Both the position numbers and the translations under genes were made by a program. Shown here piece after piece: positions 1-38,818 of a stretch of 38,818 nt of DNA; positions within the stretch are counted from its first letter, which is position 1; every line of letters starts with the position of its first letter. The DNA is from Candidatus Cloacimonadota bacterium (GTDB lineage: Bacteria; Cloacimonadota; Cloacimonadia; Cloacimonadales; Cloacimonadaceae), in contig JAKQNV010000083.1 of assembly GCA_029565595.1 (NCBI GenBank), positions 1 to 38,818 on the forward strand. Direction: 5' to 3'. The notes below the pieces were generated by a model. It was given only the letters and a program-made list of their open reading frames with translations, did not search any database and was not told the DNA's origin.

Positions 1-1
1 C

Positions 2-112
2 GACATGCCGGGCGCCAACGATATCGTGAACGAAGGCGACGTGCTCATCCTGATGGGCAAAAAGGCCAATATCGACAAACTTATCTACGACACCTCCGCT
101 CAGAAGGACTGA
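2..112 (+). CDS. C-terminal end of a TrkA-C (RCK_C) domain protein, partial
   Basis: The window opens inside a plus-strand gene; the last 36 codons are visible and end in TGA. The peptide contains the pattern G-A-N-D-I-V-N-E-G-D-V-L-I-L-M-G-K, which resembles the final strand-turn-strand of RCK_C/TrkA-C domains (a G-x-x-D-x-V-x-x-G-D-x-L-x-x-x-G signature). These domains bind a regulatory ligand on potassium channels and Trk/Ktr uptake systems, and also occur in some anion transporters. Only two bases separate it from the next start, so it is probably co-transcribed with the membrane sensor-like gene. The full protein cannot be identified from this fragment. Confidence 0.6.
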   Translation, partial: DMPGANDIVNEGDVLILMGKKANIDKLIYDTSAQKD

Positions 113-114
113 CC

Positions 115-852
115 ATGAAAAGATCGATAAAATCGCAATACCATCTTCTGGTGACCATCATTTTGGGCCTGATGCTGATCGAATCGCTGCTGCTATTGGT
201 TGTGGCCGGCAGCGCCAAAGATCTGCCTTCCCTGGTCGGCGACCTGAATACCATCATCATTGTTTTTGTGTTTGTCGTCTTCGTGATCGCTGTGGTAGTT
301 TACAACTTCATCCCGGTCCGGATCAAAAAGTCGCTGGGCGAGGTCAACAAACTGATCAACGAGATCTCGCATGGAAACTACCAGGTCAATATCGATCCCA
401 AAGCCTACGAAGGGGACAAAGACATCCAGGATCTGCTGCACAACCTGCAAAAAATGCTCAACGTCCTGCAGCGCTTTGACCAATCCAAAGCGGACAAGAT
501 CTTTGAGCACCACCAGAGACTGCAGCTGCTGATCAATCTTTTGCCCCAGGAAACGATCATCACCCTGGCCAACGGCGAGATCAAATATTGCAACGACGCC
601 ATGCGCCGCCGCTATCCCGCCATCACCGAAGAGGTGAACATCAACGAAGTGCTGTTCAAATCCGACTTCGACCAAAAGATCTTCAACAAGATCTCCAATG
701 CCCTGCGCTACGGCAACATCCTGGTCAACGAAAAGATCCCCGACATCGGCTACCAGCGCCAGGCGGTGATCAACGGCTCGATCGTCCGCAACCGCAAAGG
801 CCTGGCCACGGGCGGAGTTTTCATCATCAACTACATCGAGAATGCCCAATAA
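115..852 (+). CDS. membrane-anchored PAS-like sensor without an output domain
   Basis: This 245-residue protein has two hydrophobic segments (about residues 11-33 and 45-66) enclosing a short loop, so both ends should face the cytoplasm. A HAMP-like amphipathic linker follows (about 67-120), then a helical stretch and a PAS-like region (about 135-243, with an I-T-L-A-N-G-E-I-K-Y-C-N-D-A-M core). No histidine-kinase, GGDEF, phosphatase or methyl-accepting region follows, so it looks like a sensor input module without an effector. It starts two bases after the TrkA-C gene and its end overlaps the pseudouridine synthase start by 11 bases, which suggests translational coupling. A role in sensing membrane state or ion stress together with the TrkA-C protein is only an inference. 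The PAS call is from sequence pattern and is moderate. Confidence 0.7.
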   Translation: MKRSIKSQYHLLVTIILGLMLIESLLLLVVAGSAKDLPSLVGDLNTIIIVFVFVVFVIAVVVYNFIPVRIKKSLGEVNKLINEISHGNYQVNIDPKAYEGDKDIQDLLHNLQKMLNVLQRFDQSKADKIFEHHQRLQLLINLLPQETIITLANGEIKYCNDAMRRRYPAITEEVNINEVLFKSDFDQKIFNKISNALRYGNILVNEKIPDIGYQRQAVINGSIVRNRKGLATGGVFIINYIENAQ

Positions 853-1873
853 AATAAAAGTGATCTTCGACCGGGAGGAACCGCTGCGTCTCGACAAATA
901 CCTTACGGAAATGCGGATCCAGGAGCTCTACAGCCGCACCTTCATTGAAGGCTTGATCGAAGAAGACCGCATCCTCGTCAACAAGATCCCCGTCAAGAAA
1001 AGCTACGTGCTGCACGGAGGCGACGAGGTGGATATCTCACTACCCGAGTTGCAGCCTTTGGAAGTGGTGCCCCAGGACATTCCCCTGGACATCGTTTATG
1101 AAGACAAGGATCTGGCCGTCATCAACAAAGCTCCCGGCATGATCGTGCATCCTGGTTATGGCAACGCGGATGGGACTTTGGTCAATGCCATGGTCCATCA
1201 CTGGGGAAACGAACTTTCCAGCGGCCGGGAGCAAAACCGTCCCGGCATCGTGCATCGCTTGGATCGCGGGACTTCCGGTTTGATGATCATCGCCAAGAAC
1301 GATGCGGCGCAAAGTGCGCTCAGCGAAATGTTTTCCCGGCGGGAGATCCATAAAACCTATCTGGCAGTCACTTGCGGAATTCCCGATCCGCCCGAAGACA
1401 GCATCGAAACCAACATCTCGCGCAGCATCAGCAATCCGCGTAAGATGTGCGTTTCCGAGGAAGGCCGCTGGGCTCTGACGACCTACAAGGTTATCAAGTA
1501 CTACCACTTTTTCGCCCTGGTCAAGATCAATCTCGAGACCGGCCGGATGCACCAGATCAGGGTGCATTTCGCGCACCGCAATTTTCCGCTTTTGGGCGAT
1601 TTGCTCTACAACACCCGCCGCCAGGTACACGCGATCGTGCCGGAAAACATGAAGCGCAAGGTCACGGAACTGCTCACCACGCATTTGCTGCGGCAGGCCT
1701 TGCATTCCTGGCGCCTGCAATTCACGCATCCCTTCAGTGGCAAGGAACTGGACGTCAGGGCTCCCCTGCCGGAGGATTTTCTTTACGCTTTGAACTGGCT
1801 GGACCAGAATTTTGGAATTGACACCGACAACCGGGAAATAAACCTGATGCTGGCACAAAACAATGAGTGGTAA
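842..1873 (+). CDS. rluD: RluD-family 23S rRNA pseudouridine synthase
   Basis: The 343-residue protein has an N-terminal S4 RNA-binding domain (about residues 13-70, beginning R-L-D-K-Y-L) and a C-terminal pseudouridine synthase domain. The catalytic motif H-R-L-D-R-G-T-S-G is intact, with the nucleophile at Asp141, and further family motifs such as G-R-M-H-Q-I-R-V-H follow. Family members convert uridines in the helix 69 loop of 23S rRNA (RluD) or at other sites (RluC); the exact target cannot be told from sequence. The start ATG lies inside the end of the preceding gene (11-base overlap), and its own end overlaps ribBA by 11 bases, so expression is probably coupled. Length is normal for the family. 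Confidence 0.93.
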
Positions 1874-3098
1874 AATGACCGATAAACATGATAAAGACGC
1901 TTTCAGCAGCATCGACGAGGCGATCAGGATCATCGCCGCGGGCGGAATGCTGATCGTCGTCGATGACGAGAACCGCGAAAACGAAGGCGACTTGCTGATG
2001 GCCGCTGACGCGATCACCACCGCACAGGTGAATTTCATGATCACCCATGCCAAAGGTTTGCTCTGCGTTCCGATGGAGGCAGAGGTCCTGCAAAGGCTGG
2101 AAATCCCTTTGATGACGAAGGAAAACACGGATCGCCACGGCACGAAATTCACCATTTCCGTGGATGTGAAAGAAGGGACGACCACTGGAATTTCCGCCGG
2201 TGAACGCGCAAAGACGATCAAAGCCCTGGCCCGGCCGGCAAGCAAGGCCTCCGATTTCATGCGTCCCGGGCATATTTTTCCCCTGTTGGCCGAAAAAGGC
2301 GGCGTTTTAAAAAGAGCTGGCCACACCGAGGCGGCGGTCGATCTGGCCAAACTCGCCGGACGCGCCCCAGTCGGAGCGATCTGCGAGATCATCCGCGAAG
2401 ACGGTGAAATGGCCAGATTGGACGACCTTATCCCCTTCGCCCGCAAGCATGGATTGAAGATAGTCACCATCGCCGACCTGATCCGCCATCGCCGGCAAAA
2501 GGAAAAACTCGTGGAATGCGTGTCCCGCGCCAAATTACCCACACCATACGGAGATTTCGACATTTACACCTATGTCAGCACCGTGTCCGACGAATACCAT
2601 CTGGCGCTGGTTTTGGGCGAGATCCGCAAAAGCGAGCCAGTCCTGGTGCGCGTCCATTCGGAATGCCTGACCGGCGACGCCTTGCACTCTTTGCGCTGCG
2701 ACTGCGGCGAGCAGTTGAAAAAATCCTTTGAACTGATTTCCAAAGAGGGGAGAGGCGTTATCCTCTACATGCGCCAGGAAGGAAGGGGCATCGGGCTCCT
2801 GAATAAACTGCGCGCTTATCATCTCCAGGACATGGGAAAAGACACCGTGGAAGCGAACCTCGACTTGGGATTTCCCGCCGACCTGCGTGATTACGGCATC
2901 GGCGCCCAGATCCTCAAAGACCTTGGATTGAAGAAGATAAAACTGCTGACCAACAATCCCAAGAAAATAGTCGGCCTGCAAGGTTACGGCCTGGAGATCG
3001 TGGAACGGCTTTCCATCGAAGTGCCGCCACGGGAGACCAACCTGAGTTACCTGAAAACGAAGAAGAAAAAAATGGGGCATATCCTGAATGGCGTATAA
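1863..3098 (+). CDS. ribBA: bifunctional DHBP synthase / GTP cyclohydrolase II (riboflavin)
   Basis: The N-terminal half (about residues 15-212) is 3,4-dihydroxy-2-butanone-4-phosphate synthase, which makes the four-carbon precursor from ribulose 5-phosphate. The acidic metal/substrate loop [10 protein letters not shown] is at 34-43 and R-A-G-H-T-E-A at 151-157. The C-terminal half (about 220-405) is GTP cyclohydrolase II, with zinc ligands Cys268, Cys279 and Cys281 and the R-Q-E-G-R-G-I-G-L motif at 304-312. Both halves look catalytically complete, so one protein supplies both riboflavin precursors. No other rib gene is in the window. The annotated ATG overlaps rluD by 11 bases; an in-frame ATG four codons later (1875) is also possible, and neither has a clear ribosome-binding site. 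Confidence 0.95.
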
Positions 3099-3128
3099 AT
3101 CCACAATAAAAAATCCCGGGAGGCTGTG

Positions 3129-3707
3129 ATGCTGTTCCTGAAATCCCTGCTTTTCATCGTCTGGAATATTGCCTTGGGCACGCTGCTCATTTATTCGATC
3201 AAGTGGTTCCTCTTCAACCCCAAGCAGCGCAAGATCTTTGGGATGCGCAATCCCCTTACGCCCGGTTTTTTGGTCCGCAAGCGCGAATGGCTTTTCACCA
3301 AAGCCCGCGACATGCTGCAGGATTACCTGCGCCAGGCCACCGACCGCAGCATCAAAAACGGCTATTTGAACAAATGGGAGGAGCAGGTCTGGCAGGCCGC
3401 CTGGTCGAAGACGGAATTCGTCGATGGCTGGGCCCTGCTGCCCGGTGGCGTCAAGAAAAAGATCCACGACACCATGGCCAACGTCGTGCGGGATCTGGCT
3501 TCCAAGGTCCTGCGCAAGACTGTGCCCCATTTCATCGAGCAATGGCAGGTCGAAAACCGCATCGACGAATTCGACGAGAAGTTCGGCATCGAGTTTTTCT
3601 ACAAGTATTTTCGCCAATACGTCTACAAGCCGTTGCTGATAGCCGTCGCGGCCATCAACTTGCTTATCGGCATATTGAACATGATCCTGTTTTTGATCAT
3701 CGCCTGA
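3129..3707 (+). CDS. small DUF445-like membrane protein
   Basis: A 192-residue protein with hydrophobic segments at both ends (about residues 2-23 and 168-192) and a charged amphipathic middle. Just after the first segment it reads F-G-M-R-N-P-L-T-P-G-F-L-V-R-K-R, close to the 'ifG-lplTPG-ipkrr' pattern near the start of DUF445 proteins (YheB type). Those are usually about twice as long, so this is either a shortened relative or a separate small family. ATG 3129 is chosen over GTG 3126 because GGGAGG at 3118-3123 is then five bases upstream. It lies 30 bases after ribBA on the same strand. The function is unknown; DUF445 proteins are thought to act at the envelope. Confidence 0.75.
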   Translation: MLFLKSLLFIVWNIALGTLLIYSIKWFLFNPKQRKIFGMRNPLTPGFLVRKREWLFTKARDMLQDYLRQATDRSIKNGYLNKWEEQVWQAAWSKTEFVDGWALLPGGVKKKIHDTMANVVRDLASKVLRKTVPHFIEQWQVENRIDEFDEKFGIEFFYKYFRQYVYKPLLIAVAAINLLIGILNMILFLIIA

Positions 3708-3730
3708 GCCTTGCCGCAGGGCGATGAACA

Positions 3731-3760
3731 TTGAATACAAAACATTTCACGCCATATAGG
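3731..3760 (+). promoter_or_regulatory. candidate sigma-70-like promoter for lon
   Basis: TTGAAT (3731-3736) and TATAGG (3755-3760) are 18 bases apart in the 80-bp gap before lon, giving a short leader and an AGGAG ribosome-binding site just before ATG 3790. No CIRCE or sigma-32-like element was seen. This is a pattern match only. Confidence 0.4.
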
Positions 3761-3789
3761 CTTTTCAAACTGACATAGGAGAGTAATTA

Positions 3790-6165
3790 ATGGACGAACA
3801 AAGCAACCGGATCCCCAGAACCCTGCCGGTCCTGCACATAAACAACGTGGTGATGTTTCCCTACCTGCTGATGCCGCTGGTGGTCACAGACAACGAATCC
3901 AAACTCGTCATCGACCACGCCCTGGCCCAGGATAAGACGATCGCGTTTTTCCTGGACAAGACAAAACAAAATTCCAACGATCTGGGCCTGCACGAGATCG
4001 GCACTTCGGTGACCATTCTCAGGATGCTGCGCAACCAGGACGGCTCGATCAGCCTGCTCTTGCAGGGAACCTCGCGCATCAGGCTGCAAAAGGCGGTCCA
4101 GCGCGAACCCTTTATCATGGTGGACGTCGAAAGCATCACCGAACAGACCAGCGAAGACACCGAGATCCATGCGTATCGCACGGTCGCCATTGAGCTGATG
4201 GAAAAGATCGCTTCGGAAAGCACCATCCTCAGCACCGAAATGATCTCCGGCCTGAGCAACATCAAACAGGCCGGCCGCGTTGCCGACATCATCGCCGGAA
4301 ACCTCGACCTGCAGATCGAGGACCGTCAGATCCTGTTGGAAACAGTGGATCTGAAAAAGCGCTTCAAATACCTCAACAACTGCCTGGCCGAAATGATCAA
4401 GCAGATGCGCGTCGAAAACCACATCCGCAGCAACATCCAGCTGGAGATGAGCGAAGACCAGCGCCGCTACTACCTGCGTGAGCAGATGGACGCCATCCGC
4501 AAGGAATTGGGCGAAAGCGACGAAGTCAGCAAAGAGATCCTCAAATGGAAGGATCTGATCCAGAAAAACAAGCTGCCGGATTATGTGGAGGAAGTGGCTT
4601 TTGAGGAATTGGAGCGCCTGGCCACGATGCAGCCTGCCGCCAGCGAATACGCGGTGGTGCGCAATTACCTGGACTGGATTGTCAATCTGCCCTGGCGCAC
4701 TTACAGCAAAGACAGGCTGGACCTGAAAAAGATCGAACAGATCCTCACCCACGATCACTACGGCCTGGAAAAGCCCAAGGAACGGGTGCTGGAGTACATC
4801 GCGGTAAAGAAACTCAAAGGTTCGCTCAAGGGCCCGATCCTTTGTTTCGTAGGCCCTCCCGGCACCGGTAAGACCTCGATCGGCCAATCGGTCGCTCGCG
4901 CCATGAAACGTAAATTCATCCGCCTGTCATTGGGCGGGATCCACGACGAGGCCGAGATCCGCGGCCATCGTCGCACCTACATCGGCGCCATGCCAGGCAA
5001 GATCATCATGGAGATCAAGCGCCAGGGAACCGCGAATCCGGTTTTCATGCTGGACGAGATCGACAAACTCGGTCGCGATTTCCGCGGCGATCCGGCCTCA
5101 GCGCTTTTAGAAGTGCTTGATCCGGAGCAAAACCACAGCTTCATGGACAACTACCTGAATCTGGCTTTCGACCTTTCGGAAGTGATGTTCATCACCACAG
5201 CGAACAGCTTGGATACCATCCCGCCCGCTCTGCGAGACAGGATGGAGATCATCGAGTTCACCAGCTATCTTGAGAACGACAAGATAGAGATCGCCAAACA
5301 TTACCTCATTCCAAAGGAACAGGACGCCAACGGCCTTTCCGCACAGAAGATCACTTTCCACAAATCAGCTTTGCAGGAACTCATCCGCTATTACGTGCGC
5401 GAAACCGGAGTACGCAACCTCCAACGTCGCATCGGATCGGTCTTCCGCAAGATCGCGCGAGCGGTGGCGGACGGCAAACAGCAAAATTGGATCATCACGG
5501 ACAAGAACGTAAAAGACTTTTTGGGCACGCGGAAATTTTCGCTCGAGATCGCCAGCCGCAAACCGGAGATCGGCGTCGCCACAGGTGTCGCCTGGACCGG
5601 CTACGGCGGGGAGATCCTGGTCTGCGAGGCCATCCGCATGCCGGGCAAGGGAGCGATCATTGTCACCGGCCTGTTGGGCGAAGTGATGAAAGAATCGGCC
5701 CGCATCGCGGTCAGCTATCTAAAAGCAAATTACCAGAAATACAAGATCGATCCCAAGGAATTCGAAAAATACGACATCCACATCCATTTGCCCTCCGGTG
5801 GAGTTCCCAAAGACGGGCCTTCCGCGGGTGTCACGCTGACTACGGCGCTGGCCTCGCTCTTCACGAACCGGAAGGTCAAACACGATATCGCCATGACCGG
5901 CGAGGTTACCCTGACGGGAAAGGTCCTGGAGATCGGCGGGCTCAAGGAAAAAATGCTGGCTGCCAAACGCGCCGGAATCCGCAAGCTGATCCTGCCGCGG
6001 GAAAACAAGGAATCCCTGGCGGATTTTCCTCCCGATATTTTAGCGGACATGGAATTCACCTTTGTGGACAATGTGCATGAGGTGCTGGACCTGATCCTGC
6101 TGCCGGGCCAACCGCAAAACAAAGGCAATAAACAGAACCTGGCCAAAGACAGCCAGAAATCCTGA
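3790..6165 (+). CDS. lon: ATP-dependent Lon protease (LonA)
   Basis: The 791-residue protein has the full LonA architecture: an N-terminal substrate-binding domain (about 8-205), a coiled-coil region (about 205-300), an AAA+ ATPase with Walker A G-P-P-G-T-G-K-T at 355-362 and Walker B V-F-M-L-D-E-I-D at 418-425, and a C-terminal Ser-Lys protease domain with catalytic Ser678 (P-K-D-G-P-S-A-G) and Lys721. The 43-residue spacing of the dyad matches E. coli Lon (679/722). It degrades misfolded and some regulatory proteins in the cytoplasm. AGGAG precedes the ATG and a candidate promoter lies in the upstream gap. The deacetylase-like gene follows after 12 bases, so the two are probably co-transcribed. 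Confidence 0.97.
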   Translation: MDEQSNRIPRTLPVLHINNVVMFPYLLMPLVVTDNESKLVIDHALAQDKTIAFFLDKTKQNSNDLGLHEIGTSVTILRMLRNQDGSISLLLQGTSRIRLQKAVQREPFIMVDVESITEQTSEDTEIHAYRTVAIELMEKIASESTILSTEMISGLSNIKQAGRVADIIAGNLDLQIEDRQILLETVDLKKRFKYLNNCLAEMIKQMRVENHIRSNIQLEMSEDQRRYYLREQMDAIRKELGESDEVSKEILKWKDLIQKNKLPDYVEEVAFEELERLATMQPAASEYAVVRNYLDWIVNLPWRTYSKDRLDLKKIEQILTHDHYGLEKPKERVLEYIAVKKLKGSLKGPILCFVGPPGTGKTSIGQSVARAMKRKFIRLSLGGIHDEAEIRGHRRTYIGAMPGKIIMEIKRQGTANPVFMLDEIDKLGRDFRGDPASALLEVLDPEQNHSFMDNYLNLAFDLSEVMFITTANSLDTIPPALRDRMEIIEFTSYLENDKIEIAKHYLIPKEQDANGLSAQKITFHKSALQELIRYYVRETGVRNLQRRIGSVFRKIARAVADGKQQNWIITDKNVKDFLGTRKFSLEIASRKPEIGVATGVAWTGYGGEILVCEAIRMPGKGAIIVTGLLGEVMKESARIAVSYLKANYQKYKIDPKEFEKYDIHIHLPSGGVPKDGPSAGVTLTTALASLFTNRKVKHDIAMTGEVTLTGKVLEIGGLKEKMLAAKRAGIRKLILPRENKESLADFPPDILADMEFTFVDNVHEVLDLILLPGQPQNKGNKQNLAKDSQKS

Positions 6166-6177
6166 TTCCGGGCTGAA

Positions 6178-7620
6178 GTGGATAAATATCCCAACATCGT
6201 CATTCTACTGAATTTGCCGGCGGATTACCTGCCCAAGGCGGAATTCGTTTTGCGCACCTACTGCTATGTGCTGCGGCTGAATCCGATGTTCGTTTACGGC
6301 AAGCATTACGAGGGCGCGCACCTGTATTACGGACCGCAAACGGGAAGGGATTACCCCATAAAGATCCATTACGACGAGCACACTGCGGAGTTCTTTACCC
6401 AGCGGGAATTGTACCCTTTGGACCAGGTAAATTTCTGCCTGTTCAAAAAGGAATACATACCCTTCCTGTTTTCGCAACCTGGCGCGATTTTCTCGTTCAA
6501 TCCGGAAAAAGTTGTCATCCGTAAGGACATCGTCGCCAGCGGTTTTTATTTCCTTTCCTGCTGGCATGAATATATTCTCGGCTTCCATGGCCAGCGCCGC
6601 GGCCGCGTGGATTTTCGCCAGTCGCTGCAGTACAGATGGGATTTCACGGAGGTTCCGGTCGTCGATGTTTATTGCCAGATGCTCCTTTTCGCGATGGGAA
6701 ATTACCTGCCACAGTTCATCCGCGAGATTTCTTGGCATGGCTCGCGGCGTTTCTGCGTCTCGCTTTCGCACGACATCGACTACTGGGACTACTGGTCGGC
6801 GGGGCAAAAAACCGAGGTGTTCCGCTACAACCTGCATTCGTTCTTCAAACGTCCGGTCACTGCCACCTACAAGATTTTAGGCCACACCCTGCACAAAAAC
6901 CTGATCCACAATCCCCACCGCCAGGCCCGTTGGATCCTGAACAGGGAACGCAAATTGGAAGTCGACTCCACATGGTTCCTTTTTGGCAAGGATGATTACG
7001 AAGATGTCCGCCAGAACTACATTTCCGACGCGAAGATCCAGAAATACCTGCTGGCTGATCTGGGCCAGGCGGAGGTCGGATTGCACGGCAGCCCTGAATC
7101 CGCCTACGATCCGAACGCGTTAAAAATTGAAATGGACCGGCTCAGCTCGATCGGGTTCAAGGTCACCGGTTATCGCTCGCATTACCTGAATTTCGACTAC
7201 CAGCAAAGCTTCCAGCTATTGGAGGACGCGGGGATCGAATATGATTCCACACTCGGTTATTGGGAAAATGTCGGCTTCCGGGCCGGGATCTCTTTTCCCT
7301 TTTTCCCTTTCAACATCGAACAAAACCGTCCCTTCCGCGTGCTGGAAATTCCGTTGATCGTGATGGACACGACGCTGTATTCAAAAAAGGCGATGAACCT
7401 CAATCCCGCGGCGGCCAAACGTTCCATCGGACGCCTGATCAACCTGGCCGATAAATATCAGTCGCATCTTTCCTTGCTTTGGCACAACACGAGCTTCGAC
7501 CCCATCGACTATCCTTTTTGGTCAGGAGTTTATTGGAGCATTTTGCGGCACGCTTTGGCGCGGGGAGCCTGGATCACGTCCCTGCACGATATTTACACCG
7601 AATGGGTGAAAAAAAGTTAA
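6178..7620 (+). CDS. polysaccharide deacetylase-like (NodB/CE4-type) protein
   Basis: A 480-residue protein starting with GTG. The N-terminal ~170 residues lack obvious motifs. The middle and C-terminal part carries CE4/NodB-like signatures: S-H-D-I-D-Y-W-D (His198, Asp199, Asp201; catalytic-base and metal-binding region), G-L-H-G-S-P-E-S around residue 303, T-G-Y-R-S-H-Y-L, and Y-D-S-T-L-G-Y. The layout resembles a group of FCB-phylum deacetylases with an extra N-terminal domain, often found with cell-surface glycan genes. The substrate is unknown. There is no signal peptide, so a cytoplasmic substrate is possible. It lies 12 bases after lon and 15 bases before the acyltransferase gene, suggesting an envelope-related link. 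The enzyme class is fairly sure, the specificity unknown. Confidence 0.75.
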   Translation: MDKYPNIVILLNLPADYLPKAEFVLRTYCYVLRLNPMFVYGKHYEGAHLYYGPQTGRDYPIKIHYDEHTAEFFTQRELYPLDQVNFCLFKKEYIPFLFSQPGAIFSFNPEKVVIRKDIVASGFYFLSCWHEYILGFHGQRRGRVDFRQSLQYRWDFTEVPVVDVYCQMLLFAMGNYLPQFIREISWHGSRRFCVSLSHDIDYWDYWSAGQKTEVFRYNLHSFFKRPVTATYKILGHTLHKNLIHNPHRQARWILNRERKLEVDSTWFLFGKDDYEDVRQNYISDAKIQKYLLADLGQAEVGLHGSPESAYDPNALKIEMDRLSSIGFKVTGYRSHYLNFDYQQSFQLLEDAGIEYDSTLGYWENVGFRAGISFPFFPFNIEQNRPFRVLEIPLIVMDTTLYSKKAMNLNPAAAKRSIGRLINLADKYQSHLSLLWHNTSFDPIDYPFWSGVYWSILRHALARGAWITSLHDIYTEWVKKS

Positions 7621-7635
7621 ATAACGGGGCCGGCC

Positions 7636-8364
7636 ATGCTGAATATCCTCACCACACTGCTCTGGAAAATGTTCTTTGTGATCTTGATGCTGGCGACACT
7701 GCTGGTCCTGCCTTTGCTGCTTTTGGCTAAACCTTTCCTCAGAAAAAAAGCCTATCGCCGTTTGGTGAATATGGTGGCCGCGCTGTGGGGCCGGATCACG
7801 GTTTCCTCGACTGGAACGAAAATCAGTTTTGAAGGCCGGGAGTTGATTCCAAATGGCGAAAATATCTGCTTTATCGGCAATCACCAAAGCCTGTTCGACA
7901 TTCCTTCTTTTGTCGGCTGGATTGGACGCCCGGTGGGATTCATCGCCAAAAAGGAACTTTTCCGCATTCCCGTTCTTAGCCAGTGGATGAGCCAGTTGCC
8001 GTGCATGTTTATCGACCGTGGGGACGCGCGCCAGGCCATGCGATCTTTCCAGCGCAGCGCCAAAATCATCAGGGAAGGTTTTCCGTTGGCGATTTTTCCG
8101 GAAGGGGGAAGGAGCGGAGGTCCGGATATGCGGCCCTTCCGAATCGGAAGCCTGAAACTTGCCACCATGGCCGGTGCGACGATCGTTCCTTTCGCCATCG
8201 ACGGAACCTGGCGTATCATGGGGACGGACAGCAAAATCCACGGTGCCAGGGTGAAAATACGCATCCTGACGCCAATCAAGCCCGATAATCCTCTCTACAG
8301 GGATAAAAACGCCCTTGCCGACCATATTCGTGATCTGATCCAGGCCAATCTCGGCCTTCATTGA
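7636..8364 (+). CDS. plsC: 1-acyl-sn-glycerol-3-phosphate acyltransferase
   Basis: The 242-residue protein has an N-terminal membrane segment (about 12-32) and the acyltransferase motifs of the PlsC/LPLAT family: N-H-Q-S-L-F-D (His83 and Asp88, the HX4D catalytic pair) and F-P-E-G-G-R-S (154-160, glycerol-3-phosphate backbone binding). It should add the second acyl chain to lysophosphatidic acid at the inner membrane face to make phosphatidic acid. LPLAT relatives with other lipid acceptors share these motifs, so the substrate is assigned by family. It is the last gene of the left plus-strand block. No clear terminator follows in the 178-bp gap to the convergent phosphatase gene. Confidence 0.88.
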   Translation: MLNILTTLLWKMFFVILMLATLLVLPLLLLAKPFLRKKAYRRLVNMVAALWGRITVSSTGTKISFEGRELIPNGENICFIGNHQSLFDIPSFVGWIGRPVGFIAKKELFRIPVLSQWMSQLPCMFIDRGDARQAMRSFQRSAKIIREGFPLAIFPEGGRSGGPDMRPFRIGSLKLATMAGATIVPFAIDGTWRIMGTDSKIHGARVKIRILTPIKPDNPLYRDKNALADHIRDLIQANLGLH

Positions 8365-8542
8365 TCCCTCTCTTCTTCCTCCAGACTATTCCCAGAGTAT
8401 AAGCAGAGATGCTCCAGACAGGGAACTTATAGGCTCAATGTGAACCCATTTTGAAGTAAAAAGGAATTATAGGAACAAAAGTCAGAGGGATAGAGTTTAG
8501 AATAAGCTGGAAAAATCTACGTAAACCGGTTGGATTGCCGGA

Positions 8543-10456
8543 TCAACTGCTGCCCGCTTTGATGTATTCGATGACGAGAATTGTTATGTCGTCTGTTTGG
8601 CCAGCTGGATCGGCAAAGGCGCGCACTTCCGAGAAAATGGCCTGCGCCGCGGTTTCAGGACTGGGATTGGGAAGATTTTCCAGGATATCCACCAGCCTGT
8701 CCGTGCCGAATATTTCCTCTTGTTCGTTCATCGTATCGCTGATTCCATCGGTAACCAAGACTATTTCGTCGCCGGGAGCCAGTTGCACGTTTTCAGAGCC
8801 GATCCTGATGTTTTCGAAGAAGCCCAGCGCGGTGGCGTGCGTTGTGCTGAATTTACTGACCCCGCGCCCTTTGGAAAGCAAATAAAGCGGAACGTGGCCG
8901 GCGTTGGAAAAGATCAGTGATCCGGTTCTGGTATCCAGAATTCCCAGGATCATGGTGACAAAATCGGATTCCAGATTGTGCGCGGCAAGAAAGGAATTCA
9001 GCCGGCCCAGGATTTCTGGCGGCTGGACTGCCACAGCGGCTTCCCTGCGGATGAATGTGGTGGCCATCGTCATGGTCATGGCTGCGGCGACGCCTTTGCC
9101 GACGACATCCGCAATGGCAAAGCAAAAATGGTTTTCGTCGATCCAGAAGTAGTCAAAGAGATCGCCGCCGATCTCACCCGCCGGTTCCAAAATCCCGAAA
9201 GCCGAGACAACGGCGTTTTCGTCTATTTCGGTTACATTGGCGGGGATTAGCCTGCGCTGGACCTGCGAGGCAAATTGCAGCTCCGCCAGCATGCGGTTTT
9301 TGTCTGCGGTCACCTGTTGCAGGTTTTGCACGTAGTCTTTCAGGGAAAGCTGCATACGCTGAAAAGCTTGGGCCAGCAATTCCGATTCGTAGGATCCGAC
9401 AGCTTCAGGCAAAGGCGTATCGAAATCGCCGCGGCCCAGGATCTTCGTCGCGGCCACCAATTCCTGCACTGGTTTGCGAATGGCCCGTGTAAGGAGATAC
9501 AATCCCATCGCGACAAGCAGCAGGATGAACAACGATTCGAAAATGTTCGATCTGGTCAGGGCGCGCAGATCAGCGAAAACTTCGGCGTCAGGAACGATGA
9601 TTACCAGGCGCCAGCCATTGGATATCAGGGGCCTGTAGTAGATCCAAACCTTTTTCTCCAGCATGGCTTGCTTCAGCCTCAGAAAAGCCGTTTCGCCGCG
9701 CATGATGCTATTTCCGACTGCACGCAGCTTTTCATCGTGCGTCATATCAGCGATGTCGACAACGTTGTAGCGCATGACCAACGAATCGGCGGGATGCGCG
9801 ATAAATGTACCGTTGCGGCTTAGCAGGCAGGCATATCCGGTCTTTTTTGCTCTGATGGAAACAATGATTTTTTGCAGATTTGCCACCGGAATGTCCATCC
9901 TGAGGATGCCATGCGGAGCTCCCTTCACGTATAAAGGGAGGGAATACGAGCAAACGACCCGTCCCGAACCGCCGGAATCAAACCAGGGCTCCGACCAATG
10001 GGGCTTTTGCGAGGTGTAAGGGATGCTGTACCAATCCTTGTCCCTGACTTTCTGATCACTGTTTTCCATCAGTTTAATGCTGCCCCGGTCGAGCAGGTAG
10101 TGGCTGTTGATCTGTATATCGCCGTCCTCGTAAGCCATATAGACAGAAACCAGCTCGGGATTGCTGTGTAACAGCTCGCGGATAAAGAAATCCACCTGTT
10201 GGCCGCTGTAGCCGCCGTGTTCCAAAACATCCTGCAAATTGTTGTTCAAAGCCATCGCTTTGGCGACGTAGCGATCGATCAGTTGGGCTTTTTCGCCGGC
10301 CAAATAACCTATCGACTCGCGGGCGTTGCTGAGCATGATCCGGTAAACCAACTGCCGGGAAATGATGGTCGCGATGATGATCACGATGAAGACGACCCCG
10401 GCCAGAAACGACACTATCTTGAAAGCCAGGCCGCGTGTACGTTTCAGCTTCTTCAT
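8543..10456 (-). CDS. dCache-HAMP-PP2C (SpoIIE/RsbU-type) sensor phosphatase
   Basis: The 637-residue protein has a transmembrane helix (about 11-32), an extracytoplasmic double-Cache-like region (about 40-300, with D-W-Y-S-I-P-Y-T and M-D-I-P-V-A-N-L-Q patterns), a second helix (about 306-323), a HAMP domain (about 324-378), a coiled coil (to about 405) and a PP2C-type phosphatase domain. Metal-binding residues are visible in G-G-D-L-F-D (430-435), A-D-V-V-G-K-G (449-455) and L-V-T-D-G-I-S-D near the C-terminus. Such proteins sense small molecules outside the cell and dephosphorylate an anti-sigma-factor antagonist (STAS protein). No STAS, anti-sigma kinase or sigma factor is in the window, so the partner is elsewhere. 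The gene is monocistronic by orientation and spacing. Confidence 0.9.
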   Translation of the reverse strand: MKKLKRTRGLAFKIVSFLAGVVFIVIIIATIISRQLVYRIMLSNARESIGYLAGEKAQLIDRYVAKAMALNNNLQDVLEHGGYSGQQVDFFIRELLHSNPELVSVYMAYEDGDIQINSHYLLDRGSIKLMENSDQKVRDKDWYSIPYTSQKPHWSEPWFDSGGSGRVVCSYSLPLYVKGAPHGILRMDIPVANLQKIIVSIRAKKTGYACLLSRNGTFIAHPADSLVMRYNVVDIADMTHDEKLRAVGNSIMRGETAFLRLKQAMLEKKVWIYYRPLISNGWRLVIIVPDAEVFADLRALTRSNIFESLFILLLVAMGLYLLTRAIRKPVQELVAATKILGRGDFDTPLPEAVGSYESELLAQAFQRMQLSLKDYVQNLQQVTADKNRMLAELQFASQVQRRLIPANVTEIDENAVVSAFGILEPAGEIGGDLFDYFWIDENHFCFAIADVVGKGVAAAMTMTMATTFIRREAAVAVQPPEILGRLNSFLAAHNLESDFVTMILGILDTRTGSLIFSNAGHVPLYLLSKGRGVSKFSTTHATALGFFENIRIGSENVQLAPGDEIVLVTDGISDTMNEQEEIFGTDRLVDILENLPNPSPETAAQAIFSEVRAFADPAGQTDDITILVIEYIKAGSS

Positions 10457-10514
10457 GCTCAGCTAATCCTCTCAGTCATAGCGCTTGAGCGACTTCTCTC
10501 CACGTAGGCTAAAA

Positions 10515-10574
10515 TCGCAGCTCCGCATCGCTCACAATACGGGTGCGGCAAATCACTTGTTCCGTAAGCTGCGA
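10515..10574 (-). terminator. possible branched hairpin terminator after pyrG
   Basis: TCGCAGCT (10515-10522) and AGCTGCGA (10567-10574) are perfect 8-bp inverted repeats enclosing a second 5-bp hairpin (CCGCA 10523-10527 / TGCGG 10544-10548). On the minus strand the structure follows the pyrG stop and is followed by a short ATTTT. The T run is short and the loop long, so termination is uncertain. Confidence 0.35.
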
Positions 10575-10594
10575 GCCCGAAAAGTCTCTTGAAA

Positions 10595-12202
10595 TCAGGT
10601 CCTTTTATCCGCGACAGCATGTGCGGCCTGGAGAAATTCCCGGAACAGGGGATGGGTCTTGTTGGGCCGGGACTTGAATTCCGGATGGAACTGCACGCCA
10701 ATGAAAAATGGATGCTCGGGGATCTCCACGATCTCCACCAGCATTTCGTCCGGCGAAAAGCCCGTCAGTTGGAGGCCCTTCGCGGTCAGTTGCTTGCGGT
10801 AGTCGTTGTTGAATTCATAACGGTGGCGGTGCCTTTCGCTGATATTGGCAGATCCATAGGCCTTGCGGGCCAAACTGCCGAATTTTAATTTGCAGGGGAA
10901 AGCGCCCAGGCGCATTGTGCCGCCCACCATTTTCTTGTACAGCTGTTCCTCCATCAGATGGATCACCGGATACGGAGTTAGCGACGCGAATTCCGAACTG
11001 TTGGCTTCTTTCAGGTGGCAAATGTGGCGCGCGAATTCGATCACTGCGACTTGCATGCCCAGACAGAGACCGAGGTACGGGATCTTGTGTGTGCGGGCAT
11101 ATTCGGCGATGGAGATCTTTCCTTCGATGCCCCGGACTCCGAATCCGCCGGGGACCAAAATTCCGTCCACGTCTTTCAGTTCGCGGTCCAGAATGGCCGG
11201 AGTGAACGAGCGTTCGCTATCAACCCATTTCAACTGCAACTTCAGTTTGTGAAAAGCCGCCGCGTGTACCAAGGCCTCGCCGACGCTTTTATAGGCGTCC
11301 TGGTGGCGCACGTATTTTCCGCAAACGGCGATGGTGACCTTGCCCGCAGTGTTTTCACTGTTGGCCAGAAACCTGCTCCAGGCGTTCATCCGCAAGGGAC
11401 GGCACTCCAAATTGAAGTGCTGGCAGATGATCTTGTGCAAATTGGCATTTTTGAAGGTCATCGGCACTTCGTAAACGCTTTTCACATCGATGGCGTTGAT
11501 CACCTGAGAGCGGGGAACGTTGGTGAAAAGCGCGATCTTGGCGTAAATATCGTCCTCGAAGGGTTTTTCCGAGCGGCAGAGCAGGATTTCTGGCTGGATC
11601 CCAATTTCCCGGAGTTTATAAGCGCTGTGCTGGGACGGTTTGGTTTTCAGCTCGCCCGCGGCGCGGATATATGGTATGTAAGTGAGCATGATGTAAAGCG
11701 TGTTCTGCAAACCCAGATCCAGCCGCAATTGGCGCACCGCCTCCAAAAAGGGCAAACTTTCGATGTCGCCGATCGTGCCGCCAATCTCGGTGATGATGAT
11801 GTCGTAATCCTTGTCCCGCTTGCGGATGCGGCGTTTGATCTCGTCCGTGACATGCGGGATCACTTGCACCGTCTTGCCCAGATAAACGCCCTTCCTTTCG
11901 TTCTGGAGCACGCTTTCGTAGATCTGGCCGGCGGAACAGCTGCTGTCTTTGGTGAGGGCTTCATCCACGAAACGCTCGTAGTGGCCGAGGTCGAGGTCGG
12001 TCTCCGCGCCGTCGTCGGTCACGAAAACTTCGCCGTGCTGAAACGGGCTCATAGTGCCGGGATCCACATTCAAGTAGGGATCGAATTTTTGGGTGATGAC
12101 CCTGTAGCCCATGGATTTAAGAAGCAAACCGATCGACGCGGTGGCAATTCCCTTGCCCAGAGAGGAAAGCACGCCACCCATGACAAAAATGTACTTGGCC
12201 AT
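10595..12202 (-). CDS. pyrG: CTP synthase (glutamine-hydrolysing)
   Basis: The 535-residue enzyme makes CTP from UTP, ATP and glutamine. The N-terminal synthetase domain begins M-A-K-Y-I-F-V-M-G-G-V-L-S-S-L-G-K-G; the usual Thr after V is Met here. It contains D-P-Y-L-N-V-D-P-G-T-M-S-P and H-G-E-V-F-V-T-D-D-G. The class-I glutamine amidotransferase domain has the nucleophile Cys380 (Y-L-G-L-C-L-G-M) and His506/Glu508 (V-Q-F-H-P-E-F). ATG 12202 is chosen because it matches the conserved N-terminus and has GAGGT just upstream; a GTG seven codons earlier would add an unconserved tail. The 83-bp leader contains TATAAT (12269-12274 on the complement) and a strong hairpin. Confidence 0.96.
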   Translation of the reverse strand: MAKYIFVMGGVLSSLGKGIATASIGLLLKSMGYRVITQKFDPYLNVDPGTMSPFQHGEVFVTDDGAETDLDLGHYERFVDEALTKDSSCSAGQIYESVLQNERKGVYLGKTVQVIPHVTDEIKRRIRKRDKDYDIIITEIGGTIGDIESLPFLEAVRQLRLDLGLQNTLYIMLTYIPYIRAAGELKTKPSQHSAYKLREIGIQPEILLCRSEKPFEDDIYAKIALFTNVPRSQVINAIDVKSVYEVPMTFKNANLHKIICQHFNLECRPLRMNAWSRFLANSENTAGKVTIAVCGKYVRHQDAYKSVGEALVHAAAFHKLKLQLKWVDSERSFTPAILDRELKDVDGILVPGGFGVRGIEGKISIAEYARTHKIPYLGLCLGMQVAVIEFARHICHLKEANSSEFASLTPYPVIHLMEEQLYKKMVGGTMRLGAFPCKLKFGSLARKAYGSANISERHRHRYEFNNDYRKQLTAKGLQLTGFSPDEMLVEIVEIPEHPFFIGVQFHPEFKSRPNKTHPLFREFLQAAHAVADKRT

Positions 12203-12222
12203 TTTACCTCGAAATTGGGCCA

Positions 12223-12259
12223 CCCGGAACGCAGCTTGTCAAAAAGCCGCCATTCCGGG
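12223..12259 (-). promoter_or_regulatory. stem-loop in the pyrG leader
   Basis: CCCGGAA (12223-12229) pairs with TTCCGGG (12253-12259), with a shorter inner GCTT/AAGC pairing. On the minus strand it lies between a TATAAT at 12269-12274 and the pyrG start, so it would sit at the 5' end of the transcript. No T run follows, so it does not look like a terminator. Control by leader structure is only an inference. Confidence 0.35.
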
Positions 12260-12285
12260 CAGTCCGCAATTATACGTCTATTTGT

Positions 12286-13530
12286 TTAGGCCAGGCTTTT
12301 CAACTCGGCCAGGGAGTCTTTGATCGCCTGGACCGTGAAGGCCAGATCTTCGTCCGTATGACGATAGCAGATGTAACCATGGTGATAGGGTTGCAGGAAC
12401 ACCCCGCGCCGTATCAGCTGGGTGTAAAACTCCGTCCGCAGGCGCTTGTAGAGGCCGGTCTCGTCCTTGGGGAATGTGATGAAGGGCATCCAGGGCGCGC
12501 CGCTGAAACGGGCCGGGATCCCGGAATCTGCCACAACTTTTTCGACTTCGGACGCGAATTTCCTGCCCTTTTCGGCCACGACATCCAGCACCTTGTCGCG
12601 TTGCAGGATCTCGATGGTTTTCAGTGCGGCAATTTGGGCATCGCTGTTCGGGAAAAAGGTGGAGGAAAGGAACACCTTGTCGGCCAGGACGCTCATCACT
12701 TCGCGCTTTCCGACCAAGGCTGCGATAGCGTAGCCGTTGGCCATGGCCTTGCCGAAAGTTGAGAGATCGGGAGTGACTCCAAACAGTGCCTGCGCGCCGC
12801 CGATGTGGCAGCGAAAGCCGCTGCGGATCTCGTCAAAAATGAGGACGCAGCCGTATTTGTCGGCCAGTTTGCGGACGCCTTCCAGGTATCCCGGTTTGGG
12901 CATCTGCACGTCCGCGCCCAGAGGATGTCCGACAGGCGTGACGATGATGCCGGCCATATCGTTGGCGTTCTTTTTTAAAATGTCTTCCAACTCATCGAGA
13001 TCGTTGTAGTGGAATTCGATCACGTCTTCATACAACTTTTCGGGAATTCCGCCCTTGACCTCGACGCACTAATCGTGCCAGCCGTGGTAGCCGCAGCGGG
13101 CGATTTTCACTTTGCCCGTGTAGGCGCGGGCAACCCGGATGGCGATCGTGGTGGCGTCACTGCCGGTTTTTACGATCGCGGCCATGTCGCAGCAGGGGAT
13201 GAGTTCCTGCATTTTGCGCACCAGGTCGTTTTGCATCGGCTGCGTGAGCGAAAAGCAGAAGCCTTTCTGGCGGATCTGCTCGATCACGGCGTTGTCGATC
13301 TCCTCTTCGCAGTAGCCGATGATGATCGGCCCATAGGCGCAAAGGTAATCTATGTATTCATTTCCGTCCACGTCGCGGATGCGCCCGCCCTTCCCTTTGT
13401 CGAAGAAGATCGGATATTCGCCCTGGACGAAGTTGTACGGCCTGCGTATGCCGGCGACGCCACCTGGGACGAGGGTTTGCGCCTCGGCGAACATAGCCAT
13501 GCTTTTATCGAGTTTCAAGTGTTCTGCCAT
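12286..13530 (-). pseudogene. class-III (HemL-like) aminotransferase interrupted by an in-frame TAG
   Basis: One continuous minus-strand reading frame of 415 codons is broken only at codon 154 by TAG (13069-13071). Before it lie 153 residues with the aminotransferase N-terminal half (R-R-P-Y-N-F, D-V-D-G-N-E-Y-I-D-Y, K-T-G-S-D-A-T-T-I-A-I-R-V-A-R, G-Y-H-G-W-H-D). After it, in the same frame, come C-V-E-V-K-G-G-I-P and the rest of a PLP fold type I enzyme, with F-D-E-I-R-S-G-F-R (Asp233) and the PLP lysine in F-G-K-A-M-A-N-G (Lys261). Related proteins read H-D-W at this point, so TAG most simply replaces TGG. The downstream part has only a TTG start with no ribosome-binding site. It starts 9 bases after the thiolase stop (same strand). 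It may be glutamate-1-semialdehyde aminomutase-like or a fermentative aminotransferase. Nonsense mutation, suppression or sequence error are all possible. Confidence 0.75.
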
Positions 13531-13539
13531 CTGGTTACC

Positions 13540-14736
13540 TCACGTCGTCCACAGCGTGGCGATGCCCATGCCGCCGCCGATGCAGAGCGAGGCCAGCCCT
13601 TTGTGGACCTGGCGTTTGCGCATTTCGTACAACAGCGAAACGATGATGCGGGCGCCGCTGGCTCCGATCGGGTGGCCAAGCGCGATGGCTCCGCCGTTGA
13701 CGTTGATGATGGAAGGATCGAGTTTTCCCAGTCCTTCCAGTTCCAAGCCCTTCAGGACCGCGAGCGATTGCGCTGCGAAAGCTTCGTTGAGTTCGGCCAG
13801 TTCGACCTCAGCGAGCGACCAGCCGGATTTTTTCAGGACTCTGGCGATGGCCGGGACCGGACCGTAACCCATGATGGCGGGATCCACTCCGGCGGAGGCG
13901 CTGTCCGCGAATGTAGCCAGGACGGGCAAACCAAGTTCTTTGGCCTTGTCTTCGCTCATCATTAATAACATCGCGGCTCCGTCGTTGATTCCGGATGAAT
14001 TGGCAGCTGTGACGGTGCCGTCGGATTTGAAGGCGGGGCGCAGCTTGGCGAGGCTTTCCGCGGTCACCCCTTTACGCGGCATTTCGTCATTGTCGATCAC
14101 GAGCGGATCGCCTTTGCGTTGCGGGATGATGATGGGGACGATCTCGTCCTTGAAACGTCCGCTGGACATCGCGGCTTCGGTTTTATTCTGGCTGGCCGTG
14201 GAAAACAGATCCTGTTCCTCGCGGCTGATCGAGTGTTTTACTGCCAGATTTTCCGCGGTGATACCCATGTGGCAATCGTTGAAAATATCGCTCAGGCCGT
14301 CCCGGATCATGAGATCGACCAATTCCTTGTTACCCATTTTTGAGCCCCAGCGCGTGTCCATCGAGGCGTAGGGGATCTGGCTCATGTTTTCGGTGCCGCC
14401 GGCAACTACGATTTCCGCTTCCCCGGCGCCGATCATCAGCGCGCCAAGGGCGACAGCTTTCATGCCCGAGCCGCAAACCTTGTTCACAACGTAGGCGGGA
14501 ACGAAATCCGGGATTCCGCTTTTGATCGCGACCTGGCGGGCGATATTTTGCCCGTGTCCGGCTCCGCAGACGTTACCCAGGATCACTTCGTCGATCTGTT
14601 CGCCTTTGACGCCAGTTTCGGCGAAAATGGCTTTCATCACTTCCACGCCCAACTGGACGGCGGAAATGTCTTTGAACACTCCTCCAAAATTACCGATGGG
14701 AGTACGTTTGGCGCTCACAACAACGGTCTTTCGCAT
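13540..14736 (-). CDS. atoB: acetyl-CoA C-acetyltransferase (thiolase)
   Basis: The 398-residue protein is a full-length thiolase. The acyl-accepting cysteine is Cys88 (V-N-K-V-C-G-S-G), the catalytic His355 is in G-H-P-I-G-A-S-G, and the second cysteine Cys385 is in C-I-G-G-G-M-G. L-N-E-A-F-A-A-Q is also present. It interconverts two acetyl-CoA with acetoacetyl-CoA, working either in fermentation/degradation or as the first step of C4 synthesis; the direction cannot be read from sequence. GGAGG lies six bases before the ATG. The interrupted aminotransferase follows after 9 bases, so the pair was probably an operon, which may point to amino acid fermentation. The ferredoxin pair is upstream on the same strand, 119 bases away. 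Confidence 0.94.
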   Translation of the reverse strand: MRKTVVVSAKRTPIGNFGGVFKDISAVQLGVEVMKAIFAETGVKGEQIDEVILGNVCGAGHGQNIARQVAIKSGIPDFVPAYVVNKVCGSGMKAVALGALMIGAGEAEIVVAGGTENMSQIPYASMDTRWGSKMGNKELVDLMIRDGLSDIFNDCHMGITAENLAVKHSISREEQDLFSTASQNKTEAAMSSGRFKDEIVPIIIPQRKGDPLVIDNDEMPRKGVTAESLAKLRPAFKSDGTVTAANSSGINDGAAMLLMMSEDKAKELGLPVLATFADSASAGVDPAIMGYGPVPAIARVLKKSGWSLAEVELAELNEAFAAQSLAVLKGLELEGLGKLDPSIINVNGGAIALGHPIGASGARIIVSLLYEMRKRQVHKGLASLCIGGGMGIATLWTT

Positions 14737-14855
14737 GGTATTCCTCCATATATGTTTTTAGTTTTTTTCCACATTTTTGGGCAGGCGGTAATTTGGTCAA
14801 CCGCTATCTGGATGGATTTTGATTGGAAGCCGGAAAAATCAGGCTGAGCTTGGTT

Positions 14856-15431
14856 TCAGGGACTGGAAATTGCCCCGACCGGGCAGCCGCGGAATTCCTC
14901 GCCGGTGCCGTTTTTACAGATTCCGCAATTGGTGCATTTGTCAGGATCGATCACGGCCTTGTCGCCAACCATGGTGATCGCCTGTGCGGGGCAGTAGATC
15001 GTGCATAATCCGCAGCCGATGCACACGGCGGGATCGGTCTTGTAAGTGCCTTTCTTTTTGGTGGCGGGTGCCGGCGTGGCGGTTTGAGCAACTGTGCCGG
15101 CGGGAGCGCTTTTGACGGCGGTTTCAGCAGCGATTTTGGCAACCGGTTTCTGAACTGGGACGATAGCTTGTTCTTTCGCCCCGACGGCCGTCACAGGTAA
15201 AGGCGCCGCAGCTGTAGAACGGTAGGGTGCGCCGGAACCGGCAACGCAGCGCCGGCAGCCGATGCATTTGGTTGCGTCGATCACAGCCTTGCCTTTGTTC
15301 ATCGTGATGGCGTCCACGGGGCAGACTTTCACCCAGCCGCATTTGGGAAAGATGTTCAGAGCTGATAGGATCTGCAGGCAGACAATGCCCAGCAGTAGGA
15401 CGATGACGGCTGCAGCGGTTATTTTTCGCAT
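14856..15431 (-). CDS. membrane-anchored ferredoxin with three predicted [4Fe-4S] sites
   Basis: A 191-residue protein with one N-terminal hydrophobic segment (about 5-25), a first ferredoxin-like half (Cys31, Cys37-Pro, then Cys56, Cys59, Cys62), an Ala/Pro/Lys-rich linker (about 70-130), and a second ferredoxin domain with Cys137, 140, 143, 147 and Cys166, 169, 172, 183. The first half lacks the first three-cysteine group, so by the usual ligand swapping it should bind one cluster (56/59/62 plus 37) and the second half two. The start ATG 15431 overlaps the end of the polyferredoxin gene by 13 bases; an upstream in-frame extension lies in another gene's frame and is rejected. It probably passes electrons to or from the NapH-like partner. 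The acceptor is unknown. Confidence 0.8.
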   Translation of the reverse strand: MRKITAAAVIVLLLGIVCLQILSALNIFPKCGWVKVCPVDAITMNKGKAVIDATKCIGCRRCVAGSGAPYRSTAAAPLPVTAVGAKEQAIVPVQKPVAKIAAETAVKSAPAGTVAQTATPAPATKKKGTYKTDPAVCIGCGLCTIYCPAQAITMVGDKAVIDPDKCTNCGICKNGTGEEFRGCPVGAISSP

Positions 15432-16216
15432 TCGCGTTCCTCGCAATAGGCGCCCGGTTTCGGGCAGGCTTGGGCGCACAGGCCGCAATGGATGCAATTG
15501 GGATTGTTCACGTATTCGCTTTCCGCGATATTGATGTCCATCGGGCAATAGAGATTGCAGACACCGCAGTCGGTGCAGCGTTCCAGGTTGCGTTTCACTT
15601 TTCTGCGCCGGATCCCGATCAAATCTCCGAGCCGTTGAAAGATGTTCATCAAAGCCGCGTAAGGGCAGAGATAGCGGCACCACTGGCGGTCAGCGAAAAA
15701 TGCCTTAAAAACGATCAATCCGAATAAAACCAAACCCGGCCAGGCCAGGCGCGGCAATTGGGACAGCGCGTACAGGGGGCAGAGGCGAAAATACAGATAG
15801 CGCAAGCCCAAAACGACCAGTGTTGCGGTCGCGGTCAGGACGAAATATTTCACCCAAGCCAGTTTGCGTTCCACGTAATATGGTGTCCGGTGATTGATCC
15901 GGTATTTTTTTTCGCGCAGGGAATAGATCGCCTCCTGAATCGAGCCCAGGGGACAAACCCAGGCGCAAAAACGCCTGCCGAAGAACATGGTGTAGATCAG
16001 GATCGCGAAACCGACGATTATGGCCAAGGCGAGGAGATTGTTTCCCAAACGGATGAAATTGCTGCCGCTGAGTCCAAAACAGACCACGGCATAGGGGCAA
16101 GCCTGGTGGATCACATATTTGCCGCCGAGGATCACCAATTCCAAAAAGCCCGCGCCCAAGGCTAAACAGGCTCCTTGCGCGACGCGCCGCAGTTTCTGAG
16201 TGTTATTGGTTTTCAT
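15419..16216 (-). CDS. NapH/CcoG-like membrane polyferredoxin
   Basis: The 265-residue protein has four or so hydrophobic segments (about 14-31, 58-79, 120-138, 158-174). Two Cys-x3-Cys-Pro pairs follow membrane segments (Cys84/Cys88 in F-C-A-W-V-C-P and Cys180/Cys184 in W-C-R-Y-L-C-P), a feature of the NapH/NosR/RdxA group. A C-terminal cytoplasmic 2[4Fe-4S] ferredoxin domain has Cys214, 217, 220, 224 and Cys241, 244, 247, 251. Family members move electrons between the quinone pool or membrane and redox enzymes. No nitrate, nitrous oxide or cytochrome oxidase gene is nearby, so the role differs from the name-giving proteins. It is first in the pair, with the ferredoxin overlapping its end. 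Confidence 0.85.
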   Translation of the reverse strand: MKTNNTQKLRRVAQGACLALGAGFLELVILGGKYVIHQACPYAVVCFGLSGSNFIRLGNNLLALAIIVGFAILIYTMFFGRRFCAWVCPLGSIQEAIYSLREKKYRINHRTPYYVERKLAWVKYFVLTATATLVVLGLRYLYFRLCPLYALSQLPRLAWPGLVLFGLIVFKAFFADRQWCRYLCPYAALMNIFQRLGDLIGIRRRKVKRNLERCTDCGVCNLYCPMDINIAESEYVNNPNCIHCGLCAQACPKPGAYCEERECEK

Positions 16217-16296
16217 CGGTATCGCTTTCTGTCCTTGTTCTTATCTGATTCGAAAAAAACATTACTTTCCCGGACAAGCCTTCTGTCAACTGAAAT

Positions 16297-16323
16297 GTGC
16301 CGGCCGCGTCCGTTGACCGGCAC
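16297..16323. repeat. 7-bp hairpin between divergent genes
   Basis: GTGCCGG (16297-16303) and CCGGCAC (16317-16323) form a perfect inverted repeat in the 217-bp divergent gap between the polyferredoxin gene and the DUF6765-like gene. It could be an operator shared by both promoters. A second weak hairpin (AAGCG/CGCTT) and T run lie near 16350-16378. Nothing else is recognised in the gap. Confidence 0.3.
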
Positions 16324-16433
16324 AATGTTTTACAAACGCAAATAAGTGGCAAAGCGGCGCGGGGCGCTTATTTTTTCAGTAGGGAAAAGCAGAATAGATC
16401 AGACAGCGTGCTTTTTCCATTTGGATATAGCTC

Positions 16434-17459
16434 ATGAACATCAGTTTCCATTATTACGTGACGCGGGTTTTGGCCGAGAAAGCTGGTTTCGCGCCGGCTG
16501 ATGCGCAGACCATAGCATTTGCCTGCCAGCAGGTCGATGACGCCAACCGGCACACGCCGATGAAGGTGAAAAACCTGCCGCCACCTGAATACGAACGGAT
16601 GTCGGACGGCGTTTTTGATCCCACCTGCACCGCTCATAAAGGCATTACCAACATCCTTTACGGTTTTACCGGCATCCGGCGCAAAATCCTGATGCCGTTT
16701 CATTTCATACCGGAAGCCTGGGATTCCACCCGCCGACACTACAAATATCTCACGATCCCCGGAGCGCCCCTGGCTCACACGATGGTCAAAATCGCGCTGG
16801 AAAAGCTGTCCAGTTCCGCGGGCAATCCGCTTTTCCGCCAACTCGCGCTCATCAAACTCGGCATCGCGTTGCACGGTTACGAGGATTCATTCGCGCATCA
16901 GGGTTTTTCGGGACGCAACAATAAGCTGGACAACGACGCCACCGACATCCTGGATGCAGAAAGGGTCCGCCTCAACGAAACCCAGTTAATCGGCCAATTG
17001 GTCGGCTTCATCGGCTACCATATCGGCCACGGCCTGCTCGGCGACCTGCCGGACAAGATCGGGATCGTCGCTTATTATCTGAACGGACGCGGCCTGGCGG
17101 TGATGCTGGACAACGTGGCCCGCTTCACTCTTGCCGCCGAGAAAACCTTCGCACTGCTGCGGGATTTTACCGGTTTCGCCACCGATTGGCCCTCCATCTC
17201 CACGCAAATGGTCAAAATGCTATCCGGCGAATTGCCAAATTTAGCTGCGAAATCCGGCAAGACCGACTGGCAAAAAACTTTCAGCAAAAACTTTCCCGAA
17301 ATCTCTTTCGATTACAAAGCCCAAGCCTGGGAAAGGGAAGCGCTGCGCCAGAACTCGGGGGGATCCTTCACCTACAAAGGCGAGAGCGGCCAAAAATGGA
17401 TCCATTTTCATCGCGCCGCCTTTGAGCAGCGCCAATTCATGCTGGCCAACCTGAAATAG
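16434..17459 (+). CDS. DUF6765-like protein with a zinc-phospholipase-type residue pattern
   Basis: The 341-residue protein begins M-N-I-S-F-H-Y-Y-V-T and has Q-Q-V-D-D-A-N-R-H (33-40), F-H-F-I-P (89-93) and H-G-Y-E-D-S-F-A-H-Q (147-156). The opening and the H-x3-D-x3-H element match what I recall of the DUF6765 family and resemble metal ligands of zinc-dependent phospholipase C / S1-P1 nuclease folds (His6, Asp35/36, His40, His90, His147, Asp151, His155 are candidates). No signal peptide is visible, unlike secreted phospholipases C. The ATG has no clear ribosome-binding site but the conserved start supports it. It ends with TAG, showing that TAG works as an ordinary stop in this window. It is alone in its orientation here. 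The substrate is unknown. Confidence 0.7.
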   Translation: MNISFHYYVTRVLAEKAGFAPADAQTIAFACQQVDDANRHTPMKVKNLPPPEYERMSDGVFDPTCTAHKGITNILYGFTGIRRKILMPFHFIPEAWDSTRRHYKYLTIPGAPLAHTMVKIALEKLSSSAGNPLFRQLALIKLGIALHGYEDSFAHQGFSGRNNKLDNDATDILDAERVRLNETQLIGQLVGFIGYHIGHGLLGDLPDKIGIVAYYLNGRGLAVMLDNVARFTLAAEKTFALLRDFTGFATDWPSISTQMVKMLSGELPNLAAKSGKTDWQKTFSKNFPEISFDYKAQAWEREALRQNSGGSFTYKGESGQKWIHFHRAAFEQRQFMLANLK

Positions 17460-17483
17460 GGATCTGTCCGCGCCGGGACAGGG

Positions 17484-17508
17484 ATCGGTGGCTATCCGGA
17501 CCGATTTT
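17484..17508 (+). terminator. weak terminator-like hairpin after the DUF6765-like gene
   Basis: ATCGGT (17484-17489) and ACCGAT (17500-17505) form a 6-bp stem followed by TTT, 24 bases after the stop codon. The stem is short and so is the T run. Confidence 0.4.
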
Positions 17509-17590
17509 GCAGGCGTCCCGTCAACCTGGATACATACTTCATATCATCCAATCCCGCATCCCAAAAGTTTTTTCACCCTTTAACCATCCT

Positions 17591-17663
17591 CGCTTGCAAG
17601 CGTTTATCACTTCTTAGTCAAGCCTTAATCAAGCCTTAATTGTTAACGCTTGATTAAGGCTTG
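17591..17663. repeat. palindrome and 16-bp inverted repeat block
   Basis: This part of the 414-bp gene-free stretch (17460-17873) holds a perfect 12-bp palindrome CGCTTGCAAGCG (17591-17602) and a perfect 16-bp inverted repeat: CAAGCCTTAATCAAGC (17619-17634) and GCTTGATTAAGGCTTG (17648-17663) around a 13-base AT-rich loop. A direct copy of TCAAGCCTTAA overlaps the left arm and another ACTTGATTAACG follows at 17670-17681. No coding pattern was seen here. It could be a cruciform, binding-site cluster or element remnant beside the tRNA. Confidence 0.6.
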
Positions 17664-17712
17664 CCCAAGACTTGATTAACGCCGGCGCCTGAGGGCGGAA
17701 CGATGGTGAAAA

Positions 17713-17808
17713 GGGGGTGGAGTGGCCCGTAACTCAGTGTGGGAGTGGATTAGAGGTCCAATTGGATTGTTCTGGCCTCTGCCAGGGTCAAATCCAGTCC
17801 CAACCCCC
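17713..17808. other. long imperfect hairpin, candidate structured RNA
   Basis: Nested pairings can be drawn: GGGGGT (17713-17718) with ACCCCC (17803-17808); GGGAGTGGATT (17741-17751) with AATCCAGTCCC (17791-17801), ten of eleven pairs; and AGAGG (17752-17756) with CCTCT (17776-17780), extended by CC/GG across a bulge. It lies just before the hairpin that terminates the tRNA transcript, which on the plus strand is followed by a T-rich tract. Strand and transcription are unknown, and it does not fold as a canonical tRNA by eye. Confidence 0.4.
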
Positions 17809-17819
17809 GGCGGAAAATG

Positions 17820-17862
17820 AAAAAAGCCCGATCCCTCGATATCATCGCTGCTTGGGATCGGG
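17820..17862 (-). terminator. rho-independent terminator of the tRNA-Thr transcript
   Basis: A perfect 9-bp stem, CCCGATCCC (17827-17835) and GGGATCGGG (17854-17862), is followed on the minus strand by C and six T residues (17825-17820), 11 bases after the tRNA CCA end. The plus side reads GGGTTTGTTT, so it may also stop plus-strand transcription weakly. Confidence 0.85.
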
Positions 17863-17873
17863 TTTGTTTATTC

Positions 17874-17949
17874 TGGAGCTAAATGGGGGACTCGAACCCC
17901 CGACCTGCTGATTACGAATCAGCTGCTCTACCAACTGAGCTAATTTAGC
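17874..17949 (-). tRNA. tRNA-Thr (anticodon CGT)
   Basis: The 76-base minus-strand sequence folds as a standard cloverleaf: acceptor GCTAAAT/ATTTAGC, D stem GCTC/GAGC with loop AGTTGGTA, anticodon stem GCTGA/TCAGC with loop TTCGTAA, T stem GGGGG/CCCCC with loop TTCGAGT, discriminator T and encoded CCA (17876-17874). The anticodon CGT (17916-17914) reads ACG threonine codons. Its 5' end is only one base from the stop codon of the upstream secreted-protein gene on the same strand, so it is probably processed from a shared transcript. A strong terminator follows. Confidence 0.95.
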
Positions 17950-17950
17950 T

Positions 17951-18628
17951 TTAGTCTCTGATCAAACGCAGGGCCACGGGCTCCGCGGGGTTTTCCGTGA
18001 AGGTGGTCTCGTGGACTCGTGAATACTGGCTGTCGGTGCGCGTGACGCTGTTTTCGCCGATACGCAAAACCATATACGGCGTCGTGGTCAGTTTAAGCTG
18101 CACCGTGCTGGCCGCGCCGGTATTGCGGGGATACCAGAACCTATCCGGCTCGAGGCCCGTCGAAGCGACGCCTCTGGAGTCGGTGGTGAAAGGATCCACG
18201 CTCGTGTAATACCAAAATCGAAAATGCACTTTTTGCGGCAAACTTTGCCAATCCCCAAGCGGTAAACCGAAGAAACGCGCGGGTGCTTTTTCATCCAGCC
18301 AGGCGGCCTGGGGCTGCGGTGGAGCGAAGTTTTCCGGTTCCAGGTTTTTCACCCGGTAATGGTTCTCGTAATTACCAGCCACCTCGATGGACTGGAATAC
18401 CGCGTCGGCATCCAGAAACGCCCCATAGCGGTAATCCGGGCTGAGTGCGCTTTTGGGGATGTCAAAATCCAATTGCACATACATGCGTTGCAGCTCTGAC
18501 GAATAAAACATATCCAGAGAATAGGTTTCTGCCGCCAGGAGCTTGAAATCCAGAGAATCCGCTTCAGCTGCGCGCAATCCGATCGCGCAGGCCAAAATGG
18601 CCAGCAACAAAAAAATCATCCTGCGCAT
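17951..18628 (-). CDS. secreted protein of unknown function
   Basis: With start ATG 18628 (AAGGAA six bases upstream) the protein is 225 residues and begins with a typical signal peptide (M-R-R-M-I-F-L-L-L-A-I-L-A-C-A-I-G-L-R-A-A), so it should be exported; a longer start 16 codons upstream would mask this signal. The mature part is rich in aromatic residues and beta-prone (R-F-W-Y-Y-T-S-V-D, L-T-T-T-P-Y-M-V-L-R-I-G) and has no motif I recognise. It could be a periplasmic or surface beta-sandwich protein. The gene is followed after one base by tRNA-Thr. A promoter-like motif shared with two other upstream regions lies 60 bases before the start. Confidence 0.75.
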   Translation of the reverse strand: MRRMIFLLLAILACAIGLRAAEADSLDFKLLAAETYSLDMFYSSELQRMYVQLDFDIPKSALSPDYRYGAFLDADAVFQSIEVAGNYENHYRVKNLEPENFAPPQPQAAWLDEKAPARFFGLPLGDWQSLPQKVHFRFWYYTSVDPFTTDSRGVASTGLEPDRFWYPRNTGAASTVQLKLTTTPYMVLRIGENSVTRTDSQYSRVHETTFTENPAEPVALRLIRD

Positions 18629-18688
18629 AGACGGTTCCTTGAATTTCGTTTTGGCATCTGAAAACCAAGCGCCCAAGCCTCGCTATTT

Positions 18689-18705
18689 CGTCAAGCGATA
18701 TCTTC
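18689..18705 (-). promoter_or_regulatory. GAARATATCGCTTGACR motif, copy B
   Basis: On the minus strand the site reads GAAGATATCGCTTGACG, ending in a TTGACG that could be a -35 box, 60 bases before the secreted-protein start. Seven A residues and a T (18734-18727 on the complement) lie 24 bases upstream of the ATATCGC core, nearly the same layout as the copy before the gene starting at 34347. No good -10 box follows at 17 bases. Confidence 0.5.
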
Positions 18706-18770
18706 TGCCGCGCGGAGTGGCCGGGATTTTTTTAGCTTGACTTAAACAATGCCGCCAAAAGCCTGCTCCA

Positions 18771-18776
18771 TATAAT
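18771..18776 (+). promoter_or_regulatory. candidate -10 box for the GTPase/carbamate kinase genes
   Basis: A perfect TATAAT lies 30 bases before ATG 18807, with AAGGAG seven bases before the start. The nearest TTGACT (18737-18742) is 28 bases upstream, too far for a normal -35, so the promoter is only partly supported. Confidence 0.35.
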
Positions 18777-18806
18777 ATAAATCCATATCAAACAAGGAGT
18801 AAGTCA

Positions 18807-20120
18807 ATGAAACGCAGAGTGATCATCATGGGCGCGGCAGGAAGGGACTTCCATAATTTTAACGTCTTCTTCCGTGGCAACGAGGATTATGAAGTCGTGG
18901 CCTTCACCGCCACCCAGATCCCCGGAATCGACGACAAGAAATACCCCGCCGAACTGGCCGGTAGCCTTTATCCGAATGGGATCGAGATCCATCCGGAAGC
19001 CGAACTGAAAGATCTTATCCAAAAACATAACGTGGATCTGGTCGTGTTTGCCTATAGCGACCAACCCCACGAAGTGGTGATGCATAAAGCCTCCCTGGTC
19101 AATGCCACTGGCGCCGATTTCATGCTGATGGGCGCGCGCAATACCATGGTAAAAACCTCCAAACCGCTGGTCACCGTCTGCGCTGTCCGCACTGGCTGCG
19201 GTAAATCCCAGACCACCCGCGCGGTCATCAAAGCCCTCAAGGCCAAAGGCCTGAAAGTGGTTTCCATCCGCCATCCGATGCCCTACGGCGACCTCGTGAA
19301 ACAAAAAGTCCAGCGCTTCGCCGAACTCAAGGACCTGGAACTGCACAACTGCACCATCGAAGAGATGGAAGAATACGAGCCGCACATCATGATGAACAGC
19401 GTGATCTACGCCGGAGTGGATTATGAAGCGATCGTCCGCGAGGCCGAAAAAGAAGCCGACGTGATCATTTGGGACGGCGGCAACAACGACATCCCCTTCT
19501 ATTGCTCCGACAAACAGTTGAACATCGTGGTCACGGATCCCCATCGCCCCGGCGACGAAGTCAGCTATTATCCTGGCGAGACCAATCTCCACCTGGCCGA
19601 CGTGGTCGTGATCAACAAGATCGACAGCGCCGACCTTGACGACATCAACGAAGTCCGTGCCAACATCCGCGAGATCAATCCCCGCGCACAGATCATCGAC
19701 GCCGCTTCGCCACTGACAGTCGACAAGCCTGAGATCATCACCGGAAAACGCGTGCTGGTCGTGGAAGACGGCCCGACGCTCACGCATGGTGAAATGACCT
19801 ACGGAGCCGGCGTCATCGCCGCCGAAAAATACGGCTGCGCCGAGCTGGTCGATCCGCGCGAATGGGCCGTGGGCGAGATCGAAGAGACCTTCGAAAAATA
19901 CCCCGACATCGGCATCCTGCTTCCCGCCATGGGTTACAGCGATCAGCAGATCAAAGACCTGGAAAAGACCATCAATTCCACCGAGTGCGACGCCGTCGTG
20001 ATCGCCACGCCGATCGACTTGCGCCGCCTGGTCAAGATCAAACATCCCGCCTGCCAGGTCAGCTACGACTTGCAGGAGATCGGCAAGCCCAGCATCGCCG
20101 ACGTTTTAAAAAACTACTGA
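18807..20120 (+). CDS. cyclic 2,3-diphosphoglycerate synthetase-like P-loop GTPase
   Basis: The 437-residue protein begins M-K-R-R-V-I-I-M-G-A-A-G-R-D-F-H-N-F-N, typical of this family, and carries a P-loop at about 126-135 (A-V-R-T-G-C-G-K-S-Q), a switch-like I-W-D-G-G-N-N-D (about 223-230) and a nucleotide-base motif N-K-I-D (about 269-272). In Methanothermus the founding enzyme closes 2,3-diphosphoglycerate into the cyclic form with ATP. Bacterial relatives are common but their role is mostly untested. Carbamate kinase follows 79 bases downstream on the same strand; I recall this pairing from other anaerobes, which hints at a link to carbamoyl phosphate or amino acid fermentation. AAGGAG precedes the ATG. 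Family placement is confident, reaction uncertain. Confidence 0.8.
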   Translation: MKRRVIIMGAAGRDFHNFNVFFRGNEDYEVVAFTATQIPGIDDKKYPAELAGSLYPNGIEIHPEAELKDLIQKHNVDLVVFAYSDQPHEVVMHKASLVNATGADFMLMGARNTMVKTSKPLVTVCAVRTGCGKSQTTRAVIKALKAKGLKVVSIRHPMPYGDLVKQKVQRFAELKDLELHNCTIEEMEEYEPHIMMNSVIYAGVDYEAIVREAEKEADVIIWDGGNNDIPFYCSDKQLNIVVTDPHRPGDEVSYYPGETNLHLADVVVINKIDSADLDDINEVRANIREINPRAQIIDAASPLTVDKPEIITGKRVLVVEDGPTLTHGEMTYGAGVIAAEKYGCAELVDPREWAVGEIEETFEKYPDIGILLPAMGYSDQQIKDLEKTINSTECDAVVIATPIDLRRLVKIKHPACQVSYDLQEIGKPSIADVLKNY

Positions 20121-20145
20121 AGACCTAAGCAGAACACATAGAGAA

Positions 20146-20172
20146 ATGGGGCGGATGAATAATTCGCCCCAT
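20146..20172 (+). promoter_or_regulatory. stem-loop between GTPase and carbamate kinase genes
   Basis: ATGGGGCG (20146-20153) and CGCCCCAT (20165-20172) form a perfect 8-bp stem with an 11-base loop, followed by GCATTTT. It may attenuate or stabilise the transcript between the two genes. The T run is too short for a sure terminator. Confidence 0.5.
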
Positions 20173-20199
20173 GCATTTTACAGACTGAACGAGGAAGAT

Positions 20200-21147
20200 A
20201 TGACCAAGACCGCAGTTCTCGCCCTGGGCGGCAATGCCATCATCAAGGCCGGAGAAAAGGGCACCATCACCCAGCAATTTGCCAACACCCGCGAATCCCT
20301 GAGCGGTATAGTAGAATTAATCCGCCAGGGCTACAAGCTGGCGATCACCCATGGCAACGGTCCGCAGGTGGGAAACCTGCTCCGCCAGCAGGAAGCCGGT
20401 GAAAACGAGGGCATCGCGCCTTTGCCGCTCGGAGTCTTGAACGCCGCGACGGAAGGCACGATGGGCTACATGATCGAGCAAAGCCTCCAGAACCGCCTGC
20501 ATTTGAGCGGCATCGAAAAACAGGTGATCACCATCATCTCGCAGGTGGTGGTGGATAAAAACGATCCCAGCATGCTGCATCCCACCAAATTCGTGGGCAG
20601 CACCTATTATTCAGCGGAACAGGCGGAACACCTGAAAAACTCGCTGGGATGGACCCTCCGGGAAGATGCCGGCAAAGGATTCCGGCGCGTGGTTCCTTCG
20701 CCGTTGCCCCAGGAAATCGTTCCGGCCGCGACCATCAAAGAACTTGTCCAGCGGGGCGAGATCGTAATCGCCGTCGGTGGCGGGGGAATTCCCATTTATA
20801 TCGAAGAAAACGGAATTTATGAAGGTGTGGACGCAGTGATCGACAAGGATTTTGCCAGTGCCCTGCTGGCCCTGAACATCGAAGCCGATCTCTTCGTGAT
20901 CCTGACCGGAGTTGACAAAGTGGCCGTCGATTATGGCAAACCCACGCAGCGCGACCTGGACCGGCTGACCGTCGCCGAAGCCAGGAAACACTACGACGAA
21001 AAGCAGTTCCCCGCGGGAAGCATGGGTCCGAAGATCAAGGCCGCGATAGACTTCATCGAACGCGGCGGCAAAGAGGTGCTGATCACTTCGATCGAAAGGA
21101 TCGTGGATGCCTTCGCCGGCAAAACCGGCACAAGGATAACTGCCTGA
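20200..21147 (+). CDS. arcC: carbamate kinase
   Basis: The 315-residue protein has the amino acid kinase fold with the carbamate kinase signatures L-A-L-G-G-N-A (7-13), H-G-N-G-P-Q-V-G (about 52-59), G-G-G-G-I-P (about 200-205) and P-A-G-S-M-G-P-K (about 271-278). It interconverts carbamoyl phosphate + ADP with carbamate + ATP, in fermenters mostly making ATP from arginine, agmatine or purine breakdown. No arginine deiminase or ornithine carbamoyltransferase gene is in the window. ATG 20200 matches the conserved N-terminus and has GAGGA upstream; an earlier in-frame ATG at 20146 falls in the stem-loop and would add unconserved residues. It closes the plus-strand pair. Confidence 0.95.
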   Translation: MTKTAVLALGGNAIIKAGEKGTITQQFANTRESLSGIVELIRQGYKLAITHGNGPQVGNLLRQQEAGENEGIAPLPLGVLNAATEGTMGYMIEQSLQNRLHLSGIEKQVITIISQVVVDKNDPSMLHPTKFVGSTYYSAEQAEHLKNSLGWTLREDAGKGFRRVVPSPLPQEIVPAATIKELVQRGEIVIAVGGGGIPIYIEENGIYEGVDAVIDKDFASALLALNIEADLFVILTGVDKVAVDYGKPTQRDLDRLTVAEARKHYDEKQFPAGSMGPKIKAAIDFIERGGKEVLITSIERIVDAFAGKTGTRITA

Positions 21148-21213
21148 ACCACATACTGGAGTCCCGCAACGCGCACGGACTCCGGAAAAAACCTATCTAC
21201 ATCCAGAAATAAA

Positions 21214-21267
21214 AAACCCTTCCCTGAGTCCAGGAAAGCCGTATCGGCCGGGCTCCGGGAAGGGTTT
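21214..21267. terminator. bidirectional terminator between arcC and cobB
   Basis: AAACCCTTCCC (21214-21224) and GGGAAGGGTTT (21257-21267) form an 11-bp perfect stem between convergent genes. T-rich tracts flank both sides (TTTATATCTTT on the plus strand, TTTTTTATTTC on the minus). A smaller hairpin GGAGTCC/GGACTCC lies just upstream near 21160-21186. Confidence 0.85.
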
Positions 21268-21284
21268 ATATCTTTACAGGCCTT

Positions 21285-21992
21285 TTAGGGAAACCATTCC
21301 CGGACCAGGCGGGGCAGGACTTCCCCGGCTTTGCCGAGATGGAATTCGTCGATGGCTTCGGTTTTGCTGGAAGCATCGGGATTAATCGCCAGAGTGTGGG
21401 CTCCAAGGTATTTGGCGGTCATCACAAAACCGGCCGCGGGATAGACCACGCCGCTGGTTCCCACGAGCAGGAAAACGTCGCAGTTCTTGAGCAGGCTATC
21501 AATGCGGTCCAAATGGTAGGGCATCTCCCCGAACCACACCACATCCGGGCGCAGCGGAGCTCCGCAAGCCGCACAGAGCGGAATCTCGGGCTCCAGATCG
21601 ATTTCCTCCATGGCGTAATGTGCGTCGCATCCGGTGCAGAAACACCTTCGTAGCGAGCCGTGCATTTCGATCGGATCCCTGTTTCCGGCCAAGGTGTGGA
21701 GATTGTCGATATTTTGGGTGATGAGGTGGAAATTGCGGTCCAGTTGCTTTTCCAGATCCACCAGCGCAAAATGCGCGGGATTGGGCTTTGCCTGCAGCGA
21801 ATGTTCGTAGCGGGCTTTGTAGAAACGCCACACCATCCGGGGATCGCGGGCAAAGGCTTCCGGGGTCGCCACATCTTCCATCCGATGGTTTTCCCAAAGG
21901 CCGCCTTTATCGCGGAATGTGCTAATCCCCGATTCGGCGCTGATCCCCGCTCCCGTGAGCACCAGCAGGCGGGTGTTTCTGGTTATCTGCAT
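21285..21992 (-). CDS. cobB: NAD-dependent protein deacylase (sirtuin)
   Basis: About 235 residues with the sirtuin fold: NAD-binding G-A-G-I-S-A-E-S-G-I and F-R-D near the start, T-Q-N-I-D-N-L-H, catalytic His111 (E-M-H-G), a zinc ribbon with Cys119, Cys122, Cys140 and Cys143, and G-T-S-G-V-V-Y-P-A. Tyr58 and Arg61 (F-Y-K-A-R) match the Tyr-x2-Arg pair that lets class-III sirtuins such as SIRT5 and E. coli CobB bind succinyl- or malonyl-lysine, so desuccinylase activity is likely besides deacetylation. The start is ATG 21992 or GTG 21995; spacing from AGGA slightly favours ATG. It lies after the C25 protease gene on the same strand, with a nested inverted repeat between them. Confidence 0.93.
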   Translation of the reverse strand: MQITRNTRLLVLTGAGISAESGISTFRDKGGLWENHRMEDVATPEAFARDPRMVWRFYKARYEHSLQAKPNPAHFALVDLEKQLDRNFHLITQNIDNLHTLAGNRDPIEMHGSLRRCFCTGCDAHYAMEEIDLEPEIPLCAACGAPLRPDVVWFGEMPYHLDRIDSLLKNCDVFLLVGTSGVVYPAAGFVMTAKYLGAHTLAINPDASSKTEAIDEFHLGKAGEVLPRLVREWFP

Positions 21993-22004
21993 CACTTTAG
22001 TCCT

Positions 22005-22051
22005 GAATCCGGCGCTTTGAACCGCCCTGGTTCGCTGTATTCGCCGGATTC
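22005..22051. repeat. nested inverted repeat between C25 protease and cobB
   Basis: GAATCCGGCG (22005-22014) and CGCCGGATTC (22042-22051) are perfect 10-bp arms. Inside them GAACC (22019-22023) and GGTTC (22029-22033) form a second hairpin. No T run follows on either strand, so it is not a typical terminator; it may be an intergenic repeat or RNA stability element. Confidence 0.6.
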
Positions 22052-22063
22052 CGGCAACAGCCT

Positions 22064-25000
22064 TTATTTCATCAGCATCATCTTGCTGGTCAGGACCTTG
22101 TCTCCGCTTTGCAGGCGATATAAATAAACGCCGCTGGCCACCGTGCGTCCGGAAGCGTCGTCGCCGTTCCAGATCACTTTGTGAGAGCCTTTGGGAAGGT
22201 CGCCGTTCACCAATGTGCGGACCAACTGGCCTTTCACGTTGTAAATGTCAAGTCGCACCGGCGCTGCGGTTGGAAGGTCAAAACTCAGCGTGGTGGAAGG
22301 ATTGAAGGGATTGGGATAGGCCTCGTGGAGGTCAAACCTGACTGTCTGCGAAACCATCTCGCCATCGTCGGAATAATCGCCTTCCACGTGCAAGTCGTCA
22401 ACGTACCAACCTTCGCCGCTCACATAACCGTCCGAACCGAATAGGAAGCGGAATTTTGCAGTGCCGGAGTAGTTGGACAGATCGAAAACCGCCTGCGTCC
22501 AGTCGAAGGTGCCGGAATAAACGTTGGTGTTGGCAGGGAAAGGCGAGGCAGGATTGGAGTAGGTACGGTAAGGATACCCGCCAACCGGAGTGATCTGGGT
22601 CCAGGGTCCGTTGTCGACGGAAATTTCCACCATGCCGCCGTCCCAGGCGTATAGAGGATTGGAATGGGTTTCAGCGTCCATCCAGTGGTAGAAGATCAGT
22701 TGCGCGTTCAGGCCCAGTGTGATTTCCGGGCTTTCCAAGGCTCCGTAAGCGCTGCCGGAGTAGTCGGAGGTTCCCTGGCCACCGAACTTCATGGACCAGG
22801 ATCCGTTGGAGGTATGGTTGCGGGCGTTTTCGCGGTGCCACTGGTTGACGAAATTGGTATTTGGAGCGTAGGTTGTCCATCCGCTCATGTCAGATTCGTA
22901 GGTGTAATTCTGGAGTCCGACGTAGATCACGAAACTGCCTTCCAGCGTGTTGCCGTTCTCGGCGCCGAGCATGTAGGTGATGAAGACGGTTCCGCCTATC
23001 TGCGCGTTTGAAGGGATCTGGACGCTGAAGGCGTTGTCGTAATTAATCAGGCTGTCGTGGCCGATGGGAGTAAGGGCCACCTCGTAGGAGGAAAGTGTCA
23101 CTCCCGGGGCGTCGCAGAAAAGGAGCAGCATTGGATTGTAGGCGTTTCCGGAGCCCGTGTTTTCCACGATCAGGTTGACGGAGGGAGTGTCGCCCGGCAT
23201 CACCAGCGGAGTGTCGTTGACCACCGCGTAGGTATCCAGGCTGAGTTCGGGAGAATTGAGCATCAGGACGGCCGGTGTGGACGCGGTGTAACCGTCGAAC
23301 ACAGTGACGAAATTCATGAAGGCCAGGCTGTGGTCGGCAAAATTGCCGGCGATGCGGATGCGGAAGAAGCCGTTGATCGTGGTCGAATCAGAAGCAGCCA
23401 GAGCATTGAAACTGCAGTCGTTGGACATCACATTGATGTTGGGCGAATTGCTGACCAGGCTGATCGAGCCGGGGCCGGTTTGATTGACCAGGCCGACGTT
23501 TTTGATCGTAACGTTCATTTCGACCTGTTCGCCGGTGTGGTAAAGCCCGTCGGCGTCTAGGAAATCCACATGGGTGGCCACGATATAGGGCATGTTGCTG
23601 GCCTGGACCGTGACTTGCGAATGGTAGGCATAGAAATTCGGAGCGACAATATAGAGGTCAAGGTTGCCGGGAATGAGGGTGTTCAACAGCGTAACGTTGA
23701 TCAGGCCGGTGGCGTCGGCATCCGCTTCGAAGATGATTTCGTCGCCGGATTTGGCGCGCAGGTTGGCAAAAGGCGCGTTGGTCTGGATCTGGTAGTTGTT
23801 CAGTCCAACCGTCCAATAGGCGGGCATTTGGACCATCATCTGCTGTGGAGTTGCGCTCCAGACCAGCAATCCGGGATCTCCGATCAGGTTGGTCTCGTAC
23901 GAAACCCAGTACATAACGGCGGAGTTCTGGATAAACGGGATATTGTCTATTTTGCTGTCGGCGAGGGTGTAGCCGAGTTCGTTTATGTTTTCTCCAAACA
24001 CGGCGTCCATGTACTGGCGGTGGATGTATTGCGAAGCGCCGTCCGTGGAACCCTGCATGCCCCAGCCGTAACGGGAATGGGCGATCATCGCAACGGCAGC
24101 GGTGCTGATGCTGGTGAATTTTTCCGTGATGCAGTCGGTTGTGTATTGCCCCGCACTCGTTTCGCGGTTGTCAAAGGCGCCGGCGTAGCAACCCTGGGTG
24201 AAATACACCGAGAAATTGTGGTTGGTGCCGTTATTGGTGATGGTCGTGGACGTGACCTGGTTGTTGGACATCCGCATGCAATAGGTGGTGTTGGAATGGC
24301 CAAGGTGGTTGACGAAGTTCGGTCCTTCGCTGAGCAGCGGGCGCAACTGGGTTCCGTCCCAGGCATCCGAGTAACCGAAAGTTCGGTCATAAAGTGTGGC
24401 AATGTCCCAAGTGGTGGGCACTCCGACGGTCGTATAGCCGTGGGCTGAACTGCCGCCGATCATTTCGTCCATATAGTCGCCGCCCCAGGTCGGGCCGTCC
24501 CAAAGCCATTCTCCGGCGAAGAGGGCGGAAGTGATCTCGCTGACCACCGGCTGATTCAGGTACATACTCGTTTTATTGATAAAGTTGGCGATCTCGGCGT
24601 CGGAATTGTAGCAAAACCGGCCGATGGAAAGTTCGGGGGCCAGGTCAGATTCGTAAGTCTCGCCCCAATAGTTGTCTCCGTCTGTGTTCCAGTTGCCGTC
24701 CAAACAACTGTAATACATGTCCGCGGGGATGTCGGCATCGGTCTCGCCGCCGTTGCCCATGTTAACGTAAAACCCGCGGTGCGGAATGACATCGGTATCA
24801 GCGGCCAGCAGGACGTGGCGGAGCGAATTGCCTGTATAGATGCTGATGATGTAGTTGCGGATCTTTTCCTGGGTGTCAACTCCGGTAAATTGCGCGGTGA
24901 TCTCCTGGACGGGTTTCATGAAGACATTGTAACCGCGAGCCGTATAGAGATCCGCCAGAGGTTGCCACTGGGCGAGTTTGGCGGAATCGTAAATGATCAG

Positions 25001-25642
25001 GTACTCGATGCCTTCGGTGCGCGTTTCGTAGCGGGGAATCTGGTCTGTGTTGTCCACGCTGCGCGTCAGGTATTGAGCGGTAAAAGCGTCCTGTTTGAGT
25101 AGGCTCAGCGCGGCCTGGGCTTGCGGCGAGGGCTGGGTTTCCACTTCGACGCGGACATTATGGAAGAACACCAGTTCGCCGGTCAGGGGTGAGTAGGAAA
25201 AGGGGCAGATGGCCGTAAAATTGATCGGATGCCCGGCCAAAAACTGGGTATTGACGCCGTTGTGCGCTGTCTGCGGAAAAGGCTGCGCGCTTGAGTAGAT
25301 CTGGGGATCGGGTCCCACGGGAGGCTCTGTCTGCTCCCAAGAAAGCGGATACTGCGGCTGCAGCGGCGCGACAGGTTTCTCAACTTGCATGGTTTGCGGG
25401 CTGCTGAATTTGATTTGGATCGATTGAGCCTGCTCGCCGGTTGGGAGCAGCAGTTTGGTGCCGATCCAGGGCAAATCTGGCTGGCCGGGTTGGCCGTAGC
25501 TTTGCCCGCCGCCCAGTTTTACGGTGCTGTAACTGCCGTCGTTTTTTACGGTGGGTGTGTCCAAAGTGTAGTTGTAAATCACTGTGGCAGCCAAGCCTAC
25601 GCCCAGCGCCAGGATCAGGAGGATGCCGAGTAAGTGTTTCAT
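22064..25642 (-). CDS. secreted C25 (gingipain-like) cysteine protease with sorting-type C-terminal domain
   Basis: The 1192-residue protein (start ATG 25642) has an N-terminal signal segment (about 3-22), a propeptide-like region (to about 200), and a C25 peptidase domain with the catalytic His449 (N-H-L-G-H-S) and Cys485 (T-Q-G-C-Y-A-G), plus A-A-D-T-D-V-I-P and S-I-G-R upstream. Ig-like or CARDB-like repeats follow (about 600-900), then a jelly-roll-like region (about 940-1110) and a final ~85-residue domain with Y-P-N-P-F-N-P-S-T, L-D-I-Y-N-V-K-G-Q-L-V and G-V-Y-L-Y-R-L, as in type-A sorting/FlgD-like domains. It should be exported and attached to or released from the cell surface to cut proteins. 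T9SS dependence is inferred. It is the largest gene in the window. Confidence 0.88.
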   Translation of the reverse strand: MKHLLGILLILALGVGLAATVIYNYTLDTPTVKNDGSYSTVKLGGGQSYGQPGQPDLPWIGTKLLLPTGEQAQSIQIKFSSPQTMQVEKPVAPLQPQYPLSWEQTEPPVGPDPQIYSSAQPFPQTAHNGVNTQFLAGHPINFTAICPFSYSPLTGELVFFHNVRVEVETQPSPQAQAALSLLKQDAFTAQYLTRSVDNTDQIPRYETRTEGIEYLIIYDSAKLAQWQPLADLYTARGYNVFMKPVQEITAQFTGVDTQEKIRNYIISIYTGNSLRHVLLAADTDVIPHRGFYVNMGNGGETDADIPADMYYSCLDGNWNTDGDNYWGETYESDLAPELSIGRFCYNSDAEIANFINKTSMYLNQPVVSEITSALFAGEWLWDGPTWGGDYMDEMIGGSSAHGYTTVGVPTTWDIATLYDRTFGYSDAWDGTQLRPLLSEGPNFVNHLGHSNTTYCMRMSNNQVTSTTITNNGTNHNFSVYFTQGCYAGAFDNRETSAGQYTTDCITEKFTSISTAAVAMIAHSRYGWGMQGSTDGASQYIHRQYMDAVFGENINELGYTLADSKIDNIPFIQNSAVMYWVSYETNLIGDPGLLVWSATPQQMMVQMPAYWTVGLNNYQIQTNAPFANLRAKSGDEIIFEADADATGLINVTLLNTLIPGNLDLYIVAPNFYAYHSQVTVQASNMPYIVATHVDFLDADGLYHTGEQVEMNVTIKNVGLVNQTGPGSISLVSNSPNINVMSNDCSFNALAASDSTTINGFFRIRIAGNFADHSLAFMNFVTVFDGYTASTPAVLMLNSPELSLDTYAVVNDTPLVMPGDTPSVNLIVENTGSGNAYNPMLLLFCDAPGVTLSSYEVALTPIGHDSLINYDNAFSVQIPSNAQIGGTVFITYMLGAENGNTLEGSFVIYVGLQNYTYESDMSGWTTYAPNTNFVNQWHRENARNHTSNGSWSMKFGGQGTSDYSGSAYGALESPEITLGLNAQLIFYHWMDAETHSNPLYAWDGGMVEISVDNGPWTQITPVGGYPYRTYSNPASPFPANTNVYSGTFDWTQAVFDLSNYSGTAKFRFLFGSDGYVSGEGWYVDDLHVEGDYSDDGEMVSQTVRFDLHEAYPNPFNPSTTLSFDLPTAAPVRLDIYNVKGQLVRTLVNGDLPKGSHKVIWNGDDASGRTVASGVYLYRLQSGDKVLTSKMMLMK

Positions 25643-25895
25643 AATCGCCAACTTTCCATGTTTATCGATTTAATGCCGGTTATTGAAGCAAAGTATATTC
25701 CAATTTACGGGCTAATTTGCTTTTTACCATAGAAGCTCTGCGCTGCTTCCCCTGTTTTTCCGCACTGTAACTACTTGCTGACAACCCTTCGAGTTCGCGC
25801 CGGATTGGCAGGAACTCGGCAGGAGGCAAGTCAGAAGCATGCGCTCCCGATTTCGGGGCGAGTCTGGCAAACATATACTTTTTGGCCGGAGATGT

Positions 25896-25912
25896 GAAGA
25901 TTCTGCTTGACG
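25896..25912 (+). promoter_or_regulatory. GAARATATCGCTTGACR motif, copy C
   Basis: The plus-strand site GAAGATTCTGCTTGACG matches the 17-base consensus at 14 positions and points towards tetR, whose ATG is 91 bases downstream. Its TTGACG may be a -35 box. The tetR inverted repeat begins right after it. Confidence 0.4.
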
Positions 25913-25942
25913 ATTCTACCGCTTCGGACAAATGGGTAGAAT
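25913..25942. promoter_or_regulatory. candidate TetR operator
   Basis: ATTCTACC (25913-25920) and GGTAGAAT (25935-25942) are perfect 8-bp inverted repeats with a 14-base spacer, directly after a TTGACG and 61 bases before the tetR start. TetR regulators usually bind palindromes next to their own promoter, so autoregulation is a reasonable inference. Confidence 0.45.
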
Positions 25943-26003
25943 AGTTGAGAATGATATCGGCAACACGTTGTGCCACAGCGAATATTAATTTGAGAGACGC
26001 AAT

Positions 26004-26651
26004 ATGCCAAATGAGAACAAGACCAAAGACCGCATCCTGAGATCGGCCACAGAGCTGTTTGTCCGCTATGGTTTCATGAAGACCTCGCTGGAGGATATCG
26101 CGCGTGGCGCGCAGATCACCAAAGCCACCATCTATTATTACTTTCCCAGCAAGGAGGACATCTTCTTGGAAGCGATACGAGTCAAGGCGGAGGAACTATT
26201 TTCCAATCTGGCGTCCTCGATCGCGGCCGCGCCTAGCTTTGGGGAGAAACTTTCCCGCTTTCTGCGCCTGCCTTTGAAATACATTTACGAAAACATGCCC
26301 ATCCTGGCCGAGGCCATGCACCAGATTCCCGGCGCCTACTTTCAGAAACTGGAGGAAAACAGGGCCGATTACCGCAGCCGGATGAATGCCCTGCTGGCGG
26401 GGATCCTGGACCAGGGCAAGGCGAGCGGCATCATCAATCCCCGGATCGACTCCGAAAGGTTCAGCGCCTTGGTCAACGACTGGTTTTTAATGGGCGACAC
26501 CTGGACCGATCCCGGAGATAAACGGCGGCTCGTGGAACGCATCGAGCGCGATCATGACCTGATCATCGATCTGATATTATACGGCATCGTCATGAAGGAC
26601 GAGCCTGCCGCTAACAAGAACAAAGCCATTCCCAAGAGGAAGAACAAATGA
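26004..26651 (+). CDS. TetR/AcrR-family transcriptional regulator
   Basis: The 215-residue protein has the N-terminal TetR helix-turn-helix (about residues 8-54: I-L-R-S-A-T-E-L-F, then T-S-L-E-D-I-A and T-K-A-T-I-Y-Y-Y-F-P-S-K-E-D) and a variable helical ligand-binding C-terminal domain ending in a basic tail. It should repress the efflux genes behind it and be released by a substrate of the pump; the ligand is unknown. Its TGA overlaps the tolC-like ATG (ATGA), so the regulator and pump are translationally coupled. A palindromic candidate operator lies upstream. Confidence 0.92.
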   Translation: MPNENKTKDRILRSATELFVRYGFMKTSLEDIARGAQITKATIYYYFPSKEDIFLEAIRVKAEELFSNLASSIAAAPSFGEKLSRFLRLPLKYIYENMPILAEAMHQIPGAYFQKLEENRADYRSRMNALLAGILDQGKASGIINPRIDSERFSALVNDWFLMGDTWTDPGDKRRLVERIERDHDLIIDLILYGIVMKDEPAANKNKAIPKRKNK

Positions 26652-28024
26652 AGAAAATCATGCTTTTACTGCTGCTGGGCACGCTGCTGGCTTCGGTCGG
26701 GGCGATCGGCCTGGACGAGAGCATCGCCCTGGCCAGGGAAAACAACAAGACGCTGCTCATGGCCAGGGAGCAGATCCTGAAAGCTGACCAGACCTACTAC
26801 GACGTCCGCGGCAACCTGCTGCCGCACCTGACCCTGAACGGCGGTTATAAACTCGCCAGGACCTATCTGCCCGATTCGTCCATTTTTCCAGGGATGGATT
26901 TTTCACAGGGGTTGGATTCCCTGGCCACAGCCAATGACCAATACCTGGCCGGTGCCATGAACGGTTTGTACAACGGATTGATACCTTCCTCAACGCTGGA
27001 TGAGGGATCGCTGGCTCTGGCGTTGCAATTTGACCAGATCCTCTTTTCCGGAGGCAAACTGATCAACGGCATCAAGGCCGTGGACAGGTACCGCTCCATT
27101 CAGCGGCTGAACTGCCAACTGGTCGAGCAGGACGTGGTGCTGAAAACCACGCAGTTGTTTTACGGCTGCCTGATGGCGGAAAAGCTGGTGCAGGTCCAGA
27201 GCGAGGGGTTGAACACCGCCAGGCAGCATCTGGTGCAGGTGGAGGCCTTCAACCGGGAAGGCTTGGTTTCAGAATTTGACCTGCTGCAGGCCAGGCTGGC
27301 TGTGGCCAAACTGGATCCCCAACTGCTGCAGGCCCAAAACACCCGCGATCTGGCTCTGGCGGCCTTCCGCCAACAAATTGGCAGTTCTGATGAAACCGTC
27401 ACTCCCGAGGGGGAATTCACCCTTCCCCCCAAAGTGGAAATAACCCTCGAAGACGCCATCCAGCAGGGCCTCGGGCATCGCCTGGAACTGGAATTGGCGG
27501 ACATCGCCACCGAGATTTCCCAGCTCAAATGGAAAGCGGAAAAAGCGAATTACCTGCCCAATGTCGGCCTGCAGGCCAGTGCGGCGCTTTACACCGCAGC
27601 TGACGATTTTGCGATCGAAGGCGATGACTTCGGTACCAGTTACAGCGTGGGGATCGGACTTTCCCTACCGCTGTTCACCGGGCTTTCCAACACTGCCAAA
27701 CGTCGCGCCGCGCAACATGACTATCTTTACACCAAACTCCAGCAGCAGGAATATGAAGATCTGATCCGCCTGGAGATCACGCAAAATTACCAGAAATTGC
27801 GCAACGCGGAGGAAAACTACCGCGTCCAGACCGAGAACATCCAGATGGCTGAGCGCAGCCTGCATCTGGCCCAAGTCCGCTATGAGAACCAGGTGGGAAT
27901 CCAGCTCGAGGTTTTCGACGCCCAGACCACCCTTTCGGCGATCAAACTGCAATATTACCAAGCCATCAATGAAGTGATCTCCGCCACGCGGGAACTTCAG
28001 AAATCCATCGGCATCATTTTATAA
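26648..28024 (+). CDS. TolC-family outer membrane efflux protein
   Basis: The 458-residue protein begins with a signal peptide (about 1-19, M-K-K-I-M-L-L-L-L-L-G-T) and has the two-repeat OEP architecture: long coiled-coil helices rich in Gln, Leu and Ala (about 150-245 and 355-450) alternating with beta strands (for example Y-S-V-G-I-G-L-S-L-P-L-F near 337). It should form a trimeric channel across the outer membrane and periplasm and dock on the RND adaptor. It is the second gene of a tetR-OMF-adaptor-permease operon, overlapping tetR by four bases, with the adaptor 11 bases downstream. Length is normal. The substrate cannot be inferred. Confidence 0.9.
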   Translation: MKKIMLLLLLGTLLASVGAIGLDESIALARENNKTLLMAREQILKADQTYYDVRGNLLPHLTLNGGYKLARTYLPDSSIFPGMDFSQGLDSLATANDQYLAGAMNGLYNGLIPSSTLDEGSLALALQFDQILFSGGKLINGIKAVDRYRSIQRLNCQLVEQDVVLKTTQLFYGCLMAEKLVQVQSEGLNTARQHLVQVEAFNREGLVSEFDLLQARLAVAKLDPQLLQAQNTRDLALAAFRQQIGSSDETVTPEGEFTLPPKVEITLEDAIQQGLGHRLELELADIATEISQLKWKAEKANYLPNVGLQASAALYTAADDFAIEGDDFGTSYSVGIGLSLPLFTGLSNTAKRRAAQHDYLYTKLQQQEYEDLIRLEITQNYQKLRNAEENYRVQTENIQMAERSLHLAQVRYENQVGIQLEVFDAQTTLSAIKLQYYQAINEVISATRELQKSIGIIL

Positions 28025-28035
28025 CGGAGCACATA

Positions 28036-29061
28036 ATGAAGAAGACAATATTTACGGCCGGTATCTGCTTGATCCTGCTGCTGAGCGCTTGCGGCAAAAA
28101 GAACGTCGCCGGCAAAAACATGGAACAGATCCAGAAAGAACAGGGCATCCCTGTCCGCGTCCAGATTGTGGAACCCTCTACCTTTACCCAGGAACTGGCT
28201 TACAACGCGGCTTTGGGCGGACGCGAGGAATCCACTGCCCAATCCATGGTGAGCGACATCGTCACGGGGATCAGGGCCAAGGTCGGAGACCGCGTCAGCG
28301 CAGGGCAATTAATATTGACCTTTCCCACCGATACCCCAGCTGCCCAGTTCCAACAGGCCATCACGGCCTTCAACGCCGCCAAGACGGCATTTGACAGGAT
28401 GAAAAACCTGCTCACGCAAGGCGCGATCTCCCAACAGGATCTGGACAATCTGGAAACCGGCTACAAGGTCGCTAAAGCCAATCTGGAAGCCAGCGACAAG
28501 ATGATCAACGTCCGCGCTCCCATCAGCGGCGTCATCACCAATCTGATGGTCAGCCCAGGTGATAAGTGCTATCCCGGCCAGGATCTCTTTACCGTATCCA
28601 CCACCAACGGCTTCAAGGCCAAACTGATGGTGCCGGATAAAGACATCTCCAAACTCCGCGTGGGAACTGCGGCCACCGCCACCTGGCAGGATCAGGCTCT
28701 GCAAGGCAGGATCAGCCGGATCTCGCTGGCCCTGGATCCCAATTCCAAAGCCGTCCCTGTGGAAGTCACTTTCCCCGCGGCCAATAACAGCATCAAATTC
28801 GGTTCCATCGCCCAAATCAGGCTGATCATCAATTCCAAGCCCGATGTGATCGTCGTGGCCAGAGAAAACATCTTGACCGAGAACGACAAAAAGTACGTCT
28901 GGGTCAATGAAAACAACCACGCGGTGAAGCGCCAGATCACCCCCGGCCTGGACAACCAGCTCCAATACGAGGTTGTGGAAGGGCTTTCGGCAGGCGACGC
29001 CCTAATCGTCGAAGGCCTCAATTTGCTCAGCGACAAAGCGCTCATCCGCGTCGTCGAATAA
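28036..29061 (+). CDS. RND efflux periplasmic adaptor (membrane fusion) lipoprotein
   Basis: The 341-residue protein has a lipoprotein signal ending in L-L-L-S-A-C (Cys19), so it should be lipid-anchored in the periplasm. A split lipoyl/barrel-sandwich domain (about 60-100 and 150-185, with V-R-A-P-I-S-G-V-I-T) flanks a short alpha hairpin (about 100-150), and a beta-barrel plus membrane-proximal domain follow (about 190-340). It bridges the permease and the TolC-like channel. GGAGC precedes the ATG. It lies between the two other pump genes with gaps of 11 and 10 bases, so one operon is clear. Confidence 0.92.
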   Translation: MKKTIFTAGICLILLLSACGKKNVAGKNMEQIQKEQGIPVRVQIVEPSTFTQELAYNAALGGREESTAQSMVSDIVTGIRAKVGDRVSAGQLILTFPTDTPAAQFQQAITAFNAAKTAFDRMKNLLTQGAISQQDLDNLETGYKVAKANLEASDKMINVRAPISGVITNLMVSPGDKCYPGQDLFTVSTTNGFKAKLMVPDKDISKLRVGTAATATWQDQALQGRISRISLALDPNSKAVPVEVTFPAANNSIKFGSIAQIRLIINSKPDVIVVARENILTENDKKYVWVNENNHAVKRQITPGLDNQLQYEVVEGLSAGDALIVEGLNLLSDKALIRVVE

Positions 29062-29071
29062 GGAAGCCGCC

Positions 29072-32000
29072 ATGTTCCTCTCAGATTTGTCGATCGAGCG
29101 TCCCGTCCTGGTATCGATGGCGATCCTCGTGTTCGTCGTTTTCGGCGTCCTGGCCTATTTCAATTTACCGCTGAACCTGATGCCGGACGTCAACATTCCT
29201 TACGTGGTAATACAGACGGTCTATCCCGGTGCCGGTCCCAGCGAGGTGGAAACCCAGGTCACGAAAAAGATCGAGGATGCCATCGCCACTGTCAGCAAGA
29301 TGGACTACACGCAGTCGTATTCGCTGGAAAATGTCAGTATCATCATGGTGGCGTTCAAAATGGGCAAGAATATCGACATCGCCAACCAGGAGATCAAGGA
29401 TCTGGTGGACGCGATCATCCGCGATTTGCCTGCCGACGTGGACAAGCCCGTCATCCAAAAACTAAATATCAATACCTTCCCCTTCATGGACATTGTCCTG
29501 ACCGGAAATATGGATGGCCGCGCCCTTTACGACCTGGCGGAAAACAAGTTGAAGGACCGGTTCCAGCAGATCGACGGCGTGGCGCAGGTTGGACTTACCG
29601 GCGGAAACAAGCGCCAGATCGAGGTCCGGCTCAAGGACCAGGTAGTTTTCGAAAACAAGATTTCGCTGGCCCAACTGATGCAGATCCTGGCCGCGCAAAA
29701 CATGGACATGCCGGCGGGAAACTTCAAACGCGGCACGCAGGAGTATTCAGTCCGGCTTAAAGGCCAGTTTGACAGCGTGGAAAAGATCGAAGAGGCGGAC
29801 ATCCCCACGGCCGGCGGGGTCAAGAAATTACGCGACCTGGCCGAGATCAAAGACAGTTACGAAGAAGTGCGGTCGCGGGCGATCTTCTTCGATGTCGCCA
29901 AGAAAAAACTGCAGGATAATATCGTCCGGATATCTATTACCAACGCTTCCGACGGCAATGTGGTGCAGATCTCCAAGGAGTTGAACAAAGCTCTGCCCGG
30001 GATCCGGGATGATCTTCCCGCGGGGGCCAGTTTGGATATCATCCGCGACGAATCCACTTTCATCAAGGACACCGTCAACGACACCTTCAGCAACATCTGG
30101 ATGGGCATCCTGCTCACCGGATTGATCCTGCTGCTCTTTTTACACGACATCCGTTCCACCATCATCGTGGCGCTTTCCATGCCCATCTCGATCATTTCCA
30201 CCCTGCTCTTTTTGCAGATCGCGGGCTTCAGTTTCAACATGATGACCCTGATCGGGATCACCACGTCTGTGGGCATTCTGGTCTCCAACTCAGTGGTGGT
30301 GATCGAGAATATTTTCCGCCACAGGGACATGGGCAACACGCGGCGCGAAGCTTCGGCCAGAGGCACTTCCGAGATCGCCATCGCCGTGCTGGCCAGCACT
30401 CTGACAAACATCGTGGTGTTCATCCCCATCGCTTCCATGACCTCCATGGTCGGTCAGTTCTTTAGGGAATTTGCCCTCACGGTGACTTTTGCCACGATCT
30501 TTTCGTTGATCACGGCCTTTTCGGTTACTCCGATGCTGGCAGCGCGAATCATACCCGCAGGTAAGCACGACAACAGGTTTGGCTTGGCCTTCGACCGTGT
30601 TTTCGACCGCTTTTCCCGCTTTTACAAACGCTTCCTCGGTAGCGTGCTCAGTTCGAAGAAACACAGTCGGAACATCATTCTGGCCACAGTCCTGCTGCTG
30701 ATAGTCAGTTTCGCGCTGGTGAGGATCGTGGGCCTGGAACTCTTTCCGGCCATGGACCAGGGAACTTTGACTATCACGGTCGAACTGCCCCAAGGCTACA
30801 ATCTGGACCAAACGGCAAGGGTCTTTACTGCCATCAACGAACGCTTGGGACGCCATAAGGAGATCAAACACGTGATCACCAACCTCGGATCGTCCGGATA
30901 CGTGGACACCGGGACCAATATCGCTTCCTCCACGGTCCAGTTGGTAGATCTGAAACAGCGCAAACTCTCCTCGCGCGAATTGGGCGACATCCTGACCAAG
31001 GAACTGGCCGATGTTCCCAACGCCAAGATCAAGGTCAGTTCGCAATCTTCGATGATGGGCGATAGTTCGCCGATCGAGTTCTATCTACAGGGCCAGAGCA
31101 ATGAACGCCTGGAACAGGTCAAAAACGATGTCGTCAAACGCATCGCAGACGTTCCCGGCCTCATCAATCTGGATACCAGCACCCGCAGTGGAAGGTCGGA
31201 ACTGACCGTCGTTCCCAACCGCGCTGAAATGGCGGCTGTCGGAGCCACCGTTTACGACCTGGCCCTGGCTTTGCGCGCTTCCGTCGAAGGCATGGTTTCC
31301 ACCCAGTATCACGAGGCGGACAACCAGTACGACATCAAACTTTCCCTTGCAGACGAAGCGGTTGACAGCCCCGACAAGATCAGCAACTTGAGCGTGGTCG
31401 TCTTCGGCCAGTCCTATTTGCTATCGCAACTCGCGGACGTCAGTTTCGGACCCGGGACGAACAAGGTCATCCACCGCGACCGTTTCAAGACGGTGGTCGT
31501 GACCGGCGACGTGGCCGAGGGCGGTAACATGGGCGACATAATCTCCGCCATTAATAAAAAGATGGAGGGATACAAGTATCCCGAAGGGTACAAACTCGTT
31601 TGGGGAGGCGATGCCCAGGTGCTGTCGGAAACGGTGAAAGACATGGTCCGCACCTTTATCCTGGCTGTCCTTCTCACCTACATGCTGCTAGCAGCGATCC
31701 TGGAAAGCTTGATCCAGCCGGTCTTTATCATGGGAACGGTGCCGCTGGCGCTGATCGGGGTGATTTTCGCTTTGCTGCTCACCGGCCAGACGCTCAACAT
31801 CATTTCCATGATCTCCATCGTGATGTTGGTGGGAATTGTGGTCAACAACGCGATCCTGCTTTTAGATTACGCCAACATCAAGCGTCGGGAAGGCGTCAGC
31901 CCGCACGACGCGCTCATGCAGGCCGGCGAAGCCAAACTCAAGCCCATCATCATGAGCACCCTGGCCATCGTGATCGGAATGCTGCCGATGGCATTGGGTG

Positions 32001-32194
32001 TCGGAGCCTCCGGAAAAGAGATCAGGATGCCGATGGGAATCGTCAGCATCGGCGGTCTGCTCGTCTCGACATTTTTGACGCTGGTCATCATTCCCGCATT
32101 TTATTACTTGACGTCAAAACAACCCTCAGTCAAGATGCGCACAGACGGCGCTTCCCCGGATCGGACAGATTCTGCGGATGAGCCGATCGAGTAA
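29072..32194 (+). CDS. RND-family efflux permease with Ser-Asn at the usual TM4 Asp-Asp
   Basis: The 1040-residue protein has the full RND layout: TM1 (about 12-29), a large periplasmic loop, TM2-6 (about 335-535), a second periplasmic loop and TM7-12 (about 540-560 and 865-1025), with the amphipathic duplicate architecture of AcrB-type pumps. In TM4 the sequence reads G-I-L-V-S-N-S-V-V-V-I-E-N-I: Ser405-Asn406 replace the paired aspartates (AcrB Asp407/Asp408) that relay protons, and in TM10 V-V-N-N-A-I-L-L-L-D-Y has Asn925 in place of AcrB Lys940. Asp932 remains in TM10. It may use a different coupling route. It is the last pump gene, followed by a small barrel-like protein gene. Confidence 0.9.
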   Translation: MFLSDLSIERPVLVSMAILVFVVFGVLAYFNLPLNLMPDVNIPYVVIQTVYPGAGPSEVETQVTKKIEDAIATVSKMDYTQSYSLENVSIIMVAFKMGKNIDIANQEIKDLVDAIIRDLPADVDKPVIQKLNINTFPFMDIVLTGNMDGRALYDLAENKLKDRFQQIDGVAQVGLTGGNKRQIEVRLKDQVVFENKISLAQLMQILAAQNMDMPAGNFKRGTQEYSVRLKGQFDSVEKIEEADIPTAGGVKKLRDLAEIKDSYEEVRSRAIFFDVAKKKLQDNIVRISITNASDGNVVQISKELNKALPGIRDDLPAGASLDIIRDESTFIKDTVNDTFSNIWMGILLTGLILLLFLHDIRSTIIVALSMPISIISTLLFLQIAGFSFNMMTLIGITTSVGILVSNSVVVIENIFRHRDMGNTRREASARGTSEIAIAVLASTLTNIVVFIPIASMTSMVGQFFREFALTVTFATIFSLITAFSVTPMLAARIIPAGKHDNRFGLAFDRVFDRFSRFYKRFLGSVLSSKKHSRNIILATVLLLIVSFALVRIVGLELFPAMDQGTLTITVELPQGYNLDQTARVFTAINERLGRHKEIKHVITNLGSSGYVDTGTNIASSTVQLVDLKQRKLSSRELGDILTKELADVPNAKIKVSSQSSMMGDSSPIEFYLQGQSNERLEQVKNDVVKRIADVPGLINLDTSTRSGRSELTVVPNRAEMAAVGATVYDLALALRASVEGMVSTQYHEADNQYDIKLSLADEAVDSPDKISNLSVVVFGQSYLLSQLADVSFGPGTNKVIHRDRFKTVVVTGDVAEGGNMGDIISAINKKMEGYKYPEGYKLVWGGDAQVLSETVKDMVRTFILAVLLTYMLLAAILESLIQPVFIMGTVPLALIGVIFALLLTGQTLNIISMISIVMLVGIVVNNAILLLDYANIKRREGVSPHDALMQAGEAKLKPIIMSTLAIVIGMLPMALGVGASGKEIRMPMGIVSIGGLLVSTFLTLVIIPAFYYLTSKQPSVKMRTDGASPDRTDSADEPIE

Positions 32195-32215
32195 AAAAAC
32201 AAAGGACAAACAAAG

Positions 32216-32719
32216 ATGAAGAAACTTCTTGTAGTGCTCGTTCTGTTGATTGCGATCACCGCGGTCTTCGCCCAAGCGCGCCTTGAAAAAGGCAAGATGC
32301 AGGTCAATGCCGGCTTTGGTGTTTCCGGCTGGGGTGTCCCGATTTACGTCGGTGCGGATTATGGTGTTTACGATCTTGAAGGCAACCTTGGCAACATTAC
32401 CGCCGGCGGAGAACTTTCCTACCGGCATTGGAACTACAGCAATTACTATAAATACTCCATTATCGGGATTTCCGTCAACGGCAACTGGCACTTCGGGGAA
32501 CTGATCAACATGCCCAGCAAGGTCGACACCTATGCCGGCCTCAGCCTCGGCTACACCATTTGGTCGGCCAACCACGAGGGCCTGTCGTATGGCTCGGGCC
32601 TGTATTTCGCCGGTCAGGCAGGCGCCAGATATTTCTTTACGGATAAACTTGGCGCGCAGATCGAAGCCGGCGGCGGAACCGTTTCCGGCCTCAAACTCGG
32701 CATCACTTACAAGCTGTAA
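32216..32719 (+). CDS. small outer-membrane beta-barrel-like protein
   Basis: A 167-residue protein with a signal peptide (about 1-20, ending A-V-F-A-Q) and alternating Gly/aromatic beta strands (V-N-A-G-F-G-V-S-G-W-G, Y-A-G-L-S-L-G-Y-T-I-W, G-Q-A-G-A-R-Y-F-F). The last residues L-K-L-G-I-T-Y-K-L resemble the closing strand of small outer-membrane barrels (OmpX/OmpW-like or 'outer membrane beta-barrel' families). It follows the RND permease by 21 bases and may be co-transcribed. A strong terminator follows. The function is not known; association with the pump may be chance. Confidence 0.75.
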   Translation: MKKLLVVLVLLIAITAVFAQARLEKGKMQVNAGFGVSGWGVPIYVGADYGVYDLEGNLGNITAGGELSYRHWNYSNYYKYSIIGISVNGNWHFGELINMPSKVDTYAGLSLGYTIWSANHEGLSYGSGLYFAGQAGARYFFTDKLGAQIEAGGGTVSGLKLGITYKL

Positions 32720-32746
32720 TACACGGTTACATACCCATCAACTATC

Positions 32747-32779
32747 AAGCGCGTGGGATTTGCCTCACGCGCTTTTTTT
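32747..32779 (+). terminator. rho-independent terminator of the efflux operon
   Basis: AGCGCGTG (32748-32755) and CACGCGCT (32766-32773) form an 8-bp perfect stem with a 10-base loop, followed by seven T residues. It lies 28 bases after the barrel-protein stop codon and marks the end of the pump operon. Confidence 0.92.
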
Positions 32780-32823
32780 GTTAGTATATGGCTAAAAGGA
32801 TACTTGCAAACAAGGAAAGAAAC

Positions 32824-33054
32824 ATGATCAACAAAGAAACCCTGGAATCAATACTCGACAAAATACGCCCCGCCATTCAAGCCGATGGGGGAGATGTGGA
32901 ACTGGTCAATATCCGTGAGGACAACGTGGTCGAAGTTCGCCTCAAAGGCGCGTGCAACGGTTGTCCGATGGCGACGCTCACCCTCAAAGCGGGCATCGAA
33001 CGCATCATCAAAGAGGAATTGCCCGAGGTTAAGGAAGTGGTCTCGGTCGGGTGA
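32824..33054 (+). CDS. NifU C-terminal domain protein (Fe-S scaffold/carrier)
   Basis: The 76-residue protein is a stand-alone NifU-C (NFU) domain with A-D-G-G-D-V-E-L and the cluster-binding C-x2-C motif (Cys44, Cys47 in G-A-C-N-G-C-P-M-A). Such proteins assemble or deliver [4Fe-4S] clusters to client proteins; the ferredoxin-type proteins elsewhere in the window are possible clients. ATG 32824 has AAGGAAAG upstream and fits the conserved start; an earlier in-frame ATG at 32788 lies at the end of the terminator and is rejected. It ends 15 bases before the convergent secreted-protein gene. Confidence 0.93.
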   Translation: MINKETLESILDKIRPAIQADGGDVELVNIREDNVVEVRLKGACNGCPMATLTLKAGIERIIKEELPEVKEVVSVG

Positions 33055-33069
33055 TCGGGCCAGGAAGTG

Positions 33070-34347
33070 TTATTTTAACCTGACGATCCTGCCAGTGGCA
33101 CTGGCTCCGCCAGCGACCGCTTTGACCAGATAGACTCCGCTGGAGCAGTCCTGGCCATTTGCGTCCTTACCGTTCCAAATCAGGTTTTCGCCCTGGGGAA
33201 CCGTGTAGCCGATCAGTTTCCGGCCTTTAAGGTCGTAGATGCCGATTTCCACAGGTTCGCTTTTGGCGCTGTCCACAGTGACATTCACGCTGCCGGAGAA
33301 GGGTTGTGGCCACAGTTTGACCTTCAGGTTGGCCAGCGGCGGATTGAGCGGATCATCCGCGTCGGTGAAGGTTTCCCAAGAATAATCGGCTTTATAGCTA
33401 TCCTCCCAGTTTCCGGTGTAGTTGTCCTGTTCGATCATTTCCGAGATGTTTCCGCTTGAGTAATAATAGCTGTACCAGCTTTGAGCCACCCAGGACGGGG
33501 CGCTCCAGGTGGACCAATAAACATCGGTCAATTGGTTCCCGGCGTCCCAAGTGAAGGTGTTCCGGTTGTCATAAACCCAGGCCGCTCCGTCGTAGGTGCT
33601 GTAAATCTCTTCGGACATCATGCCCCAGAAGAAATTGTATTCCCAGATCCACTCATTCAGGTATTTGTAAAGGTAATACTCAAAATCCGCGGCGGTGCTC
33701 GTGTCGTCGGGATCATAAGCGACATCGGCTTTTTCGTCGTTCACCCAGCTGAGCGAATCGGAACAGACTTGCCAGGTCGAAACTGTCACCCGGCCTTGGG
33801 CGTCGGTCTGGTAAGTGTTTTTGTCAAAATAATCTTCGGTTCCGGTATAGCCCCATTCGTAGAGCGCCGAGACGTTGTTGCCGCTATAGAAGACGTGGTA
33901 GCGGGCTTCCGGGATGAGGGTTTTGGCGTCGACGTCGTAATAATAGGTATGCGTAAGGCGGTTTTGTGCGTCGTAGGTGCTGATGACCTTTTCCTGTAAA
34001 GTGTGCTGATCGTTATAGATGCTGTACATCCGGCGTTCGGTCGATTTGCCGGCGGAGTTGCGCGTGAACTGGTATGAGCGGCTGTCCCACCACGAATTGT
34101 CCACCCAACCGTAGATGCGCAGTGAATCGACCCAGGAGCCGTGGATGGGATTATAATAGAAATGGTACTTCTCGATCGGGACCCAGGAGCCTTCGTCGTA
34201 GTAATAATCGGTATATTCGGTCAACCGGTAGGCCCGGTTGTTGGTCAGAAGCGGGAAGGGGCGCTTTCCGGATGTGTTTTGGAACGGCCTGGCTGCCAGT
34301 AACAGCGGAACAGCGAACAAAACAAGTAAAAAGAGCGACTTTTTCAT
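33070..34347 (-). CDS. secreted protein with YD-like repeats and type-A sorting/FlgD-like C-terminal domain
   Basis: With ATG 34347, five bases after a perfect AAGGAGGT, the protein is 425 residues and starts with a signal peptide (about 1-18). The middle (about 40-330) is very rich in Tyr, Trp and Asp with repeated patterns such as Y-D-A-Q-N-R-L-T-H-T-Y-Y-Y-D and T-W-D-A-G-N-Q-L-T-D-V-Y-W that resemble YD/RHS-type or beta-hairpin repeats. The final ~85 residues (K-L-W-P-Q-P-F-S-G-S-V-N-V, I-G-I-Y-D-L-K-G-R, W-N-G-K-D-A-N-G, S-G-V-Y-L-V-K) form the same kind of C-terminal domain as in the C25 protease. It should be exported to the surface. The role is unknown; adhesion or carbohydrate contact are guesses. 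Confidence 0.8.
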   Translation of the reverse strand: MKKSLFLLVLFAVPLLLAARPFQNTSGKRPFPLLTNNRAYRLTEYTDYYYDEGSWVPIEKYHFYYNPIHGSWVDSLRIYGWVDNSWWDSRSYQFTRNSAGKSTERRMYSIYNDQHTLQEKVISTYDAQNRLTHTYYYDVDAKTLIPEARYHVFYSGNNVSALYEWGYTGTEDYFDKNTYQTDAQGRVTVSTWQVCSDSLSWVNDEKADVAYDPDDTSTAADFEYYLYKYLNEWIWEYNFFWGMMSEEIYSTYDGAAWVYDNRNTFTWDAGNQLTDVYWSTWSAPSWVAQSWYSYYYSSGNISEMIEQDNYTGNWEDSYKADYSWETFTDADDPLNPPLANLKVKLWPQPFSGSVNVTVDSAKSEPVEIGIYDLKGRKLIGYTVPQGENLIWNGKDANGQDCSSGVYLVKAVAGGASATGRIVRLK

Positions 34348-34398
34348 CGGACACCTCCTTGCGGTGCTAGATTCCACCAAGTCTTTTTCAGCGAGCGC

Positions 34399-34415
34399 TG
34401 TCAAGCGATATTTTC
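34399..34415 (-). promoter_or_regulatory. GAARATATCGCTTGACR motif, copy A
   Basis: On the minus strand the site reads GAAAATATCGCTTGACA, 51 bases before the secreted-protein start, with a perfect TTGACA that could be a -35 box. Seven A residues and a T lie 25 bases upstream of the ATATCGC core, as in copy B. No good -10 box follows at 17 bases. Confidence 0.5.
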
Positions 34416-34502
34416 GCCGGAAGCCTCTTCGGGAGTATTTTTTTGTTGTGGAAAGTCCTGCCGCCTCTCCGCCCTTTTTTCCTTGTGAAATGCCACTTTC
34501 CA

Positions 34503-34549
34503 ACTTCCCGCCGACTTCCCGTATCTGCCACGGGAAGTTATGGGGAAGT
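34503..34549. repeat. symmetric four-copy ACTTCCC/GGGAAGT array
   Basis: ACTTCCC occurs at 34503-34509 and 34514-34520, and its complement GGGAAGT at 34532-34538 and 34543-34549. Both direct pairs are 11 bases apart and all four are symmetric about 34526. The inner pair extends to a 9-bp perfect hairpin (ACTTCCCGT/ACGGGAAGT). It sits in the 260-bp gap between gltX and the downstream secreted-protein gene. It has no T run, so an operator or RNA element is likelier than a terminator. Confidence 0.6.
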
Positions 34550-34607
34550 ATTCGCGAAGCTCTGGGGCGGCAAGAAAGGGCGGTGTCAGGTTTGAAAGTA
34601 TCCGGAG

Positions 34608-36041
34608 TTAACTCCGCAATGCCTCCCGCAGCAGTTCGTGGATGCGGGGAAGTCCGAGAATGGCAAAAATGGTCGGCAGATCCGGTCCGTGGGGCTGATG
34701 GAGCAAGGCGCTGCGCAACGGGGTGTAATAATCCTTGCCCTTGATCCCCAGTTCGGCCATTCCGGCCTTGACCAGGGCGTCGAGTTCCGCTTTTTCCAAA
34801 ATACCTTCGCGCGGCAAATGCTCCACATACCAGTGCAGTACGCTCTGGGATTGCGGCGAGGCCAGGATTTCCGCCTCTTCTGCTGTCAAGGGAGCGGGGG
34901 AGAGGAACATTTTGCTGTAGGCGGCGATCTCCGGAAGCAGTGTACAGCGTTCGCGCGCTGCGGTGACGATCGTTCGCAGTATGCCCGGATCTGGCAGGGA
35001 AATTCCACCTTTTTCAAACCAGGGCAAGGCTTGGCGGATTACCTCATCCAGCGGAAGTTTGCGCAGGTATATGCCGTTCATCCAGTCCAGTTTGGTCAGA
35101 TCGAAGACGGCTCCGGCTTTGTTGACGCGCTCCAGCGAAAATTCGCGGCAGAGCTCCTCCAGCGAGTAGATCTCGCGGTCGTCCGCGCCGTGCCAGCCCA
35201 AGAGCGCTACGAAATTAAGCAGCGCTTCCTTCAGATAGCCTTTTTCCAGGTAAGATTCCACGGAAACGTCGTTCATGCGCTTGCTGAGTTTGCTGCGGTC
35301 AGGATTAAGGATCAGCGGCAGATGCACCCACTTGGGCGGCTCCCAACCCAGGCATTCGTAAAGCCAAAGGTGTTTGGGAGTGCTGGAAAGCCACTCTTCG
35401 CCCCTGATCACATGCGAGATCTTCATGTAATGATCGTCCACGACGGCCGCCAAATGGTAGGTGGGAAAGCCGTCGGACTTTAGTAAAACCTGGTCGTCGG
35501 ACTGCGAGGTGTTCATCTCCACCTGGCCGCGGATGATGTCGTCGAAGCGGAAACGTCTCTGGTCAGGCATTTTGAGACGGATCACATGGGCTTCGCCGCG
35601 TTCCAATCTGGCTTGGACTTCTTCCCGGGAAAGGTGCAGGCAGCGGCGGTCGTATTTGACGAATTCGCCCCGGGACAGCTGTTCCGAGCGCATTTGCGCC
35701 AATGTATCCGGCGAACAGAAACAGGGGTAGGCGTCCCCGGAATCCAGCAGGCGCCGCACTTCGCAGCGGTAGATCTCCAGCCGTTCGGATTGCACGTAGG
35801 GGCCGTAAGCTCCGCCGGTGAGCGGGCCTTCGTCGATATCCAAGCCCAGCCTGTGCAGGGAGCCGATCAGGTTTTCGATCGCGCCCGGAACGATCCTGGA
35901 GCGGTCGGTGTCCTCGATGCGGAGGATGAAAGTGCCGCCGGTGTGGCGGGCAAAAAGATAATCGTAAAGCGCTGTGCGCAGCCCTCCCAGATGTAAAAAG
36001 CCGGTGGGGCTTGGCGCGAAACGGACACGGACTTCTCTCAT
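34608..36041 (-). CDS. gltX: glutamyl-tRNA synthetase
   Basis: The 477-residue class-I synthetase starts M-R-E-V-R-V-R-F-A-P-S-P-T-G with the HIGH-type motif H-L-G-G at 17-20 and the KMSKS-type loop K-L-S-K-R at 251-255. A zinc-site pattern is present (Cys107, Cys109, Cys134) between the two halves of the catalytic domain, and the helical anticodon-binding domain fills the C-terminal ~150 residues. It charges tRNA-Glu and, if non-discriminating, also tRNA-Gln; this cannot be told here. GGGAGA precedes the ATG. It is the last gene of the maf-amidohydrolase-unknown-gltX run on the minus strand, 21 bases after the unknown gene. Confidence 0.96.
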   Translation of the reverse strand: MREVRVRFAPSPTGFLHLGGLRTALYDYLFARHTGGTFILRIEDTDRSRIVPGAIENLIGSLHRLGLDIDEGPLTGGAYGPYVQSERLEIYRCEVRRLLDSGDAYPCFCSPDTLAQMRSEQLSRGEFVKYDRRCLHLSREEVQARLERGEAHVIRLKMPDQRRFRFDDIIRGQVEMNTSQSDDQVLLKSDGFPTYHLAAVVDDHYMKISHVIRGEEWLSSTPKHLWLYECLGWEPPKWVHLPLILNPDRSKLSKRMNDVSVESYLEKGYLKEALLNFVALLGWHGADDREIYSLEELCREFSLERVNKAGAVFDLTKLDWMNGIYLRKLPLDEVIRQALPWFEKGGISLPDPGILRTIVTAARERCTLLPEIAAYSKMFLSPAPLTAEEAEILASPQSQSVLHWYVEHLPREGILEKAELDALVKAGMAELGIKGKDYYTPLRSALLHQPHGPDLPTIFAILGLPRIHELLREALRS

Positions 36042-36062
36042 GTCAATATTCTCCCGGTGGTG

Positions 36063-36608
36063 TCAGCTTCCTTTACTGATCCGGACGCGTTCGGCGTGCC
36101 AAACCACGCGGTAATGCGGATCGTAAAGGCGTTTGTAGATTTCGGAGTGGCTGGGCAGCAGTTCCCGGTGCAGGCAGGTATCGATCATTTCGTATTCTTC
36201 GGGCAGGGGATTGATGTACATTAATAAGAGCGGCAACGCCTTTTCCCAGGTTTGGCGCCACTTTTCGCTGTCGATGCCGTTCTGGAGGCGGGAGGCGAGG
36301 ATGCTATTTGTAAGTGTTTGGACGGTTTCATCGCCTCTGTCCAGCGCAGTCAGATTGATGCGGTAAAAACCTTGTCCGCAGCCCAAATCCTGCCAGGTTA
36401 TTCCCTCGCTGCGGGTCAGAAATTTGAGTTCCCCGCGCAGGTTTTCGGAAATTTTTTCAGGGTCGGGATCCATGTGGGTCGGCCCGTAACAGGCCTGGTT
36501 GAGCAGTTTGAAAAGGTCCGCCAACCGGGCTTGGGGATGTTTTTCCAACTCCGTTTGCAGGATGCTCTCGATTTCCGCTAGGCTGAAATTCGGCTCAACC
36601 GGCGGCAT
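36063..36608 (-). CDS. conserved-looking cytoplasmic protein of unknown function
   Basis: A 181-residue soluble protein with no signal peptide or membrane segment. Notable patterns are L-L-N-Q-A-C-Y-G-P-T-H-M (about 35-46), F-Y-R-I-N-L-T-A-L-D (about 81-90) and a C-terminal Y-D-P-H-Y-R-V-V-W-H-A-E-R (about 161-173). I have a vague memory of similar proteins with 'QA-fGpgH' and 'HPaYRVV' patterns in anaerobes, but cannot name a family or reaction. Its start overlaps the amidohydrolase end by 14 bases and gltX follows after 21 bases, so it is likely expressed with both. Confidence 0.7.
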   Translation of the reverse strand: MPPVEPNFSLAEIESILQTELEKHPQARLADLFKLLNQACYGPTHMDPDPEKISENLRGELKFLTRSEGITWQDLGCGQGFYRINLTALDRGDETVQTLTNSILASRLQNGIDSEKWRQTWEKALPLLLMYINPLPEEYEMIDTCLHRELLPSHSEIYKRLYDPHYRVVWHAERVRISKGS

Positions 36609-38067
36609 AGACGATGTTTCCGTTACGGAAGATCAATAGAGTTTTGGAGGCCTGATAGTCGAAAGGCGCGGTAAAATCGGTGTCCATGACGCTGAGATCG
36701 GCGACAAATCCGGGCGCTATCTTGCCCAGAACACTCTGTTCCTGTGCCAGCCAGGCGTTGTTATCCGTGTACATTTCGATCGCTTCATAGAACCGCAGCC
36801 TTTCATCCTGATTGTGGTGGTTCATCGCCGCGTGGAGCGACATTCCGATGTTCAGCGGGGTCACGTACCAATCGCTGGAGCCGCAGATCCGCACTTCGGC
36901 TTTGTAGAAAGAAGCAAAACGGTTCATCTGGCGGGCGCGTTCCACACCCAGCCTTTGCGCGTAAAATCCATCGTCTCCACCCCAAAGCAGGTCAAAAGCG
37001 GGCTGCATCACGGGAACTGCACCGGAGGCGGCGATCTCGGCCACAAGGGGATCCGGGGTCATTTCGCAATGGATGAGCTGGTGCCGTCTGGCCCGGACTT
37101 CATCTTTGTCCAAATGGGCGTAGGCACTGTTGATTTGCCTGATCGCGGCGTCGCCGATACAATGCACGCAGATCTGGAGTCCGTGGCTGTGAGCTTCGGC
37201 CGCGAACTCGCGCCAGAAGAGATCCGAATGGTAGAGATTGCCTGAGGTGGCCGCATCTGCGTATTTTTTTGAGAGGCCGGCTGTGTGGGAACCGATAGAG
37301 CCGTCGGCCAAAATGCAGCCGCCGATCCTGGTGGCGCCAAGTTCCAGGGCACCCCGGATATCGAAACTTTGGGGATAAGGCTCAAAGGCGACGGGAAAAT
37401 CGTTTAAATGGTCGCGCAGCAGTTTGTAATGCTGGTTGCTGTGTTCGGCATCGCCGACCATAGTGTGGATACGGGTGAAACCTCCCCGCAAAGCGGCGCG
37501 GGCAGCGGCGTGGTAGGCTTTGAGGATCGTTTCTTCTGAGCAGCTGTCCTGCAGCCAGTTCACAGCATGGTCATTATCCGCGCCGGTCAGGACTTCTTCC
37601 GGGGAATTAAGTCCCGTCACGCTTTGCCGGGCCTTGGAGTTTAAAATGCAGGAATGGCCGTCGATCCGACGCAGGAGGAGTTTGCTGTCCGGACATACAG
37701 CGTCCAGCTCTTTGACGTTCGGGAAGCGTTTTTCGCGGATCTTGCCTTCGTCGAAGCGCCAGGCGAAGATGATCTCCCCGCCTTGTTTGGCCGCTTCGGA
37801 CAGCAGGTTTAGAATCTCGTCCAGGCTGGAGCAGGCGGAAAGGTCAACCCCGTCCTGGTAGAGGCCTCCGGAAAAACTGTGGGTGTGGGCGTCGATAAAG
37901 CCGGGATAGACATAGGCTCCCTTCAGGTCGATCCTTTCCAGGTCAGGAAACCCGGGTAGCGGATTGGACGGGATGTTGACGATCCTGTCACCGTCGATAA
38001 GCAGGCTGGTGAAGATGTTGTTAAAGCCTCCGTCAATATAGAAGTGCGCGTTATGTAAGAGTTTCAT
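36595..38067 (-). CDS. YtcJ-like metal-dependent amidohydrolase
   Basis: The 490-residue protein has the amidohydrolase-3/YtcJ pattern: a small N-terminal beta domain, G-F-I-D-A-H-T-H-S (His61 and His63 metal ligands), I-D-G-H-S-C-I-L-N-S (His138), A-D-G-S-I-G-S-H-T-A (about 254-263), V-H-C-I-G-D-A-A-I (His302), H-C-E-M (His333) and G-S-S-D-W (an Asp near 397), closing with the returning beta strands. Family members hydrolyse N-substituted formamides or related amides; the substrate is not predictable. It overlaps maf by 17 bases at its start and the unknown gene by 14 at its end, so it sits in a tight operon. Confidence 0.88.
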   Translation of the reverse strand: MKLLHNAHFYIDGGFNNIFTSLLIDGDRIVNIPSNPLPGFPDLERIDLKGAYVYPGFIDAHTHSFSGGLYQDGVDLSACSSLDEILNLLSEAAKQGGEIIFAWRFDEGKIREKRFPNVKELDAVCPDSKLLLRRIDGHSCILNSKARQSVTGLNSPEEVLTGADNDHAVNWLQDSCSEETILKAYHAAARAALRGGFTRIHTMVGDAEHSNQHYKLLRDHLNDFPVAFEPYPQSFDIRGALELGATRIGGCILADGSIGSHTAGLSKKYADAATSGNLYHSDLFWREFAAEAHSHGLQICVHCIGDAAIRQINSAYAHLDKDEVRARRHQLIHCEMTPDPLVAEIAASGAVPVMQPAFDLLWGGDDGFYAQRLGVERARQMNRFASFYKAEVRICGSSDWYVTPLNIGMSLHAAMNHHNQDERLRFYEAIEMYTDNNAWLAQEQSVLGKIAPGFVADLSVMDTDFTAPFDYQASKTLLIFRNGNIVYAAG

Positions 38068-38683
38068 TGGCAGCCTCCTGATCTGGTATATCTAAAGCGT
38101 TAGATTTGAACATATCGGTTATCATCTTGTAAAACAGATGGATAGGGAATCCCATTACGTTGAAGTAGCAACCCTGGATCCGTTTGACGAACTGCGAGCC
38201 GAAGCCCTGGATGCCATAGGCGCCGGCTTTGTCCAGCGGTTCTTTGGTGGCGATGTATGTTTGGATCTCCTGGTCGCCAAGCGTGGCGAATTCCACCTGG
38301 CTGCGTTCGTAACGGCAAACGCATTGGGCCTGCCAGCAAACGCAAACGCCCGTGTAAACTTTGTGGGTGCGGCCTGAGAGGTCGCGCAAGAAATCCGCGG
38401 CCTGTCCGGCGCTTTCGGGTTTTCCGTAGATTCTGCCGTCCAGTACGACGATGGTGTCCGCACCTATGACAACCGTGTCCGGATCCATTTTTCCGGCGAT
38501 GGCCAGGGCCTTTGTTTTGGCGTGATGCATAGCCTGGACGTAGGGCGCTTCGTCAGAAATGGGTTCGTGGATCCGCGAAGGAATTACCAGCGGGGCCAGA
38601 CCAAGCATTTTAAACAGCGCCTTGCGCCGCGGACTGGCGGAGGCAAGGACGATTTTCCGGTCTTTCAGATAGGTGTGCAACAT
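38051..38683 (-). CDS. maf: Maf-family nucleoside triphosphate pyrophosphatase
   Basis: The 210-residue protein shows the Maf signatures L-A-S-A-S-P-R-R (13-20), the catalytic Asp76 in G-A-D-T-I-V, D-G-R-I-Y-G-K-P, and K-A-G-A-Y-G-I-Q-G. Maf proteins hydrolyse dTTP/UTP or modified nucleotides to monophosphates and help clean the nucleotide pool; overexpression affects septation in Bacillus. The substrate class cannot be told here. It is first in the minus-strand run with the amidohydrolase, overlapping it by 17 bases. The C-terminus is about 15 residues longer than in typical Maf proteins. Confidence 0.94.
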   Translation of the reverse strand: MLHTYLKDRKIVLASASPRRKALFKMLGLAPLVIPSRIHEPISDEAPYVQAMHHAKTKALAIAGKMDPDTVVIGADTIVVLDGRIYGKPESAGQAADFLRDLSGRTHKVYTGVCVCWQAQCVCRYERSQVEFATLGDQEIQTYIATKEPLDKAGAYGIQGFGSQFVKRIQGCYFNVMGFPIHLFYKMITDMFKSNALDIPDQEAANETLT

Positions 38684-38770
38684 AAGATATTCTCTCAGGC
38701 CAAACCTCGACAGAGGCCGAATCAGTCAACTAAAATTCTCCCCAGCGAAAAAAAGGCTTGCCTGAAAAGC

Positions 38771-38798
38771 CATGTTCGTAAAATCATGTTCTTATGAT
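38771..38798. repeat. 14-bp tandem repeat in the right-edge gap
   Basis: CATGTTCGTAAAAT (38771-38784) and CATGTTCTTATGAT (38785-38798) are adjacent direct repeats with three mismatches, in the AT-rich gap upstream of maf and of a probable plus-strand gene beyond the edge. They could be operator half-sites. Confidence 0.35.
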
Positions 38799-38810
38799 AA
38801 AATATCTGTT

Positions 38811-38818
38811 CCAGGAGG
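38811..38818 (+). promoter_or_regulatory. ribosome-binding site of a plus-strand gene beyond the window
   Basis: The last eight bases, CCAGGAGG, form a strong Shine-Dalgarno-like sequence with no downstream start in the window, so a plus-strand gene divergent from maf probably begins within about ten bases of the edge. Confidence 0.4.

Follow-up and report, generated by a model that had tools for sequence, protein, structure and literature searches.

An otherwise intact gene of an uncultured digester bacterium of Candidatus Cloacimonadota, assigned here to kat (3-aminobutyryl-CoA aminotransferase), is interrupted by a single in-frame TAG that none of its relatives carries. We suggest, with a probability of roughly 0.5, that this TAG arose as a local consensus error when the metagenome was assembled, which we consider slightly likelier than a real base. 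The gene lies in a window of 38,818 nucleotides, which is one whole contig (JAKQNV010000083.1) of a draft genome of 2.06 Mb in 190 contigs, 84% complete. The coordinates of the gene and its neighbor are collected in Table 1.

Table 1. Features of the interrupted gene and the adjacent thiolase gene in the window.
Feature	Position	Strand	Remarks
kat-like gene, 415-codon frame including the terminal stop	12286..13530	-	interrupted once
In-frame TAG, codon 154	13069..13071	-	TGG (Trp) in 109/109 other sequences
N-terminal 153 codons	13072..13530	-	translates to a fragment lacking the PLP lysine; matches the Aminotran_3 profile only at positions 8-129
C-terminal open frame past the stop	12286..13035	-	first start-like codon is TTG; contains K261
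Acetyl-CoA acetyltransferase (thiolase)	13540..14736	-	intact, directly upstream of kat

The frame starts with an ATG at 13530 and ends at 12286, and apart from codon 154 it contains neither a stop before codon 415 nor a frameshift. The original prediction had located the TAG correctly, at codon 154 of a 415-codon frame, without giving the strand, which is minus. It had also described both sides of the TAG as lying in one frame with no other lesion and with Lys-261 as the PLP lysine, and these features can be read directly from the sequence, where K261 is found inside the motif FGKAMAN. The base that differs is at 13070, a G to A change on the gene strand, which corresponds to C to T on the plus strand. 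When the TAG is translated as Trp, the resulting 414-residue protein can be aligned over its full length with intact relatives, with identities of up to 89%. The nearest named relatives are Cloacimonadota MAGs, several of them of digester origin. The first start-like codon past the TAG is the TTG at 13035, 12 codons downstream.

The proposed class-III aminotransferase identity was borne out and can now be narrowed to kat. The PF00202 profile matched both parts of the interrupted protein, which has the fold and the PLP lysine of this class and could be aligned to solved HemL structures. The protein is HemL-like, but a true HemL identity is ruled out, since it reaches only 273.9 bits with TIGR00713, where 527.3 are required, and is thus far under the HemL equivalog cut-offs. 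In Candidatus Cloacamonas acidaminovorans, the HemL-like protein CLOAM0809 is Kat and is encoded beside the thiolase CLOAM0810 (Perret et al. 2011, PMC3149608). Only the C. acidaminovorans enzyme has been demonstrated to act on 3-aminobutyryl-CoA with 2-oxoglutarate (PMC3149608). Because the combination of a HemL-like protein and an adjacent thiolase matches the CLOAM0809/CLOAM0810 arrangement, the interrupted gene is, judged by sequence and gene order, kat of the Cloacimonadota lysine-fermentation variant. The thiolase-kat pair is present in 68 of the 110 kat loci examined (our own locus counted) and in nearly all Cloacimonadota. In the thiolase neighbor itself, none of 155 near-invariant columns is changed, and the lysine-fermentation genes kamA, kamD, and kce are present and intact in the same genome. 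No second kat paralogue was found in the 84% complete draft, and the interrupted copy is the only Kat candidate. Thus, the locus resembles that of C. acidaminovorans (PMC3149608) in having a gene for a HemL-like class-III PLP aminotransferase beside an acetoacetyl-CoA thiolase gene, in the same phylum and together with lysine-fermentation genes, and it differs from CLOAM0809 in having one in-frame TAG at codon 154. A search for a phage origin gave no match. Elsewhere in the window, at 20146-21995, there is an amino-acid-kinase-family gene with a convergent Sir2-family gene, and both are ordinary.

Comparison with homologues shows that the stop is peculiar to this sequence. Codon 154 is TGG, within YHGWHDW, in all 109 other homologous sequences (94 of them distinct) from Cloacimonadota, Bacteroidota, Riflebacteria, and others, in agreement with the earlier view that TGG to TAG is the simplest change. 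No relative ends at this site; a stop at the position of codon 154, which programmed readthrough would be expected to conserve, occurs in 0 of the 109. An apparent lesion in one relative (G054), a 'TAA', proved to be its terminal stop, and the broken frames of another (G042) are runs of N at scaffold gaps. Furthermore, the interrupted gene has none of its 129 near-invariant columns changed. The mean pairwise pN/pS of this kat with eight congeners is 0.136, and the value among the intact congeners is 0.141; it is similar for codons 1-153 and codons 155-414. Since these values equal those of intact congeners in both halves, no decay has accumulated in the gene. The normal pN/pS, the retention of the invariant columns, and the lack of further lesions rule out an old or decaying pseudogene. 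From these comparisons, normal purifying selection acted on kat practically up to the present, and the stop is private and, if real, young.

General use of TAG as a sense codon is contradicted by the recovered 84% of the genome. Of the 381 long genes counted in 622 kb of its sequence, TGA is the stop in 194, TAA in 119, and TAG in 68, and the gene ending at 17459 also terminates with TAG, as had been noted before. The release factor gene prfA (RF1) is intact, with a score of 503 bits. Pyrrolysyl-tRNA synthetase (PylS) was not found in the 84% complete draft, and none of the 33 tRNA genes recovered from it has the anticodon CTA. A reassigned TAG, or one read as pyrrolysine, would explain why the frame stays open past codon 154, but the use of TAG as a normal stop, the intact prfA, the absence of PylS and of a CTA tRNA among the 33, and the presence of Trp at this site in relatives all stand against it. 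General reassignment, already thought unlikely in the original prediction, is therefore refuted within the recovered 84% of the genome, and we regard it as the least probable of all the explanations, with a negligible chance of being correct.

The draft is generally clean, yet local errors do occur in it. When 622 kb of the same genome were scanned for same-frame coding stretches split by a stop, 15 candidates emerged, among which the kat TAG is the only clear interruption; the rest either have a start at most a few codons away or mark boundaries between genes. Since there is no other case in 622 kb of a same-frame stop with long coding flanks and no near restart, the kat stop is not background. 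A frame scan of the 622 kb found one clear frameshift, in prfB (RF2). There, at G000:C85:4367-4386 (locus L165), a 20-bp inverted segment stands in place of the catalytic GGQ loop. Its reverse complement is the congener sequence, identical in 20 of 20 positions to that of one congener; the segment is flanked by short inverted repeats and followed by the frameshift. This lesioned prfB is the only one detected in the draft genome, and prfB is full-length and intact in 10 of 12 congeners. As RF2 is indispensable to a cell in which half of the genes end in TGA, this piece is most likely wrong; the inversion is probably an assembly error or a chimeric-read artefact, unless the genome's missing part contains a true copy. 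A generally error-ridden genome can be rejected, since only kat, for its stop, and prfB, for its frame, are conspicuous in 622 kb. In the closest congener, a low-coverage contig (G012:C54) has two apparent frame breaks in neighboring genes, at about 1313 and about 6458 of L170, which suggests indel errors of that congener's draft.

Recent mutation, strain polymorphism, sequence error, and suppression had all been offered as explanations of the TAG, and all of them stand, with suppression the weakest. In the case of a consensus error, one base would have been miscalled in the assembly, leaving one private substitution in an otherwise normal, selected kat. In favor of such an error are the TGG in every other sequence, the unchanged columns and ordinary pN/pS, the intact thiolase, kamA, kamD, and kce in a genome with no second kat copy, and the nature of the draft, which is in 190 contigs and contains a demonstrably false or lethal prfB lesion. 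However, the prfB lesion is a micro-inversion rather than a substitution and says nothing on the rate of base miscalls, and one in-frame stop per 622 kb is also what a bacterial genome would normally carry as real nonsense mutations. That the base is an error is thus what we infer, at about even odds. A real and very recent nonsense mutation, as a null allele or a strain polymorphism, comes close behind, falling somewhat short of an even chance. No spontaneous change is commoner than a single G to A transition, the rest of kat is undamaged, and a real load of one nonsense mutation per about 600 kb is plausible; against this, no relative carries the mutation, the pathway genes checked besides kat are intact, and the same assembly contains at least one artefact. 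If the null allele is real, a 153-residue fragment lacking the PLP lysine would be made, 3-aminobutyryl-CoA would not be transaminated, and the lysine route would be blocked or leaky in this strain.

The remaining explanations require that the TAG be real and that Kat nevertheless be made. Readthrough that yields some full-length Kat, whether through natural leakiness or with an amber-suppressor tRNA, is very unlikely, and it is more unlikely still that the TAG is fixed and that a suppressor encoded in the unrecovered part of the genome restores full-length Kat. Conservation past the stop is equal to that before it, but this is not evidence of readthrough, because the same lack of decay would be expected of a very young stop. 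The 33 tRNA genes recovered from this incomplete genome include none for Trp, Tyr, or Ile, probably because contigs are missing, and a suppressor could derive from one of these three; the search for a CTA anticodon that had been proposed found none among the 33. Cloacimonadota are reported to include a tRNA-Trp(CCA) with 4-bp anticodon stems, but it reads UGA, not UAG (PMC13092985). Furthermore, RF1 is intact, the RNA folding past the TAG is unremarkable (z -1.73) and gives no readthrough signal there, and no second such gene was seen in 622 kb. A genuine split enzyme, with the N- and C-terminal parts made separately and reassembling, could use the TTG as a restart, and both parts are open. 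However, the gene is split in no relative, the TTG simply encodes a Leu within the conserved frame, and only one substitution separates the parts, so we consider a split enzyme scarcely credible.

What does the stop mean for the organism? It is ordinary and nothing new in kind. Like nonsense-interrupted alleles or local consensus errors in other MAGs, it is a single private substitution that puts a stop in a conserved gene, and only the particular gene differs; a literature search on premature stops in MAGs was uninformative. The prfB inversion usefully warns against trusting this draft genome too far at the level of single bases. As annotated, the genome would seem to be without a functional 3-aminobutyryl-CoA aminotransferase, and hence without a complete lysine route, and to conclude from the annotation that this route has been lost is probably a wrong metabolic inference. 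If the TAG is a consensus error, Kat would be ordinary and intact in the living organism and would transaminate 3-aminobutyryl-CoA as part of lysine fermentation.
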